Shown here in pieces: positions 1-64,000 of a stretch of 64,000 nucleotides of DNA. Origin of the DNA: Acidisarcina polymorpha (GTDB lineage Bacteria; Acidobacteriota; Terriglobia; Terriglobales; Acidobacteriaceae); NCBI RefSeq assembly GCF_003330725.1, contig NZ_CP030840.1:6752116-6816115 (forward strand), read 5' to 3'. The stretch's first letter is position 1; each line of letters opens with the position of its first letter. Under the pieces are notes generated by a model. That model saw only the letters and a program-made list of their open reading frames with translations, did no database searches and was not told the origin of the DNA. The translations under genes were made by a program, and so were the position numbers.

Positions 1-92
1 GGCCTCTCCTTGTGCCTTGCAGATCCTGTGACAAACCTATTCGCGAGGGAGAAGCATTCTGCAGCCACTGCGGATACTCGCAGAGTTCTTAG
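1..92 (+). CDS. C-terminal zinc-ribbon of a protein cut by the window edge
   Basis: Reading from base 3 there is an open frame of about 29 codons to a TAG at 90-92. It contains two CxxC pairs (CRSC and CSHC, 16 residues apart) followed by GYSQSS. This is the geometry of a small zinc ribbon, as often found at the end of membrane or regulatory proteins. Nothing upstream is visible, so the rest of the protein and its function are unknown. It is followed 45 bases later by a co-directional membrane-protein gene. Confidence 0.55.
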   Translation, partial: PLLVPCRSCDKPIREGEAFCSHCGYSQSS

Positions 93-137
93 TATCGAAC
101 GCATCACAGCTGACAATCGCACAAAACGGAGGACGAT

Positions 138-557
138 ATGAAACGTGAACGCGCCTTACAGGTAGTGTTGGTGTTGGTGGGCTTGCTTTATTGCTTTTGG
201 GGCTATCTCCTGTTCGACAACCTGTGGCACGCTAAGTGGCTTAGCGGGCATAGTGACGTCATGCCAATGTTCCTGAGCCTTAACACGACGCTTGGGGTCT
301 GTCTGTTGTTGGCCGTCAAGCAGCCGGCCAAGCATCGCTTGATGATCGCCTATGGGGCGTGGTCAAGCCTTGCCCATGCGTTCACGATGACAATCATGTC
401 GGCGCAAGCCGTGGCGCACGGGATGCACAGGCAGGATAGTCCCCAGGACATTGTGATGTTTGTCGTGATTGGAGGCACACTGCTTACGCTCCTCCCGGCA
501 AAACAAGCATCGCCGGCCGGCGCGCCTATCAGTGAGCCGCGCTTTGCCGAACGCTAG
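138..557 (+). CDS. Small four-helix integral membrane protein, unknown function
   Basis: The product has 139 residues. Hydrophobic stretches near residues 7-27, 42-60, 70-92 and 103-120 suggest four membrane segments; the tail is short and polar. The ATG at 138 has an upstream AAACGGAGGACG, a good ribosome site. It resembles the DUF6632-like group of small bacterial membrane proteins by length and layout, but I see no catalytic motif. The gene follows the zinc-ribbon gene on the same strand and is then cut off from downstream genes by the insertion sequence. Confidence 0.6.
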   Translation: MKRERALQVVLVLVGLLYCFWGYLLFDNLWHAKWLSGHSDVMPMFLSLNTTLGVCLLLAVKQPAKHRLMIAYGAWSSLAHAFTMTIMSAQAVAHGMHRQDSPQDIVMFVVIGGTLLTLLPAKQASPAGAPISEPRFAER

Positions 558-606
558 GCATCTCGAAGTTCAACTGTCGATATCAGGCCGATGCACTCAT
601 CAAGGC

Positions 607-1770
607 TCAAACGACTCTTCGTGCAGCTCTGAAACGAAGCTCTTCCGCATTTAGCTCTCCGACCTCGAGATCTCGAAAGTAAACCCTGTAGAACCCGGGC
701 GTGGTTAGCTCAAGAGCGAGCTCTTCGAAGCGGAATACTTCGCTGATGAAGATTCTGGTCTTGTGCCAGCTGATGTCGCCACTGTTATTCACTTTGCGCA
801 GAAGAAGCCCTTTGGGGTAGGTGAACTCCGGCAATTTGCGCGGCAGTCGGACAGAACTGGGGTGATAGAGACTGGCCGGAACTGCGTTCTTCAAGCCCTC
901 ATGTGGGCGCTCGTTATTGAAGACGTAGCGAAAATTATCGAAGCGGCTCTGCTGTGCGCGAAGAGATGACGCAGGCGGTTTTGTCGTGTCCTCCTTCAGC
1001 GTGCGATGCATGCGCTCGTGGCGACCGTTCTGTTGCGGTCGGCCTGCTTGAATCCGTTCGTGAACAATCCCAAGCTTCATCCAGCCGAGCGCGAGCTTCG
1101 AAAGTCCCATGAGCCCCGTGCCCGCAAACGGCGCGCCGTTGTCCGTCCTGATTCGAGCGGGCATTCCGTACTCCCGCATAGCCGCTTCACAGATTGCTCG
1201 AACCTGGCTAAGGTCAATGCGCGAGACGATCTGGCAACGAATCAAATAACGGCTATACGCATCGGTTATCGTAAACGGATCGCATCGCTTGCCGTCGCCC
1301 GTCACGAAGTAGCCTTTGAAATCCATACACCACAACTGATTTGGTCCCGTCACCATTGAGAACGGCTCTGAGCAAGGCGTGATGCGTTTTCTTTTCTTCT
1401 GTGGACTTGTTAAGCCGGCGCGGCTCAGGATGTTCCCGAATGTGCTGGCTGCAGGCCATACCAGTTCTGGCTGTAACATTTCCAGCCTTGCCTTGAGCTT
1501 GCGTGCGCCCCAAGACGGATGCTTGGCACGAAGGACGAGAATAGCGTTCTCCATCGGCTCAAGGGTTGCGTGCGAGCAGGTATGCGGCCGGCGACTGCGA
1601 TCCACGAGTCCTTCTGGTCCCGTCTCGTTGTACCGGTTGATCCAGCGGTAGGCCGTTGGACGTGAGATCCCATACGCGCGACACAGGTCCGCCACTGACA
1701 TCTCTTCCTTCTGATAACTCGATAAAAACTGCAAACGTTGATCCAAGATACAACTCTCTTTCCAGGGCAT
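607..1770 (-). CDS. IS481-type DDE transposase
   Basis: The product has 387 residues, usual for the IS481/IS3-like integrase-core transposases. The N-terminal third carries helix-turn-helix segments (SVADLCRAYGISRPTAYRWI, residues about 25-44). The rve-type catalytic core follows, with DDE candidates in the WCMDFKG block, the RTDNGAPF block and the E of GRHERMHRTLKED. It appears intact from ATG to stop. I looked for terminal inverted repeats about 50 bases outside each end and could not fix them, so element borders are not given. It sits immediately upstream of the antirestriction gene block and probably marks the edge of a mobile segment. Confidence 0.85.
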   Translation of the reverse strand: MPWKESCILDQRLQFLSSYQKEEMSVADLCRAYGISRPTAYRWINRYNETGPEGLVDRSRRPHTCSHATLEPMENAILVLRAKHPSWGARKLKARLEMLQPELVWPAASTFGNILSRAGLTSPQKKRKRITPCSEPFSMVTGPNQLWCMDFKGYFVTGDGKRCDPFTITDAYSRYLIRCQIVSRIDLSQVRAICEAAMREYGMPARIRTDNGAPFAGTGLMGLSKLALGWMKLGIVHERIQAGRPQQNGRHERMHRTLKEDTTKPPASSLRAQQSRFDNFRYVFNNERPHEGLKNAVPASLYHPSSVRLPRKLPEFTYPKGLLLRKVNNSGDISWHKTRIFISEVFRFEELALELTTPGFYRVYFRDLEVGELNAEELRFRAARRVV

Positions 1771-2102
1771 ACACCATCGTCTGTGTCACCCAAACGGCTC
1801 GTGTCCGTTACCGTCGCGTTTCGCTGTAAACCATGACTCCGGTCTGTTTTGTAACGCAAGTGCTAAGTACGCTCAGGAGCTTCGCTCCCCGCGCGTGCAA
1901 GGGGTTTCCCGCAGTCTTCCGCGCTGCGCTTGTGCAGACCTTCGCTGCGCTTGCCCTTGCGTCTCCGCCTTCAGCTCCGCCGACAAGGATGGGTGATTCC
2001 CCTCCCCTTGCGCTTGCTACCCACACCCGGATGGCCGGGGGCCAAGGCGTGTCTGTGAGAACAGCCACAGCCAAACCATTCAAAAGCCAAGGAGCACTGA
2101 AC
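1771..2102. other. Non-coding leader (copy A) before the ArdC-like gene
   Basis: This stretch is GC-rich, full of CGCTGCGCTTG-like pyrimidine/purine blocks. In its last 120 bases it is clearly homologous to the leader before the gene at 8861. The shared words include GGGCCAAGGCGTGT (around 2040) and CCATTCAAAA (around 2077), then a purine-rich ribosome site. An open frame runs through it in phase with the ArdC-like gene, but there is no family similarity before 2103, and the AAGGAGC ribosome site sits just before that ATG. It is probably a 5' untranslated or promoter region. Confidence 0.5.
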
Positions 2103-2966
2103 ATGAGCAACGACAAAGCACAGGAACTCACCGCAAGGATCAACGAATCCATCACCGCACTATGCGCCGAGACCGACGCCGCGAAGCAGTCAGAAACTTA
2201 TCTCGCATGGCTTTCCACCGTGAGCCGCTTTTATAAATATTCGTTTGGCAATTGCCTTCTGATCTGGACGCAAGCGCCAGAAGCAACCCGCGTTGCCGGG
2301 TTCAACACTTGGAAATCATTAGGCCGATTTGTGAAGAAGGGCGAGACCGGCATCCGCATTCTCGCTCCTATCGTTCGTAAGGTGGACGAGGAGAAAGACG
2401 GCGCCACGGAGAAGGTATCCCGGCCCTTTGGTTTTCGTTCCGTGTCGGTCTTCGCTCAGGAACAGACGGACGGCCAACCACTCCCCGAACTGAACACCAA
2501 CGCCACAGAAGGAGGCGAAACCCTTCTCCCGCTGTTGGAGAAGGCAGCGGCCCACCTCAACATCACGCTCGTTTACAAGGCTATCGCCGGTAACGCAGAA
2601 GGCTATAGCAAAGGCGGCTTAATCGAGATTGAGGAGACGTTAGACACCCCCGCACGTTGCGGAGTAATCGCCCATGAAATCGGCCACGAATTGATGCACC
2701 GAACCAACCGCGAAGGCACCACACGCCAGCAGAGAGAGCTTGAGGCCGAGTCCGTATCCTATGCGGTCCTCGCTCACTTCGGCATCCACTCCGAAAGCCG
2801 CTTCTATCTTGCAACCTATGACGTAACCGCCGAGATGCTGACCGCTTCCCTTCAGACCATCGGCAATGCCGCGAAGAAGATTATCAGCATGATTGAGGAC
2901 TCAGGCGAACAGATCGAGGAGGGCGAGGGTGAACAGTCCCCCGCCCCGCTCGCCATCTCCGCCTAG
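2103..2966 (+). CDS. ArdC-like antirestriction protein with zincin metallopeptidase domain
   Basis: The product has 287 residues, from ATG 2103 after AAGGAGC. Residues 1-130 match the ArdC N-terminal ssDNA-binding type (YLAWLSTVSRFYKYSFGNCLLI, then the WKSLGRFVKKGETGI stretch). Residues about 190-250 are an ImmA/IrrE-type zincin with the metal-binding helix AHEIGHELMH and a downstream glutamate (RELEAESVSY). Known ArdC proteins protect incoming plasmid ssDNA from host nucleases during conjugation. Its position ahead of a primase and SSB supports that role. The tail is acidic and Pro-rich. A longer in-frame start at 1833 is possible but lacks domain support. Confidence 0.85.
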   Translation: MSNDKAQELTARINESITALCAETDAAKQSETYLAWLSTVSRFYKYSFGNCLLIWTQAPEATRVAGFNTWKSLGRFVKKGETGIRILAPIVRKVDEEKDGATEKVSRPFGFRSVSVFAQEQTDGQPLPELNTNATEGGETLLPLLEKAAAHLNITLVYKAIAGNAEGYSKGGLIEIEETLDTPARCGVIAHEIGHELMHRTNREGTTRQQRELEAESVSYAVLAHFGIHSESRFYLATYDVTAEMLTASLQTIGNAAKKIISMIEDSGEQIEEGEGEQSPAPLAISA

Positions 2967-3099
2967 AAGCGCTCCTTGCCCGCCAGCAAACGCGGCGACC
3001 CTTCCTACCAGGGGAAAGGGTCGCCCACACCCCTTTTGCCGGGGCCGTTCCCTCCCCGGCACCCCTCCCACAGTGAAATACATTTGAAGGGTGACGTCG

Positions 3100-3954
3100 A
3101 TGGACAAGACCCAATCCACAGTTCGCAACATCCTCACAGCAGTAGAAGCGCCGCTCTACGATATCGGCGTCCTGAGCGATCGGGGTATGCTTCCCGGTCT
3201 CGACAGCATCCCCGCCGCGGCGGTGCTCGACCGGCTTTCGCTATTCAAGTATCGCAACGCTCGCGGCTCCCATATCTATGTCCGTCCTTCAGGGGAACAT
3301 CGTTTCACCGTGCTAGACGATCTCAACGAGACCACGCTCGCGCGGCTCGCGGCGGATGGCTTCAATCCTTGCGCCGTCGTTGAGACAAGTGCCGGCAACT
3401 TCCAAGCCTGGCTGAAGCACCCCGCTGTGTTTCCAAAGCCCCTCGGAACTTTCGCCGCACAGACTCTTGCCGGACGCTACGATGCCGATCCAAGCGCGGC
3501 GGACTGGAGGCGGTTCGGGCGGCTCCCCGGCTTCACAAATTGCAAACCTAAGTACCGCAAGCCCGATGGTCTATTCCCTTTCGTTCGGCTCAAGAGTTAT
3601 AGCGGCGAGCAGTATCCGATGGCCGAGACCTTCGCGCAGGAAATAACGAAGCTCTATGAAGAGCGAGAACAGGAACGAGAGGAACGACGCATACAAGCGT
3701 CTCTTTCTCCCCAACGGGGACCGAGGTTATCGAATCTGTCTCTTGAACGATTCCGTACCTCCACCAAGTACCAGGACAGACCCGCCGCCGCAGACATAGC
3801 CTTCTGTGTCGCCGCTTATGCCAACGGGATAACAGAGGACCGTATCGAACGTTCCCTTGAAGACGACTATCTATCCCGCGATCCCAGCACTTCAAAGCGA
3901 GCTGCCTACATCCGGAGAACTATGGAAAAGGCGAGGAGATGGGCTGAGCGATAA
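3100..3954 (+). CDS. RepB-type DNA primase domain protein
   Basis: The product has 284 residues from ATG 3100; GTG 3091 is an alternative. GAAGGG at 3085-3090 favours 3100. Residues 35-160 show the archaeo-eukaryotic-primase-like RepB_primase pattern: RNARGSHIYVRP, then VLDDL, then VVETSAGNFQAWLKH, and later WRRFGRLPGFTNCKPKYR. This family primes DNA on mobilizable plasmids and in ICEs. The last 100 residues are charged, with a coiled-coil-like KLYEEREQEREERRIQ. It lies 133 bases after the ArdC-like gene and before ssb, so it fits plasmid lagging-strand start-up after transfer. It is shorter than multidomain replicases and carries no helicase motif. Confidence 0.75.
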   Translation: MDKTQSTVRNILTAVEAPLYDIGVLSDRGMLPGLDSIPAAAVLDRLSLFKYRNARGSHIYVRPSGEHRFTVLDDLNETTLARLAADGFNPCAVVETSAGNFQAWLKHPAVFPKPLGTFAAQTLAGRYDADPSAADWRRFGRLPGFTNCKPKYRKPDGLFPFVRLKSYSGEQYPMAETFAQEITKLYEEREQEREERRIQASLSPQRGPRLSNLSLERFRTSTKYQDRPAAADIAFCVAAYANGITEDRIERSLEDDYLSRDPSTSKRAAYIRRTMEKARRWAER

Positions 3955-4325
3955 GCATCGGTGCTTCAAGTCCATTTGTCGTTCTTCCCTGTTGCATTCT
4001 GATTGACTCTTCGAGTTTCTGAGCTGGCTTTCGCTACTTGCACCATGAGGGAAAACCATTGAACAGGGCGGCTCCCTTCCGGTTTGCCTTTCTCTCTGCG
4101 TTCAGCGTGCCGCGCTCAAAGCACCCCCGCCCTTCGGACGCACGCTCTCCTTCCCAAAATCCGCTGTGCGCCTCTGCGAGGTGCGGACTCCTGCCCCAAA
4201 ACAAGTTTGGGTCCCCTTCCGCAGATTCCGTCCAGTCGCCGAGGGAGTGGGTCGCGACGGCACACCCGTTGGGCAAGCATGTACCGCAGACAGCGGATAC
4301 ACCAAAAGAAACGGAGCCAAACACC
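3955..4325. other. Non-coding leader before ssb
   Basis: No supported gene. The last 100 bases have the same style as leader copies A and B (…GGGCAAGC…ACACCAAAAG…ACGGAG… then the ATG), but the match is weak. A frame opens from 4038 into ssb, but SSB homology begins exactly at ATG 4326, so the upstream part is treated as untranslated. AAACGGAGCC lies before the ATG. Confidence 0.4.
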
Positions 4326-4697
4326 ATGTTCAACAAAATCATCCTCATCGGCCGCCTCGGACAGAACGCAGAAGCCGAAACCGCTCAGAACAACAAAGAG
4401 TACGTCGTCCTCAACATCGCTACGCAGGAGAGCTGGAAGAACGACAAAGGCGACTACGAAACCCGCACCGAATGGCACCGCGTCTTTGCCTGGAGGAATC
4501 TCTCGAAGTTCGCCAAGACTCTCCAGAAGGGGCAGCTCATCACCTTGGAAGGCACCTTGCGGTATCGCGAGGTCGAGGATGAGATCGAGGGCACCACGTT
4601 CAAGCACCGGATAGCGGAGATCCACGCCATCAGCATGAAGCGGCTCTCTAAGATCGAGGCCGCTGATGACCCAACAGACGGAGCCGGCGACGAGTAA
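4326..4697 (+). CDS. ssb: Single-stranded DNA-binding protein
   Basis: The product has 123 residues and a single OB-fold domain of standard SSB type. It opens MFNKIILIGRLGQNAE, has the TRTEWHRVFAWRNLSKFA strand-helix block (residues 43-60) and GQLITLEGTLRYR near 67-79. The C-terminal acidic tail ends TDGAGDE, lacking the canonical DDDIPF tip that recruits partner proteins in chromosomal SSB. Plasmid SSBs often vary there. It probably coats incoming single strands and works with the ArdC-like and primase products. A strong hairpin follows 14 bases after the stop. Confidence 0.92.
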   Translation: MFNKIILIGRLGQNAEAETAQNNKEYVVLNIATQESWKNDKGDYETRTEWHRVFAWRNLSKFAKTLQKGQLITLEGTLRYREVEDEIEGTTFKHRIAEIHAISMKRLSKIEAADDPTDGAGDE

Positions 4698-4710
4698 TCG
4701 CCGGCTTTCA

Positions 4711-4741
4711 GGTGGATGAGACAGAGAAGGTCTCATCCACC
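4711..4741 (+). terminator. Hairpin terminator candidate after ssb
   Basis: A perfect 12-bp stem (GGTGGATGAGAC with GTCTCATCCACC) around a 7-base loop starts 14 bases after the ssb stop. It is followed by ATTTGTTGT, which is U-rich only in part. It could end the ardC-primase-ssb transcript. Confidence 0.6.
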
Positions 4742-4968
4742 ATTTGTTGTGAAGATAGAGGCTGGCTGTGAGATCAAGTAGGCTCAGATCATCTCGGGTG
4801 TCAGCGTTGCTGGGTTTGCTCCATTGCATCAACCGAGAATCGTTCTCGGCGACATCGGCGTTTATGAGGACTGACACTTCGACGAGGTATGTCTGAGAAC
4901 GGAAAAGGTGGGAACTGGCTAGAGTTGCGTATCATAAAGGACGCCATCGTACCTATGCGGAGACGGAC

Positions 4969-5942
4969 TTGAAGTTCAAAGATCGAACGATTAACGCATT
5001 GGCCGACATGATCTGCGGGAATACCGACGCCGGCAAAGAGGTCCTTTTCCCCTACCGGAGCAGCAGCTACATCACACGCTTCTTTCAAGAATGCGATACC
5101 GACTATGTGCACGATGGGACAACGCGCAACGCTTGGGTGGGCAGCACGTTGGTCACAATTCTGGAGGAGCCACAGACAAGCGGCAACGCGCCGCCCGACA
5201 CCTTCGCCCGTGTAATACGCACGCTCATGGATCAGGGCGACAAACAGGACGCGGACCCCGCCCGCGAAAAGGCCATGGCGCTCTTGAACGTGGCTTTGGT
5301 CCGTGAAGGCTACGAAGCGTTTTATGCAGAAGATCGGCAATGCTACCTGAAGCACATTGCGACGAACACGATTGCGCAGCCGGTTCCAAATCCGCACCGA
5401 CCCTTCTCGGCAACCGAGCTGAAACGACGCGGTGACTTAATCGCCTATTTAGACCGCTGTTCAGAAGATGAGCTAATCGGGGAAGTCCTCCTGCCATTGT
5501 TGCGTCAGCTTGGCTTTCATCGCATCACGGCGGCCGGTCATAAAGACAAGGCGCTCGAATACGGTAAAGACATTTGGATGAAGTACACGTTGCCGACAAT
5601 GCACACGTTGTATTTCGGTATTCAGGCGAAGAAAGATAAGCTCGACGCGGCGGGCGACAGCAAAGGATCAAACAAAAACATCGCAGAAATTCATCAGCAG
5701 GCCTTGATGATGCTTGGCCATGAAATTTTCGATCCCGAGACAAACAGTCGTGTCCTAGTGGTCAAATCACCAAAGCTGCAAGGAACTGGCTCGGCGGGAA
5801 GCTCGATGCGACGAAGCGCAGCCAGATCATGTTCATGGACAGAGACGACATTTTGAACCTCTACGTCGTAACCAATCTGCCCCTGCCTGACGGTGCGCTC
5901 CGAGAGCCGATGAAGATCACCGACGATGACATCCCTTTTTAG
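4969..5942 (+). pseudogene. Restriction-endonuclease-like protein, frameshifted near the 3' end
   Basis: The first frame (4969 to about 5760) gives a conserved-looking protein. Its region FHRITAAGHKDKALEYGKDI followed by YFGIQAKKDK (residues about 183-225) resembles the D…QxK core of Mrr-like PD-(D/E)xK nucleases. After VLVV at 5760 the frame is lost, but the next frame continues sensibly (GQITKAARNWLGGK…MFMDRDDILNLY…DDDIPF) to a TAG at 5940-5942. Loss of one G in a GGG run would explain this. The intact protein would be about 324 residues. Start choice is uncertain: 4969 is TTG. It is probably a defence or modification-dependent nuclease; that is inferred from the fold only. Confidence 0.6.
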
Positions 5943-6115
5943 AAATACAACCCCGCGACGGTGCTGAACTTGCGTTTATATCGTACCGAGAAGTCGGCAT
6001 CGCGACCGGAATCTCATAATCGGGTGCCGGATCGACGATCGCCGTCGCAATCGACGTTTCGCGGTACCAATTGTATTCGTAATCAAACCGTCCAACTCGA
6101 CGAACCAATAGCTAG

Positions 6116-7492
6116 CTATTGGGCAGCGGTCCGAAACCTTCTGTAGTGCTTCTGAAGCCACAGGATGGGGGAGACATCCTGCATTCTCAGCTTGATTAGT
6201 TCCTCAAGATCCCGGTCTGAAAGTATCAGCAGAACTTTCCGAGGATTCGAATCATTGAAAATTGAGATTTGCTTCCGAAGCAAGTTATCACCGGGGGGCT
6301 TCCGGGTAACGATGTATCCCAGCCGGCCGATCCTATCGCCTAGATACGTCGCCGCCTGATTAAGAGCTGCCATCGTGAGCTCGTCCGTGTTCTTGACCTC
6401 GAACATGACGAACAATGAGTCGTGGGACGTGCGCACGTAGTCGAGAAACGTCGCGTCAGAGTCGTTCGTGACAATGATATCCCTGCGTTCGGTACCGTCA
6501 ATCGTGCGTTCCTCAAGACGTCCATCGATCAGATCTGGGCAGAACACGAATGTAAGGATGTCGAGGACAAGCTCTTGATACGCTGTTGCGTCAGACTGCC
6601 CTGGAGGAATCGTCGCCAAACGCGTTAGCAGAGACTCTCCCGTGTCAGCCGAGCTATCCGTAAGTGGTGGCAGGATCGGTTGAGCAGCCGCTGCTTGCTG
6701 CTCCCTTTGCTTGACATAGGCGTCGATGATGGAGGTCTCCACGCGACTGGTAGATGTCACCTCTGCCTTTGAGGGCGCGCGTCCGGTCACTCTCCCGACC
6801 CTCTTCCTAGCCTCCAGATATGCCCGAAACTCGGTCTTGACGAAGTTGTCATAGTTGATCCAAGGAAGCTGTCGAACTATCCTGCGAGGCACAAAGAGAA
6901 TTGCTCTCCCATCCTCAGAGTTGACCGGCAAATCATAGTATCCATCGCGCCAGCAGCGCTCTTTTGGATCGTAGACATGGTTGACAGGGACTAACGACCG
7001 GATCGGCAGGTTATGAACCTCGCATTGGCGTTGAGTGTATTGAATTAAGTATTCCTTCAGGATATTTGAAGCGATGTCGCCTACTCGATCAGGCCCTATT
7101 CCCGGAGAGATCAGTTGCATCTCTTCGACGTGCCTGATGCCACGCTCCATAATCGCCGGGGACAATTTCAGCGAGCCGATAAGCAGATTTGTCAGAGTCT
7201 TGCCCAAGCCGGACCCTCTTTTGTTACTCGCGCCATATCCGAAGCCGATTTCTGCCACCTCGGGGAAATCCAATATGTACTTGGCGTCTAGCTCGTCGTC
7301 TTTGGCGATTGCACTAACCCCATCCGCAAAGTGTTCGACAATGCTTGCATGGAGCAACCGTAGTTCTGGGTCCCGACTCTTGAATAGGAGGAAAGGATCG
7401 ATGCATAGAGGCAAATCGCCCACGAGGTGTGGAATGACGAAATCAACCTCGAGCTGTCGCAATTGGGGGAATACGCTGGAATCTTTGGTCAT
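6116..7492 (-). CDS. Unrecognised protein with C-terminal PD-(D/E)xK-like nuclease domain
   Basis: The product has 458 residues. The N-terminal 230 residues begin VDFVIPHLVGDLPLCIDPFL and include FGYGASNKRGSGLGKTL, a Gly/Lys-rich segment that is not a Walker A motif. Residues 225-300 look like a linker rich in Ala, Gln and Thr. The C-terminal part has YQELVLDILTFVF, then GTERRDIIVTN, then FVMFEVKNTDEL (about residues 305-385). This E…D…ExK order is that of restriction-endonuclease-fold DNA cleavers. The start overlaps the upstream partner by four bases (7489-7492), so the two are translationally coupled. It lies inside an antirestriction block on the opposite strand. I infer a phage or plasmid defence role; no named system fits. 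Confidence 0.6.
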   Translation of the reverse strand: MTKDSSVFPQLRQLEVDFVIPHLVGDLPLCIDPFLLFKSRDPELRLLHASIVEHFADGVSAIAKDDELDAKYILDFPEVAEIGFGYGASNKRGSGLGKTLTNLLIGSLKLSPAIMERGIRHVEEMQLISPGIGPDRVGDIASNILKEYLIQYTQRQCEVHNLPIRSLVPVNHVYDPKERCWRDGYYDLPVNSEDGRAILFVPRRIVRQLPWINYDNFVKTEFRAYLEARKRVGRVTGRAPSKAEVTSTSRVETSIIDAYVKQREQQAAAAQPILPPLTDSSADTGESLLTRLATIPPGQSDATAYQELVLDILTFVFCPDLIDGRLEERTIDGTERRDIIVTNDSDATFLDYVRTSHDSLFVMFEVKNTDELTMAALNQAATYLGDRIGRLGYIVTRKPPGDNLLRKQISIFNDSNPRKVLLILSDRDLEELIKLRMQDVSPILWLQKHYRRFRTAAQ

Positions 7493-8304
7493 TTCTGATC
7501 TGGCTCGTATGTGATTCCATCTTTTGGAGGCTCGTAAGACGGAATACCAACTCGATCCAACTTCTCAAAATTGAAGAATACCTCGTCGCCATGCTTCCGA
7601 AACCACGCGTCTGAGATGGGGCCGTCAATCTTCGCTTTCACCTCGGATTTACGGACGTACTCGTCATATTCTTCCGTCTGATCCTCACCTTCTTCCCCAT
7701 CCTCTTCGGTAAGCCCAGAATCGTCTTCTTCTTCCTCAACATCGTCCGAATCGCTACCGTCATCATCATCGTCGTCGCTCGCTACATCCTCTTGCTCGTC
7801 TTCATCGTTGTCAGAGGTGTCGGATTCCTCTTCATCGCTGACCTCGTTATGAAAATCAACCTCCTCCTGCTCGGCGACTCTCAAGGCAGAAGCGATCGTC
7901 TGTAGCTCACTTCCTATAGAGAAATGACCTTTTGTTTCCACCTCTAACATCGAAGTAAAACGTTCGCTAGTCTGTTGAAGGATTCGGAGTGATAGCAGGA
8001 GATCGGGATAACTCGGGTTGTCGCCAGCAGGCACGAAGGATTTCAAACGACCTAGGTAAGCGTCTCGAAATATGAGCGCCTTAGCATCCGCTATCTGCGC
8101 ATTGACAACCTCTACGAGCAGATCGGAGGGAGGCACCACCGACTTGCTTTTGGTGAGTTTATCGACTTCTTCGTACAGACCTCGGAGCTGGCTCGTCTGT
8201 GCCAAGTGATTCTGGTGAGCCTTCCGGATGGCGTCTCCGAACTTCCCGTGTTTATCCAGTGCGGCTATAGCTGAATCCAACTGCTCTCTTCTCGAAAATT
8301 CCAT
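7489..8304 (-). CDS. Acidic coiled-coil partner of the nuclease-like protein
   Basis: The product has 271 residues and no recognised family. Residues 1-135 are predicted helical (QLDSAIAALDKHGKFGDAIR and LRGLYEEVDKLTKS), typical of a coiled coil. Residues about 150-215 are an uninterrupted acidic tract of Asp, Glu and Ser (DEEESD…DDDDDD…EEEEDD). The last 55 residues are ordered again (ISDAWFRKHGDEVFFNFEKL). AAGAGGCGGCAG precedes the ATG. A polyacidic arm can mimic DNA or occupy a nucleic-acid-binding surface, so it may hold the downstream nuclease inactive; that is inference. It is the first gene of a two-gene operon and overlaps the nuclease gene. Confidence 0.6.
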   Translation of the reverse strand: MEFSRREQLDSAIAALDKHGKFGDAIRKAHQNHLAQTSQLRGLYEEVDKLTKSKSVVPPSDLLVEVVNAQIADAKALIFRDAYLGRLKSFVPAGDNPSYPDLLLSLRILQQTSERFTSMLEVETKGHFSIGSELQTIASALRVAEQEEVDFHNEVSDEEESDTSDNDEDEQEDVASDDDDDDGSDSDDVEEEEDDSGLTEEDGEEGEDQTEEYDEYVRKSEVKAKIDGPISDAWFRKHGDEVFFNFEKLDRVGIPSYEPPKDGITYEPDQK

Positions 8305-8639
8305 CTGCCGCCTCTTTGGCTCGGGATTCCACCTCGCCTATATCGGGTCTCCCATACAGCCTCGACGGGACCGGTTACTATTTTCGCACGCAGACGAACG
8401 CACGACAGCGCGAACTGTCTATTACTGAATATTGGTGTCCTGCTGCTGAGTCGCGTGGTTCTTGGTCGCTTGGAAAGAGAAGCATCGATTGGTCCCGTGA
8501 AGTCGGCCAGCGTCCACGAATGTCTCCGCTCCACCTGCCTCTGCGCGCCCTATTCCTACCCGCAACGTACGCCCGAAGAACAACTGCCAAAGCAATCTCC
8601 GCGCGGTTCGCGCTAATGCAAGGAAACCAAGCCTACTGA
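8305..8639. other. Intergenic, upstream of the nuclease cassette
   Basis: A 107-codon frame on the plus strand covers most of it but shows no family pattern and no ribosome site. The region must contain the promoter of the leftward cassette; I cannot point to convincing -35/-10 boxes. Confidence 0.3.
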
Positions 8640-8860
8640 GGGACTCCGTCCCTGGCGCGCGACAAGAGGCACCCCAATCTTCCGCGCTTCGCTTGTGCAG
8701 ACCTCCGCAACGCTACGCCCCCTCCACTCCGCTGATCGCTCCGTTCCAAGGGTGGGGAACCCCACCTCTTGCACTTGCCGCCCCTGCTGGCGTGGGCCAG
8801 GGCCAAGGCGTGTTTGTTAGCAAACACAGCACAGCCATTCAAAAACGGAGGAACTACCCA
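8640..8860 (+). repeat. Leader copy B, homologous to the leader before the ArdC-like gene
   Basis: The final 110 bases align with 1985-2102. Both have GGGCCAAGGCGTGT, then a TGT.AG.A stretch, a CACAGC word, CCATTCAAAA, then GGAG and the start codon. Further upstream both share TCTTCCGCGCTTCGCTTGTGC-like words (around 8679 and 1916). Two unrelated genes thus share one type of regulatory leader, which argues for coordinated expression. Confidence 0.6.
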
Positions 8861-9067
8861 ATGAGCAGCACGACAGCAAATCCCTACCGCATCAGCTTGA
8901 CCGAAATGCTGAAACAAGAAGGACGCACCTTTGAGGCTATGGCCGAAGAGGTGATGTTTGGCGACGCGAACGCACTCGCGCTTTGTACCGAGCATTGCGA
9001 GGTGGAACCAGACGGCACATGCCCCCACGGTTGCCCCTCCTTCATGCGAGCTGCAGGCCTCATCTAG
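8861..9067 (+). CDS. Small cysteine-containing mobile-element protein
   Basis: The product has 68 residues. The ATG at 8861 is preceded by AACGGAGGAAC. The C-terminal half carries a compact Cys/His cluster: CTEHCEVEPDGTCPHGCPS (residues about 42-60), four cysteines and two histidines that could bind one zinc. Similar short proteins accompany DUF3560-type genes on plasmids and ICEs. Function is unknown. It lies 47 bases before the DUF3560 gene and shares a leader with the ArdC-like gene, so it probably belongs to the same early-transfer regulon. Confidence 0.65.
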   Translation: MSSTTANPYRISLTEMLKQEGRTFEAMAEEVMFGDANALALCTEHCEVEPDGTCPHGCPSFMRAAGLI

Positions 9068-9114
9068 CACCGACCCTACCACCGCACCATACGACCCGAA
9101 GGAGAGAAAACCCG

Positions 9115-11132
9115 ATGAGCTACACCGCTACCTATTCCCCCGAAGACAACAAACTCCGCCTCTACTCCAACAACCCGCCTCGACAGCGAGACGTATGCTC
9201 GCGTGAAAGCTGCCGGTTTCATTTGGGCACCAAAGCAAGACCTATTCGTCGCGCCGATGTGGACACACAGCCGCGAGGATTTGCTTATTGAGCTGGCCGG
9301 GGAGATCGAAGACGAAGACAGGAGCCTAGTAGACCGCGCCGAGGAACGCGCCGACCGCTTCAGCGACTACAAAGAGAGCCGCATCGAAGACGCGCAACGC
9401 GCACATGATGCCGTCCACCGCATCGCCGACAATATCCCGTTTGGTCAGCCTATTCTCGTCGGCCACCACAGCGAACGCCATGCCCGGAAGGACGCCGAGC
9501 GCATCGAGAACGGCATGAGGAAGACGGTCCAGATGTGGCAGACCGCCCGTTACTGGGAACAACGCGCAGCAGGAGCACTCCACCACGCGAAGTATAAGGC
9601 GCTTCCCGGCGTCCGCCATCGCCGCATTAAGGGATTGGAAGCCGACAAACGCAAGCAGGAGCGCAACAAACAAGAAGCCGAGATGTGGCTAAAACTCTGG
9701 ACTAAATGCGCCAACGAACCGGACAAGGAACTCCAGGCTAAGGTTGCTCTTCGCATCGCTGCGATGTGCCATCTACACATGCCACGCAAGGAAGGCGACC
9801 GCGAAGACTTCCAGCACACCCCGAGCGCATACGACGCGCTACAGGGCAGTTTCCCGACACTCTACCTACCCCGCACCTTGGACGAGGTTCTAGCGGTTGC
9901 TCTCGAAACTTACCCTCGTGTCATTCCCACTTATGACCGCTGGATCGACCACTATACGAACCGTATCGCTTACGAGAAGGCAATGCTGGGGGAGACTGGA
10001 GGCCTCGCCGCCGACCGATTCAATTTTGAAGTTGGGGGCAAGGTCTTTATTGGAGATGAGTGGCTTGTAATTCTGAAGATCAACAAGACCGGCGACGCCA
10101 TCAGCAGCCTAACCACTACACCGCGCCGTTACTTCTACGGGAGCAAATACAAAGCCGGTATCGAGAGCGTCAAGGATTATCAGGCACCGAAGCCCGAGGA
10201 GACCGCAGCAGTCAAGGCAGCTAGCAAGCTCCCCCCCGATGTGCAACTATCCCGGCGACGGCTTCAAACACATGACGACAGACGAATGGAAGCGAAAGAA
10301 GATGTCCGACGTTCCACAGTCTACGACTCACGCCGCGACCGATACCCACGGAGCGTACCGCACCCGCTCGACATGGGCCGGAAACTGGAAGACCGTTTCT
10401 GTCTATCTCACCGACGCCAAGCGTATCGACCCACCCCCGAAGCAAGCTCCGTTGACCCCAGCGGAGCCCACCGCCCCCGAGACGCTTGCAACGATGGCGC
10501 AAGACCTGAAGGCACAAAACCCAGTCCCGACGCCGCACACACCGCGCCAGCATGACGAGCGCATCCCCTCGCACGATGAACTGCACGAAATGAAGAAGAC
10601 CGCCGCTCAGGGCGTCGTGATCGTAGCCGTTCCGCAACTCTTCCCCACTCCGCCCGAGTTGGCAGACCGTATGGTCGCGCTTGCGGACATTCGCCCCGGG
10701 CAACAGGTTTTAGAACCCTCCGCAGGAACAGGCCGAATCATTGATGCGATTCGCCGCAATGCTCACGGCTACGCGATCACAGCTGTTGAGCTGAATTGCA
10801 ATATGGCCCACCGGCTCCGCACGATTGATTGTGTCGATGACACACGGCAGGCCGATTTCTTGGAGTGCAACGGCGATCTAGGAACATTCGACCGCATTGT
10901 TATGAATCCTCCGTTTTCGAACGCAGATGATATCAAGCACATTATGCACGCCTTGAAGATGTTGAAGCCCGGAGACCGACTGGTCGCCATCTGTGCCAAC
11001 GGCCCGAGGCAGAACGACAAGCTAAGGCCCATCGTTGAAGCGCGCGGCGGTATCTGGGAAGAATTGCCTTCCGATACTTTCATCAGCACAGGTACAAGCG
11101 TTCGCACCGTGCTCCTCATGCTGGACGCATAA
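9115..11132 (+). pseudogene. DUF3560 protein fused to a class I methyltransferase, two frameshifts
   Basis: ATG 9115 follows GGAGAGAAAACCCG. The frame MSYTATYSPEDNKLRLYS breaks at about 9175 and resumes as LDSETYARVKAAGFIWAPKQ, typical of DUF3560; one extra C in a CCC run accounts for it. It then runs through a long helical, Arg/Lys/Glu-rich middle to about 10232. There a run of seven C breaks it again; six would keep frame. The third segment continues CNYPGDGFKHMT, then a SAM-dependent methyltransferase with LEPSAGTGRIIDAI and the catalytic NPPF (N6-adenine type). Intact length would be about 671 residues. Such proteins are typical plasmid/ICE cargo and may methylate incoming DNA. Both shifts are single-base and could be sequence errors. 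Confidence 0.7.
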
Positions 11133-11274
11133 CCAGGTGCCGCCCGCTTCAGAGTAAACCGCCGCGATGCGAACTCCGAAGCGGGCGCAAGGGGACAAAC
11201 CCCGTCGGTTTTTCCCCTTGACCGTTTTTCCCGCCATACGGAGACAACGCTGAGACAGGCGCTATCCTGTTCCT

Positions 11275-12002
11275 ATGTGCGGACGATACGGACGACGAAG
11301 CGACAAGCAATACATCGCAGAGCACTACGCCATGCGCCGCAAGATTGCCGATCTTCCGCCCATGCCACCTGGGTACAACATCACCCCCGGCACATTCCAA
11401 CCAGTTGTGCGCCTAAGTGAAGAAACAGGCGAGCGGGAGATGAGCCTAATGGAGTGGGGCCTGGTTCCGTATTGGTCGAAAATGCACAAGATGGTCTCGA
11501 ATTGTGCCCGCGATGACAAGCTCACCATTAGCGGGGCATGGATCAAGCCTTTTCAGCAACGCCGATGCCTGATTCCCGGTGAGTTCTTCTATGAGTGGGA
11601 GGTACCCACTCCAGAGGATAAGAACGAAAGATCACTAAACCGTGGGCGGTTGCGCTCACGGATGACAGGCTCTTTTCATTCGGCGGCATCTGGGATAGGT
11701 GGAAGGATAGAGCAAGCGGCAACGTGCTGGAGAGCTTCGCAATCGTCACCGTGGACCCGAACGAGGTTCTTGAGCCATTTCACAATCGCTGTCCACTCAT
11801 CCTTGAGCCGAAGGACTACGACCACTGGCTTGCGCCCGCCGAATCTTCGCACCTGCCGATTGATCTTGTGAGGACATACCCTTCTGAAAGTATGAAGGCG
11901 TGGAGAGTAGCGCCGTTGAAGGGCGATGGCCCGCAATTGCTGGAGCCTTTGACAACCCAACCTGAGGCAATGCAAGTCACTCCATCACTGTTCCCCGAGT
12001 AA
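11275..12002 (+). pseudogene. SRAP (HMCES/YedK-type) abasic-site protein, one frameshift
   Basis: It begins MCGRYGR: Cys2 is the residue that crosslinks to abasic sites once Met is removed. YNITPGT, WGLVPYW and GEFFYEWEVP (catalytic Glu of the YEW motif) follow. At about 11621 the frame is lost; the next frame gives ERKITKPWAVAL, FGGIWDRWKD, SFAIVT and the conserved His in FHNRCPLIL, ending at TAA 12000-12002. Loss of one G restores a 242-residue protein, normal for the family. SRAP proteins shield ssDNA lesions and are common on mobile elements. The last 90 bases recur at 27728. Confidence 0.75.
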
Positions 12003-12005
12003 TGG
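11916..12005 (+). repeat. 90-bp direct repeat, copy 1 (tail of SRAP gene)
   Basis: Matches 27728-27817 at 85 of 90 positions, same orientation. It covers the last 28 codons of the SRAP gene, its stop and three bases beyond; identity stops abruptly after TAATGG in both. Confidence 0.9.
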
Positions 12006-12023
12006 CGCTCTAGTCTACCTTGA
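12005..12023 (+). repeat. Possible recombination-site core, copy 1
   Basis: GCGCTCTAGTCTA followed two bases later by TTGA recurs at 29478-29496, next to a tyrosine recombinase gene. It begins right at the end of the 90-bp repeat. Attachment-site function is inferred from position only. Confidence 0.35.
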
Positions 12024-12132
12024 TTCCATTTTCGCGCCAGGGGTTCGAATCGCCTTGCAGGGCATTCGCAGCACTCCACTGAGCCGCTTCTATAAAGTCA
12101 GTAAGTTTCCGTCGCTCACCTGAGGGCATGGC

Positions 12133-12324
12133 CTATTCGCAAGCAATCCTTTTCTGTTCTTCGGAGCGCCCGGGATTCGTCACAAAATGCACTGCCCATA
12201 GACAGAGGCCACGTGCATTGCAGAAGTACATCTCTCCCTGCTCTTCTGCCAGTACATATTCCTCTGGAGGCACCTCCGCGATATCGTAGGAACATATCCG
12301 GCGTTTGTGTGCGGGCTGCGTCAT
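12133..12324 (-). CDS. Small Cys-rich protein, paralogue of the gene at 28611
   Basis: Taking the internal ATG at 12324 gives 63 residues; a longer frame to 12435 has no similarity in its extra part. Core pattern: RRICSYDIAEVP, then GEMYFCNARGLCLWAVHF. The CNxRxxCxW block and an upstream Cys suggest a metal-binding knuckle. The product of 28611-28868 has the same pattern in the same order. It is the last gene of the leftward cluster (outer-membrane factor, rhodanese, this). Function is unknown. Confidence 0.6.
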   Translation of the reverse strand: MTQPAHKRRICSYDIAEVPPEEYVLAEEQGEMYFCNARGLCLWAVHFVTNPGRSEEQKRIACE

Positions 12325-12403
12325 TAGAGGGGGCACCTCAAGAAAGGGAAATTTATGTAGTGCGCCGGGAGACCGCGCATGAACCATGCGATGGCCCAAA
12401 CTG

Positions 12404-12853
12404 CTACTGGACGTCAAGACGAAACGGCTTGTCATAGGGGGCTACGGGGTACCCTTTCTGTTTCCATGCTTCAAGCCCGCCTGCCAGCATCTTCACTCTC
12501 AAGAACCCCATCTTTAGGGCGGTTTCTAACACGATTCCGCTGCTGTCGTCACCTGGACAGGTGCAATAGAGCACGTAGTCTTGATCTTTAGAGAGCATGT
12601 CGGGATTTGCGACGATCTCTCTCGGAGAGATTCTCTGTGCGCCTGGAATTATCTCTGTGTGCACAAGGAAGTCGAGAGGCAAGCGCAGATCCACAACCGC
12701 GGGCTTCTGGTCTGAGTCGAGCAAGTCATGCAAGGTCTCAGGGGTGATCGTGTGACTGAGCATCTCTCGTCGTCTAGCTCTACGTCGCATCCAAATGATC
12801 CCAGAGACCCACGCTAACGAGCCGACTGCAATAAGAGACAGAGGTTCAAACAT
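12404..12853 (-). CDS. Membrane-anchored rhodanese-domain protein
   Basis: The ATG at 12853 with GGGAGGAA eight bases before gives 149 residues; the frame is open further upstream but overlaps the efflux gene. Residues 1-22 are one membrane helix followed by RRRARRR, so the domain is probably cytoplasmic by the positive-inside rule. The rhodanese fold shows VVDLRLPLDF and the active-site loop YCTCPGDDSSG (two Cys). This loop type occurs in membrane rhodaneses attached to DedA-like proteins. It would carry sulfane sulfur or act in thiol redox. It lies just downstream of the efflux outer-membrane gene on the same strand. Confidence 0.75.
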   Translation of the reverse strand: MFEPLSLIAVGSLAWVSGIIWMRRRARRREMLSHTITPETLHDLLDSDQKPAVVDLRLPLDFLVHTEIIPGAQRISPREIVANPDMLSKDQDYVLYCTCPGDDSSGIVLETALKMGFLRVKMLAGGLEAWKQKGYPVAPYDKPFRLDVQ

Positions 12854-13041
12854 CGCGATTCCTCCCATGACAAACTTTGCGCAAATGATATTGGATGAAC
12901 CAGCTCCCAACTCAGATTCATGCTTCTCAGCGCCTTCCGAATTACCGGGTTCCCGACGGTGCCGTATAGAGCTTTGATTGGCGGCTTTCGGTTCGCGCTT
13001 CAGCGTGAACATAAGGATGCACCTCAAGAGACTTGCCGGTC

Positions 13042-14556
13042 TTACGGCTGCCATCCTCCGCCGAGAGCGCGGAAAGACCCTACTGCTGCGCGGGCGGCGC
13101 CCTCACGACTGACTGCCAACTCGTCTTTTGCGGCAAGTAGTTGTCGATCTGCGTCTAGTACATCGGTCAGGCCAATGACGCCGGCGTTGTATGATTCCTG
13201 CGAGCGGTCACGTACCCTCTGCAGTTGTGCTATCTCCAGGAGCAGCTCCGAACGGCGGTTCTCAGACTGCGCTAGGAGAGTGAATGCGTCTTCAACATCC
13301 TCAGCGGCATGAAGTACAGAGCTCCGGTAGCGCAATAGGGCCTCAGCATTGGCTCCGCGGGCTTGCTTGACCTCTGCATCTACCCTGCCGAAATCGAATA
13401 ATCTCCAACGAAGACCTGCGACGCCGATCGATTGAAACCCTTGCTGCTCAAACAAATGAGCAGGTGCAAGTGCCTCAGAGCCGACGATGCCCGACAGCGA
13501 AAGCTTTGGGTAATATTCCGCGAGCGACTGGCCGATTCGGGCATTTGAAGCAGCTACCTCGCGTTCGGCTGCAATGATGTCAGGCCGTCGGCGCAAGAGA
13601 TCCATAGGGGCGGCAGTATTCGGAATGCTCGGCACCACGGGAATGTCTGCCACCACTTTGAGGTCGGCAGCATAGGTTCCAGGTTGCGCTCCCATCAGGA
13701 CATCGAGACGATTGAGCTCCGACTCAAGGACTGTATCGAGCAATGGAATCGTTGCCTTTGCACCAGAGAGCAGGGCCTCTGCTTGCGCAAGTTCCCGATC
13801 GGACGCAACGCCTGCATCTTTTCGTTGGCGCACGAGATCCACGAGGTGTTGATCGGTCTCGATCTGCTCATGCGCGAAACTCAACCTCGCTTGCGCACCC
13901 CTGATCTGCAAGTACGCATCTGCGGCTTCAGCCGCAATTGAAATGCGTGTACCAGTACGCATAGCCTCCGCCGCCTGCGCCTCTGCAGTGGCTGCTTCCG
14001 CACCTCTTCTCAAGCTCCCGAAGAGATCGGTCTCCCAACTGGCCGAAATGCCGAGATCATAGTAGTTTTGATCGCGTTGATATCCGGGGATGACAGGGGA
14101 TATGCGACCGAATGGGCTCTCCAATGATTGTCGAAGGGAAGTAGTCGAAGCGGATAAGCTACCGGCGGGCAGCCTTGCCGCACCCGCCCCTTTTGCGACG
14201 GCTCGTGCCTGCTGAACACGGGTCAGCGCTGCCGCCAAATCAAGGTTTTCGGCCAAACTCCGTTGCACTACCTCTGTGAGCTTCGGATCTTGGAATCCGA
14301 CCCACCATTGATCGAGTGACGGTGCGGGTGGGGCGTCGGTCCTCGCCTCAATCGACGGGGCATTATGGAACGGCTGCAACTGCACAGACGGCGCATGGTA
14401 GTTGGGGCCGACCCGGCAGCCACTGATTGCCGCAGTCAGAGTGAGGGCTAACCCCAGCCGGCCCGCAAAACTGACAGCCGCCACGTGCTGGCGGCTGAAC
14501 TCACTGCTGCGGGGAAACTTGCTTTCGAGTTGACGAGAACGATCGCGGCTATTCAT
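13042..14556 (-). CDS. RND efflux outer-membrane lipoprotein (NodT/OprM family)
   Basis: The product has 504 residues from ATG 14556. It has a signal peptide with lipobox (LTAAISGC) and the family start GCRVGPNYHAP. Two repeated TolC-type halves follow, with long coiled helices and FQDPKLTEVVQRSLAENLDL near 90-110, RRRPDIIAAEREVAASNARI near 335. It forms the outer-membrane channel for the pump encoded divergently. A -35/-10 pair just upstream supports this start; ATG 14589 falls inside that promoter spacer. The N-terminus before the signal peptide is unusually long (about 30 charged residues), so translation might begin later. It is transcribed away from tetR, so both probably share one operator region. 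Confidence 0.9.
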   Translation of the reverse strand: MNSRDRSRQLESKFPRSSEFSRQHVAAVSFAGRLGLALTLTAAISGCRVGPNYHAPSVQLQPFHNAPSIEARTDAPPAPSLDQWWVGFQDPKLTEVVQRSLAENLDLAAALTRVQQARAVAKGAGAARLPAGSLSASTTSLRQSLESPFGRISPVIPGYQRDQNYYDLGISASWETDLFGSLRRGAEAATAEAQAAEAMRTGTRISIAAEAADAYLQIRGAQARLSFAHEQIETDQHLVDLVRQRKDAGVASDRELAQAEALLSGAKATIPLLDTVLESELNRLDVLMGAQPGTYAADLKVVADIPVVPSIPNTAAPMDLLRRRPDIIAAEREVAASNARIGQSLAEYYPKLSLSGIVGSEALAPAHLFEQQGFQSIGVAGLRWRLFDFGRVDAEVKQARGANAEALLRYRSSVLHAAEDVEDAFTLLAQSENRRSELLLEIAQLQRVRDRSQESYNAGVIGLTDVLDADRQLLAAKDELAVSREGAARAAVGSFRALGGGWQP

Positions 14557-14567
14557 TGTTAGTGAAG

Positions 14568-14595
14568 AGTATTGGAAATCATCATCCATTGTCAA
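14568..14595 (-). promoter_or_regulatory. Promoter candidate for the outer-membrane efflux gene
   Basis: On the minus strand TTGACA (14595-14590), a 16-base spacer, then AATACT (14573-14568), ending 12 bases before ATG 14556. This lies in the divergent tetR/outer-membrane intergenic space, where the TetR protein would be expected to bind. Confidence 0.45.
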
Positions 14596-14637
14596 TAAAC
14601 TGTATGCTGAAGCTGGCCAGATGATTTGGTCAAAACT

Positions 14638-15270
14638 ATGGAAAGCTCTGAATCTGAATCCACTATGAGTCAAAATACTAGCCACCGCTCTTCATTCGAA
14701 CTTGGTCGACGCGAGGCCATTTTGCAGGCTGCCAGTGAGCATGTTCGCCATTACGGTTACCAAAAAACGACCGTCGCAGACATCGCAAAAGCCATCCAGC
14801 TCTCCCCTGCTTACCTGTACCACTTCTTTGATTCAAAACAGGCAATCGGAGAAGCCGTGTGTACTTTGATGCTTGAGGATCTAATCAAGAATTTAGCAAA
14901 CCTGTTGGCCCAGATAGACTCACCAGGGGAGTGCATCATTATTATTATCAGCAATATAGCTGTAGCCTCTACAAATATGTTTCTCGAGGATCGAAAGATG
15001 CATGATCTCATGGCTCTGTCATTTCGAGAGAAGTGGGCCTCAACGGAAAAATACCGTTCCGACCTCCTAAAAATCGTTCGCGAGGTGGTGATTCGCGGAC
15101 GCGAAATAGGCGAATTTGAAAGGAAGACGCCCCTCGATGAGACCTGCGAGGCAATTCACTACACCATGGAACCTTTCTACGATCCGATTCTTGTTCAACA
15201 GAACCCGCTAGAGCTGCCGGAGGAGGCCGTCGCTGTGGCAAAGCTGGTGCGAAGATCACTCACTTTATGA
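14638..15270 (+). CDS. TetR-family repressor of the efflux operon
   Basis: The product has 210 residues from ATG 14638; ATG 14665 is also possible. Residues about 25-70 are a standard TetR helix-turn-helix: RREAILQAASEHVRHYGYQK, TTVADIAKAI, LSPAYLYHFFDSKQAIGEAV. The C-terminal ligand domain ends in an AefR/YbiH-like style. It is divergent from the outer-membrane gene and 69 bases before the adaptor gene, the classic layout of a local efflux repressor. It is strongly similar to the second TetR at 25192-25827 in both domains, e.g. DRKMHD and RGREIGEFERKT. Confidence 0.9.
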   Translation: MESSESESTMSQNTSHRSSFELGRREAILQAASEHVRHYGYQKTTVADIAKAIQLSPAYLYHFFDSKQAIGEAVCTLMLEDLIKNLANLLAQIDSPGECIIIIISNIAVASTNMFLEDRKMHDLMALSFREKWASTEKYRSDLLKIVREVVIRGREIGEFERKTPLDETCEAIHYTMEPFYDPILVQQNPLELPEEAVAVAKLVRRSLTL

Positions 15271-15339
15271 TGAATGACGAATTGACAAACTCATCACTTG
15301 CATATAGATTCGGCTTCAGGAGCATCAGGAGAGTCACCA

Positions 15340-16431
15340 GTGAGGAATTTTCAATTCAGCATTACAGCCCTGGCCCTTGCCGCATATGTAATCGGCCTCG
15401 CCGGTTGCAACCACAAGGTCGAAGCCGATCCACGAACCGAGCCCGAATTAGTCCGGGTCGCCGAGGTGGTGGTCTCATCCGGCTCCACCCGTTCATTTAC
15501 CGGCGTCGTTACCGCGCGTGTCCAAAGCAACTTGGGTTTCCGAATTCCCGGAAAGATCACAAAGCGTCTCGTAGATACCGGTCAGTTTGTCCGCGCCGGT
15601 CAGCTTTTGATGACTATCGACCAGACCGATTACTCGCATGCGATTACCGCAAGGAACGAGACGGTCGCCGCAGCGAAGGCCAAAGCTGAAGAAGCTGCCG
15701 CAGATGAGGCTCGCTACCGCGGGTTGGTGAAGACGGGAGCGATCTCAGCCTCCACCTATGACCAAGTGAAGGCAGCTTCTGATGCTGCTCAGGCCGAACT
15801 GCAGGCCGCTCAGGCGCAAGCCCATGTCGCACAGGACGAAGGCGACTACTCAAAACTCACCGCAGATGCCGACGGAACTGTCGTCGAAACAATGGGGGAA
15901 CCAGGACAGGTGGTAGCCGCCGGTCAGACAGTCGTGCGTCTCGCACATGCCGGCCCACGCGAAGCTGCAATAAACCTCCCCGAAACTGTACGCCCAAAGC
16001 TGGGAACCGCTGCGAATGCATCGGTGTATGGCCAAACAAGTGGGGTAACCGCCAGGCTGAGACAACTCTCTGACGCCGCTGATCCTCTCACGCGGACATT
16101 CGAGGCTCGCTATGTACTGGGGGGCCCTGGCGCGAATGCACCTCTCGGCGCAACGGTCACGGTGCGACTCGACGGCGGAAGCGAGGACCTGTATTCAGTT
16201 CCCATCGCTTCCATCATAGATTTGGGTCAAGGCACCGGCGTTTGGGAGTTGAACACTCAAACTAACACCGTCGCCTTCCATCCTGTTCACATACATAATC
16301 TGACCGAAGAGGAGGCGATTCTGACAGATGGCGTGCATTCGGGCGAGAAGATCATCGCGCTTGGGGTCCATCTTCTTCACGACGGAGAACGTGTTCGCGT
16401 AGAGGAAGTTCGCGCGGAGGTTAAACGATGA
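15340..16431 (+). CDS. RND efflux periplasmic adaptor (membrane-fusion) lipoprotein
   Basis: GTG 15340 with AGGAGAG in front gives 363 residues; the longer frame from TTG 15298 lacks a ribosome site. The N-terminus ends in a lipobox (VIGLAGC). A lipoyl/barrel-sandwich half (SNLGFRIPGKITKRLVDTGQ), an Ala-rich coiled-coil hairpin (residues about 105-165) and the second lipoyl half (ADGTVVETMGEPGQVV) follow. The beta-barrel and membrane-proximal domains close the protein. It bridges the permease and the outer-membrane channel. The last codons overlap the permease start (ATGA, 16428-16431). Confidence 0.92.
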   Translation: MRNFQFSITALALAAYVIGLAGCNHKVEADPRTEPELVRVAEVVVSSGSTRSFTGVVTARVQSNLGFRIPGKITKRLVDTGQFVRAGQLLMTIDQTDYSHAITARNETVAAAKAKAEEAAADEARYRGLVKTGAISASTYDQVKAASDAAQAELQAAQAQAHVAQDEGDYSKLTADADGTVVETMGEPGQVVAAGQTVVRLAHAGPREAAINLPETVRPKLGTAANASVYGQTSGVTARLRQLSDAADPLTRTFEARYVLGGPGANAPLGATVTVRLDGGSEDLYSVPIASIIDLGQGTGVWELNTQTNTVAFHPVHIHNLTEEEAILTDGVHSGEKIIALGVHLLHDGERVRVEEVRAEVKR

Positions 16432-19400
16432 ACCTTCACGACAAAGAGCACAGCGAGTTCCATGTTCACGACACGACTGGACCCGAGTTCCGGGAGAAAG
16501 TCACCGAGTCGTTCCTCAACCTTTCAGCGATAGCGGTACGCGAAAAAGCCGTCACGTTCTTCTTGCTTCTTGCCGTAATCGGAGCCGGAGTCTTTGCGTT
16601 CTTTCAGCTTGGCCGGGCTGAAGACCCCACGTTTACCGTGAAAGTTTTCACAGTCGCCGCCGTTTGGCCGGGTGCGACCGCACAAGAGATGCAGGATCTA
16701 GTCGCAGAACCGCTCGAGAAGCGAATGCAGGAACTCCGGACCTACGATAGGGTAGAGACGTTTACACGTCCCGGCCTAGCCCTCATGAAGGTATCCCTGA
16801 AGGACAGCATGAACCCCAAGGAGGTTCCTGAGGAGTTTTACCAGGCTCGCAAGAAACTAGGGGACGAAGCACATAAGTTGCCACAGGGCACGTATGGCCC
16901 GTTCATCAATGACGAATATTCGGACGTCACCTTTGCACTCTATTCCGTGGAAGCACATGGTCTACCTTTGCGCACGCTGACGCGTGAAGCAGAAACGCTG
17001 CGCCAACGACTGCTGCAGGTGCCTGGTGTAAAGAAGATCGATATTGTTGGTGAGCGTCCCGAACGCATCTTCGTTGAGTTCTCCTATGCGCGGCTGGCAA
17101 CGCTCGGCGTCAGTCCACAGCAGATCTTCGACGCACTCGTGAAGCAGAATGCCGTGACACCGTCCGGCTCGGTCGATACAAAGGACCAGCAGGTCTTCAT
17201 CCGGTTGGACGGTGCGCTCAACGACTTACAAAAGATTCGGGACACACCGATCGTAGCCGGCGGACGCACATTGACGTTATCTGACATCGCCGAGGTGAAG
17301 CGCGGCTACGAAGATCCTACGACCTTCATGATCCGGCACAACGGCGAAGATTCCCTCGTCCTCAGCATCGTGATGAAGGAAGCCTGGAATGGCCTTGATC
17401 TCGGCAAGGCACTCGAAGCGGAGCAGAAGAAGATTTCGACGGAACTCCCTGCCGGCATGGTTTTCAGCAAGGTCACGGATCAGGCTGTAAACATCCGGGA
17501 GGCCTATGACGAATTCATGCTCAAGTTCTGTGTCGCGCTTGCGGTCGTCATGATTGTGAGCTTGATCAGTCTTGGCTGGCGCGTGGGTATTGTGGTCGCT
17601 GCAGCCGTCCCCCTTGTACTTGCTGCTGTATTCGTGGTCATGTTCGCTACCGGCCGCGTTTTTGACCGCGTGACGCTCGGTGCGCTCATCCTTGCTCTAG
17701 GACTACTTGTCGACGACGCCATCATTGTTATCGAAAGCATGGTTGTCAAGATGGAAGAGGGCTGGGACCGCGTTCAGGCGGCCGGGTATTCATGGGGTCA
17801 CACGGCCGCACCCCGTCTTGCAGGAGCTCTTGTGACCGCCATCGGACTTATGCCGGTAGGTTTCGGTAAGTCTACGGCGGGCGAGTATGCGGGAAATATC
17901 TTCTGGGTTGTAGCGTTCGCCCTGCTGGTGTCGTGGTTAGTGGCAGCGACGTTTACACCGTACCTCGGCGTAACTCTTCTTCCGAACGTAACGCCCATCG
18001 CGGGAGGGCACGAGGCGATCTATTCGACCCCCGGTTACCAAAAGCTCCGCAGGCTCGTGGCTGGTGCAGTCAAGTTCAAGTTCCTCGTAGCGGGCATTGT
18101 GGTGGCTATCCTGGTGGCATCTTTCGTTGGCATGAGCTTCGTGCGGCAGCAATTCTTCCCTGCCTCCGACCGTCCCGAGATGCTGGTTGAAGTCACCTTG
18201 CCTCAGGGCAGCAGCATTGAAACCACGAGCGGGGCAAGTGCCAAGGTGGAAAACTGGCTTCGTAAGCAGCCGGAAGCAAAGATCGTGACTGCGTACATCG
18301 GTGGAGGCGCACCAAGGTTCTTTCTCTCTTACAACCCTGAGCTCCCCAACCCAAACTTTTCAAAGATCATCGTTCTGACACCGGATGAAAAGCAGCGTGA
18401 CGCCCTGAAACTTCGTCTGCAACAACAAGTCGCAGCAGGCATCGCGCCTGAAGCCAGAATCCGCGCTTCGCAACTGGTCTTTGGTCCGTACACGCCCTGG
18501 CCGGTCGAGTTTCGCGTAATGGGACCTGATGTCGAAAAGGTTCGCGACATAGCAGCACAGGTCAAACAGGTTATGGTGGCCAGTCCGAACACGCGGCAAG
18601 CCAATGAAGATTGGGGAGAAAAGGCTCCCACTGTTCATTTTGTCCTCGATCAAGACCGTCTACATCTCCTCGGCTTGACCTCAAGCGACGCCGGTCTTCA
18701 GATCCAGTTCCTGCTCACTGGAATTCCAGTGTCGCAGGTTAGGGAAGACATCAGAACCGTCGATATCGTTGCTAGGAGTGCTGGAGCGGATCGTCTCGAT
18801 CCAAGCCGACTTCAAGATATGACCATCATCAGCCACGATGGGAAGCTAATCCCAATCAGCCAGATCGGATACGTAGAAGTTCGGCAGGAGGAACCCATCC
18901 TGAAGCGTCGCGACCGGCTCACGACGATTACCGTGGAGTGCGACATCGCCGAGGGGCTCCAGCCTCCACAGGTATCGGGTGAACTCCTGAAGTCCATTCA
19001 GCCGATCATTGCCAAACTGCCATCGGGCTACAAAATTGAAGTTGGCGGCAACGTCGAGGAGTCCAACAAGGCAAATGTCGCCCTCGCCAGCGTCTTCCCA
19101 ATCATGATCATCCTGATGCTAACCGTAATCATGCTGCAGGTCAGATCGTTCTCCGCAATGTTCATGGTGGTGTTGACAGCCCCACTCGGGCTCGCTGGTA
19201 CGGTGCCGACGTTGCTTCTATTCCATCAGCCCTTTGGCTTCAATGCCATCCTCGGACTGATCGCTTTGGCGGGAATCATCATGCGCAATACCCTCATCCT
19301 GATCGGCCAAATCAAATCCAATCAGGAAGAAGAGGGCATGAACAGCTACGATGCCGTGGTCGAGGCAACGGTGCAACGCGCAAGGCCGGTACTGCTCACA

Positions 19401-19601
19401 GCTCTCGCGGCTGTTCTCGCTTTCATTCCTCTCACATTCTCCGTCTTCTGGGGTTCAATGGCATACACCCTGATTGGCGGTACTTTCGTCGGCACGCTTT
19501 TGACGCTCTCGTTCCTTCCAGCTCTCTACTCGATCTGGTATGGCGTCAAGCCGAATTCTGTACCGGCGAACAAGGGAGAAGTTCTCTTGGCGGAGGCATA
19601 A
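16428..19601 (+). CDS. RND efflux permease (inner-membrane pump)
   Basis: The product has 1057 residues, full AcrB-superfamily size. The first membrane helix is near residue 40 (FFLLLAVIGAGVFAFFQLGR), then the first periplasmic loop (porter domain). Helices 2-6 cluster at residues 360-560, with the proton-relay pair in helix 4 (LALGLLVDDAIIVIE). A second large loop and helices 8-12 (about 890-1045) follow. The sequence is closer to drug/solvent pumps of the HAE1-like branch than to metal exporters, as VDD replaces the CzcA DFG-type motif. It starts inside the adaptor stop codon. Expression is probably controlled by the TetR upstream. Confidence 0.93.
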   Translation: MNLHDKEHSEFHVHDTTGPEFREKVTESFLNLSAIAVREKAVTFFLLLAVIGAGVFAFFQLGRAEDPTFTVKVFTVAAVWPGATAQEMQDLVAEPLEKRMQELRTYDRVETFTRPGLALMKVSLKDSMNPKEVPEEFYQARKKLGDEAHKLPQGTYGPFINDEYSDVTFALYSVEAHGLPLRTLTREAETLRQRLLQVPGVKKIDIVGERPERIFVEFSYARLATLGVSPQQIFDALVKQNAVTPSGSVDTKDQQVFIRLDGALNDLQKIRDTPIVAGGRTLTLSDIAEVKRGYEDPTTFMIRHNGEDSLVLSIVMKEAWNGLDLGKALEAEQKKISTELPAGMVFSKVTDQAVNIREAYDEFMLKFCVALAVVMIVSLISLGWRVGIVVAAAVPLVLAAVFVVMFATGRVFDRVTLGALILALGLLVDDAIIVIESMVVKMEEGWDRVQAAGYSWGHTAAPRLAGALVTAIGLMPVGFGKSTAGEYAGNIFWVVAFALLVSWLVAATFTPYLGVTLLPNVTPIAGGHEAIYSTPGYQKLRRLVAGAVKFKFLVAGIVVAILVASFVGMSFVRQQFFPASDRPEMLVEVTLPQGSSIETTSGASAKVENWLRKQPEAKIVTAYIGGGAPRFFLSYNPELPNPNFSKIIVLTPDEKQRDALKLRLQQQVAAGIAPEARIRASQLVFGPYTPWPVEFRVMGPDVEKVRDIAAQVKQVMVASPNTRQANEDWGEKAPTVHFVLDQDRLHLLGLTSSDAGLQIQFLLTGIPVSQVREDIRTVDIVARSAGADRLDPSRLQDMTIISHDGKLIPISQIGYVEVRQEEPILKRRDRLTTITVECDIAEGLQPPQVSGELLKSIQPIIAKLPSGYKIEVGGNVEESNKANVALASVFPIMIILMLTVIMLQVRSFSAMFMVVLTAPLGLAGTVPTLLLFHQPFGFNAILGLIALAGIIMRNTLILIGQIKSNQEEEGMNSYDAVVEATVQRARPVLLTALAAVLAFIPLTFSVFWGSMAYTLIGGTFVGTLLTLSFLPALYSIWYGVKPNSVPANKGEVLLAEA

Positions 19602-19726
19602 CGCTCAGGCCAGCGGCGGGATCTCCCCATCCTGTTGCCGGCCTCATGCTCGGGACGGATAACAAAAGCTGCACTGGATCGAGCACACCCACCACGCAAG
19701 TAGCAGCGAAGCAACGAGGAGTAATC

Positions 19727-20059
19727 ATGGCAGAAAAAAATATTACCGATGTCACCGACGTCACGTTTCAACTGGATGTTCTGGAATCGGAACAGCCGGT
19801 ATTGGTTGACTTTTGGGCAACATGGTGTGGCCCGTGCAAAACACTCGCTCCGGCAGTGGAAGAGATCGCTGCTGAATTCGATGGAAGGCTCAAGGTCATG
19901 AAGTTGGATGTCGATCAAAACAACGCAACAGCTAGCCGGTTTGCCATCCGCGGCATCCCGGCACTATTGCTCTTCAAGGGCGGGAAAGAAGTTGAACGCA
20001 TCGTTGGCCTGGTACCCAAGGTCACGATTAGCGAAACGGTGTTGAAGCAGATGAACTAG
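19727..20059 (+). CDS. trxA: Thioredoxin
   Basis: The product has 110 residues from ATG 19727 (GAGGAG upstream). It is a complete thioredoxin fold with the active site WCGPCK (residues about 32-37), the buried Asp in VLVDFWATW and the cis-Pro loop GIPALLLF. It reduces protein disulfides in the cytoplasm. It lies 125 bases after the pump gene, on the same strand. Together with the rhodanese on the other flank, it suggests the island handles thiol stress. A hairpin terminator follows. Confidence 0.92.
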   Translation: MAEKNITDVTDVTFQLDVLESEQPVLVDFWATWCGPCKTLAPAVEEIAAEFDGRLKVMKLDVDQNNATASRFAIRGIPALLLFKGGKEVERIVGLVPKVTISETVLKQMN

Positions 20060-20086
20060 CACATTTTGGGGTGATCGATCAATTTG

Positions 20087-20115
20087 GGCCCGGCCTAACT
20101 GCCGGGCCTCTCTCT
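20087..20115 (+). terminator. Intrinsic terminator after trxA
   Basis: An 8-bp GC stem (GGCCCGGC with GCCGGGCC) around a 6-base loop, followed by TCTCTCT, starts 27 bases after the thioredoxin stop. It probably ends the tetR-adaptor-permease-trxA transcript. Confidence 0.65.
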
Positions 20116-20741
20116 ATGCGATCTGTAAAGAACACCACGAACATGTTAGGGATGTTCAGCGAAATGGCACTACTGGGAGCCCTAACGGCGAACGCGAGCA
20201 TTTTGACCACTGGCTTTCTTGAAGCTAGTCAAACCTCGCAGCAGATGCCGTCCCCGATAGGGAAAGTCGCGTTAGTAATTGGGGGAACCCGCGGCGTCGG
20301 CGCAGCCGTATCGATTGCCCTTGCTCACGCCGGTGCGGACGTGGCTGTTACCTACTCTGCTTCGCAGGCAAGAGCAAGGGAGCACGTTGAAATCCTAGAA
20401 AGGCTCGGGGCAATCGTGCAACGGCAATCAAACACGATCCTGGGATACTAAGCAAGCTGCATCACTCCTCCGGGACGTGACAAGGGCGTTCAAACACCTC
20501 GACATCCTGATTCATACTTCATCCTTCGCGAATTACGGGAAACTGTGGTCTTGGCTGGCACCTTGAAGTTCGAGACCCGAAAACGCGTAAAGGCCACCTG
20601 AGCGGCTTCTACGCCCAAGAAGACATCTATGAAGAGGCCGTAACAACGGATGACGTGGTCAGGGCTGTTATGTTCTTGGTCTCGCCCTCTGCCGGTTCAA
20701 TTACCGGGACGGCTCTGGACGCTGGGGGAGAGCTTGCCTGA
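20116..20741 (+). pseudogene. Short-chain dehydrogenase/reductase, broken
   Basis: An open frame (20116-20451) has an SDR start: KVALVIGGTRGVGAAVSIAL (Rossmann GxxxGxG) and ADVAVTYSAS. It then stops. Downstream pieces in other frames read VTRAFKHLDILIHTSS (the usual xDxLVNNA region, altered) and finally PSAGSITGTALDAGGELA before TGA 20739-20741, the normal SDR end. The catalytic Ser-Tyr-Lys segment is missing, so a deletion plus frameshifts has destroyed the gene. An unusual hydrophobic 45-residue N-terminal extension precedes the fold. Confidence 0.7.
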
Positions 20742-20770
20742 ACGCGCCTGAATAGCCATTCTTCGTTCTG

Positions 20771-22978
20771 CTAATGTCCGCCCGTGCGTGGTAATCCCGG
20801 AAGTAGTCGATCAATTGTGATGGGGAGTTCCCGGACACGGTGGCCGGTAGCATGGAAAACGGCGTTAGCGATGGCGGGAGCCACGGCCACGGAGCCGATC
20901 TCCCCGAGCCCCTTTGCTCCAATCGGACTGACCTCTTCGTCCTTTTCGTCCACAAAGATCACGTCCAGATCGAAGATGTCGGCATTTGACGGAATGTGAT
21001 AATCGGCAAAGCTGTGTGCCATGCACCGACCGAGATTGTGATCATAGGCCGCATCTTCATGAAGCGCCTTGCCGATGGCCATGACAGACGCACCTCGAAT
21101 CTGACTTTGCGCTGTCAGAGGGTTGAGAATTCGGCCCGCAGCGATCGCTGAGACAATACGGGTCACTCGAATTACACCAAGTTCCTCGTCAATGCGCACT
21201 TCTGCGAAAACTGCGGAATGAGTAGCGCTCGTAAACCCCCTGCCTGCGGAAAGCTGTGTGATCGTGGCAGTCGCCTTCATACTCGACTTCCCGGCTCCTT
21301 TGAGAAGATCTACGAATTGGCGTCTTGGAACCATGTCTGGATTGAAGGGCTCTCTGCCTGTTGAGTGCTTGAGAAGCTTCTTCTTCAACTTGTCGCATGC
21401 AGCCTGCACAGCGGATCCAGCGGTCGCAGCAGTCCAGGATCCACCTTGAGTTGGGTTGTAAGGAAGGGACGAATCTCCGAGACGGGTTGTAACGCGATCG
21501 ACTGGAAGTTGCATCGCGTCGGCGGCGAGTTGCGTGAGAATCGTGTACGTTCCGGTACCAATGTCAGTCACTGAGGTTGCGACTTCGAGGCAGTTGTCGG
21601 CCGTCAGGGTGACGGTAGCTCGCGCCGGGAGCGGAGAGAGCGCTGCATCCCAAATGCCGGTCGCCATGCCCCAGCCGATCAGTTCCCGTCCATCGCGCAT
21701 GGAGCGTGGCGCGGGGGTACGCAGAGACCACCCGAACTTTTCAGCGCCCTGCTCGTAGCAATCCATTAGGGCTTTGCTACTCATTCTCCGGTGCTCCATT
21801 TGATCATCGCTGGTGTAGTTCGCATAGCGCAGAGCAAGCGGGTCCTGACCAGTAGCGTAGGAGAGTTCGTCCATGGCCGATTCGAGTGCGAACATTCCGG
21901 TAGTCGCTCCAGGTCCGCGCATATCGCAAGGCGAGACCGTGTCGAGTTTCGCAAGCTTGTACGAGAGGCTGACGTTGTCACACCGATACAGCAGACCCGA
22001 GAAGTAAAGCATTGGATCCTGTGCATCTTCATTGCGGGATGTGGCTGCAATTGCGTCCTGCTTTAATGCCTGAAGGCGCCCGAACTCATCTGCACCAAGA
22101 GCTACCGTCTGGATTGCGTGAGCTCGATAGCCAAGCGTGTACATCTGATCTCTCGGGATCACGATCCTGACGGATCGCTTGAGAGCTTTAGCGGCCAGCA
22201 CCGCTAAAAAGACGGATTGTTGAGGACGAAGACCGAGGCCGAAAGCACCGCCAACGTAGGGACTCAGCACACGGACATGGCGCCTGAAGAACAGGAATGC
22301 AGTTTTGAGATATATCTGCACACTCTTGGGACTCTGGGTCTTGTCGTATACGGTAATTGTGTTATCCGCGCCCCAGTGGACGGTGGTAGCAAGGAGTTCC
22401 ATCGGATGATGGTTCTCTGGGGAGGTGCGGTACGTGGCCTCAACTTTCACCGGTGCGGCCGCCATGGCGGTACCCGCATCGCCGGTCGGCTTCGGGGTGG
22501 GCGGAACGCCGATACGATGCCTTGGCGGTTCATAGGCGCTTACCGCTTCTTTCTCAAGATCAGTAGCGTGGGCCTCTTCACGATAAGAGACTCTGACCAG
22601 CGCGGCGGCATCTCGCGCCGCCTCGAACGTGTCGGCGACCACGAGGGCCACCGGTTGTCCGCTGAAATGGATTCGTTCGTTATGGAGCGGTCGGAACGGT
22701 CGGCCGGGAGGCCCCATCGGATCTTTGAAAAACAGGCTAAAGTGTGGTCCCCACGGCCGATTCTGATGTGTGAATATCTTCAGTACGCCAGGAAAGGCGA
22801 TCGCCTCTTCGGTGTCGAAGCCAGTAATCTTGCCTTTTGCGATGGAGGAGGGAACGATCACCCCGTGAAGCAAATCCGGGACGTCGTATTCCGCGGCATA
22901 CTTTGCTCCTCCGGTTACCTTAAGCGGACCATCGACACGCGCAAGAGGCTTACCTGTACTGACGGGTTCATCGGCCAT
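20771..22978 (-). CDS. paoC: Molybdenum aldehyde oxidoreductase large subunit (PaoC-like)
   Basis: The product has 735 residues, matching the roughly 730 of Escherichia coli PaoC. It belongs to the xanthine-oxidase family: the N-terminal a/b hammerhead (VDGPLKVTGGAKYAAEYDVP), then pterin-binding blocks such as GGAFGLGLRPQ and DMRGPGATTGMFALES. The base-acting catalytic glutamate is in GAKGLGEIG near the end. It would oxidise aldehydes at a Mo-cytosine-dinucleotide centre. It is the third gene of the A-B-C operon, 8 bases after paoB. PaoA normally carries a Tat signal that takes the complex to the periplasm; none is visible here. No XdhC/PaoD-type maturation chaperone is found in the window. 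Confidence 0.87.
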   Translation of the reverse strand: MADEPVSTGKPLARVDGPLKVTGGAKYAAEYDVPDLLHGVIVPSSIAKGKITGFDTEEAIAFPGVLKIFTHQNRPWGPHFSLFFKDPMGPPGRPFRPLHNERIHFSGQPVALVVADTFEAARDAAALVRVSYREEAHATDLEKEAVSAYEPPRHRIGVPPTPKPTGDAGTAMAAAPVKVEATYRTSPENHHPMELLATTVHWGADNTITVYDKTQSPKSVQIYLKTAFLFFRRHVRVLSPYVGGAFGLGLRPQQSVFLAVLAAKALKRSVRIVIPRDQMYTLGYRAHAIQTVALGADEFGRLQALKQDAIAATSRNEDAQDPMLYFSGLLYRCDNVSLSYKLAKLDTVSPCDMRGPGATTGMFALESAMDELSYATGQDPLALRYANYTSDDQMEHRRMSSKALMDCYEQGAEKFGWSLRTPAPRSMRDGRELIGWGMATGIWDAALSPLPARATVTLTADNCLEVATSVTDIGTGTYTILTQLAADAMQLPVDRVTTRLGDSSLPYNPTQGGSWTAATAGSAVQAACDKLKKKLLKHSTGREPFNPDMVPRRQFVDLLKGAGKSSMKATATITQLSAGRGFTSATHSAVFAEVRIDEELGVIRVTRIVSAIAAGRILNPLTAQSQIRGASVMAIGKALHEDAAYDHNLGRCMAHSFADYHIPSNADIFDLDVIFVDEKDEEVSPIGAKGLGEIGSVAVAPAIANAVFHATGHRVRELPITIDRLLPGLPRTGGH

Positions 22979-22986
22979 GAATTCTC

Positions 22987-24003
22987 CTAACGGATCCGCT
23001 TATCGGACTGCGACTGGGGTGTCTGTGCTGCCGCCTGCTCCAGGCATCGGACGACAGTTCTATGCGCTAATTCAATCTTGAAGCCGTTATGCTCCTCTGC
23101 CACCGCTGTATGGAGCAACCGATCCGCGAATTGGCCAAACACGCTTCTCTCGGCATTCGCGCCGACTAGAAGAGTCTCGGCCTCCCTGTCCCGCCATGGC
23201 TTGTGGGCAACACCACCGACAGAGAGCGCGGCGCGCGTTATGACGCCATCGTCTACCTTCACCAGTGCTGCAACGGACACTAAGGCGAAAGCGTAGGATA
23301 GCCGATCGCGAATTTTTAGATAGCTATGCCCTATCTGCGCAGAAATGGGAGGAAGATCTATAGCAACGATGATCTCGTCGTGCAGCAGATTCGTGTCCAA
23401 CTGTGGGATCTCGCCGGGTAGGCGATGGAAGTCCGAGAACGCGACCGCTCTCGTTCCACGAAGCCCCTCCACAATGACGACAGCGTCAATTGCGGCGAGG
23501 GCCACACACATATCTGATGGATGGGTTGCGATGCAAAGCTCACTGGCACCCAATATGGCGTGCCCGCGATTCAGACCTGTCTTAGCGGGACACCCACTGC
23601 CGGGCTTGCGCTTATTACATGGAATTTGAATGTCATAAAAGTAGGAACACCGCGTGCGCTGAAGCAGGTTGCCGCCGATGGTGGCCATATTTCGTAGCTG
23701 CCCAGACGCACCCGCAAGTATTGCGCTAGAAAGCAACGGGTATCGTGCGGAAATCCGTTCGTCATACGCGACGTCCGCGTTGGTCGCAAGAGCCCCGATC
23801 CTAAGACCACCTTCAGGGGTCTCCCTGATTTCCCGGAGCGGAAGTCCGTTGATGTCGATCACGAGCGTGGGCGTCGAGACGTCATATTTCATCAGGTCGA
23901 GCAGATTGGTGCCGCCCGCCAGCAATGCAGCCTCAGGTTCCGACAGCATCATTGCAATCGCTTCCTTTATGTCGGTTGCTTTCACATAGCGGAAATGTCT
24001 CAT
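22987..24003 (-). CDS. paoB: Aldehyde oxidoreductase FAD subunit with extra [4Fe-4S] loop (PaoB-like)
   Basis: The product has 338 residues from ATG 24003, which overlaps the paoA stop (TGA 24002-24000). FAD-binding motifs are AALLAGGTNLLDLMKYD near 30-46 and ATIGGNLLQRTRC near 110. The segment after it (CSYFYDIQIPCNKRKPGSGC) plus later Cys is the PaoB-specific insert that binds a [4Fe-4S] cluster, absent from ordinary xanthine dehydrogenase FAD subunits. It passes electrons from the 2Fe-2S subunit to FAD. A longer frame to 24078 adds residues without homology. Confidence 0.87.
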   Translation of the reverse strand: MRHFRYVKATDIKEAIAMMLSEPEAALLAGGTNLLDLMKYDVSTPTLVIDINGLPLREIRETPEGGLRIGALATNADVAYDERISARYPLLSSAILAGASGQLRNMATIGGNLLQRTRCSYFYDIQIPCNKRKPGSGCPAKTGLNRGHAILGASELCIATHPSDMCVALAAIDAVVIVEGLRGTRAVAFSDFHRLPGEIPQLDTNLLHDEIIVAIDLPPISAQIGHSYLKIRDRLSYAFALVSVAALVKVDDGVITRAALSVGGVAHKPWRDREAETLLVGANAERSVFGQFADRLLHTAVAEEHNGFKIELAHRTVVRCLEQAAAQTPQSQSDKRIR

Positions 24004-24578
24004 TGGTCCTCTAAAAGAGTTGATCCTGACGCCATAACGTCCGCGATCGCATCGACGATACCGATATAAGCTCCACAACGGCAGAGATTTCCGCTCATGC
24101 CCTCACGAATCTCATCTCGCGACTTTGCTTGACCCTCGCGCAATAAGCCCACAGCGGAACAAATCTGACCCGGAGTGCAGTAGCCGCATTGAAGAGCGTC
24201 ATGTCGGATGAAGGCGGATTGCAGCGGATGCATCTTCGACGTAGATCCAAGCCCTTCGATTGTGGTTACCGTCGAGCCTTCACGACTCACCGCCAGAATG
24301 AGGCAGCTATTCACACGCTTGCCATCAAGCAGAACTGTGCATGCTCCGCATTGGCCGTGATCGCAACCTTTCTTCGATCCCGTCAAATGCAGATATTCTC
24401 GCAATAGGTCCAGTAGAGTAACGCAGGGGTTCACGTTTACCGCACGGGGAAGCCCGTTGACCACGAGGTTCAATTCGAGGGTTGGAAAAGCCTCAATCGG
24501 AATCACAATGACATCCTGTCTACCGGCCGCCTGGCCTGTTTGTTTATAGAGCCGCAACCGCACGGCCCTCGGGCTCAA
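24000..24578 (-). CDS. paoA: Aldehyde oxidoreductase 2Fe-2S subunit (PaoA-like)
   Basis: The product has 192 residues. Both iron-sulfur domains are complete: the plant-ferredoxin type with GCDHGQCGACTVLLDG and a later NSC, and the four-helix type with CGYCTPGQ and NLCRCGAY. The start is uncertain: TTG 24578 is the longest, an inner GTG is possible. The N-terminus lacks the Tat signal seen in E. coli PaoA, so the enzyme may be cytoplasmic. Its start overlaps the end of the preceding DUF1569 gene, suggesting one transcript from the TetR gene onward. Confidence 0.87.
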   Translation of the reverse strand: MSPRAVRLRLYKQTGQAAGRQDVIVIPIEAFPTLELNLVVNGLPRAVNVNPCVTLLDLLREYLHLTGSKKGCDHGQCGACTVLLDGKRVNSCLILAVSREGSTVTTIEGLGSTSKMHPLQSAFIRHDALQCGYCTPGQICSAVGLLREGQAKSRDEIREGMSGNLCRCGAYIGIVDAIADVMASGSTLLEDQ

Positions 24579-25114
24579 TCAAGCCCCAAATTCCCTGATT
24601 GGTAGTCGATATGGATCTGCAATAGCTTGCCCCACTCCCGGAGCACATCTTCCCAAACATGCAGTGTGGACCCCACTCGCTCGCCGATCGCTTATTCCAA
24701 GCCGCTTGGATGATCGTCAAGAACTTGGCCTGAGTGCTCGGCGTGCGAGAGCTTGAAACCGGTGGGTAGCCCCAACCCTACGGGCTGTTCCGGGAACCCG
24801 TCCACAAGTATCCAACGGAAGAGAGTGCGAGCCGTGAGGTAGCTCTCGTCCTCAAGCCTGTAGAAACCGTGCGCATGCCCGCATGCCACGTTGAGGTGAT
24901 GCAGCCCCTGATCTACCGTCATTGTCCCCCAACAGTGAGTAGACGTGGATTTGAGAGCGGCGACCTGGGTATGATACTCGGCCAGCTTAGCTTCACTGAA
25001 GAACGCCATGCCATCCACTTGAGGCATTCGAATTGCGCGAGGCGAGTATCGAGTCATGGCGATTCCAGTCACCCAGAAATTGGTTGTGAACGACTCTGAG
25101 ATGAGGTTAGACAA
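24575..25114 (-). pseudogene. DUF1569 (DinB-like) protein, frameshifted
   Basis: The core HCWGTMTVDQGLHHLNVACG and the stretch SYLTARTLFRWILVDGFPEQ are typical of DUF1569. The frame is lost near 24730. Other frames then supply FLTIIQAAWN, SEWGPHCMFGKM and REWGKLLQIHIDY, the normal end of the family, with a stop at 24575-24577. At least two indels are needed to join them. The start may be later than 25114. Members are metal-dependent DinB-fold proteins of unknown reaction. It sits between the second TetR and paoA on the same strand. Confidence 0.65.
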
Positions 25115-25191
25115 TCTGTAATTCCATAATCGACGAATCCTTTGAGCCGAGGCCGTCCGATTGAGTGATGGTCACGATCAACTCTCATACT

Positions 25192-25827
25192 TCACGGAGC
25201 AAGAGAGCGAAGCACAAGATTTGCGACCGCCGTGGCGTCTTCTTCGAGGTGATCCAAGTTCTGTTCGAGCAGAATGGGATGGAAGAATGACTGCATCGTG
25301 TTATATATAGCGCGGCACGCCTCTTCAAGTGAAGTCTTGCGCTCAAACTCCCCGAGTTCGCGCCCTCGGACAAGCACACGCCGGATGATTTCGATCAAAG
25401 CCTGGTTATAGGCCTCAAGGTTGCCCCAATGTTCCTCAAATGAGGCCGTAATGATATCGTGCATCTTTCTATCTTTGAAGAAGAGTTGGGCCCCGTTAAG
25501 AGCTAAACTCTTGTAAATCTTACGCATACACTCCACGGGCGAGGCCGTTTCTTGGACAATTTTCTCCAATGCGTTTGTTCGCTCTCCGAGGCAAAGGGCA
25601 CAAACAGCTTCACCAATTGCTTGCTTCGATACGAAAAACTTATATATGTATGCGGGCGAAAGACTGATTGCTTTCGCCAAGTCGGCAACTGTCGTTTTTC
25701 GGTATCCGTAATGCCGGAAATGCTCTCCCGCCGCTTGGAGAATCTGCTCCCTCCGCTGATGTTCCGCTGGGCCTCGCTGGCCCACCGACGTTGCGTTCTG
25801 ATCGAGTTCTTTAACGGTCGCTACCAT
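25192..25827 (-). CDS. TetR-family regulator, paralogue of the efflux repressor
   Basis: The product has 211 residues. The helix-turn-helix region is RREQILQAAGEHFRHYGYRK, TTVADLAKAI and LSPAYIYKFFVSKQAIGEAV. It matches the TetR at 14638 almost residue for residue there and retains DRKMHD and RGRELGEFERKT in the effector domain. It is first in the leftward run with DUF1569 and paoABC, so it probably controls aldehyde oxidation and may recognise the same operator as its sister. A small palindrome-like CTATGATAG overlaps its start region (25833-25841) and could be its own operator. Confidence 0.88.
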   Translation of the reverse strand: MVATVKELDQNATSVGQRGPAEHQRREQILQAAGEHFRHYGYRKTTVADLAKAISLSPAYIYKFFVSKQAIGEAVCALCLGERTNALEKIVQETASPVECMRKIYKSLALNGAQLFFKDRKMHDIITASFEEHWGNLEAYNQALIEIIRRVLVRGRELGEFERKTSLEEACRAIYNTMQSFFHPILLEQNLDHLEEDATAVANLVLRSLAP

Positions 25828-25969
25828 TCCATCTATGATAGACCTTTTCTACCCTTTTGGGTACATATGATGCTTATCCACACTCGTCACCTTCGCTGCA
25901 GACCGGGGGCGCTGTCGGAAATTATCTGTACTGATGCACCGAGCCTACGCCGCCAAAATACTGGCGAAC

Positions 25970-27424
25970 TCACCTGCTCTTGAAAAAGGCGAGCGCAGTC
26001 ACGTTGCTGGGATCTCGTGAAAGGATCTTTCTATAAGTTCCAGTTTCAGCTTCAAGATGGCCGCTGGCGCCCTCGGCTTCCGCGATCAATTCCAGCGGCC
26101 TGATGCTAGTCGGAAAGAGCTCGCTATCGAATTCCGCTATTGCTAGAGCGCGCTGCGCCTTCTTGCTGAACAAGAGCCTCCCTATCCAACTCTCAAGCTC
26201 CTCCTGGTCAAAACTGCTGCTTGCGCCCTGCGCCTTGGCGGCATTGAGCATTGTCGCCAGGTTTACGTATCGAGTTTTCTCCGCTTCGGCACGAAACTTC
26301 GTGACGCCGGACAGCTTAATTCCGGGAACGAACGAAGCTGCCACTTCATCCGCAAGTTCCTCCGGATTCGCGCCCATGAGATTCGTGAGAATTACGACGC
26401 CTACGTTATAACCGGGGTAAAGCGAAAAGGCTGATCTAGTTCCTCCCACCCCTCCGACAGACGTATAGTTGGCGTGCTCTTCACGATCCCAGCCAAGGGC
26501 GAAGGAACTCCGCGAACCGTCGTTCAGGGAAACGAGTGTCCACATGACTTCCCGGGACTCTCGACTCATCTGCCTGCCATCCAGAACCGAAATCATCCAG
26601 CGCGCCATATCGTCTGCTGTGGTGTTGAGGCCCGAATTGGCTCGCATCATCGGTCCAAACCGCTCGAAGTGATTGCGTATTGCACCATTGTCACCAAGTC
26701 GATACGGCTGCGACTTGTTCTTGATGACATCTCGAGAATCACCGTAAGCAGTGGCTACCATGTGGGCCTTCGAGAGTTCCTCGTCGATCAGAGACGCGTC
26801 GGGATCTCGTCCCTCAAGCTTGTTGATAATTAGCTGCACTAGTCGAAGGTTGGTTTGGCAATAATCTCTCTTTTCGCCCGGAGGCGACGCTGGCTGGGAA
26901 AGCGCCCAAGCCCAAGCTGCCTTCTCGTCCCTGATGCCACTGAAGTCGATGTCGTCGTATGCGTCGATGTCCGGCAATCCGGAGATCTGGCCAAGTAGCT
27001 GCAGTGTGTTCACTCTTCCCCAGGTAGCCGGGATGTCCGTCAGATATGTGGAGATTGGAACCGACAGGTTTAGCCGCCCTTTCTCCACCTCCTCCATGAC
27101 GGCGATTCCGGTGAACGCCTTAGTGATGGAATTTATTGAGAAGAGAGTTTTCGAGGTCACTCGGACAGGCGTCTGTAAATTCGCAACGCCGTATGACGGC
27201 GAAAAGACGATCCTCCCATCGATGACCACGGCTACCTGCATGCCTGGGATCTTTCGGTCTTGCATTGCCCGGTGCAGGATCGCGTCGGCACGCTGGCTTC
27301 GTGTTTCTGCGGTCGCGAGGACCGGCGAGAAGTATCCTAAGAAAATGAGAGACAAACTCGCGAGTGAAACAAATGATTTCGGCTTCCCGGTGTGTCCAAG
27401 CCATCGTCTATCACCTAACTTCAT
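25970..27424 (-). CDS. Secreted serine hydrolase of the class C beta-lactamase fold
   Basis: The product has 484 residues from ATG 27424 (TGGAGGA before it). A signal peptide ends near VLATAETRS. The catalytic SxxK motif is SITK in FSINSITKAFTGIAVMEEV. The second motif position reads YCQ (DYCQTNLRL) instead of the usual YxN, and the third region is GGVGGTRSAF. The C-terminal 120 residues form an extra helical domain with tetratricopeptide-like character (LELIAEAEGASGHLEAETGT). It is probably a periplasmic peptidase or esterase rather than a true beta-lactamase. It is followed by the second TetR gene 142 bases later. Confidence 0.8.
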   Translation of the reverse strand: MKLGDRRWLGHTGKPKSFVSLASLSLIFLGYFSPVLATAETRSQRADAILHRAMQDRKIPGMQVAVVIDGRIVFSPSYGVANLQTPVRVTSKTLFSINSITKAFTGIAVMEEVEKGRLNLSVPISTYLTDIPATWGRVNTLQLLGQISGLPDIDAYDDIDFSGIRDEKAAWAWALSQPASPPGEKRDYCQTNLRLVQLIINKLEGRDPDASLIDEELSKAHMVATAYGDSRDVIKNKSQPYRLGDNGAIRNHFERFGPMMRANSGLNTTADDMARWMISVLDGRQMSRESREVMWTLVSLNDGSRSSFALGWDREEHANYTSVGGVGGTRSAFSLYPGYNVGVVILTNLMGANPEELADEVAASFVPGIKLSGVTKFRAEAEKTRYVNLATMLNAAKAQGASSSFDQEELESWIGRLLFSKKAQRALAIAEFDSELFPTSIRPLELIAEAEGASGHLEAETGTYRKILSRDPSNVTALAFFKSR

Positions 27425-27727
27425 CACGGTCCTCCAAACAGGCTTCGCCACGCAACGCATTCGTTACAACTCGTAATAATGGATCGGCTTCCGCGCAGTT
27501 CCCGGTGTGGCGTTCCTGAACTTTGATTTGCGCGCCAACAACGCAAATATCCTGCAACAACGCGGGTCCGCGAGCTCCGGCGGTATTTTTATTGTCCACT
27601 GCCGGCGCCCCGAAGGCCGTCTTAAGCTTATTCATTTGGTGCTCCGGGTCGGCGTCTATATTCTCCCTGGAGGAATTCCGTCACCCGTGTGAAACTCTCC
27701 ATGGACGCATAGAGCTAACAACTAAGC
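27425..27727. other. Intergenic segment holding a catalase remnant
   Basis: Apart from the catalase fragment at 27546-27635 nothing is coding. A remnant boundary is likely at its right end, where the duplicated SRAP tail begins. Confidence 0.4.
27546..27635 (-). pseudogene. N-terminal fragment of a clade-3-type catalase
   Basis: The 30 codons from ATG 27635 read MNKLKTAFGAPAVDNKNTAG then ARGPALLQDI. This is the well-known N-terminus of monofunctional haem catalases (…GAPVxDNxNT…GxRGPxLLQD…). After LLQDI the normal W…EKLAxFDRE sequence is absent in all frames, and the frame continues as unrelated sequence. The rest of the gene has been deleted. It shows that this junction once carried an oxidative-stress gene. 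Confidence 0.55.
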
Positions 27728-27817
27728 TTGAAGGGCGATGGCCCGCAATTGCTGGAGCCTTCGACAACCCCGTCTGAGGCGATGCAAGTCACTCCATCAC
27801 TGTTCCCCGAGTAATGG
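27728..27817 (+). repeat. 90-bp direct repeat, copy 2 (orphan SRAP tail)
   Basis: 85 of 90 bases match 11916-12005. It would encode LKGDGPQLLEPSTTPSEAMQ and on to the stop of a SRAP protein, but no SRAP sequence precedes it. It is a relic of a second SRAP gene or of a recombination endpoint. Confidence 0.9.
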
Positions 27818-27835
27818 GGGAGACCACTCCAAACG

Positions 27836-28618
27836 TCAAAAACCGGATGCGTGGGTTTCTATGAGCGGGTTCTGTTTTGGAAGCAAGTTGGCAATCTTTT
27901 CTGCTAAGAGATTGGCCCACGTTCTGTATTGATTTTCGCCGGGGTGGTATCCGTCTGCCGCCATATCCTTCGGGTTTGAAGCCCACTGGAGCGAGACATA
28001 GGCGAACTTCCTCTGCGGAGCAATCCACCGCTGTAGACCTTCGTCAAGCAGTTGCGCGTATCTACCCAAGTACCAACGAAGCGGTTGCGGCGTAGCTGGT
28101 GTGAGGTGTAGCGGAGGCAGACCGCTGATAACTGCGAGCCGCGCTCCAACTCGCTCAAAGACCATATCGACCAACGCCTCATAATCTGAAATGAACTGAT
28201 GAGGCTTTCTCTGAGACGTAACATCATTGGTCCCGAGAGCGGTAACAAGCACATCCGCAGGCAAGAGCTCTCTACCCGTCACAAACTCGAACGCTTGCTC
28301 GGTATTCACACCTGACTTGGCCAGCAGTTGCCATCTAACGGATCGAACAAGCCGATTCGCAAGGATAGAGGCCACCTGAGAGGCAAGGGCAGCGGATTGA
28401 TGTTTAACACCAACCCCCGCCATGGTAGAGTCCCCTACAAATAGCAGCTTCAACTCTGGTTGGGAACTGTCAATCACGACGAGTCCACTTCGCTCGCCTG
28501 CCGCTTCGGCGAGTCTAAGAGCGGTACGACGAACTCTTCGACCCTGCGCTAAGAGCACCGGACCGAGCACAACTTTGGAGATCAACATAAATCTCATTCG
28601 CCGATCCTCTCTATTCAA
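27836..28618 (-). CDS. SGNH/GDSL-type hydrolase
   Basis: The product has 260 residues. SGNH blocks are all present: LLFVGDSTMAG (nucleophile Ser in GDS), the Gly of KSGVNTEQA, ALGTND (Asn) and DGYHPGE (Asp and His). These enzymes hydrolyse ester bonds on lipids or acetylated sugars. ATG 28618 or 28597 (MRFML) may start it; the N-terminus is hydrophobic enough for a weak membrane anchor. The start overlaps the preceding small Cys gene by eight bases, so both are probably co-expressed. Confidence 0.82.
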   Translation of the reverse strand: MNREDRRMRFMLISKVVLGPVLLAQGRRVRRTALRLAEAAGERSGLVVIDSSQPELKLLFVGDSTMAGVGVKHQSAALASQVASILANRLVRSVRWQLLAKSGVNTEQAFEFVTGRELLPADVLVTALGTNDVTSQRKPHQFISDYEALVDMVFERVGARLAVISGLPPLHLTPATPQPLRWYLGRYAQLLDEGLQRWIAPQRKFAYVSLQWASNPKDMAADGYHPGENQYRTWANLLAEKIANLLPKQNPLIETHASGF

Positions 28619-28868
28619 ATGCAGTGGCTGTCGCCCAACGCGCTACATCCACAATTCCGACGAACTGATGTTCTTCGCCCGATGGAGTGGTCAGCGTATA
28701 CTCCTCGGTTTTGTCTTCCGCAGAAAGGTTCGGCCTTGTAGCGAGTTGGACCGACCACACACAGAAACATCGCAAATTGCAGAAGTACATCTCACCAACA
28801 CTGTCCTTCAATACGAAGGAAGGGTCAGGAACGGCAAACATATAATAGGAGCAGACTCGACGTTTCAT
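28611..28868 (-). CDS. Small Cys-rich protein, paralogue of the gene at 12133
   Basis: ATG 28868 is preceded by GGAAGGAA and gives 85 residues. The pattern KRRVCSYYMFAVPDP, then GEMYFCNLRCFCVWSVQLAT repeats that of the 12133-12324 product, with 30 extra C-terminal residues. Three or four Cys suggest metal binding. Both copies lie within 1.2 kb of a copy of the SRAP gene tail. The function is unknown. Confidence 0.65.
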   Translation of the reverse strand: MKRRVCSYYMFAVPDPSFVLKDSVGEMYFCNLRCFCVWSVQLATRPNLSAEDKTEEYTLTTPSGEEHQFVGIVDVARWATATAFE

Positions 28869-28920
28869 TATCCGACGTTCCTTCCGCCAGGCAGGACATG
28901 ATATCAACGGCCCGCGCGCA

Positions 28921-29439
28921 TTACTTTAGCGAATGACGCGCTTTGACAAGCTCCCTCATCAACTCATCCTGTACCTCGACAATTGATTTACGGGCTGTGT
29001 CAATTATGATGTGTAGTCTTTTCCAGGGTTCGAATTTGAGCCCGATTACATCTTCCCAAGTTGGAGAAGGTCTTCCTTCAATGTCGGAGCTTCTCCTCTC
29101 CACCCTCCCTTTGTGCTCCTGCACATCGGAACAGATAACCTCGACCTCAACTAGGCACACATTGGCGAGGTGTGCGACCTCGGCCCATGAATCGCGAGTC
29201 ACCGTAAGCGGATTAACCGAGTCTCCAACAACCGAGCGGCCAACGCGTAGGTTGTCAGCAGCCACCCTATAGGCAGTTACATATCCAGCGGCGCCGATGT
29301 TAGCTCGTAGCACGTCACTATCCTGAATCGCCTGTTCAATGGTGTCTATTCGGAGATACACCGCGGCGTACCGGCTCGCCACAGTCCGGGCAAGCGTCGT
29401 CTTTCCTGTACCAGGCAATCCCCCGAATGCTATTAGCAC
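28921..29439 (-). CDS. P-loop nucleotide kinase-like protein
   Basis: The product has 172 residues. It opens MLIAFGGLPGTGKTTLARTV, a Walker A motif, followed by a lid-type arrangement (YLRIDTIEQAI, VVGDSVNP, ERRSSDIEGR). It belongs to the AAA_33/zeta-like small-molecule kinases that include chloramphenicol phosphotransferase-like proteins. The substrate cannot be told from sequence. It lies between the small Cys gene and the recombinase, all on the minus strand, as an apparent cargo gene. Confidence 0.75.
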   Translation of the reverse strand: MLIAFGGLPGTGKTTLARTVASRYAAVYLRIDTIEQAIQDSDVLRANIGAAGYVTAYRVAADNLRVGRSVVGDSVNPLTVTRDSWAEVAHLANVCLVEVEVICSDVQEHKGRVERRSSDIEGRPSPTWEDVIGLKFEPWKRLHIIIDTARKSIVEVQDELMRELVKARHSLK

Positions 29440-29477
29440 TTGTCGTTGATCCTTTCATGTGGTGACCCCGCTACACA

Positions 29478-29496
29478 GCGCTCTAGTCTATGTTGA
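29478..29496 (+). repeat. Possible recombination-site core, copy 2
   Basis: GCGCTCTAGTCTA then TTGA after two bases, identical to 12005-12023 except for those two bases. It lies 25 bases beyond the 3' end of the tyrosine recombinase gene. Confidence 0.35.
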
Positions 29497-29520
29497 GCTG
29501 GTTTGGTCATTCGTCGTTGG

Positions 29521-30456
29521 TTATAGTCCCAGATTGTCGTTCACAGCGATGACAATTTCCTGCTCAGAGCCCAGATAACGTTCCGTCGTCTGGATCGACG
29601 AGTGGCCGAGAAGAAATTTGATTTGCTCCAGGTCGCCGCCATTCTTTCGGCAAAGCTTCGCGCAGGTCCTTCGTAGATCATGCGCCCCGAAGTGCTCGAT
29701 ACCGATCTCTTTCGCGGAGGCCTCGACCACACTCCAGATTGCCCAATCGCCCAACTCTTCCCCCAGGATGCGTCCGCTTTTCGAAAGCGGACGCAGGAGA
29801 CGACCATCTTCGATTTTGGCTGCTGTTTGCCAGGCGTTGATCGCGTTTTTCACCCACACCGGAATTGCCACCGTCCGCACTCGGCCGCCTTTACCAACTA
29901 AGTCCACGATGACCCACCGACCCTCGCGGAGCTGAATGTCATCGAGCGTTAGTGTGGACAACTCTTTTCTGCGCAGAGCACAGCCAACCAAAAGAGCAAG
30001 GATGCAGTAGTCGCGCTTGCCCTTGATGGTCGATCGATCCGGTACGGCAAGCAGTTCTTTAGCCTGGTCACGCGTCAGCCAATTTCCCAACCGCATCCCC
30101 TGCTGACGCATGTTTGGTACGTCCGTCATCTTCGCGGCTTGCTCCGCATCAAGAATGCCGTTCCGTTGTGCTTCACCGATTAACTTCCGAATTGCAGAAA
30201 GGCGGACGTTCACCGTCGACGCACTCAGTTTCTTTTCCACCAACGCAGCACGATATTCCATCAGAAGAGCGCGAGAGAGTGGCTGTTGTCGCATCTCGCA
30301 AAGCGCAAAGATCTCATCGAGTGCTTTTGCGTAGTTTCGCTTCGAATGTTGGGAAGCAACGCTCAGCAGCACCATTCGCCGCAGCTCAGCAACGCCGGCA
30401 ACGTATACGGCCCAGTTCCCTGCCGGTTGCTCGCGCAGTACCAGTGCGGTACTCAT
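29521..30456 (-). CDS. Tyrosine recombinase / integrase
   Basis: The product has 311 residues from ATG 30456. The N-terminal SAM-like DNA-binding half includes SQHSKRNYAKALDEIFALCE. The catalytic domain shows Arg in ALRRKEL, Lys in VGKGGR, HDLRR, GHSS and the nucleophile Tyr in TTERYLG. It resembles stand-alone integrases found in Acidobacteriota islands and small transposons. All five catalytic positions are present, so it could be active. The neighbouring 19-bp word with a partner at 12005 may be its target. Confidence 0.88.
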   Translation of the reverse strand: MSTALVLREQPAGNWAVYVAGVAELRRMVLLSVASQHSKRNYAKALDEIFALCEMRQQPLSRALLMEYRAALVEKKLSASTVNVRLSAIRKLIGEAQRNGILDAEQAAKMTDVPNMRQQGMRLGNWLTRDQAKELLAVPDRSTIKGKRDYCILALLVGCALRRKELSTLTLDDIQLREGRWVIVDLVGKGGRVRTVAIPVWVKNAINAWQTAAKIEDGRLLRPLSKSGRILGEELGDWAIWSVVEASAKEIGIEHFGAHDLRRTCAKLCRKNGGDLEQIKFLLGHSSIQTTERYLGSEQEIVIAVNDNLGL

Positions 30457-30517
30457 GAACCTGTAGGCGATTCGCTTACAGGTAGCGATTCGCCTTTGGA
30501 CAAAGACCAGTGTCTTA

Positions 30518-30991
30518 TCATGGCTCCTCCACATCCATTTCTTGCGCCTGGCGGGTCTCGTTCAGTTCTTTGCGTAACTTTTCGACCACCTCTTGCAGGT
30601 CTTCGATGGATGGAACCTCAGATTGAAGTGGTTCGGGAAGTTCGCGGGTGGCTCGGTAGGTCGAAACGCCGATCGGGCGATTGATGTTCTGCAATGTGTA
30701 TTCCACGGTAGGACCACTGCGGCTTTCGCAAATCAGGACTCCGATGCTTGGACCATCGACCGGCGTCCGCATCGTCGCATCCACCGCTGAGAGGTAAAAA
30801 CTCAGTTTGCCCGCGTATTCCGGCTTAAAGGCCCCGTTTTTTAGCTCGATCACAAAATAGCAATGCAGCCGGAGATGGTAAAAGAGCAGATCGATGAAAT
30901 AGGCCTGCCCATCGACTTCTAGCTGCACCTGACTTCCCACGAAGGCGAAGCCGCGGCCCAACTCCAATAGAAGGTCGCGGAGATGCTTGAG
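30518..30991 (-). pseudogene. YhcG-type (DUF1016) nuclease, 5' end removed by an IS6 element
   Basis: The frame gives ALKHLRDLLLELGRGFAFVG, then the PD-(D/E)xK core YFIDLLFYHLRLHCYFVIELKN and KLSFYLSAVD. This is the C-terminal nuclease domain of the YhcG/DUF1016 family. Everything before it is missing: the frame runs straight into the IS6 terminal repeat at 30992. YhcG-type proteins are linked to DNA processing and defence. Confidence 0.8.
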
Positions 30992-31807
30992 GGCTCTGTT
31001 GCATTAACTTCACTGGTCGCAGTTCACTTGGTGGGCCGCTCGATCAGGCAGCGACAGCGAAGATGTCGAACAGCTTGTTTACGAATCGGATCTCCTCTTT
31101 GACGCGCGGCTTACAGGTGAGGCAATGCCCTCGACGGATCATACGCATCACTTCAAAGCCCTTGATCGTAGCGGCAGCGGTCCTCATCGTCTGAAAGCCT
31201 CGGGTGGGTCGGATGACGCGCTTAAGAGCGCCATGGTCGGCTTCGATGATGTTGTTCAGGTATTTGCAGGTCCGATGTTTTGTGTCTGCAGACAGCTTGA
31301 CCTCGCGCTGTAGTCGGCGGATTGCTTTCGGGTAGGAACCGAGTTGGTCGGTGGTGATCGAGGACGGTGGCCAGTGGCGCATGGTCGTCAGCGCTTTTCC
31401 CAAGAAACGATGGGCTGCCCGAGTATTGCGGCGATCTGCCAACATGAAATCAATCAAGCGGCCATGCTTGTCGACGGCCCGAAACAGGTACTTCCACCGA
31501 CCGCCGACCTTCACATACGTCTCGTCTACGCGCCAGGAACTGGTTCGGTAGCCTTGGTACCAGCGCACCCGCTTCTCCAATTCAGGCGCATAACGATGCA
31601 CCCAGCGCATAATCGTAGACGGGTCTAGTTCCACGCCACGCTCCTGCATCATCTCCACGAGATCCCGATAGCTGATGCCGTACTTGCAATACCAGCGCAC
31701 ACAAAGCAGGATGATCTCAACGGGGAAGCGCCGGCGTTTGAACATGACTCATCCTACCGCCTCCGTCCCGACTTGGCCTTCACAGCCATAGTTAATGCAA
31801 CAGAGCC
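30992..31807. mobile_element. IS6-family insertion sequence, complete
   Basis: An 816-bp element bounded by 18-bp perfect terminal repeats GGCTCTGTTGCATTAACT (30992-31009, and inverted at 31790-31807). It holds one transposase gene. The 8 bases on either side (TGCTTGAG and GGAAAACA) do not match, so no target duplication is left; each side is a different truncated gene. Confidence 0.9.
31044..31745 (-). CDS. IS6-family transposase
   Basis: The product has 233 residues, normal length. It starts MFKRRRFPVEIILLCVRWYC and has a helix-turn-helix (DLVEMMQERGVELDPSTIMR). The DDE core is WRVDETYVKVGGRWKYLFRA, SSITTDQLGSYPKAI and NNIIEADHGALKR. IS6 elements move by replicative cointegration and leave hybrid junctions by homologous recombination. 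It appears intact and could be active. Confidence 0.93.
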   Translation of the reverse strand: MFKRRRFPVEIILLCVRWYCKYGISYRDLVEMMQERGVELDPSTIMRWVHRYAPELEKRVRWYQGYRTSSWRVDETYVKVGGRWKYLFRAVDKHGRLIDFMLADRRNTRAAHRFLGKALTTMRHWPPSSITTDQLGSYPKAIRRLQREVKLSADTKHRTCKYLNNIIEADHGALKRVIRPTRGFQTMRTAAATIKGFEVMRMIRRGHCLTCKPRVKEEIRFVNKLFDIFAVAA

Positions 31808-32051
31808 GGAAAACAAAACCCGGAGCGCACAGGTTGGTGATCCAACGGGTTGCGAAAAGTGTAGGCCAAGATTGAAGTGGGTCGCCAGGATCGATCGTTA
31901 AGCGAGTGAAGAAGTCGCGTGTGTGGTCGAGCGCCATCAGAATCATGATCAGGCCGCGCAGGAGATCTAGTGATTCGATGCGGGGCTTGAGCGACCTAGG
32001 CGCGAAGACTGAGTTGAGTTCTGATAGAGGTGCGGTGTCGCTAGTGCTCAA
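31808..32051 (-). pseudogene. 5' fragment of a DUF1624/acyltransferase-type membrane protein
   Basis: From ATG 32051 the frame reads a 25-residue polar start, then [25 protein letters not shown] and [12 protein letters not shown]. This is the first two helices of the heparan-alpha-glucosaminide acetyltransferase-like (DUF1624) family. Homology ends exactly where the IS6 repeat begins. The rest is not in the window. Confidence 0.75.
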
Positions 32052-32403
32052 TGAGGAAGACCCCTTGGTGTGTTAAGTTAAGCGGCTTTGCAAACACTTT
32101 CCTCCATGCGAAACATTTGTCGCATGAGAATACTTTGGAATGAGCAAGACACCGCGGACGCAGAAGAACCAGGACGATGCTCCGTTGTTGTACACCGGAA
32201 CCTTCTCTTCTTCAAAGGGGGCTGCGGCGCCCGCTTCGATCTTCCGCGTCAGCGGTCCGTCTCGAAGGAGACGATGCCTTACGATTATGTCGGCGTGCCG
32301 CTCTGGAATCTTATGAGAGAGCCATCATTTCGTAACCTGGTGCTACGGTTATTGGTCCCTCCTGAACGCAGTATGGTGCAGCACTCCAAAGTCCTGCATC
32401 GGC
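32052..32403. other. Intergenic
   Basis: A 113-codon plus-strand frame covers it but has no recognisable pattern and runs into the end of the large secreted gene on the other strand. I see nothing else. Confidence 0.3.
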
Positions 32404-35400
32404 TCACTGGATCGTTTTGGTTGTGGTGAACAGGATGTTGTAGGCATCGTTGGACTGAAAGCCCGCGGTTATACCGGTTTTTAATATGGGGGACGGGCTT
32501 GTTATGATGAAGAGGTACTGAGATGCTCCCGGCCCTGATGGTCCCACCTGAACACCGGGATAAACCTCAGGTCCTTGCCAGTTCGTTCCGTCCGTGGAGG
32601 CCATGACCAGCATTTCGCTGTCCTGGTCATTCGCACTGTAAATATAGTAGAGAGTGCCGTTTGCGGCCACCAGAGCTGGCGAACTGTTTCCTCCCATTTG
32701 GCCGGGCAGCCGTTGCGAAGTGAAGTGGGCGCCATCCGAAGAGGACGCAATCCACACACCGTCGCTATCGTCATCCGCACGGAAGGCAACATAGATCGTC
32801 CCGTTTAAGATCGCGATCGCTGGATCGCTGCCAATCCTGACATTGGGCACTGCCGTTGCAGGCGGCCAGTTTTGTCCATCAGACGAGGTCGTGATGAAGA
32901 GTTGATGCGACGGATCGTCGGCCTGGAAAGCAAGATATAGTGTGCCGTTCGAACCCACCATCGCGGGTGCGCCGCCGATCTTGACGTTGGGGACGGCCGT
33001 CGCGGTCGGCCAACTATGCCCTCCATCCGGTGATGTCGTGACGAACAGATTGTCGCTCCCGTCATCGGCCTGAAATGCCATGAACACTACATTCTTGTCG
33101 CCTCCGATTGGTGTTGGATTTGCCGCCACGATGGTCGGTGCGCTTCCTAGTTGAATATTCGGGTATGCGGTCGCTGTCGGGTAGGGGTTTCCAATTTGCG
33201 TCGTCGAGACAAAGAGGTCATCGGTGCCATCATTGGCCTGAAAGGCCACGAGAATATTGTTATTGACTGACGTAAATGATGGCTTAGACCCCATGACATC
33301 AGGCCCTTGGTCGACTGCCGGCGAGGCAAACCCATCCTGTGGGCCGCCCGAGCTGTTCGGGCCGCTGTATGACAGCGCTTCCGTATGTTTATATGAGGTA
33401 AACAGTACGTTCCTGGAATCGTTTGACTGGAAGCCAACCGTAAATCCGTCGTTGGTCACGGATGCTCCCGGCCCCGAAGCTCCCATCTGAACGTCGAGAT
33501 AGGCTTTGGGTCCTTGCCAAGTCACTCCGTCGGTCGAAGCCATCACCAGCATCTCGTTGGCGAGGTCCTGGGCGCCGTAAATGCAGTAGAGGACATTGTT
33601 CGAAACTACAAGAGCAGGTGAACTGTCCGGCCCCATCGTTTGCGGCTTTGTCGGCCCGGCGATCCTCTTTGAGCTGAAGTGGAACCCGTCAGTCGAGGAG
33701 GCCACCCAGACGTCGTTGCTGGAATCGTTCGCCCTGAAGGCGACAAACATCTGGCTGCGGAAGACGGCCAAAGCAGGCGCACTGCCTATCTGGACGTTGG
33801 GCACACCCACTGCCGTCGGCCAGTCCCGTCCATCGTTCGATGCAGTGACGTAGAGGCCGTGACTCGAGTCGTTCGATTGGAAGGCGACAAACAGCTGATG
33901 TCGAAATGCCGCCATCGCTGGCGCGCTGCCCATAAGGACATTTGAGTACCCGGTAGCCGCAGGAAAATCCGATCCGGTAGAAGACGAGGTGACGAAGAGT
34001 TTGTGGCTCGCGTCATCCGCTTGGAACGCCACATACAGTGCATGCTTGAACTCCGCCACAACGGGTGCACTGCCGATATGAATATCAGGGTAGCCGGTTG
34101 CCGTGGGATAGGGCCCGCCATTGGCCGTCGAGGTCACGTAGAGTTCGTGCCTCGAATCGTTCGACTGGAATGCTGCGTAGATCTTGCCGCGGTAGAAGGC
34201 CATCCCCGGCTTGCTTCCCATGAGGTCGTTCGGCTGTTCATCGGCCGGCCCCTCCAATCCATCTTGCGGTCCGGGGCCATTTGGGTCGCTTGGGCCAGTA
34301 TACGAGGGCGGTTCCCCGTTCGTGGGATTGCTGTTGCCCGAATACCCAGCAGTAACAATATTTGCTTGGACTGCACTTTCCGCTAAATCCAATGGGTAGC
34401 CCTCCGTCATGGCGCCTTCAAAGAAAGAGCCAACGCCGGTTGCGCTGTTGTCGCCACCAGTTCCAAGGACGACGGCCCCTTCCTGCTGCATTCTGTACCC
34501 GGTGGGAAGCGGCCCATCATACCCGGTAGTCAGAGTACCCGATTGTGCATTGCCACCCTTCAAGGCAAAGTTGCTTATGCCATTATTCTTGAGCATTGCA
34601 GTAACGAAATTGCTACTGATCGAGGGATTATTAGGGTTGTTACGATTTCCCATGAACTGTCCATTCTCCAAGTCGGCCTCGACCCATGGACCGGGTCCGC
34701 TGCACGGTGGAAAGCCACAGAAAGTCCCAAAGTTGAGCGCATCCATGCGGCCGGCTCCGTTGTCGTCGCTGTTCGTTTCGGCGTTCCCAAAGTCAAAGCA
34801 GCACCCGCCATTTACGTTCTTGCCACTGGTCACCATATACATGCCTTCAGCGGCCTGGCCTCCGGGCTGGATTCCGACATTCCTCACCACGCCGACTGTG
34901 TTGTTGTTCCGATAGCCCACGCCTTGTGTCACACTCACGCCATACACCTTGTGGCCGTGCACTTCGATGGGTAGCGCGTTCGCTACCGCGCCGTTGTCGG
35001 GGCTGTTCTTGTTGCCCCCAGGCCCCTCGATGGTTAGGTCGTTTCTATTCCCTGATTGATCGTAGATCTTTGAGATGATGCACGTGGCGTTCGCGCAAAA
35101 ACTGTCCTGGGCGGCCGCGTCGGCATAATCATTCTCGGTATAGGAGTCGTCGACACCATCGAGTATGTCGAACGATGTTCCATCCGAGGAGCGCGTGATC
35201 TGGTAGAGTCTTACGTTTGCAGTGGGGTGAGCATACAGCGCCCGTACCGTGCTATACGCGGCGACGCACGGCGTGCCGTTGTCAGCATAGATGTCGCAGG
35301 GACGTGGATTTGGCGGAGGGTCACAGGCCTGAGTGCCGTTCGCATGAGGGGGCGCTGGAGCGACCCCAGTCACCTGTTGGATGTAAGTCGCGACAGCGTC

Positions 35401-36063
35401 TGTTTCGGTTGCCTCCCCCCCGTTCACCAGCACGGCACACACCGTGCCGAAATAGATGAAGCCGGCTCCAGAATCACCCTTCTGAGTAACTCCGCGAAGC
35501 GAGGTGTACGATAGCACCCCGGGGGAGTATTCCCCCTGTATCTCTTGGACTGAAGCTTGCAGGTAGGAGGCTAGGGTGATGGGGGGAGGGGGCGTCGTCG
35601 AGCCCCATCCCTGGACAAGGGCTGTAGCGGCTTGATGCGCAGCGGTTGGACCTGTCAGGACGCCCCTGCCGTATGGCATCACCAGGCCGGGCTGCGTCAC
35701 TGACGAGCGCAGTTGCAACAGTGCTACGTCATAGACGTTATTGCTGTAGATGTTCTGAAGAAAAAAGGCTTGTCCCTGCTGCAGATGGTAGGTTCCGACG
35801 TATACCGCACCATTCAGTGCGGTAATACCGGTGTCCGTTATGCAATGCTTTGCGGTCAGCACCCAGTCGGGAGCGATGAGACTTCCAGTGCATTGATAGG
35901 TGGCGACTCCATTGTCGAATTCAAATAATTGGACCTGCCCTTGAAGACTTGAGGCGTTGGAACCCCCGCTGATCGCATGTGCCGCCGGTACCCCGATGAA
36001 AGCAATTCCGAGAAGAAGAAAGAGCATACTGCGAATGCGTTGCTTGCTGCATGGTGCGGACAT
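32404..36063 (-). CDS. Giant secreted fusion: trypsin-like protease, GH54-like domain, two propeller-like repeat blocks
   Basis: The product has 1219 residues from ATG 36063 (AAAGGA before it). A signal peptide ends at AHA about residue 30 and is followed directly by ISGG. Residues 31-235 are a trypsin-like protease with the triad His about 73 (TAKHC), Asp about 112 (VYDVALLQL) and Ser about 198 (KGDSGAG). Residues about 240-590 match the catalytic fold of alpha-L-arabinofuranosidase B (GH54): CDIYADNGTPCVAAYSTVRA, KIYDQSGNRNDL, GTGGDNS, FFEGAMTEGYP and AVQANIVTAGY. Two blocks of six repeats follow (…GSAP…LYVAFQ.DD.SH.LFVTSS…), like sialidase/BNR propellers. It may be an extracellular plant-polymer or glycoprotein degrader. 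The mix of enzymes in one chain is unusual. Confidence 0.8.
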   Translation of the reverse strand: MSAPCSKQRIRSMLFLLLGIAFIGVPAAHAISGGSNASSLQGQVQLFEFDNGVATYQCTGSLIAPDWVLTAKHCITDTGITALNGAVYVGTYHLQQGQAFFLQNIYSNNVYDVALLQLRSSVTQPGLVMPYGRGVLTGPTAAHQAATALVQGWGSTTPPPPITLASYLQASVQEIQGEYSPGVLSYTSLRGVTQKGDSGAGFIYFGTVCAVLVNGGEATETDAVATYIQQVTGVAPAPPHANGTQACDPPPNPRPCDIYADNGTPCVAAYSTVRALYAHPTANVRLYQITRSSDGTSFDILDGVDDSYTENDYADAAAQDSFCANATCIISKIYDQSGNRNDLTIEGPGGNKNSPDNGAVANALPIEVHGHKVYGVSVTQGVGYRNNNTVGVVRNVGIQPGGQAAEGMYMVTSGKNVNGGCCFDFGNAETNSDDNGAGRMDALNFGTFCGFPPCSGPGPWVEADLENGQFMGNRNNPNNPSISSNFVTAMLKNNGISNFALKGGNAQSGTLTTGYDGPLPTGYRMQQEGAVVLGTGGDNSATGVGSFFEGAMTEGYPLDLAESAVQANIVTAGYSGNSNPTNGEPPSYTGPSDPNGPGPQDGLEGPADEQPNDLMGSKPGMAFYRGKIYAAFQSNDSRHELYVTSTANGGPYPTATGYPDIHIGSAPVVAEFKHALYVAFQADDASHKLFVTSSSTGSDFPAATGYSNVLMGSAPAMAAFRHQLFVAFQSNDSSHGLYVTASNDGRDWPTAVGVPNVQIGSAPALAVFRSQMFVAFRANDSSNDVWVASSTDGFHFSSKRIAGPTKPQTMGPDSSPALVVSNNVLYCIYGAQDLANEMLVMASTDGVTWQGPKAYLDVQMGASGPGASVTNDGFTVGFQSNDSRNVLFTSYKHTEALSYSGPNSSGGPQDGFASPAVDQGPDVMGSKPSFTSVNNNILVAFQANDGTDDLFVSTTQIGNPYPTATAYPNIQLGSAPTIVAANPTPIGGDKNVVFMAFQADDGSDNLFVTTSPDGGHSWPTATAVPNVKIGGAPAMVGSNGTLYLAFQADDPSHQLFITTSSDGQNWPPATAVPNVRIGSDPAIAILNGTIYVAFRADDDSDGVWIASSSDGAHFTSQRLPGQMGGNSSPALVAANGTLYYIYSANDQDSEMLVMASTDGTNWQGPEVYPGVQVGPSGPGASQYLFIITSPSPILKTGITAGFQSNDAYNILFTTTKTIQ

Positions 36064-37679
36064 GGTGGATCCTTTCAAGTAAGGCGGAAGAAGACTGGTG
36101 AATGACATAGTTCGAATTTCGGAAGATCTTGCCTCTGAGTATGTTTTCGGGAATGTTAAGCAACATGCTGCAAAGGGTGCGGAAATCTCCGGTGTTGTGG
36201 GCTTCCTAGGCGCTGTAGGTGGATTGCCGTCTGCACTCCTGAAGCAAGGTCTATGAATGGCGCCTTCTTGGTCGGGAGCTATCCTCCTACGACTGATCAG
36301 CGCGGCTGATCACCGAGATTTTGAATATCGGGGCTTACATAGTCGCGGAGCTGTGAATGTACCGATTCACAGGTGCCATGGCTGAGTCTGCGGGAATGTC
36401 GTAAAGTCCAACTAAGTACGACGCGCTAGCCAGAATCAGTCTGTTTCAGGATAGAGTGCTTGAAGGGCGTTCAGGTCCGAGGGATCCGATCTTGGCTGCC
36501 CTCGGCCGCTCTTTGTCCTCTAACGCATCTTGCACATTGTTGCGGGATTTTCGCTACTCATCGAGCAGAACCAGATGGTCGCGTCTCCGGACAAGTGGAT
36601 CTCCTCTACGCCGATTACCGCCAGGTTCGCGTGTGCTTCTGAATTTCTCAATCCCTTTGCTGCTGGATCACGCGAGTCTGCGTCGCCCAAGTCCGTGTTA
36701 CGCAACGTCGATCGGATCGCGGAACGTCGGAGATGCGTGCGCCCGCAAGCACGTTTCTAGCCGCTGGAACTTTCACGTTGCGAAAGGGTGTATGAATTGG
36801 AGGCGATCGCTTGATTGCAAAGCACACTGATCAGCCTTCTCTTTTTTTGATGTCGAGATGCGGCGCGCCCTGGGTTCCCAGGCTGGTAGAGCAACGACGT
36901 AGAATACGCCCACGACGGAACCGACGAGATCGTTGTCTCTGAGTCGAGATCACCGCTGGCGGTGCGCTCGATAGACGACAAAGGCAGTATGGATGAGCGG
37001 GCAATAACCGTCGAGAAGACGCATAGAGCCCTCGGCAACTGTTTCGTGGCTAGAGGAGAAACTTCTTATCGGACACCATGTTCAATTGGGAGCACTCTTC
37101 AAGTACCGGCGGCATAACTTGCGACTTCTCACGCGGCGGCTACTGAACCAGGTCAAACGCGCCTTGCGCGTGACCGCGCCGTATTCGGTAGACAAGCCGC
37201 TAATGGTGAGAGCACCGGGAGATGGTTTACGTTTCGTACCGGGAAGAGAGTTTACAAGGCCCTTGCGGGGAAATTGGCTCTGGTTCTGGGTAAAGGCTGG
37301 CCGAGCCCGGTCTGTAATAAGAATATCTCCCGCCGTCGAAGCGTTGGGAATTGTATGGTCCGCCGTCGGATTGCAAGCTAAATCTTTGTGGCGAGTGATT
37401 AGGGTCTGCGCAAATGTATCCGGCCTGTTTGTGGAGCTTCCGCTCCTGGCCATAATGGAGTCCGCGCGTCGCTGTCCTACAAAGTGGGTCGAACTCCAAA
37501 GGGTTCTCATTCCCACACAGGCTTGAGCAACGCCGGTTGTGACCGTTCACTCACACATCGATTTGTCTCGCAAACTTGAGGAGAAAGCCTTATTCATCGT
37601 CGTCGGAGGGGTGGAAAAGTGTGGAATCGCGAAGCGATTTCCAAAGCCCGTATTTTGGGCGTCTTTTCCATGCCTCGGT
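36064..37679. other. 1.6 kb without supportable genes
   Basis: Several 60-145-codon frames overlap on both strands, none with a ribosome site or family pattern. A small 8-bp inverted repeat (TGATCAGC, then GCTGATCA) lies near 36294. The stretch looks like decayed sequence between the secreted gene and the IS110 element. Confidence 0.35.
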
Positions 37680-38708
37680 TCAGGCCGCCACGAAGGCAGG
37701 TGCGCTGTAGTGTGTGCCTTTGCTCAGGATGGCCCACGCGATTCGAGCCATCTTGTTGGCCAAAGCGACGACCGTTATGTTGCGATGGCGTCTTGCCGAA
37801 AGGCTGGTCAGCCACTCGCCGAGAGCCGAAGGCTTTCGTTCCATCTGCATCACCACGGATCGGGCGCCGTGAAGCATCATGCGTCGGAGGTACTCGTTGC
37901 CCAACTTGCTGATGCCGAGCAGTCTGGTCTTGCCGCCTGTCGAGTGTTGTCGGGGAACAAGCCCTAACCAGGCTGCCAGGTCTCGCCCTTTTCTGAAGCT
38001 GATGCCGTTGCCGATAGCCGCAACCAGTGCTGTCGAAACGATCGGTCCGAAGCCCGGAACCTCCATCAAGCGATAGCATCCGTCGTCCTGCTTGGCAATG
38101 CGGGCAAGCTCGGCACTAGCTTCTTCGATCTTGCGTTCGAGCTCGTCCCACTCATGCTTCAACTCGCGAATCAGGTGCAGCAGTCGTCCGGAAAACAAAG
38201 AATCGCCATCGCTGAAGATGACCTGCAGCTGGCTCACCAGGTAAGAAGGTCCTTTCCGGATAGCGATTCCACGTTCCAGCAGAAACCCGCGGATCTGATT
38301 CATCACGGCCGTTCGTCTTGCCACCCAGCGGTCGCGTACGCGGTGCAGCGCCTGCAGATCCAACTGTTCGTCGGTCTTGATCGGCACGAAGCGCATCGTC
38401 GGTCGCTGCACAGCTTCTGCAATCGCTTCCGCGTCCAGGTAGTCGTTCTTGTTCGTCTTGACGTACGGCTTCACGTACTGCGCTGGCATCAATCGTGCAT
38501 CGTGCCCCTGATCCCTCAAGGCACGTGCGAGGTAATGGGCTCCAGCGCACGCTTCCATGCCGATCAACAAAGGCGTACGACTTGCGGTGAAGATCAGCAG
38601 CTGCTTCCGCGAAAGCTTCTTACGAAGCACAATCTCATCACGTGGGCTCAATCCAATCAGGTGAAAGGTGGTCTTGCTCAGATCAATGCCGATCGTTGAA
38701 ATCTCCAT
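37680..38708 (-). CDS. IS110-family transposase (DEDD recombinase)
   Basis: The product has 342 residues. The N-terminal RuvC-like domain is IGIDLSKTTFHLIGL, then GMEACAGAHYLARAL and KNDYLDAEAIAEAV: the D, E and D…D of the DEDD set. The C-terminal transposase_20 domain has MEVPGFGPIVSTALVAAIGN and the serine-containing GLVPRQHSTGGKTRLLGISK. GGAGGCTTCACC precedes the ATG. IS110 elements lack ordinary inverted repeats and use a bridge RNA, so borders are not fixed here. It appears intact. Confidence 0.92.
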   Translation of the reverse strand: MEISTIGIDLSKTTFHLIGLSPRDEIVLRKKLSRKQLLIFTASRTPLLIGMEACAGAHYLARALRDQGHDARLMPAQYVKPYVKTNKNDYLDAEAIAEAVQRPTMRFVPIKTDEQLDLQALHRVRDRWVARRTAVMNQIRGFLLERGIAIRKGPSYLVSQLQVIFSDGDSLFSGRLLHLIRELKHEWDELERKIEEASAELARIAKQDDGCYRLMEVPGFGPIVSTALVAAIGNGISFRKGRDLAAWLGLVPRQHSTGGKTRLLGISKLGNEYLRRMMLHGARSVVMQMERKPSALGEWLTSLSARRHRNITVVALANKMARIAWAILSKGTHYSAPAFVAA

Positions 38709-38869
38709 GGTGAAGCCTCCTGCCAGCTAAGATAATCCGTCCGGGTTGGTTCAGGCGGTAGAGTCGAGATGTGGCGCGGTGGTTTAGGTGATCCCTATCT
38801 GTTTCCGGCTCTTTCGTCTGCCGGTGCCTCACTAGGTTCACCTTGCTCCGTTTCCACATCCCGCTCATC

Positions 38870-38902
38870 GAACCGGACAGGCGGATCTCCCGCATCCGGC
38901 TC
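38870..38902 (-). ncRNA. Group II intron domain V
   Basis: Minus strand: GAGCCGGATGCGGGAGATCC then GCCTGTCCGGTTC. This makes the canonical 34-base-type hairpin with the AGC-like catalytic triad, two-base bulge and closing GUUC. It lies 11 bases after the maturase stop codon, as expected. Confidence 0.85.
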
Positions 38903-38913
38903 TCGGAGAAGAC

Positions 38914-40245
38914 TCACGCTTTCGCCCACGGAAAGTTGCGTGTCCGTTTGTCCAGACGAACGAGACCCAAGGCTCCATGAAGATATGTATCCGGAAACAT
39001 CCCGTTTGCACGTCCAGAGGCCTTATGTTTCGTTCGCAACCACAGACGCAGCCTCATCGTCGCGTAACCATCTACAGCACGATAGGCTGTACTGACCGGC
39101 CCAAGACAAAAGTAGTTCGCCCATCCGCACATTGTGCGATTGAGCTTCGTCACTATTGTCGCTGGATCCAACGAGGTTGTACTCCGTCCGGTCATTTCGC
39201 GTATCTCCCGGCAGATGCGTTGCACCCGCTTTCGCGCTGGAACGGTGCCAAGATAGGCCCGTCCAGTTTTGGGGCTGTAGCATTGACCAAACGTGTATCC
39301 AAGAAAATCAAACTTCTCTTCCGGCACAGAGCAGACCCGCGTCTTCGAGTCGTTCACCGTCAACTTCAGCTTCGACATCATCTTCCGCATTGTGGCTAGA
39401 GCTTGTTCCGCCCCCATCCGACAGCAGATGACAAGATCATCGGCGTAGTTCACGATATACGCTTCCCAACGCGCCTCATGCCCAAGTTCCTTCCACCCGA
39501 GCACAAACCGGCGCATATACAGATTGCTGAGCAACGGGCTGATCGGAGCTCCTTGTGGAGTGCCCCGACCTTCGTCCCGATTGCGCAGGCTCCGACGTTT
39601 ATTCCCGCGTTCATCGGTTTCCTCAACCGGAGCTTCCAGCCACATCTTGATCAGATGCAACATCGCTCCGTCGACGATCCTTCGAGCGACCGACCTCATA
39701 AGATCGGCATGTGGAATGCTATCGAAGTAGCTGCTGAGATCCGCATCTACAATCCTTCTATGGCCAGTGTTGATCAGCTTGTGGACATGCCGCACTGCGT
39801 CCAATGCGCTGCGGTCTGCCCGATAGGCATACTGCTCAGGTTGCAAGTCGGCCTCGAAGATTGGATCGAGCACCAACATTGCCGCCGTCTGCACAACCCG
39901 ATCCCAGATTGTTGGTATCCCTAACGGCCTCTGCTTCCCATCCGGCTTGGGTAGGTATACCCGCCGCACAGGCTGCGGTTGATACGTTCGACTTTTCAGT
40001 TCTTGCGCCAGTTCGTCTAACCTCCGCTCCACACCGTACTGCTCGATGTCCTCAAATGTCTGATTGTCCACTCCCGCTGCCCCGCCATTGGCTTTGCAGC
40101 GTTTGTAGGCATACACCAGAACATCCGCGCGGTACACCTTGTCGTACAACGCGTGGAAACGAAAGTAGGGCGATTCCTTCGCTTTTGCGTGTAACGCCAT
40201 CTGCAACTTCTGAACGCTTATCAGGGTTGTTAGGTTCATCACCAA
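38914..40245 (-). CDS. ltrA: Group II intron reverse transcriptase/maturase
   Basis: The product has 443 residues. Reverse transcriptase blocks include YLPKPDGKQRPLGIPTIWDR, DADLSSYFDSIPH, GTPQGAPISPLLSNLYM and the catalytic YADD (NYADDLVICC). Domain X (maturase) is in the NRTMCGWANYFCLG region, followed by a short basic tail ending RLDKRTRNFPWAKA. There is no HNH endonuclease domain, so it belongs to the shorter type that relies on the replication fork or single strands for priming. It would splice the intron RNA and copy it into new DNA sites. The start may be the inner ATG at residue 3. Confidence 0.93.
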   Translation of the reverse strand: MVMNLTTLISVQKLQMALHAKAKESPYFRFHALYDKVYRADVLVYAYKRCKANGGAAGVDNQTFEDIEQYGVERRLDELAQELKSRTYQPQPVRRVYLPKPDGKQRPLGIPTIWDRVVQTAAMLVLDPIFEADLQPEQYAYRADRSALDAVRHVHKLINTGHRRIVDADLSSYFDSIPHADLMRSVARRIVDGAMLHLIKMWLEAPVEETDERGNKRRSLRNRDEGRGTPQGAPISPLLSNLYMRRFVLGWKELGHEARWEAYIVNYADDLVICCRMGAEQALATMRKMMSKLKLTVNDSKTRVCSVPEEKFDFLGYTFGQCYSPKTGRAYLGTVPARKRVQRICREIREMTGRSTTSLDPATIVTKLNRTMCGWANYFCLGPVSTAYRAVDGYATMRLRLWLRTKHKASGRANGMFPDTYLHGALGLVRLDKRTRNFPWAKA

Positions 40246-40740
40246 TCCCGTTGTCCCTCGTCGTTTATTACGTTCGCCTTCAACTGAGGCCTCTTCCCTC
40301 CACCGGCATTACCCGGCTTCATCGGTACTACAGGCCTCTCCGCCACCCCAAACGGCCCGGCCTGTCTCTCGCGAGCTGCCAGTTGATCCAACCACAATCA
40401 CCGCTGGGGCTTCCCGTGTTGCCTTCAGTCCCCTTTGCTTACATGCCGTCGCCACTACCCCGGCAGGTTGAAGGAAGCTGTTCGCTCATACTCTTCCCCC
40501 TCATCGGCCTTCCCCAAGTCCGCGGCGGGTCGGCTCCTGCATCATGGATTTCGAGGCTTGCTCAGCGTTCACTCACGTTACGGCCTGCACGCTTGCAGAG
40601 TCGCCTTTACGACCCTCTTCCACCGGAGGCTTCAGCAGCTTCGTTACCTCTGCCGCTGCTCCGATTGCTACCGGGCGGAACGAACCAGCTCCCGGGCGGG
40701 ACTTGCACCCACTGTGGACTAAACGCCTTTCACGGCGCAC

Positions 40741-41063
40741 GCGGACCATTCCATTTTTGAAAGGATGATCACACGCTTACTACGAACCTGCCGAACCAAC
40801 GCTCCAGAATCATCCATCCGATCATCCTCAACACAGAGCAGAGGCCCCGCCAGATGGGAACATCACACGCTTACTGCAGAAACTCGGACCTCATCTGTGC
40901 AGAGTGAGCTAGGGTATGGCCAAATTGTGAACGCTTCGCCATCACACTTTGTCACAGAACCTGAAGCTACGGACTACACGCGTACCGACAAATTGTCTCG
41001 TCATAGAGTTCGGTAATCTTTGCAGTCACGCCATCTCCTACCCGAATGGTGTGAAACGAATCA
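40741..41063. other. Intergenic between intron and hairpin
   Basis: No gene supported. The word ATCACACGCTTACT occurs twice (about 40768 and 40863), about 95 bases apart, and ATCACACTTTG once more near 40942; this may be remnants of a mobile-element end. Confidence 0.3.
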
Positions 41064-41100
41064 ACGCTGCTACTTCTGCCCGATGCAGAAGTAGCAGCGT
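41064..41100 (-). terminator. Long perfect hairpin after the GH43-like gene
   Basis: A 16-bp perfect stem (ACGCTGCTACTTCTGC / GCAGAAGTAGCAGCGT) with a 5-base loop lies 41 bases beyond the stop of the leftward gene. On that strand it is followed by TGATTCGTTTC, which is only weakly U-rich. It probably works as a terminator or a 3'-end stabiliser. Confidence 0.5.
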
Positions 41101-41141
41101 CGATTGAAGATACAGCCCGCTGAATGAAAAAAGCCAGTAGT

Positions 41142-42476
41142 CTATTTGTTACGGACCGTGATCCACGAAGCGAGCTCCTCGTCGGTTGCCGCCTCCACAC
41201 AACCATTGAAGGGAACCCTAACGCTTAGGGGAACGTAGAAGGGCCTCCGGTAGGTCGCCTCGAAAGAGGTCTTGGGTGCACTCGTCGCCGGGGGCGCATT
41301 GCTGGGCAAGAATCCATCGAAGTATAGGAAATACTCTCCGTTTGGCTCCTCGACAACGGAAGGAACTCCGGGAGCGAACACCTGCGTTCCGACATAGTTA
41401 GGCCACGCTTCCTTGTCGGACTGGAGAAGGTAGCGCACCTCGGGGTGTCCTGGCTTGCCCCATACGCCATCGGTATCCGGCTGCAGGATACGGCGGTACA
41501 TCTCGCCCTCTTTCGGCAGCAGCGTGTCGGAATAAGCGATTCCAGTCTTGTAATCAAGCTGCTGATAGTCGCCAGTTGAGTAAGCCATCACATACTTACC
41601 AGCAATCTTCGTGATGTTACCTGTCTCAATCAGCTTGAAGTCAGCATTGGGGCCGCCCTCTGCCCAATTGATGTGGAAGTACTCGGAGTTGAACCCTCCA
41701 TCGGTAGTGCTGGGCGCAAGCAGCCAAACGGGACTGGTGGAATCTAGATCGGTAGGCGATGTCAGCGCTTGCGCGACGATTCCGTCGTGAACGGTGCCGA
41801 CCTCGCGCTTGCTGTAGATGAGGTAAAGCTTCCTGTCGTCCTCGAAATACTTGCCGTCATAATTGGCTTTGGCGGGTTCCTCCACTGAGCCTATGAGGAT
41901 CTTATCGACGATCCATGACGTCGGCGTGGTGATAGTATCTTCAGTTTCCGGATGCGCATGCGCTATTACTGTCCATGAGCCTACCAAGCTGGTCTTGGGG
42001 GCAGACGTCTTGCGCAAATAAAGCGTCACTGCCATGTTCCAGTGGCCGTCATCTGTCTGATAGATGTTTCGATTGATTTTGTCGAAGAATTCATTGTTCG
42101 CGTCCTTGGCCTTGGCCTCAAGACCGTCCGCGATCTTCACAGTGACTGGCGAGGTCTCGAAGCAGCCCGGCTTAATCGGACGTTCGCAAGTCATCAACTC
42201 CTCTGTAGTCCCAGAGAAGTACTGAGGAAGAAAGGGTGCTGTCCAAGGGGCCACATGAACCGGATAAGGATCGCCGAAATACCCGAGATGCTCTTTTTCG
42301 TCGACCTGTGTCATGGGGTGAAGAGGAATTGGGTCAGCAGTCAAATTCTGCGTTCCTGAAGACTGAGCATATACCGTTGAAAGGAATGAACAGGGCGCTG
42401 CGAGAACTAAAAGCGAGGCACGACAAGCAGTCTTCAACGCGGTGCGAAGGAGTTTCAAACGATGGGGGGTAATCAT
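41142..42476 (-). CDS. Secreted GH43-like five-bladed-propeller protein
   Basis: The product has 444 residues, ATG after GGAGGACCC. A signal peptide ends about residue 37 (TVYAQ). The chain has blade-like strands of glycosidase family 43/62/DUF4185-like proteins: YFGDPYPVHV near 65, WNMAVTLYLRKTS, YDGKYFEDDRKLYLIYSKRE, VMAYSTGDYQQL and PSVVEEPNGEYFLYFDGFLP. The metal and catalytic Asp/Glu cannot be assigned with certainty. It is probably an extracellular polysaccharide-acting protein. It is unlike the flanking mobile genes and may be ancient chromosomal cargo. Confidence 0.6.
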   Translation of the reverse strand: MITPHRLKLLRTALKTACRASLLVLAAPCSFLSTVYAQSSGTQNLTADPIPLHPMTQVDEKEHLGYFGDPYPVHVAPWTAPFLPQYFSGTTEELMTCERPIKPGCFETSPVTVKIADGLEAKAKDANNEFFDKINRNIYQTDDGHWNMAVTLYLRKTSAPKTSLVGSWTVIAHAHPETEDTITTPTSWIVDKILIGSVEEPAKANYDGKYFEDDRKLYLIYSKREVGTVHDGIVAQALTSPTDLDSTSPVWLLAPSTTDGGFNSEYFHINWAEGGPNADFKLIETGNITKIAGKYVMAYSTGDYQQLDYKTGIAYSDTLLPKEGEMYRRILQPDTDGVWGKPGHPEVRYLLQSDKEAWPNYVGTQVFAPGVPSVVEEPNGEYFLYFDGFLPSNAPPATSAPKTSFEATYRRPFYVPLSVRVPFNGCVEAATDEELASWITVRNK

Positions 42477-42847
42477 GGGTCCTCCGAATTTCTGATTTTG
42501 GAGTGGAGCTAACTAATGTTCAACCTTTGATCACAAGCTAAATCACTCTTTTTGTTTCAGATGCCGCACTTAGAGAGCGAAACGACGGAAGCGATTGACT
42601 TGGCCTTTTTAACAGTGAAATTGGCAGATTCTGTTTGTGGCCCGTGACACTTACAGGGGGAGCCCCGAATTTGTTCTCATCGGCTTTCGGACATCAGCAT
42701 TTAAGGGAGCAACGCTCATGTGATTACAGCGACGGTCGGAGCACCTCTCAAGATCCATTGGGTGAAATCTCTTGCGCGCTGAACGGTCGTTCTCAAGAGT
42801 GGGAGTCACGGCCTTTGAAGTCTAGATGGCAAGTGCCGATTGTCCAC
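42477..42847. other. Intergenic, promoter region of the GH43-like gene
   Basis: No open frame worth calling. On the minus strand TTGAAC and, 17 bases on, CAAAAT lie about 50 bases before the gene start and may be a weak promoter. Confidence 0.3.
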
Positions 42848-43813
42848 CTAATTTTGTTGGAACGAGAGAACGCCGTTGCCTGCCGTGACTACAACTTTAC
42901 CGGACGATGAGACATCGAGAGCGTGTCCTTGACGCTGATCTAGAACTCGCGCGTGCCCGAGAATCTCGCCAGTATGCGGGTCTAATTTTAATAGCCAGCC
43001 CGGAGCCCCAGGCGCCTCACCCATCGGACTGACGCTTGTCCAGAGCACACCTTGAACCAGCTTGAGTGCGTAGCAACGTCCGAGCCCATCGATCTCTCCC
43101 ATGAACTTCCCATTCAAATCGAACTTTTCGATTCGCCCGTTCTCGCGGTCCGCAACATACACAATGCCATCCGGGCCGATCTGAATCCCATGTGGGAGCT
43201 CGAACTCACCGGTCCCTTTACCGGGGTGTCCCCATTCCTTTAGCTCTTTACCCCCCGCGGTGTATTCAAGGATTCGGGCGTTTGCGTAACCATCCGTGAT
43301 GTAAAGATTTCCGTTTGGAGCGAACGCAACGTCTGTGATTCCGCGGAAAGAACTGCCATCAATCGGTACCGGACTGACCTCGATTGTTAGGAGTTTTCGA
43401 CCCGTCGAGTCGTACTTGATCACCTTCGACGCTTGGGCATCGACCGCCCACACATTTCCACGAGAATCGAGGCGGAGACTGTGAGGTAGAGCGAAGTCAC
43501 CTCGTCCCCACGACCGTATGAGCTTACCCTGTTTGTCGAACACAAGGATGGGATCGGCTTTGTCTCCTCGCTGTATGACATAGATATCTTCACTTCTGCC
43601 GATCGCGACCCCGGCCACAGCCCCAAGTTCCCAATCGGAGAATGACGAATAAAGTGACAGCCTCGTCTCTATAAACGGAAGAGGCGGTGATGCCTCGATC
43701 CGACGAGCGAGCTCAGAGTCTGAATTCTCCGGGAGTTGGGCCATGATCGAGGGGGCAAAGCAGAAGCTTGCTAAGAACAGTAAAGACATAAGACGTTTGC
43801 TGTTTGATTGCAT
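42848..43813 (-). CDS. Secreted NHL-repeat (six-bladed propeller) protein
   Basis: The product has 321 residues. A signal peptide ends at SIMAQ. At least five NHL-type repeats are visible, e.g. GRGDFALPHSLRLDSRGNVW, RGITDVAFAPNGNLYITDGY and FELPHGIQIGPDGIVYVADR. Length and repeats resemble peptidylglycine-lyase-like bacterial NHL proteins, but metal ligands are not obvious. It probably binds ligand or protein outside the cytoplasm. It reads leftward, 34 bases above the region before the GH43-like gene. Confidence 0.75.
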   Translation of the reverse strand: MQSNSKRLMSLLFLASFCFAPSIMAQLPENSDSELARRIEASPPLPFIETRLSLYSSFSDWELGAVAGVAIGRSEDIYVIQRGDKADPILVFDKQGKLIRSWGRGDFALPHSLRLDSRGNVWAVDAQASKVIKYDSTGRKLLTIEVSPVPIDGSSFRGITDVAFAPNGNLYITDGYANARILEYTAGGKELKEWGHPGKGTGEFELPHGIQIGPDGIVYVADRENGRIEKFDLNGKFMGEIDGLGRCYALKLVQGVLWTSVSPMGEAPGAPGWLLKLDPHTGEILGHARVLDQRQGHALDVSSSGKVVVTAGNGVLSFQQN

Positions 43814-43898
43814 TCCGTTATTTACCCTGCGTCTCTCGCAGAGACGGCCTCACCTTTCTTCGCGTGGACCTGCAGCGCTACGACGCGAAGAGACGCGG

Positions 43899-44444
43899 TT
43901 ACGCTGGATTGGCACTCTTCGCCATCCGTACGATCGTGATCGTCTTCTCCGCTCCGATCGGCACCGTGATTGTCCCACGCTTGCGATAGCCTTTGAGGGT
44001 GTAAAGGGGGACGCCGGCAAGCGTGCTCCCCATCTCAAAGCCAGTAAAGTTGGCATCCTGAGCGGCTTTTTCTGATCGCGCGAGGATCGCCGAGCCAAGT
44101 CCCTGACGCGAATAGGCGGGGTGGACGAAAATGGCGCGGATCTTCGCGGCATCGTGAGATGGATCAAGAAGTTCGGGCGCGATGGCCTGTATCTGACGGT
44201 CGCCGCCGTACAACGTCCTACGCTTGCTCCAGCCGCCGCAGCCAGCCAATATGCCTTCCTCACTTAGAGCGACAGAGTAGGTACCGTCAAGGATCAATTG
44301 CGTGTCGATGGTGAAGATCGTGGCGAGAGCAAGCTCTCGCTCTTCGGGCGTGTGCTCGATTTGAAGCTCGCGAACCGAGGCCGCGATGAGTTCGCTGAGG
44401 ACGGGAATGTCTTCAGAGGTCGCTGCGCGGAAGTGGAAGTACAC
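43899..44444 (-). CDS. GNAT-family N-acetyltransferase
   Basis: The product has 181 residues. It starts with YFHFRAATSEDIPVLSELIA, a usual GNAT strand-helix start. The acetyl-CoA loop is IRAIFVHPAYSRQGLGSAIL (R/QxxGxG/A), and FEMGSTLAGVPLYTLKGYRK is the motif-B end. It is full length. The acceptor is unknown. Single gene between unrelated neighbours. Confidence 0.87.
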   Translation of the reverse strand: MYFHFRAATSEDIPVLSELIAASVRELQIEHTPEERELALATIFTIDTQLILDGTYSVALSEEGILAGCGGWSKRRTLYGGDRQIQAIAPELLDPSHDAAKIRAIFVHPAYSRQGLGSAILARSEKAAQDANFTGFEMGSTLAGVPLYTLKGYRKRGTITVPIGAEKTITIVRMAKSANPA

Positions 44445-44760
44445 GGCTATATCCCTGAATAAGAGATCAGAATGATTTTCTTCAATGTGGACCTGTCTGC
44501 TGGCAGATGGAAGACGGGCGGAGTCATTTCATTAATGGTGAAGCGACGGTGTCGTCTTTGCAAGTGTTCAAGCAACTCGTTGAACAGCTTGGCTGGATCT
44601 GTGAGTTATTTGGCACTTTATATTCGCGCGCCCAGCGGTTGAAGGCAAACCGATATAGTGATGATCCTCCGGAACGCCGGATCTCATGTTGGATCCGCCT
44701 CTGCGTCGGCCGTTCAGTTATCAGATGGCTGCTTTGATCGAACCTCTCCGCCAGCTTCGT
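44445..44760. other. Intergenic
   Basis: Short frames only; nothing supportable. The stretch separates the GNAT gene from a hypothetical gene on the same strand and should hold the GNAT promoter. Confidence 0.3.
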
Positions 44761-45531
44761 TCACGATCCCAACCGTAACTGGCACCGGGTACAGATTGCG
44801 AGGTGCTTCATTCGATTGGTGGCCAACAAACTTTGGATATCAACTGCAAACTTCCTTATATCGGCTTCCGAATAGCAAGTGAAGTCTGCTTGCTCGAAGG
44901 GAGGTTGGATTGATTGAAAGCTAAGTAGGTCATACTTGCGTTTGCGGACCATGTCATCGAAGTGGATGCGTCTAGCCGGCGCGTCTTTCCATAAACTGTC
45001 ATCGGTGGCCCATATATCTTCAAGTAAGCTACTGGCATTAAGCGCCAAATATCGAATAGCTTCTTCGCGTCCATAGAATGCCCTTCCTTGATCTGCAAAT
45101 GATGAAGCCGCCAACTGCGCTAATCCAAGAATCTCCTCTCTGTTATGGAGGTCTGCATAATGACGGAATGCCTCGATCTCGATTTCAGCCACCGATGCAA
45201 ATTCCGATTCTCGATCTGCAAAGTTTGCCACCTCCGAGGTTAGCGGTGGCATCTCGATTTGGGTGCCTGGAACGGCGCCCCAGGCTGTGTGTTCAAACGT
45301 GAATATGCTTGGATCGAATATGTCGAGGAGTGAGTTTTTCCTATCGTCAGCACCGCGAAACTCATTCAGTGTTTCGAGAAACCAGGACAGTTGGGACTTG
45401 TTGAATCTAAGAGCTGACGCAGTGACAGATTCTTCACGGTACGCGTCGAAACTCTCCATCAGTGTGCTAGGAACGATGTAGTCACTCAGCTGTCGAATCA
45501 AGTGTTCCAAGTCTCTGTCCTGCGGCCTCAT
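44761..45531 (-). CDS. Conserved-looking hypothetical protein
   Basis: The product has 256 residues, rich in acidic and aromatic residues, mainly helical. Visible segments include HLIRQLSDYIVPSTLMESFD, EIEIEAFRHYADLHNREEIL and GREEAIRYLALNASSLLEDI. No signal peptide or membrane helix is present. I recognise no family. The long clean frame with balanced codon use supports a real gene. The C-terminus (CTRCQLRLGS) has two close Cys. Confidence 0.55.
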   Translation of the reverse strand: MRPQDRDLEHLIRQLSDYIVPSTLMESFDAYREESVTASALRFNKSQLSWFLETLNEFRGADDRKNSLLDIFDPSIFTFEHTAWGAVPGTQIEMPPLTSEVANFADRESEFASVAEIEIEAFRHYADLHNREEILGLAQLAASSFADQGRAFYGREEAIRYLALNASSLLEDIWATDDSLWKDAPARRIHFDDMVRKRKYDLLSFQSIQPPFEQADFTCYSEADIRKFAVDIQSLLATNRMKHLAICTRCQLRLGS

Positions 45532-46361
45532 AACGTCCTCCCCTCAGACCATGGCTCTCCCACGAGTGCAAAGCCGGATCGATCGCATCGGCCTAAACAG
45601 CGTGTCCGTGCCCAATCAGCGCAGCCATCTTTTCAACCTGGTCATTTTCAAACGACCCGTCTTTGCGTCTATTGTTCCCCCCGCTAGAAACTCCGCTCAT
45701 TGGCTGCATGAAAGAAGTCATGCTCGGAGTCGACTGAGAAACTAGGCAACTCTCACCCGTGGCGACCTGTTGCTTTCGCTCATCGATTGTAGGTAAACTT
45801 GAACGGCCGAGGGAGACGTTAAATTAGCGTTGGCCGGATATGTTTCGACATAGTCCGCCACTGTCGCAGAGAAGTGGCGAAGCGATAGTCGAGTAAGCAT
45901 GACCGGAAAGGCTTGACCAGCTACTGAAGAAGCGCAAATCCTAGAGGTGGACTTGAATAATAGATGTTGCTGATCGAATCTGAGCTGCGAGATCCGGATG
46001 AGACTCAGTGTGCGGCCGAACGGCAGTCGTGGGTCGACGAAGATACAAAGTCCTATTCGACAACATGCCTATCCGATAAGACCATCTATGAGTGACGTCG
46101 GGATTTGTCCCCGCGTCGGAACGAAGTGCTCCATTTGAGAAGTCCCATTGTTTATAGGCGATCTTGCCGTCCTTATTAGGCTTCGCGTGCTGTCCACAAT
46201 GGGCGCGGACGTCCCTACTGGCTCCGATGCAGCATCCCGATATCAATCAGGACTGTGGCGCCGATTTTAGGGACTGCCGAGCAATGGATTGTGCCACACA
46301 TTCCTTTATCATGCGGAAAGAACATCCGCGGGCGGGCGTGCCATATGTGAAGGAGATCATT
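45532..46361. other. 0.8 kb without supportable genes
   Basis: A frame of about 100 codons on the minus strand (45941-46246) has no family pattern. The plus-strand frame that leads into the oxidoreductase gene lacks homology before 46362. It looks decayed. Confidence 0.3.
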
Positions 46362-47450
46362 ATGCCAGAACCAGTTCCTCTAATTCGGGAGAGACCCGCA
46401 TCAGCTGTCAGTCAGGAAATAACTCTACCCATTTCTTTCAGGGCTCTGGCGATTGAGCAAGCCGGTGAAGCCGTCAGTATGCAGCGAAAGAGCATTATGG
46501 CATTGCATGAGGACGACGTACTTATCCGCATCGATTATGCGTCGATCAACAAGATGGATCCGGGCCTCGCCCGCGTCAACGTCTTCAACTTTCCTCTTCC
46601 TTACGTATTAGGTTTTGACTTCAGTGGCGAGGTCGTGGGACTCGGAGCGCAGTGCCAGGAAGCATTCAAGGTGGGTGACGAAGTTCTTGGCCGGTCCCTT
46701 ACTGGCTCGTGCTTTGCGGAATATGTTGTTGCTAAGAGAGAGAACATCGTTCACAGAGGTGCCGTACCTGCGCCGGAAGCGAGCACGTATGGCGTCGCCT
46801 ACCTGACCGCGTACGAGTCCCTTGTGATGACCGGAGGCATTGAGCAACATCGTGGCAAGTGGATCTACGTTGCCGGAGCTGCGGGCGGGGTCGGCCACTT
46901 TGCGGCGCAGATCGCCAAGCTTTATGGACTAAAGGTCGTCGGTAGCGCCGGGAAGGCTGCCTCCCTGAATTTGCTCAAGGAGCTAGAACTGGATCACGTG
47001 ATTGATTACTCAAAGCAGGATGTTGTCCAAGAGGTGATGAATCTTACTGGAGGCAAGGGGGCGGATCTTGTTTACGACTCTACCTACACGCAATCGTCCT
47101 ATGCTCAATCTGCTGTTGTTGTCGCCCGTGGTGGCGAGTACATCCGGCTTGGTACCGAGGCCCAGGTGGCCCGCGCCGGTGCTAACGACGTGCAGTCGGT
47201 AGTGGAGGGTCGCGGTGCTAGGATGGTCATTTCCGACCTCGGGAGGTACGCTCGAGACCCTCTGTACCAAGCACAAACGGCAAAGCTTACCGATGGACTG
47301 AAGCAGGCAGTGTCGTGGTACGAAAGCGGACATCTGAAGCCTGCAATTACCGCAACGGTACCGTTTGACGCGGCCGCACTGCAACAAGCGTTTGGCGACT
47401 TTCTCAAAGGGACGAACAACGTGGGCAAGGTGGTCGTGAGATGCGCGTGA
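46362..47450 (+). CDS. Zinc-independent MDR oxidoreductase (quinone oxidoreductase-like)
   Basis: The product has 362 residues from ATG 46362 with AAGGAGA before it; the frame is open further up without homology. Medium-chain dehydrogenase features: GFDFSGEVVGLG near 90, then the Rossmann core YVAGAAGGVGHFAAQIAKLY and later VIDYSKQDV. The catalytic-zinc Cys/His set is missing, so it is of the quinone-oxidoreductase/enoyl-reductase branch using NADPH. Substrate unknown. It stands alone on the plus strand. Confidence 0.85.
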   Translation: MPEPVPLIRERPASAVSQEITLPISFRALAIEQAGEAVSMQRKSIMALHEDDVLIRIDYASINKMDPGLARVNVFNFPLPYVLGFDFSGEVVGLGAQCQEAFKVGDEVLGRSLTGSCFAEYVVAKRENIVHRGAVPAPEASTYGVAYLTAYESLVMTGGIEQHRGKWIYVAGAAGGVGHFAAQIAKLYGLKVVGSAGKAASLNLLKELELDHVIDYSKQDVVQEVMNLTGGKGADLVYDSTYTQSSYAQSAVVVARGGEYIRLGTEAQVARAGANDVQSVVEGRGARMVISDLGRYARDPLYQAQTAKLTDGLKQAVSWYESGHLKPAITATVPFDAAALQQAFGDFLKGTNNVGKVVVRCA

Positions 47451-47797
47451 AGCAGCTCTGCCGTTCAGCATCACCACCGATAGCGGCCGGATTTTCAGCG
47501 AGCACCTTTGTCGAACAGATAAGTCGGAGCTAGGCGGCATAGAGCATTTCAGCCACTCCCTCCCGCCAGCATGCTTCTGGCCGGAAACGTTCTTGGACGC
47601 CGAGCTTTACCACTGCGTGCAGATAGCGTAGATCTGACGCAAATTGCTACGACTCCGGCCAGAAGATCTGGGATTGACGGCGGATGTCCTCAGAATAGGT
47701 CAGGCTCGACAGCCCAAACGTATACGTCGTCTAGCGACGTGAGGGGGGCTATCGAGAATTTCGAGATAATGAAGTTAACGTTGAGGCGGTGCGAGGC
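47451..47797. other. Intergenic
   Basis: Holds only short overlapping frames. It contains the promoter region for the methyltransferase gene; no convincing boxes seen. Confidence 0.3.
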
Positions 47798-48565
47798 ATG
47801 TTTAGTGAGGTTGAACAGTTCTATGATTCCATGGCTGACTTCTACCACCTGATCTTCGAAGACTGGAATCAGGCAATCAGTCGACAAGCTCACATCGTCG
47901 ATGCTCTGATCAAGTATAAGCTTGGTACTTCATCCTTGAGGATCCTCGACTGTGCTTGCGGCATTGGGACGCAAGTTTTGGGACTTGCGGCGATCGGCCA
48001 CCGGCTTTCTGGAAGTGATCTCAGCAATGAAGCCGTACAGCGCGCCAGACATGAGGCAGCGAAGCGTGAACTTGATGTAGAGTTCCGCGTATCGGACATG
48101 ACAAGCCTGGAGGAATTCTCCTCTGATCATTTCGATGATGTTGTTGGTGCATTTGACAACGCTTTACCTCATCTCTCTGTCGATCAATTGGCTGGTGCCG
48201 CCCATTCGTTCAAACGTGTTCTCCGTGACGGTGGGCTCTTTATTGCCAGCATTAGAGACTATGACGAACTAATTCGCACACGCCCAAAGTTCCAAGGGCC
48301 GTCGTTCTTCGGTGATTCTGGAGAACGCCGGATCGTCCATCAGATCTGGGACTGGACAGGAGACGATCGCTACGATGTGCACCAATACATCTCTCTCCAG
48401 CGAAATCACAAATGGGGGATTCATCACTTTTCATCTCAATATCGGTGTCTCCTTCGAGCGGAACTCGGAGAGGCACTCCGGCTCGCGGAATTCACAGATA
48501 TCGAGTGGCATATGCCCAAGGCGAGTGGCTATCACCAACCGATCGTAACCGCCAGGGCATTGTGA
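47798..48565 (+). CDS. Class I SAM-dependent methyltransferase
   Basis: The product has 255 residues from ATG 47798; GTG 47789 adds three residues. Motif I is ILDCACGIGTQVLGLAAIGH, motif II LSGSDLSNEAV, and the acidic VSDMTSLEE and FDNALPHL follow. It resembles small-molecule (glycine/sarcosine N-methyltransferase-like) enzymes, as suggested by YHLIFEDWNQAI near the start. Substrate unknown. It is followed directly by an IS66 remnant. Confidence 0.83.
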   Translation: MFSEVEQFYDSMADFYHLIFEDWNQAISRQAHIVDALIKYKLGTSSLRILDCACGIGTQVLGLAAIGHRLSGSDLSNEAVQRARHEAAKRELDVEFRVSDMTSLEEFSSDHFDDVVGAFDNALPHLSVDQLAGAAHSFKRVLRDGGLFIASIRDYDELIRTRPKFQGPSFFGDSGERRIVHQIWDWTGDDRYDVHQYISLQRNHKWGIHHFSSQYRCLLRAELGEALRLAEFTDIEWHMPKASGYHQPIVTARAL

Positions 48566-48599
48566 CTGCTTCTGAGAAAACGATCGCAGGGTAAGCGTC

Positions 48600-49481
48600 G
48601 TCTTCAGGACTGGGTCGGATCAGCAAGCCATCTTCTCGATCCACTGGTCGAGCAGATTTATAAGCACGTTCCGGCAGCGACCAAGATTCATGCTGACCAC
48701 ACGCCGGTTCCGGTCCTGGCTCCGGGATTAGGCAAGACCAAGACTGCTCGACTTTGGACTTATATGCGCGATGATCGTCCAGCAGGCATGGACACACCGC
48801 CAGCCTATTCGCCCGATCGCAAGGGCGAGCATCCGAAGCTACATCTCAGTCAGTTTAGCGGCATCTTGAAGGAAGACTGGCTTCCATCACATCTACGAAG
48901 GCGGCAGGATCATCGAAGCCGCATGTTGGGCTCACGTGCGGCGCACGCTCTACGATATCCATGTGGCCACCAACTCGGCGATTGCCAACGAAGCAATCGA
49001 ACGCATCGGCGCTCTCTGCCAGATCGAGCGCGACATCCGCGGCAAGCCTGCTGAGCTGCGATGTGAGGTTCGACAGGCACGAGCCAGGCCTTAAATCGAC
49101 GAACTGCATCAGTGGCTCCACAAGACACTTGCACGTCTTTCGCGCAAGTCTGATACGGCGGCGATTCACTACGCGCTCTCACGTTGGCGTGCGCTGACTC
49201 GTTATCTTCACGACGAGCAGATCGAGATCGACAACTCTGGAGCCGAAAGGGCCTTGCGTGCCGTGGCTCTGGGACCAAAAACCTTTTTATTCTGCGGTTC
49301 GGACGCCGACGGCCAAAGGTCGGCTGCGATCTATTCGCTGCTCGGTACAGCCAAGCTCAATGGCCTCGATCCGGAACTCTACCTCCGGCACATCCTGGAA
49401 AAGACCGCTGATTTCCCGATCAACCGCATACAGCAACTGTTGTTATGGAACTTCTACAAGACTCAGATGGATCTCGCTTGA
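48600..49481 (+). pseudogene. IS66-family TnpC, 3' part, decayed
   Basis: In pieces this reads LLDPLVEQIYKHVPAATKIH, ADHTPVPVLAPGLGKTKTAR and LWTYMRDDRPAG, the DDE_Tnp_IS66 core. After a frameshift it continues ARLSRKSDTAAIHYALSRW, YLHDEQIEIDNSGAERALR and KNFLFCGSDA-like GPKTFLFCGSDADG, ending TQMDLA. There is an in-frame TAA near 49092 and a shift near 48880. The N-terminus is absent. No tnpA or tnpB remains. Confidence 0.85.
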
Positions 49482-49529
49482 TCTCAAGTGAGAATAAAGG
49501 CGCTTCTCGGCAAGGGAGCGAGGCGCCGA

Positions 49530-49961
49530 TTACAATTCCTCTCCCGGCTCCCAAGGCCGCACGAAGAGGATCAGCTCTCCCGGCTTCGCAGAACTGGAAG
49601 TCTTAGTGCAACGATTGGGCGGCACAATAGGTTCAACGATGCCATTAGCTACGACCTCGCTGATCCTGTAGGAATTCGGAATCAGGCCTCCACGTTCGTC
49701 TGCGCAATTGACATATTCATGCGTGTTGTGGGTAAGGATGATAGTGTCTCGACTAATCTTTAGCTCAGCAAACGCCGAGGAATCTTGCCTGACTGAGATG
49801 TCACGGTAGCCTGCGCGATCCTCCAGGCCAACTTCCTTGACTCTTATTGGAAGCCCCGTACGTCCATCGATAAGCCTAATGTGAATCAAAACCGTGTTGT
49901 CCTGAGCTTGGACCATTAAACTGAAGCTCAAGAGCGCTAAGCATATCAGCCGGCAGTTCAT
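49530..49961 (-). CDS. Small secreted hypothetical protein
   Basis: ATG 49961 gives 143 residues; a longer start adds six. A signal peptide (CLALLSFSLMVQAQ) is followed by IHIRLIDGRTGLPIRVKEVG, a beta-sandwich start like carboxypeptidase-regulatory or transthyretin-like domains. Two Cys (NCADE and NRCTK) may form a disulfide. Function unknown. It is the type of surface protein common in Acidobacteriota. Confidence 0.6.
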   Translation of the reverse strand: MNCRLICLALLSFSLMVQAQDNTVLIHIRLIDGRTGLPIRVKEVGLEDRAGYRDISVRQDSSAFAELKISRDTIILTHNTHEYVNCADERGGLIPNSYRISEVVANGIVEPIVPPNRCTKTSSSAKPGELILFVRPWEPGEEL

Positions 49962-50232
49962 CTGTGGCTCCCTTCGCATCCAAATTTTATCGATCCAAGA
50001 TCCGAAATGCTATACCGGAGTTCCGAACCGCATACCGCTGCTCATACTCGCTCACGACGACCGCATCCACTCTCATCTCTTCATAAGACGGTAAGGAACG
50101 GGCGCTTACGGCGGAGAGGCGGAGCCGGAGCTAGCTGAAAAGGATCTGCCCCGAACCGGCCCTTTGAGGTGCGAACCGGTCCGAAACATCTCCACACCAG
50201 CAGAACTCGACTCTTGCGCTGGCGTGGAAGAG

Positions 50233-51024
50233 TCAGTCGATAGAGCGTCCTGCGTGCGTCTCGACGAAATCTGTGATCGCCTTCGCGACTCGCACTGGTT
50301 GATCAATCGGTAAGAGATGCCCACTCTCCGCAATGATCTCAAGTGTTGACCCCGGAATTCTTGCGATAATCTCGTGGCGATGCTGTTCTACAGAATCAAG
50401 TCGATCCAGCTCTCCCGCAAGCACCAGCGTAGGTACGGCGATCTTGGGAACTTCTGCTGAAATGTCCTCCGACATGCCGATGGTTGGCCATGCCAGCTTT
50501 GCTTTGGGAACTCCACTCAAGCTGTCTTCGATAAGTTGCTCGATGGTTTTGGAATCGGGCATCCGTGCAGTCAGAAACTCGATGGTCTGAAGGGCTGTAT
50601 CACGGTTGTCGTATGCGTGAATCTGTTGCTCTTTAGCTTCGTCGGGCATCTGTGAGGGAGACGGCGTTGCAGGCGCGACGAGAATCACGCCTTCGAGCCC
50701 TTCCAGATGGCGGGAAGCCAACAGCTGTGCGACTTTTCCGCCCATTGAGTGGCCAACAAGGATGAAGCTGGAAAGCCCGAGATGCTTGATCAACTCCGTT
50801 GTGCCATCGGCCAAGGAAGTGATCGAATAGTCACTCGACGCGCCATCTGATTTTCCCCACCCCGGAAAGTCAAACGCAACCGTGTGGAAAGAGTCTCCTA
50901 GCTCACCAATCACCTTGTTCCATGTCCGATGTGTTCCGCCCCAGTAGTGCAGGAAAAGGAGACACGGCTTTCCCTTGTCTCCCTTCTGTTCAACGTACAG
51001 CGCCATTTCAGTGTTTGACTTCAT
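50233..51024 (-). CDS. Alpha/beta-hydrolase
   Basis: ATG 51024 after AAAGGTGG gives 263 residues. Oxyanion-hole region LLFLHYWGGTHRTW, nucleophile elbow VGHSMGG (Ser), Asp in LAGELDRLD and His in AESGHLLPIDQP make the full triad. HYWGG replaces the usual HGFG. Family resembles esterases, haloperoxidases and C-C hydrolases; substrate not predictable. Short repeats upstream may control it. Confidence 0.87.
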   Translation of the reverse strand: MKSNTEMALYVEQKGDKGKPCLLFLHYWGGTHRTWNKVIGELGDSFHTVAFDFPGWGKSDGASSDYSITSLADGTTELIKHLGLSSFILVGHSMGGKVAQLLASRHLEGLEGVILVAPATPSPSQMPDEAKEQQIHAYDNRDTALQTIEFLTARMPDSKTIEQLIEDSLSGVPKAKLAWPTIGMSEDISAEVPKIAVPTLVLAGELDRLDSVEQHRHEIIARIPGSTLEIIAESGHLLPIDQPVRVAKAITDFVETHAGRSID

Positions 51025-52346
51025 AGAACCACCTTTCAAGAGATCTTCGGCCCTTTAACCGACTTAACTCGACTACCCGACTACCCGACTTAACTCGACC
51101 AAATAGCCACTGAAGCCGCCACACCCAATCCGCTTTCCGAAACGTCTTGACGGCCCGGTTTGAGCGGCAACAAATAGCAGCATCTGTGAGACTAGATGAG
51201 CGAATCCGACAACGGTGTGTCGAGGTACAGACGATATGGCCGTATTCGGCCGCATCTTGTCCGATTCTCACCTGCCGAAACTGCTCGATTTATTGAAAGG
51301 TTTCCTCATTCAGGTGTTATTGGCGATATTGTCTTGGAATTCCTCGCCCCGAAGATTCTCCAACGCGCCTTGGCAGAATAGGCATCGGATGACATAGGAC
51401 TACCTGTCGATCAATGACTGTATCGCCAGTGGGCCCGATACGCGAGCTTAAGCTTTTTGTTTTGGACAGCCGTCGCGGTAGCCGCATGTGGGCAATTCCT
51501 AGGCGAACATCAATCATGGTGGGCGCTCCTACGGCTGGAAGAGTGGATTTGATGGTCTTGGGCCATCTTGGCTGTTCCGATCGTTCACTGACCTTAAGCT
51601 CTCAGCTTCTCTCTTACCTTTATGGAAGCGGATTACTGCTCACCCAGTTGCCGATCGTTGTGATCGTTCTGGAACAGAGCTTCTTCGGGCTTTGCATACG
51701 AAATGCTTTATGGTTGTAGGAACGCGCGAACTTTGTGCCTTCATCCCAGTAGGTATTGAGTCCAGGCTGAAGCAGCCCCCGGTGATACACCAGCGTGAAC
51801 ATCGCAAAAGTGCGCTTCTCCGGGTATCTGTTCGGCTGGTCCGTCATGCACTCTCTACTAAAAATCGTACAAGCTTTTGCTCATATGTGGCGCTCGCATT
51901 CTAATCGGCGGGGTCGGAGTCATTGTGGCAGCGATAATGCCGTTCATGAGAACAGTTTCGGTATCCCCAGCAAATAGATCCCCTCTGATCTTTGAACCTA
52001 TTGCTCGCTTCTTCCGGGCGAGTGGCAATGGCGTCAGCCAACAATAATCAAGGCCCAACATAACTGAGCCGATTCCTCATCACGACGTAAACTAGGATCG
52101 CTGATGGCCTTGTGCACTTGCGTTGTATGCAACAGTTCGACGCCAATCTCCTCATTGCTTTGGATGCGCTCCTAGACACGGGGGTGTCGTCATCGGAAGA
52201 CGTAGCAGCTGCCATGGTGAATATCCGGCCACAAAGACGCCTGTTGCTGCCAAATGTCCGAGGTCCGTAGGGAGGAGCCTCAAACATCGCGTTTGAGCAG
52301 CATCATATTTTTGAGGCCTGCTCCAGGCGCGGAAAGTTGGCAAGCA
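51025..52346. other. 1.3 kb without supportable genes
   Basis: Frames of 60-100 codons overlap in all directions, none with a family pattern. The minus-strand frame 51620-51847 looks protein-like (FTLVYHRGLLQPGLNTYWDE) but has no recognisable relative. The only ordered structure is the repeat at 51061. Confidence 0.35.
51061..51099. repeat. Short nested direct repeats upstream of the hydrolase gene
   Basis: GACTTAACTCGAC occurs at 51061 and 51087, and GACTACCC twice between them (51071 and 51079). It lies about 40 bases before the alpha/beta hydrolase start on the minus strand; a regulator-binding array is possible. Confidence 0.45.
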
Positions 52347-53561
52347 ATGAAGGAAACGTCGAGTCTTGTGTTGGCAGCGGTGACTCTCTCTGCCACTCTG
52401 GTTGCGCTGTTGGGTTGCAGTCCCGTTGGAGGCGCCACGACGGCTGCATCCAGCATACAGGCATCCGGCTTCATTTCGGTTTCTGGCAAGGTGATCTCCC
52501 GCGATGGAAAGCCGTGGATCCCGCATGCCTTTCAGCAGGTGGCGTTTGTGTCGCCGCCGGGGTATACCAGTGCGGACGGAGCGAAGCAGATCTTTCTGAC
52601 TGCTGCGCAAAGCTACACCTCGGCGGAGTACGCGCAGATGGTGCAGCAGGGTGCGGACTCTGTACGGATACAGTTTGCACAAATGGGGATTGATCCCAAG
52701 GGTATTTATCCATCACAGACGTTCACGAACAATGTCATAGCCGCAGCGAAAGCTGCGCGTGCCGCGGGCTTGACCGTTATCCTTTCCGATCAGGACGAGG
52801 CGCAAACCGGCGAAACGAATGAGTCGGGACTTCCGGCTGGGGGGGCACAGGGTGCATGGACGAACTTGCTGACGACGGCTCCTTGGATCGGGCAGGACAC
52901 CGGGATTTTGCTTGAGATTTACAACGAACCTTTTGTGGGTGTTACTCGCGAAGGCCCACCGCCTGCCGCCGATTGGACGCAGTGGCAAACCGCGATGAAC
53001 GCACTCATTGCCACGATCCGGGGCACGGGAGCAAAGAACGTGCTCATCGCCGATGGTCTGGAGCATGCCGAAGAGCTTACCGGTGCGCTTCCGCTCACTG
53101 ACACAGTAAGCCCGGTGATCTACGCCTCTCACCCATACGCGCACAACTACCAGGATCAGAACGCCGCCGGAACAGACGCGAACGGGAACGTCGTTGCTGG
53201 AACCGGGTGGAACGTGATGTTCGGAAACTTTGCAGCAACCAACCCCGTGATGGTCACGGAGTGGGGAAATGGCTACTACTGCGACAACATCACAGGGACC
53301 GCCGATGTGGCCTTCCTGCAATACCTGCAGGGGCGAGGTGTGGGACTCGTCGCGACGACATGGGACTGGGCTGGACCGAACTTCGGCAGCATCCGCGTGA
53401 ACTTTCCAAACAGCACGGTAACGTCTTTTCCGGCTGCGGGCACTCCCATTTGCCATATCGATGCGCAGACTGGAGAAGCCGTTATCGACGATGGTGTTGG
53501 ACCGGGTCAACTCGTTCAAACCTGGTTCACGACGGGGACACCTTCTGCCGTGCTCGAATAG
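52347..53561 (+). CDS. Secreted GH5-like glycosidase (copy 1)
   Basis: The product has 404 residues from ATG 52347. A lipoprotein signal peptide ends at VALLGC. The cellulase-type TIM barrel shows VSGKVISRDGKPWIPHAFQQ, then GADSVRIQF, the acid/base in LEIYNEPF and the nucleophile in VMVTEWG; YASHPYAHNY carries the conserved His. It hydrolyses beta-linked polysaccharides outside the cell or on the outer membrane. It is paralogous to the gene at 54548-55624, which faces it. Confidence 0.85.
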   Translation: MKETSSLVLAAVTLSATLVALLGCSPVGGATTAASSIQASGFISVSGKVISRDGKPWIPHAFQQVAFVSPPGYTSADGAKQIFLTAAQSYTSAEYAQMVQQGADSVRIQFAQMGIDPKGIYPSQTFTNNVIAAAKAARAAGLTVILSDQDEAQTGETNESGLPAGGAQGAWTNLLTTAPWIGQDTGILLEIYNEPFVGVTREGPPPAADWTQWQTAMNALIATIRGTGAKNVLIADGLEHAEELTGALPLTDTVSPVIYASHPYAHNYQDQNAAGTDANGNVVAGTGWNVMFGNFAATNPVMVTEWGNGYYCDNITGTADVAFLQYLQGRGVGLVATTWDWAGPNFGSIRVNFPNSTVTSFPAAGTPICHIDAQTGEAVIDDGVGPGQLVQTWFTTGTPSAVLE

Positions 53562-53848
53562 TTGTTCCGTAGACGAGCAGGCGCGGGTGGAGCATCGATA
53601 TACACGCGCCTCTGCTCATCAAGCCACGTGGAGTGGTTCTTTCGCGGTGATTCGTAACTTCCAGTGATCTCCCTCCCGCTAGCGAGATAAATGAGTCGAT
53701 GCTGAATCGCCGAGGCAATCCAACACTAGCAGGAACGATGACGGTGTGGCTCGGTGCTTCTTGTGAGGGTGGTTTCGTTAAAGCTTCAAAAGCAGCAGGC
53801 TCTGTCACCATCGATGTCTCACTGTCTGCACGCAGATTACGGCGGTGC

Positions 53849-54284
53849 TCAGGAGTTCTCCGCCTTGGGCGGGGGGAAGTAAAGTAGCCATAATGATCGC
53901 TGATTTCGGTCATGCGATTAAGGTCTTCTGGAAGCTTTAGGCCGGAGATCGCGCGAGAATAGTCGTCGATTCCGCCGCCATTCGTTGTAAGCATCATTCG
54001 GCCAGCCGTTTCGCCTACATTTCGGAAGGCACGGTAGGTGTTCCGCGTGGAAAGGATAGATCGACCGACCGTCATCGGAATCCAAGCGCCATCTTTGTAG
54101 AACTCGTATTCCCCTTCAAGAACCGTACAGATCTCTTCCTCTTTGAGGTGCTTATGTGGCGGCGGTCCACCTTTTGGTGGCGTCGTCTCTACGAAGACGC
54201 AACAGGTGTAGTTTGAAGACCGGCTTGAAACGACGATTCAAGCGTGAGACCGTCTAGAATTGTGATGATTTCTTTTTCCGCCAA
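53849..54284 (-). pseudogene. Cupin-domain protein, frameshifted
   Basis: TTG 54284 follows GAGGAGGAG and reads EKEIITILDGLTLES. Near 54205 the frame shifts into NYTCCVFVETTPPKGG and the metal-binding cupin motif PPHKHLKEEEICTVLEGEYE (two His and Glu). It continues STRNTYRAFRNVGETAGRM to DHYGYF, where a run of C shifts the frame again to a stop at 53849-53851. The joined protein would be about 145 residues. It lies between the two GH5 genes. Confidence 0.65.
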
Positions 54285-54547
54285 GATTTCTCCTCCTCGT
54301 AGTGTCGAAGCGCGAATGCTTACAGACAGGGTTATGCGCGACCGACACTTTTAAATGTTGAACATTCCTGCGGGTGCAGTGCGAAGAACAGTGCAGCCGT
54401 ATCTCCTTGCTCCTCGCCGCTCGTATGCGGTCCCACAATTTGTCTGAAGAGAGCACAAGGAAAGCTCAGGATCATCCGGGCCACGGTGGCCCACGGGCAC
54501 GTGAAAAGCTGGCACGCTATACAGGATGCGATTGCTCAAGGACGGAC

Positions 54548-55624
54548 TCATGGTTGAAGCCGCCCTTGAAAGAATCGCTCGACTGCCCTGCCGGGTCCAA
54601 AGCCCGGTTCTCCACATGTCAAACCTTCAAAGGCGCTGATCTGGGGCGGAAAACCATGGAAAGTACTGCCAAACTTCGGCCCTGTAAAATCCCAGCCGTA
54701 TGCCATCAAGCCGATGCCACGCCCATTGAGGTAGCGGAGAAACTCCTCCGCGTATTTTGGGGTACCCAGGTCGCAATAATACTTGGGCACTGTCGTCCAC
54801 TCGGTCACAACGACGGCGTGCGTTCGTGCAAAGTCCCCGAACTTCTTCTCCCATGAAGGCGCCGTCTGATCTTGAGCACGATGGGCATATGGGTGTGATG
54901 CGTAGACTACCTGTCCGTCAGGATCATGCAGCGCTGGTGCACCTCCTAACCTCTCAGCGAAGAGCAGACCGTCGGCTACCGCGACATTGGAAGCTCCGGC
55001 ATCGCGAACGACCTTGAGCGTAGCGTTCATCTCGTGAGCCCACTTGCGCCAGTTTTCGGGGTTTGGGGGCAGATTCGGTTCATTGAGGAGTTCATAGATG
55101 ACACCGTGATCTCTCGCGAACACAGGGGCAATAGAAGCCCATACACGACGGGTGGCGTCGTTCGGCAGCGACGCGACTCTGTCTTTTTTCTCGCCACTCT
55201 GCTCTTCATCCTGGACGCTGAGCATCACGATGAGCCCAGCCGCTCGAGCCGCGTGTACGGCGTCGATGACCTGCGAACGAAAGGCAGGGGTGAACAAGGG
55301 ATTCTGAGGGTCGAGTCCCGGTTGTGAAATCTGAATACGCACTGAGTCGATCCCGTATGAGCGCATGGCGGTGTAATCCGAAGGCGAGTAGTGTTGGTAC
55401 GCTTCGGTGAATACGCCCTGTTGTGCAGCGGGAGGTGCGACAAAGGCAATCTGTACAACCCCGTGAGGAGTCCACGGACGACCGTCTCTTTGAAGCCTGC
55501 CGCCTGACACAGAAATGGAGGCCTGTCCGCAGGCCGAGGTCCACGCGACAAGAGAGATGGTGGAGAAAAGTAAAGCGTGTTTGAACCGAGACAACACTTT
55601 ATACCGTGCTTGCAAGCGCTTCAT
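54548..55624 (-). CDS. Secreted GH5-like glycosidase (copy 2)
   Basis: ATG 55624 gives 358 residues; the frame is open further upstream without homology. A signal or lipoprotein peptide (VAWTSACGQ) precedes VSGGRLQRDGRPWTPHGVVQ. The acid/base is in YELLNEPN, the nucleophile in AVVVTEW, and YASHPYAHRAQDQ matches copy 1. It is about 45 residues shorter than copy 1. The two genes converge on a cupin gene. Confidence 0.85.
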   Translation of the reverse strand: MKRLQARYKVLSRFKHALLFSTISLVAWTSACGQASISVSGGRLQRDGRPWTPHGVVQIAFVAPPAAQQGVFTEAYQHYSPSDYTAMRSYGIDSVRIQISQPGLDPQNPLFTPAFRSQVIDAVHAARAAGLIVMLSVQDEEQSGEKKDRVASLPNDATRRVWASIAPVFARDHGVIYELLNEPNLPPNPENWRKWAHEMNATLKVVRDAGASNVAVADGLLFAERLGGAPALHDPDGQVVYASHPYAHRAQDQTAPSWEKKFGDFARTHAVVVTEWTTVPKYYCDLGTPKYAEEFLRYLNGRGIGLMAYGWDFTGPKFGSTFHGFPPQISAFEGLTCGEPGFGPGRAVERFFQGRLQP

Positions 55625-56233
55625 TTGTTCATCCTCAAACCAGAGTAGCGTCACACAGGCAGGGGAACGTATGAACGTGAGCGTCCCTGCAATGAGCTCC
55701 GCGTTGCTACGCATCCGCAAGTAAGTGGGCGACCCCATCATGGTTCAGGCAGGTAGAGGACTTGTCCCCACGCCGAAGGCGTTGGAGGTTCGTGCTCGTG
55801 TACGTGCGCACGCTCAGGAAGCACAGTCCTTGATCCAAGCCCGAGCAGTACCACTGACCGGGCGGAGCGTAGCTTCACAATTCGTGCCGAGGAATCTCTC
55901 GTTGGGACTTTCGCATCCGCAATCCTTAGAGAGGTTCGCAAGAAAGCCTGCAAAATCAACCTGCAGTTTCTTGCTCAAGGAACTGAAGAGATCGGGCCAT
56001 TGCGCGAGGGCATTATCGATCTCGACGTTGGGGATATAAAACTTCGAGGGCCGGAAGTTAAAGTTTAAGGCCTGTTCATTGATAAATTCGTGGGTGTAGT
56101 TCGTCTTGGGCATCCGTTGTCGCGAGCGCCAGTGACGTTGAAGCGCTACATCGAATATGAGCACATCAGCGCATCGCGCCGCGGACTGCAGTATGGCCCC
56201 ATCGATGAAGCACTCACTGAGCGCTGGGTTTGA
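55622..56233 (+). pseudogene. LysR-type regulator, decayed
   Basis: Pieces read SSVTQAGERMNVSVPAMSSA and LLRIRK, then a TAA (55722-55724), then VGDPIMVQAGRGLVPTPKAL. After a shift near 55865 come SFTIRAEESLVGTFASAILR, EEIGPLREGIIDLDVGDIKL, another stop, then FVGVVRLGHPL and EYEHISASRRG. This is the usual order of a LysR protein, missing both ends. It is divergent from GH5 copy 2 and once may have controlled it or the following methyltransferase. Confidence 0.75.
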
Positions 56234-56425
56234 GTAGATAGTGCTGCAATGAGTAGGATGGATCTGGGGATAGTATCCAGTTTAGTTCCTCCCTGCTAGC
56301 GACTAACGAGGTACGTATACCGCTCTTTTAACGCTAGCCTGATGAACCGAGTTCATCTTGGTCCGACTGACGCTGCGACAGATCTTCTACCTGCAATTAT
56401 GCAACTATGAAGGAGGGAAGTTTAC

Positions 56426-57295
56426 ATGAGCGATGAAAAGAAGATGACCTCCGCGAGGACGAGTCACGCCTCTATCGTCAGTATGACACCGAGCACTCGA
56501 GACGAGTCTACTCAAAAGGCAAGCAGCCCCATAAGCCTCTATGAGAAGATGGGCGAGCGAACCACGCAACCCTTTGCCATCCACATCCTCGATGCGTTGC
56601 AACCGATCTTAAACCTCGACCTTATAGATATTGCCGCTGGCACCGGTGGATTGGCCCTTGTTGCCGCCGAGCGTGGAGCAAGGGTGCTTGCTACAGACGT
56701 GAGCGCGCCCATGATCGACCGAATACGTGAACGTTTGGGCCCAGGCCAACGTGGCCGGGCGGAGATCATGGACTTCAGTACGCTGAACCTGAGGGACGCT
56801 AGCTACGACATAGCAGTATCCAATTTTGGGGTGCTCGCGTTCTCGAAGTGGCGGCTTGGCTTAGCCGAGATGATCCGTGTCACGAGGCACGGAGGACGGA
56901 TCAACCTTTCGATGTGGACCCAAAGGGACGATTGCTCTCCGGCTCACCTTATGAAACGGGTGTTCAGCACTCTGTTTCCCGTCCGGGTTCTTTGGCCTGC
57001 CGACATGTTCCCTGTTTTCACGGAAGAAGCACTGCGCGCTGACGTGCGAGCTGCGGGCTGCAGCGACGTCCAGGTCGAGGTTGTGACAGCGGACTGGAGT
57101 CCGTTCTCCTCGGTAGACGTCGTAAGTGAATGCCACCCTATGTTCAAGGGCTTTCCAGGCTATGCCACGTTGACCCCTATTGAGGCAGAAAAACTGCACG
57201 CTGCGCTACAGGATGCGTTCCAAAGCTATGCCGGAGAGGATGGCGTCATCCGTCTCCCGACAAGAGCTTTCGTTGTCACTGGACGGCGGCTCTGA
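56426..57295 (+). CDS. UbiE-type SAM-dependent methyltransferase
   Basis: The product has 289 residues, ATG after AAGGAGGGAAG. A polar 35-residue start precedes the fold. Motif I is LIDIAAGTGGLALVAAERGA, then VLATDVSAPMIDRIRERL and MDFSTLNLRD. The layout is that of ubiquinone/menaquinone-biosynthesis-like methyltransferases, but UbiE proper lacks the polar extension; substrate unknown. It neighbours a carotenoid-type FAD oxidoreductase on the opposite strand. Confidence 0.85.
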   Translation: MSDEKKMTSARTSHASIVSMTPSTRDESTQKASSPISLYEKMGERTTQPFAIHILDALQPILNLDLIDIAAGTGGLALVAAERGARVLATDVSAPMIDRIRERLGPGQRGRAEIMDFSTLNLRDASYDIAVSNFGVLAFSKWRLGLAEMIRVTRHGGRINLSMWTQRDDCSPAHLMKRVFSTLFPVRVLWPADMFPVFTEEALRADVRAAGCSDVQVEVVTADWSPFSSVDVVSECHPMFKGFPGYATLTPIEAEKLHAALQDAFQSYAGEDGVIRLPTRAFVVTGRRL

Positions 57296-57742
57296 GCGAA
57301 CCATGCCTAGATCAGTCCCGGACAACGCCTTTGTCGGAAGTTGGCCATGCATAGTCTGAGGCCTGAGCGCACGATATCTACGTTTGGTGTTGGGGTCCAA
57401 TAACAACTCGAGCCAGTTGTTTAAGAGGGGGTCGCACGAGTTCCTAATTCCTATTGAGGAAAAGCTTAATCAAGCTATTGCGAGTTCTTTTGTCTTCGCG
57501 CTATTACGATGCGGCGAGCGTTTCCGCCGATTGGACAGCCCGTTTTTGAGCGAAGACTCTGAGATGAACGTGATGATTCGCGACTGGAGGACTGGAGGCT
57601 TCGCACTAGCGGACTTAAAGTCGCTTAGTACCTGCGACAATCGCCCACCGCTTGAACTAGTCAGGCCCCGACGCTCTCGAGCAGAAACTTCGTAGTAGAT
57701 TTGGCGAGAGAGTGCGCGCCTGACCGGCCGCCGTCGACATCC
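57296..57742. other. Intergenic
   Basis: A 103-codon plus-strand frame lacks any family pattern. Convergent genes end on both sides; nothing else is seen. Confidence 0.3.
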
Positions 57743-59161
57743 TCAATGTTGCCGATGATCGGCCAGTGCTGCCGACGCTGCGAGATAGCCGCACATTCCG
57801 TGCACGCCACCACCTGGAGGGGTGGATGCGCTGGCAAGGTAGATACGGGCGTTAGAGGTTCGGTGTCCACGAATGGTCGGCCGTGCAAGCATCCCTTTCA
57901 GCGTCATGGCACCACCCGATATGTCGCCCTTCGCTAAGTTCAGGTTCCAACGTCCTAACGCTCTCGTATTCCAGGCGCAGCGGTCGAGAACGACATCGCG
58001 GAAACCGGGCGCAAAACGCTCAATTTGGGTTTCGATAGATGCGCTCATATCTCGCTCTGACCCATACGGAACCTGGCAGTATGCCCACGCCGTGTGTCTG
58101 CCAAGTGGTGCTCGGGTTGAATCTATGAGACTAGGTTGCGTGACGAGAACAAAAGGTCGCTCATTGTGGCGGCCATAGAACGCGTCATGTTCGGAGCGGG
58201 CAATCTCAGCCAACGTCCCGCCAAGATGTACTGTAGCGGCCTGCAGACACGCAAGATCTCGCCATGGAATGGGTTCCCGCAAGGCGTAATCGATCTTGAA
58301 GATGCCGGGACCGGGACGAAAATGTGTTATTCGCTGACGAAATGCCAAGGAGAGAGCGTCCCCCGATATGCTGGCCATAGACTCGGCTGACGTGTCGAAG
58401 AGTGTGATGTCGGAGTACGGAAGTCCTGTAAGCGAAGTCACCTCGACTCCGGTGTACAGCTTACCGCCGAGTTCAGTAAGGCGATTGACGAGTGCGCGAC
58501 TGATGCTCACGGCTCCACCACGTGCGATGGGCCAGCCTGTAGTGTGGCCCGCGGCAAGCATAACGAGAGCAACGGCGGAGCTCGAGGCCTTCGTGAAGGG
58601 AATTACCGAATGTGCAGCGCATCCAGCGAACAGCGCTCGGGCCCGCTCGTCTCGAAAGAGGAGCCGAGCTAAAACTTGTGCAGGAAGTAGTGCCGGGATA
58701 CCGAAGACGCCCATCGCAACTGGATGCTTTGGAACGCGCAACAAGCCACGCGTAAAATCGTCGACTAAATCCTCCCACGCACGGATTGTCGGGCCAAGTA
58801 GCAATCGATAGTTTCGAGCGTCGTGTGCTGAGAACTGCGAGAGGGTTGACTCGACTTCGGATTCGAGAGTAATGCTTGAGCCGTCATCGAGAGGGTGAGC
58901 CATGGGAGTACCCGGTTGAAGCCATTCGAGACCACACTCTTCGAGTTGCAGCGCGCGAAAGGCCGGTGACGCGATTCCGAGTGGAAAAACGCTTGAACCG
59001 ATGTCATGGAGGAAGCCAGGAAGGGTGAGCTCCCCGGTCGCCGCAGCCCCACCAGGCTGGACATTGCGTTCGAAAACCGACACCTGCACTCCCGCTAGCG
59101 CCAGTGTCACGGCTGCTGTCAGTCCGTTAGGGCCGGAGCCTATAATGTTGGCCGAACGCAA
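57743..59161 (-). CDS. Phytoene-desaturase-like FAD-dependent oxidoreductase
   Basis: The product has 472 residues. The dinucleotide fold opens at the N-terminus: IIGSGPNGLTAAVTLALAGV (GxGxxG) and VFERNVQPGGAAAT. The C-terminal FAD closure is RIYLASASTPPGGGVHGMCG with downstream YLAAS. The family includes CrtI-type desaturases and the NAD(P)/FAD proteins related to human PYROXD2. A membrane-less soluble enzyme is expected. Substrate unknown. It points the same way as the DoxX-like gene, 240 bases downstream of it. Confidence 0.85.
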   Translation of the reverse strand: MRSANIIGSGPNGLTAAVTLALAGVQVSVFERNVQPGGAAATGELTLPGFLHDIGSSVFPLGIASPAFRALQLEECGLEWLQPGTPMAHPLDDGSSITLESEVESTLSQFSAHDARNYRLLLGPTIRAWEDLVDDFTRGLLRVPKHPVAMGVFGIPALLPAQVLARLLFRDERARALFAGCAAHSVIPFTKASSSAVALVMLAAGHTTGWPIARGGAVSISRALVNRLTELGGKLYTGVEVTSLTGLPYSDITLFDTSAESMASISGDALSLAFRQRITHFRPGPGIFKIDYALREPIPWRDLACLQAATVHLGGTLAEIARSEHDAFYGRHNERPFVLVTQPSLIDSTRAPLGRHTAWAYCQVPYGSERDMSASIETQIERFAPGFRDVVLDRCAWNTRALGRWNLNLAKGDISGGAMTLKGMLARPTIRGHRTSNARIYLASASTPPGGGVHGMCGYLAASAALADHRQH

Positions 59162-59403
59162 CGATTCGCACCTCCTCCATCACACTTTTCAACGCCAAAT
59201 GACATTAGCAGCAGGCAGGCTATCAGGACAGTTCCCATATGAAAGTGAGAGGTTTCGACCAGACGGAATGGGCGAGTCTGAAGATCACTGAAGTCTGACG
59301 GGTCGAAAACTGAGTAGACGTAGATCCGCTTCTACCCGGTCAGGGACACCCGTCGCACCTACTATAACAACTGCCTTGCTACCTTGATCAGTCGCGGACG
59401 CTC

Positions 59404-60813
59404 TCAGCGCTCCAGTGCCCACTCGTTTATCCAATGAAATCCGCGGTCGAGCAAAGGATAATGATCCGGCAGAGGAACCCGGCTGAGTGTGAGGGTGCCG
59501 AGCATCCCAGCGCCGTCACCGAACGGCTTGAGGACAAGATGATTGGGGTCTGGTTGGGCGAAGAGGTAGCTCCCTTGAAAACGAGTTCCCTCAAACCACC
59601 CCGAGTATAGAGATAGGGTTCGCTTTTGAGGATCAACCTGTATGCCGGCACGCCATAACCTACCGTCGCTTGATCGAGCCATGACACGGCCATCCGGTTC
59701 GAGGTAAAGCGCTGTCAGGGGTGACCCTTCTGCTGTCAGGACGGGTGTGTCGACATTGTGACCGTCCAGGCGGAGCACATCGGAGTCGACGTGCCATTCG
59801 CCGGTGAGCGCACCAGGATGCCGCACGTTTTGGCTTTCCTGTTTGGCCATCGTGTATGCACCGGGGACAAGATTATAGATTGCAAGGAGCACGAAACCTA
59901 CTTCAATGACACGCGTCCCGATTCTGAACTCTCGTCGTTCCAGCGGTGGGACCCAGAGGCCGGTGGGAGCCGTCATCCGATGGAGCCAAAAATACTCATA
60001 CAGCGATCCTAGATCCGGTGCGATCACGGCAATTGTCGTTAGGAGGATCAGACCAGCCCCTAACTTGACCGGAACATCGAAGAATAGGTTAAAGAGCAAG
60101 ACATTAGACATGATGAAAGCGTTCAACAGTGCGCCGAGCAAAGCAGTCCGACGAAAGAAGAGCAGAACGCCCGCGAGCATCTCAAACGCCCCACAGAGAA
60201 TCTGATACAACGGGTGCAGACCGATCATGGTCCATAGCAGAGTCATGGGTGAACTCTGTCCCAGCGGTTCATTCAGCACCGCCAGTGATGGTCGGCTCAT
60301 CTGCAACGGGAACACCTTGCCTGACCCATATCTAAGCATGAGAAACACGAGCAACATGCGCAACAAGAAACGTAGCCAAGCAGCCGCGGTCTGGTAGTGC
60401 GGTCGACGCCTATCCAACACACGCCAAACAAGTGCGCCGAACACGGAAGCGCAAAGGATCAGGCCAAGCGTAATCCAGTTGAGCGCCGTATCGCGCGAGT
60501 CAGTCGGGTGCGCTTCCATTGCAATTCCGCTGAGATGAAACGCATGCACACCGGTCCATTGCGCGGCGTGAAATGCCACAAAAGAGATTCCGTTACTGAT
60601 CGCATCGCCTACGAACGGAATGATTGAGAGAGGTGAGAATATGACTACATCGGACAGAAGAAGAAACAAGAATAGAAGACAAAAAGCAAAGCGAAACGGC
60701 ACCGACCAGCACACTCGATCGATCTCGTCTGCCTCTGCATTTTTCTTCGAGAAAACGAAACTTCGCTCGGTAGCTTGATTCACGGCTCCGGGCAGCCTAT
60801 GTGTAGACATCAT
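59404..60813 (-). CDS. DoxX-like integral membrane protein with C-terminal soluble domain
   Basis: ATG 60813 or 60810 after AAAGAGGTG gives 469 residues. About eight hydrophobic segments run from residue 35 to 345 (LLFLFLLLSDVVIFSPLS, FLLRMLLVFLMLRYGSGKVF, LLGALLNAFIMSNVLLFNLF, LILLTTIAVIAP). The last 120 residues are polar with beta-strand character (GEWHVDSDVLRLDGHNV, RTLSLYSGWFEGTRFQGSY). Similar long proteins are annotated DoxX-family in Acidobacteriota. Function is unknown. Confidence 0.75.
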   Translation of the reverse strand: MMSTHRLPGAVNQATERSFVFSKKNAEADEIDRVCWSVPFRFAFCLLFLFLLLSDVVIFSPLSIIPFVGDAISNGISFVAFHAAQWTGVHAFHLSGIAMEAHPTDSRDTALNWITLGLILCASVFGALVWRVLDRRRPHYQTAAAWLRFLLRMLLVFLMLRYGSGKVFPLQMSRPSLAVLNEPLGQSSPMTLLWTMIGLHPLYQILCGAFEMLAGVLLFFRRTALLGALLNAFIMSNVLLFNLFFDVPVKLGAGLILLTTIAVIAPDLGSLYEYFWLHRMTAPTGLWVPPLERREFRIGTRVIEVGFVLLAIYNLVPGAYTMAKQESQNVRHPGALTGEWHVDSDVLRLDGHNVDTPVLTAEGSPLTALYLEPDGRVMARSSDGRLWRAGIQVDPQKRTLSLYSGWFEGTRFQGSYLFAQPDPNHLVLKPFGDGAGMLGTLTLSRVPLPDHYPLLDRGFHWINEWALER

Positions 60814-61367
60814 CACCTCTTTACTTTTCAGCGTTCCCTCTCGTTCTGGCACGCTTTGTGTGTGGTCGCGCACATTCGTGGCCATATCAGAGTTTCGCCG
60901 AAATCTAGGTTTGGACATCGCACAAAACTGGGAGGAAGCACCACATATGGACAAAAAGCAGATGATTCCCGCCTAAGTAGAGTTCGTGGCTGCCGATAGG
61001 CTCCAAGCGACTCGATTCGTGGTGCCTAGCTTATGGTCTGACACCCACGACTCACCGAGCAACCATTGCATGGCTGGTTTCGGGAGAGCGTCCGTAAGTA
61101 CGCCCATTGGACAACCAATCACAAAAGGTGAGATGGAACGCGGTGAAGTTGGGAATGAGCAACTAGAGCGTCAGCCAATATGTCCTCCGCAACGTTATGA
61201 GTAGACACAGAGAGAACCGGGTCATGCGTTTCTCCGCTTTACGTGGTAGACGTGGAATGGCAGATTGATTCCGTCATGTCCGATTTTCAGTTACATTCGC
61301 TGCACATTACCTTCGTTCGCAGCAGGTGATTCTCAGAAATCGTTTCTAGGAAACATCAAGCGAGGTC
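60814..61367. other. Intergenic
   Basis: Only short frames without patterns. It should contain the promoter of the leftward membrane-protein gene. Confidence 0.3.
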
Positions 61368-62393
61368 CTATCGCGGCGGAACTCCACGCCGCCAAGCTGA
61401 CCAATGTCTCGCAATTTCCTGCACCAACGTGTTGCCTGCGAGGTAAAGATTCATGACTGCGGGTTCGAAGCCTCCAGCCGATTGGTAATTGAGGAGAGTA
61501 CTCGCATCACTTCCGCCGGGAGGAGCTCGATCGAAATCTGAACCTGTGCGGAGCACAGCCACACGGTTTGTGTCCACCAAGTGTTCTCCAGCAGCGCGCA
61601 TCAGAACCGCAAAGGTTGCGTTATCCTCTTGCTGACTGGTGCAGGCGACGGCATGGTGGTCCGTTAACTCCGATGCCCATACATCAGCGCGTTCAGTCAG
61701 ATGGGTTCCAGAAAACCAGGTATCACTTGAAAGCGTATCGCACTGGACAACGGCAGGTGCCGCATTAGCAGGAGCATAACCGTAAACAGCTCGTGCTTTC
61801 TGAGCGCTAGGGCTGTCGGTAAGCTTCACACTTTCAGAGAGGGAAAAAGCGCGATTCACCAGCTCGTCATTGAGTTTAAACACCTCTGTCCCATAAATTA
61901 GCTGAGGCTTCTCAGCTGGGCTCATTGTGTTGATGCCAAGATATCCACTTGGCCAGGCAGCTGGAGCATCTCGTTTGTCCAGTTCCCATTGAAGACCGAA
62001 GTCTACCAAGTAGTGTGCCCAGGCGGCAGTGCCGAGGGTACCACGAGCTGGGTTTATTCCAGCGACGCCAGCAATAAGCCAATAAGTCTTCTGAAGATCA
62101 AATTGCCGTGAGTAAATAAGGGCACTAATCGACGCGGCGGCATTGGCGTAACCCATCCCAGTGGTGACCTGACACACCCCATCACGGCCGCAGTGTACAG
62201 CTGAGTCGGCGGGCAGGAGACCAGGCACCACCGTAAGCCTATCTAGCACCCGGTGCGAGCGCCACACCTCTCCTTCCGGACCAAACATCGAGACGATCAT
62301 AACTTTGACGGTGATTTTGGATTTCGGCTCAGCGAAGCTGTTTGAGCTTAGCAAGACAATTATGCTGGTGACAATCCATTGGTACATTCTCAA
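61368..62393 (-). CDS. Purine nucleoside permease (NUP)-family protein, secreted
   Basis: The product has 341 residues, with a signal peptide ending SFAEP. Family blocks are MIVSMFGPEGEVWRS, QVTTGMGYANAAASISAL, WLIAGVAGINPARGTLGTAA, YLVDFGLQWE, DTWFSGTHLTERAD and VLRTGSDFDRAPPG. NUP proteins are named for a fungal transporter, but the fold is that of nucleoside phosphorylases, so a periplasmic nucleoside-binding or cleaving role is likely. It appears complete. Confidence 0.88.
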   Translation of the reverse strand: MRMYQWIVTSIIVLLSSNSFAEPKSKITVKVMIVSMFGPEGEVWRSHRVLDRLTVVPGLLPADSAVHCGRDGVCQVTTGMGYANAAASISALIYSRQFDLQKTYWLIAGVAGINPARGTLGTAAWAHYLVDFGLQWELDKRDAPAAWPSGYLGINTMSPAEKPQLIYGTEVFKLNDELVNRAFSLSESVKLTDSPSAQKARAVYGYAPANAAPAVVQCDTLSSDTWFSGTHLTERADVWASELTDHHAVACTSQQEDNATFAVLMRAAGEHLVDTNRVAVLRTGSDFDRAPPGGSDASTLLNYQSAGGFEPAVMNLYLAGNTLVQEIARHWSAWRRGVPPR

Positions 62394-62779
62394 GAACGAC
62401 CCCCTCCTGTTTATGTCTGTGGCAAGTCATTGCTGTCAAAACACTCAGCTTGCGCCCTTGTGTTGCTTCACTCCTGCTACTATGATCGCCGGTCACCCGG
62501 TCTGTGAAGGCGGAGTAGTACATGTCTGCTCCTGCCCATCTTTGACGGGAGGGCGGTCACTAACCGCGACCTGCGGCGTAAGCCTCTCCGAGAGAGAAGG
62601 CTCATCAACCGCTCGCGCCACACTCCCTTCAAGGTGCGCTCAAAATGTGTGCAGGTTTCGAGAAATACTGCAAGCAGTTCCTGGCCTATGTAAGGAAGCA
62701 CTGTTCTCCTTCACGACGTTATGACAATGGTTTGTTTCAGAAGTACAGTGAACCAACCCGGATACAGAGTTGAGTGCGC
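62394..62779. other. Intergenic
   Basis: A 139-codon plus-strand frame (62305-62724) overlaps the start of the NUP gene in antisense and has no family pattern. Nothing else seen. Confidence 0.3.
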
Positions 62780-63110
62780 CTAGATAATTGACTCGACGAT
62801 TCCGCCCTCAACCCGAAGAGCGGAGCCGGTGGTTGCCGATGCCTGCATCGAGCATGCATAAAAAACCAAGTTGGCAATCTCATCGACGCTAAGAATGCGT
62901 TGTTCGATTGAGCTTGGATAGCGTGCCTTTCAGGGACTGTCGCAAGGGCCGCCTCTTCAAAGCCTTGGCCTTGTTGCGTTGTTATCCCGCTTACCATGGC
63001 CTCGACCCACTCCACCATGGTTACGCCTGGCGACACGGCATTGACCGATCCCAGACGTGCCCGCGTCAGGATGCCATTTAGACCGCATCGGGCAGGTCCC
63101 TTGGAAAATT
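62780..63110 (-). pseudogene. C-terminal remnant of a short-chain dehydrogenase
   Basis: Pieces read RCGLNGILTRARLGSVNAVS, then PGVTMVEWVEAMVSGITTQQ, then after frameshifts VDEIANLVFYACSMQASATT and GSALRVEGGIVESII with the stop at 62780-62782. This is the usual SDR end (SPG…, DEIA…, TTG..…VDGG). The first two-thirds are absent. It is a second broken SDR in the window, unrelated in position to the one at 20116. Confidence 0.75.
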
Positions 63111-63226
63111 ATGCGGAAAGATCGGACGCCGACTTCCATATGCGATTTTCGAAACGCAGTACGTAACTCGAGACGCTACGACAACGTTCATCCAACGCTG
63201 CTTGAGTGTTGCCAACCTGAATGACG

Positions 63227-63631
63227 TCATCCAGATTGGCAGCGCTGTGAGCCTAGCGGGGGCGAGAGGGGGAAACGGGCTGTGGTGTCACGCGCGGGGT
63301 CAGTGGCAGCGTTGTGATTGCGGTCGTAAATTCCACGTGAGGTACGATTTTGTTCATTGGCGAGCCTGTGCCGATCGGTGGCCGTCAGATTGCCTCCATC
63401 TCTGTTTCGCATCCGTGTCTCTTGATTTGCAATTTTAGCCTGATTGCGGTCAGCCCTAGCGGCTCCTCCAGGAGTAATCTGACCGTCGGCTACACCGTGG
63501 TTAATGCGGGCTTGCTGGCGGGCTTGTCGCTCCTGAATCGAGTGGCGTTCCGTCTGCGTGCTTTGTGCCATGGCGAAGGCAGTCGGCAGTACCAAAACAA
63601 AAGCTGCGTGCATGATAAATCTTGAGTTCAT
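63227..63631 (-). CDS. Small secreted Asn/Arg/Gln-rich protein
   Basis: ATG 63631 gives 134 residues. A signal peptide ends FAMAQ. The mature part has repeated charged helices (RQQARINHGVADGQITPGGA, RADRNQAKIANQETRM, HRLANEQNRTSRGIYDRNHN). Similar short periplasmic proteins with QxRIxxGxxxGxLTxxE repeats are widespread and may bind metal or DNA; function is unknown. The C-terminus after NAATDPA may be frameshifted. Confidence 0.6.
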   Translation of the reverse strand: MNSRFIMHAAFVLVLPTAFAMAQSTQTERHSIQERQARQQARINHGVADGQITPGGAARADRNQAKIANQETRMRNRDGGNLTATDRHRLANEQNRTSRGIYDRNHNAATDPARDTTARFPLSPPLGSQRCQSG

Positions 63632-63907
63632 AACAAATTCCTTTCTTGTTCCTTTTACGGTGACTGAAAGCTCGCACATTAGCCCGTCGCTAGATTGGAA
63701 CCCAAAGGGGTTGAGCTGGTTGCGCTATGCGCGGAGTCTGTCCGATATCGTTAGATTCTTGGCCGTATGAGCTTGATGAAGTTTCTGCCCTCGGTCTGAA
63801 CCTGGCTACTGATCTCTACGGTTCTGTTGCAAAGACGTTTTCATGCCCCAAGATGTTAAGGTGGGGCGCGGGCAAGGAGCCCACGGCTAGTATGCAGATG
63901 AGCGTTT
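63632..63907. other. Intergenic with an IS6-like terminal motif
   Basis: GGTTCTGTTGCAAAG at 63820-63834 resembles the tip of IS6-family inverted repeats. No other feature is seen. Confidence 0.3.
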
Positions 63908-64000
63908 CTAGAGTTTTTGCAATAGAGCCGCTTGGCGAACGGCCTTAACCTCATTGCGAAGTGTGCCAAGGCGAGCAAGTTCGAGGTCGTCACTATAGAA
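63908..64000 (-). CDS. C-terminal end of a protein cut by the window edge
   Basis: From the edge the minus strand reads FYSDDLELARLGTLRNEVKA then VRQAALLQKL and TAG at 63910-63908. It is too short to name. If the IS6-like motif at 63820 is a real terminus, this could be transposon-encoded. Confidence 0.35.
   Translation of the reverse strand, partial: FYSDDLELARLGTLRNEVKAVRQAALLQKL

Follow-up and report, generated by a model that had tools for sequence, protein, structure and literature searches.

Two overlapping genes in the soil bacterium Acidisarcina polymorpha probably form a divergent PDC-M36 system. Such a system would be a mobile nuclease module of two genes, directed against phages or plasmids and controlled by an obligate helical regulator. 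We call the genes A and B, and the whole 64,000-nucleotide stretch that was analyzed the window. This reading draws on the domain composition, active-site conservation, co-inheritance, unit mobility, and defense-island linkage that we established for the pair: protein A matches PDC-M36A, the head of B points to PDC-M36B, residues D338, E365, and K367 of A are invariant, defense systems and prophages surround the homologues, and the two genes transfer as a unit. A PDC is a phage-defense candidate; the series, attributed to a 2024 preprint by Payne et al. (doi 10.1101/2024.01.29.577857, as cited in PMC12988326), is described in PMC12988326 as mostly unvalidated. Within the literature library that we searched, no paper names PDC-M36. 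With this assignment, a pair missed by standard models is tied to a catalogued defense candidate.

ORF analysis placed both genes leftward in the order B then A, spanning exactly positions 6116 to 8304 (Table 1). As the earlier note on this DNA had stated, they overlap by four bases (ATGA). Between the window and a Granulicella relative (L030), we obtained Ka 0.045 and Ks 0.84 for gene A, Ka 0.083 and Ks 0.53 for the B head, and Ka 0.22 and Ks 0.77 for the acidic part of B. This is purifying selection on A and B, and thus both are genuine genes. Promoter and terminator scans gave a signal no better than shuffles, while the Rfam scan returned no element and the tRNA scan returned none.

Table 1. 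Positions in the window of the A-B cassette, its predicted domains, and the mobile unit.
Feature	Position	Strand	Description
Gene A	6116..7492	-	458 aa, ATG start; PDC-M36A homologue with an N-terminal conserved domain and a predicted C-terminal PD-(D/E)xK-type nuclease domain
Gene B	7489..8304	-	271 aa, ATG start; divergent PDC-M36B with acidic extension
A N-terminal domain	6743..7492	-	Residues 1-250 (approx.); common to other PD-(D/E)xK-type proteins; without Pfam family
A nuclease domain (predicted)	6119..6640	-	Residues about 285-458; conserved residues and AlphaFold2 model
B helical head	7867..8304	-	Residues 1-146; conserved PDC-M36B-like part
B acidic tract	7639..7884	-	Residues about 141-222; predicted disordered, from composition and low pLDDT
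B C-terminal tail	7492..7638	-	Residues 223-271; FNFEKLDRVGIP motif, found in the L031 and L032 partners too
Mobile unit	6116..8393	.	97% identity with Edaphobacter L029 over exactly this span; backbone alongside 84%

Protein A matched the PADLOC model PDC-M36A (PDLC04597) over its full length, with an E value of 2.1e-77 across residues 11 to 455. Pfam and NCBIfam searches with A gave no curated-level match, and PDB sequence searches gave nothing useful, whether the query was A or an A profile. In an alignment of 11 homologues, D338, E365, K367, and N368 were invariant. D338 is the D of GTERRDIIV, and E365 and K367 are the E and K of FEVKN, so this part of the E...D...ExK-like pattern read in the earlier note held. 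Its first element did not, since the Glu of YQELV is variable (G, R, or K in the closest relatives of A). The neighboring Q306/E column looks to be the better candidate for motif I.

The PD-(D/E)xK signature, D...(E/Q)xK in an alpha-beta core, is present in A. In the AlphaFold2 model (pLDDT 67.7, moderate confidence), the active-site residues fall on a helix-strand-strand core consisting of helix 299-317, strand 336-341 with D338, and strand 361-366 with E365-V-K367-N368. The top Foldseek match of this model was EcoT38I (E value of 0.039, probability 0.90), a weak score, and FokI, Shedu, and EndoMS were among the better matches, all of which had E values above 0.001 and are likewise weak. A BFVD fold search was uninformative beyond weak nuclease and RPB5-type matches. 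With the Foldseek scores this weak, it is mainly motif conservation and topology that lead us to predict a PD-(D/E)xK-type nuclease domain in the C-terminal half of A. By fold comparison, the nuclease core of A resembles those of Shedu (SduA), EcoT38I, and FokI, but no sequence relationship to these proteins was detected, the N-terminal domain is a different one, and A and B make up a two-gene system.

A is modular. Its N-terminal domain recurs in proteins of 470 to 500 aa that end in a different ExK-type domain (L004 to L006 and L054 to L056). Its C-terminal nuclease module recurs in a 689-aa ATPase of a Klebsiella IncFIB phage-plasmid (L009; PDC-M36A profile E value of 1e-13), which has an AAA/STAND-like ATPase fused where A has its N-terminal domain. 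That ATPase (L009 2477 to 4546; ORC-CDC6/STAND-like, ending in the A-type nuclease domain) represents a group found on dozens of plasmids and in two phage records.

For protein B, AlphaFold2 gave a confident helical head at residues 5 to 146 (helices 5-53, 61-77, and 99-146) and low confidence at residues 149 to 230. No PADLOC model matched B directly, Pfam and NCBIfam gave no curated-level match (the weak ones were low-complexity acidic matches), and a comparison of B with the PDB gave generic coiled coils. The type-II B proteins are those of the window, L029, L030, L031, and L032. When a profile of their heads was aligned to the canonical PDC-M36B profile, hhalign returned a probability of 95% (E value of 4.1e-8), compared to 0.2% for the reversed control and 1.3% for the best of 40 column-shuffled controls. 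In a search of 554 ORFs with the canonical-B HMM, four of the five type-II B proteins ranked directly below the true B proteins and above every unrelated ORF. These were L032 (5e-10), L030 (1e-5), the window, for which the E value was only 1e-3, and L029. The L031 partner scored at noise level (0.99) and is linked only via its similarity to the other type-II B proteins. By these comparisons, the head of B is remotely homologous to PDC-M36B. The head is also the most constrained part of B. The alternative that B is unrelated to known partners was ruled out by the hhalign result and the HMM ranking.

With A as PDC-M36A and the B head as a remote PDC-M36B, the cassette would be a divergent PDC-M36 system. 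It shares with the canonical loci the end-to-end match of A, the remote match of the B head, adjacent genes, and mobile and defense contexts. The B gene adjoins and overlaps that of A, and its assignment comes from hhalign and the HMM ranking, not from the PADLOC models directly. There are also clear differences. B lies upstream of A in the window and in L029 to L032, whereas canonical B lies downstream (L002, L003, L010, L011, L033, L034, L044, L045, and L047). Canonical loci carry either one small B protein or two, each of 105 to 144 aa, compared to a single larger B here, which bears an acidic disordered tract. Window A is only 26 to 30% identical to the canonical clade. PDC-M36 thus exists in two layouts, and we file the window locus as a variant. 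The earlier note could not match the pair to a named defense system and supposed that it might be new. The system type is already catalogued, while its variant with the B-A order, a single large B, and an acidic arm appears to be undescribed so far.

Compared to an Edaphobacter MAG (L029), the cassette had 97.1% DNA identity over 6116 to 8393, whereas the common RepB/SSB backbone was 84.1% identical and the sequence between backbone and cassette was unalignable. Compared to L030, the window was alignable only over 6112 to 8317, at 83%. This contrast between cassette and backbone, together with the cassette-only alignment, implies that the two genes are a transferable unit. The swap of the cassette from one related element to another is clear-cut evidence for the completeness of this unit. 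B adjoins A in every PDC-M36-clade A locus with readable flanks, and with the transfer as a unit this bears out the proposal that B is a co-inherited partner and the pair a functional unit. No B adjoins a more distantly related A-like protein in G551, and the partnership therefore appears to be characteristic of the PDC-M36 clade. Matches to B were found in 2 of 298 sampled genomes of the order besides the window's own, one of them decayed. Matches to parts of A were commoner than those to B; they occurred in 10 genomes, counting that of the window, out of 150 from the family. One decayed copy of the cassette, with in-frame stop codons, lies in L026 (G293), and its state suggests recent loss.

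The element in the window carries ArdC, a RepB primase, SSB, DUF3560, a methyltransferase-like gene, and SRAP. The description of these genes as an anti-restriction block is therefore supported for ArdC and not for the rest. Homologues occur in the mobile and defense contexts that had been expected. In L030, which is a 92% relative, a CBASS cyclase and 2TM effector (SLATT) lie directly upstream of the pair, an AbiL-like pair lies farther upstream, and PDC-S31 lies downstream. ShosA is near the pair in L032, a type II restriction-modification system neighbors it in L034, and L044, L045, and L047 have prophage-like or integrase settings. Positions 1468 to 8431 of L030 make up a compact defense island, with a RES-domain gene farther out. 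Two elements carry genes that resemble each other near the cassette, one at L030 11310 to 12137 (RES domain by Pfam) and one at L029 1255 to 2103 (alike by eye).

In the mechanism that we propose, B would bind A as an obligate subunit, probably via the A N-terminal domain, and would keep the nuclease inactive or correctly assembled. A trigger provided by invasion would then release or activate A, which would cut DNA, the invader's and perhaps the host's too. A putative role for B as inhibitor, regulator, or sensor is plausible. The acidic tail of B, tethered near A, could screen the DNA-binding groove of A and so tighten the off state. Since relatives lack the tail, it would be dispensable for the basic mechanism.

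The earlier note had described a helical head and an Asp/Glu tract of about 65 residues in B, and the model and the composition agree on both. It had also taken the acidic protein for an inhibitor, DNA mimic, or sensor of the nuclease; the idea that the tract defines the role of the partner is not supported. The most acidic 65-residue stretch of B, which starts at residue 153, holds 39 Asp/Glu and no Lys/Arg. The same measure over 58 ORFs of the window averaged 11.2 +/- 5.0 Asp/Glu, with 19 as the next highest, and this ORF-wide comparison ruled out a chance feature. The tract is kept in the L029 and L030 partners, and in L030 its acidity persists despite 59% identity there. These features would suit a B whose main function is that of an acidic DNA mimic, inhibiting A or other nucleases. 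However, the L032 partner, encoded in a prophage beside an A that is 47% identical, has no tract (net charge -7, at most 15 Asp/Glu in any 65 residues), none of the 14 canonical B proteins examined has one, and in L031 it sits at the C-terminus. An acidic surface, the criterion for a DNA mimic, is not conserved across B homologues, and the constraint on B falls mostly on its head. Thus, a DNA-mimic role is unlikely as a conserved function, and we regard it as quite improbable as the main role of B. The tract reads in these alignments as a lineage-specific addition, not the core, and a lineage-specific tuning role is possible. This sets the conserved core (the B helical head and the A nuclease and N-terminal domain) apart from a striking but dispensable tract. 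We are doubtful of a stronger version, a new PDC-M36 regulatory subtype in which the regulator head is fused to an acidic arm that masks the DNA-binding face of the nuclease electrostatically until a phage signal removes or displaces it. A literature search for an acidic nuclease partner found nothing matching.

A strict toxin-antitoxin pair, in which B neutralizes a self-toxic nuclease A and the cassette serves element maintenance and not phage defense, is a possibility that we take seriously but hold to be the less probable one. B ahead of A with a 4-bp overlap is the usual antitoxin-toxin order, yet the canonical relatives are ordered A then B. The coiled-coil head and disordered tail of B resemble many antitoxins, and the mobile elements that carry the cassette have RepB, SSB, and ArdC genes; on the other hand, as a type II toxin a two-domain nuclease of 458 aa would be large, and the homologues adjoin defense systems, although defense and toxin-antitoxin activity are not exclusive. 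We think it unlikely that A is a restriction enzyme, either modification-dependent or sequence-specific, to which B is an accessory subunit, as opposed to part of a regulated abortive system. The PD-(D/E)xK fold has restriction enzymes as its best structural matches, and the mobile unit has no cognate methyltransferase gene, which would fit a type IV-like enzyme. However, Pfam and NCBIfam detected no known recognition domain in A, and a conserved obligate partner such as B is unusual among type IV enzymes. The divergent PDC-M36 system is thus the reading that we prefer.

Several neighboring genes were also recorded. A 295-aa ORF of the window (4969 to 5856, plus strand) has no Pfam or PADLOC match. 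By eye it has an Abi-like N-terminus followed by a D...QxK-like stretch, its C-terminus stops abruptly as after a frameshift, and it is possibly a decayed defense gene. In L053, the A-like protein (4747 to 6177) belongs to another subtype and lacks a B, and the adjoining gene encodes a 1,404-aa NERD and protein-kinase protein (6481 to 10695) that resembles BREX PglW. Proteins whose small Ser/Ala/Lys-rich repeats resemble each other are encoded close to two distinct N-terminal-domain superfamily members (L007 5900 to 6148 and L055 3058 to 3642).
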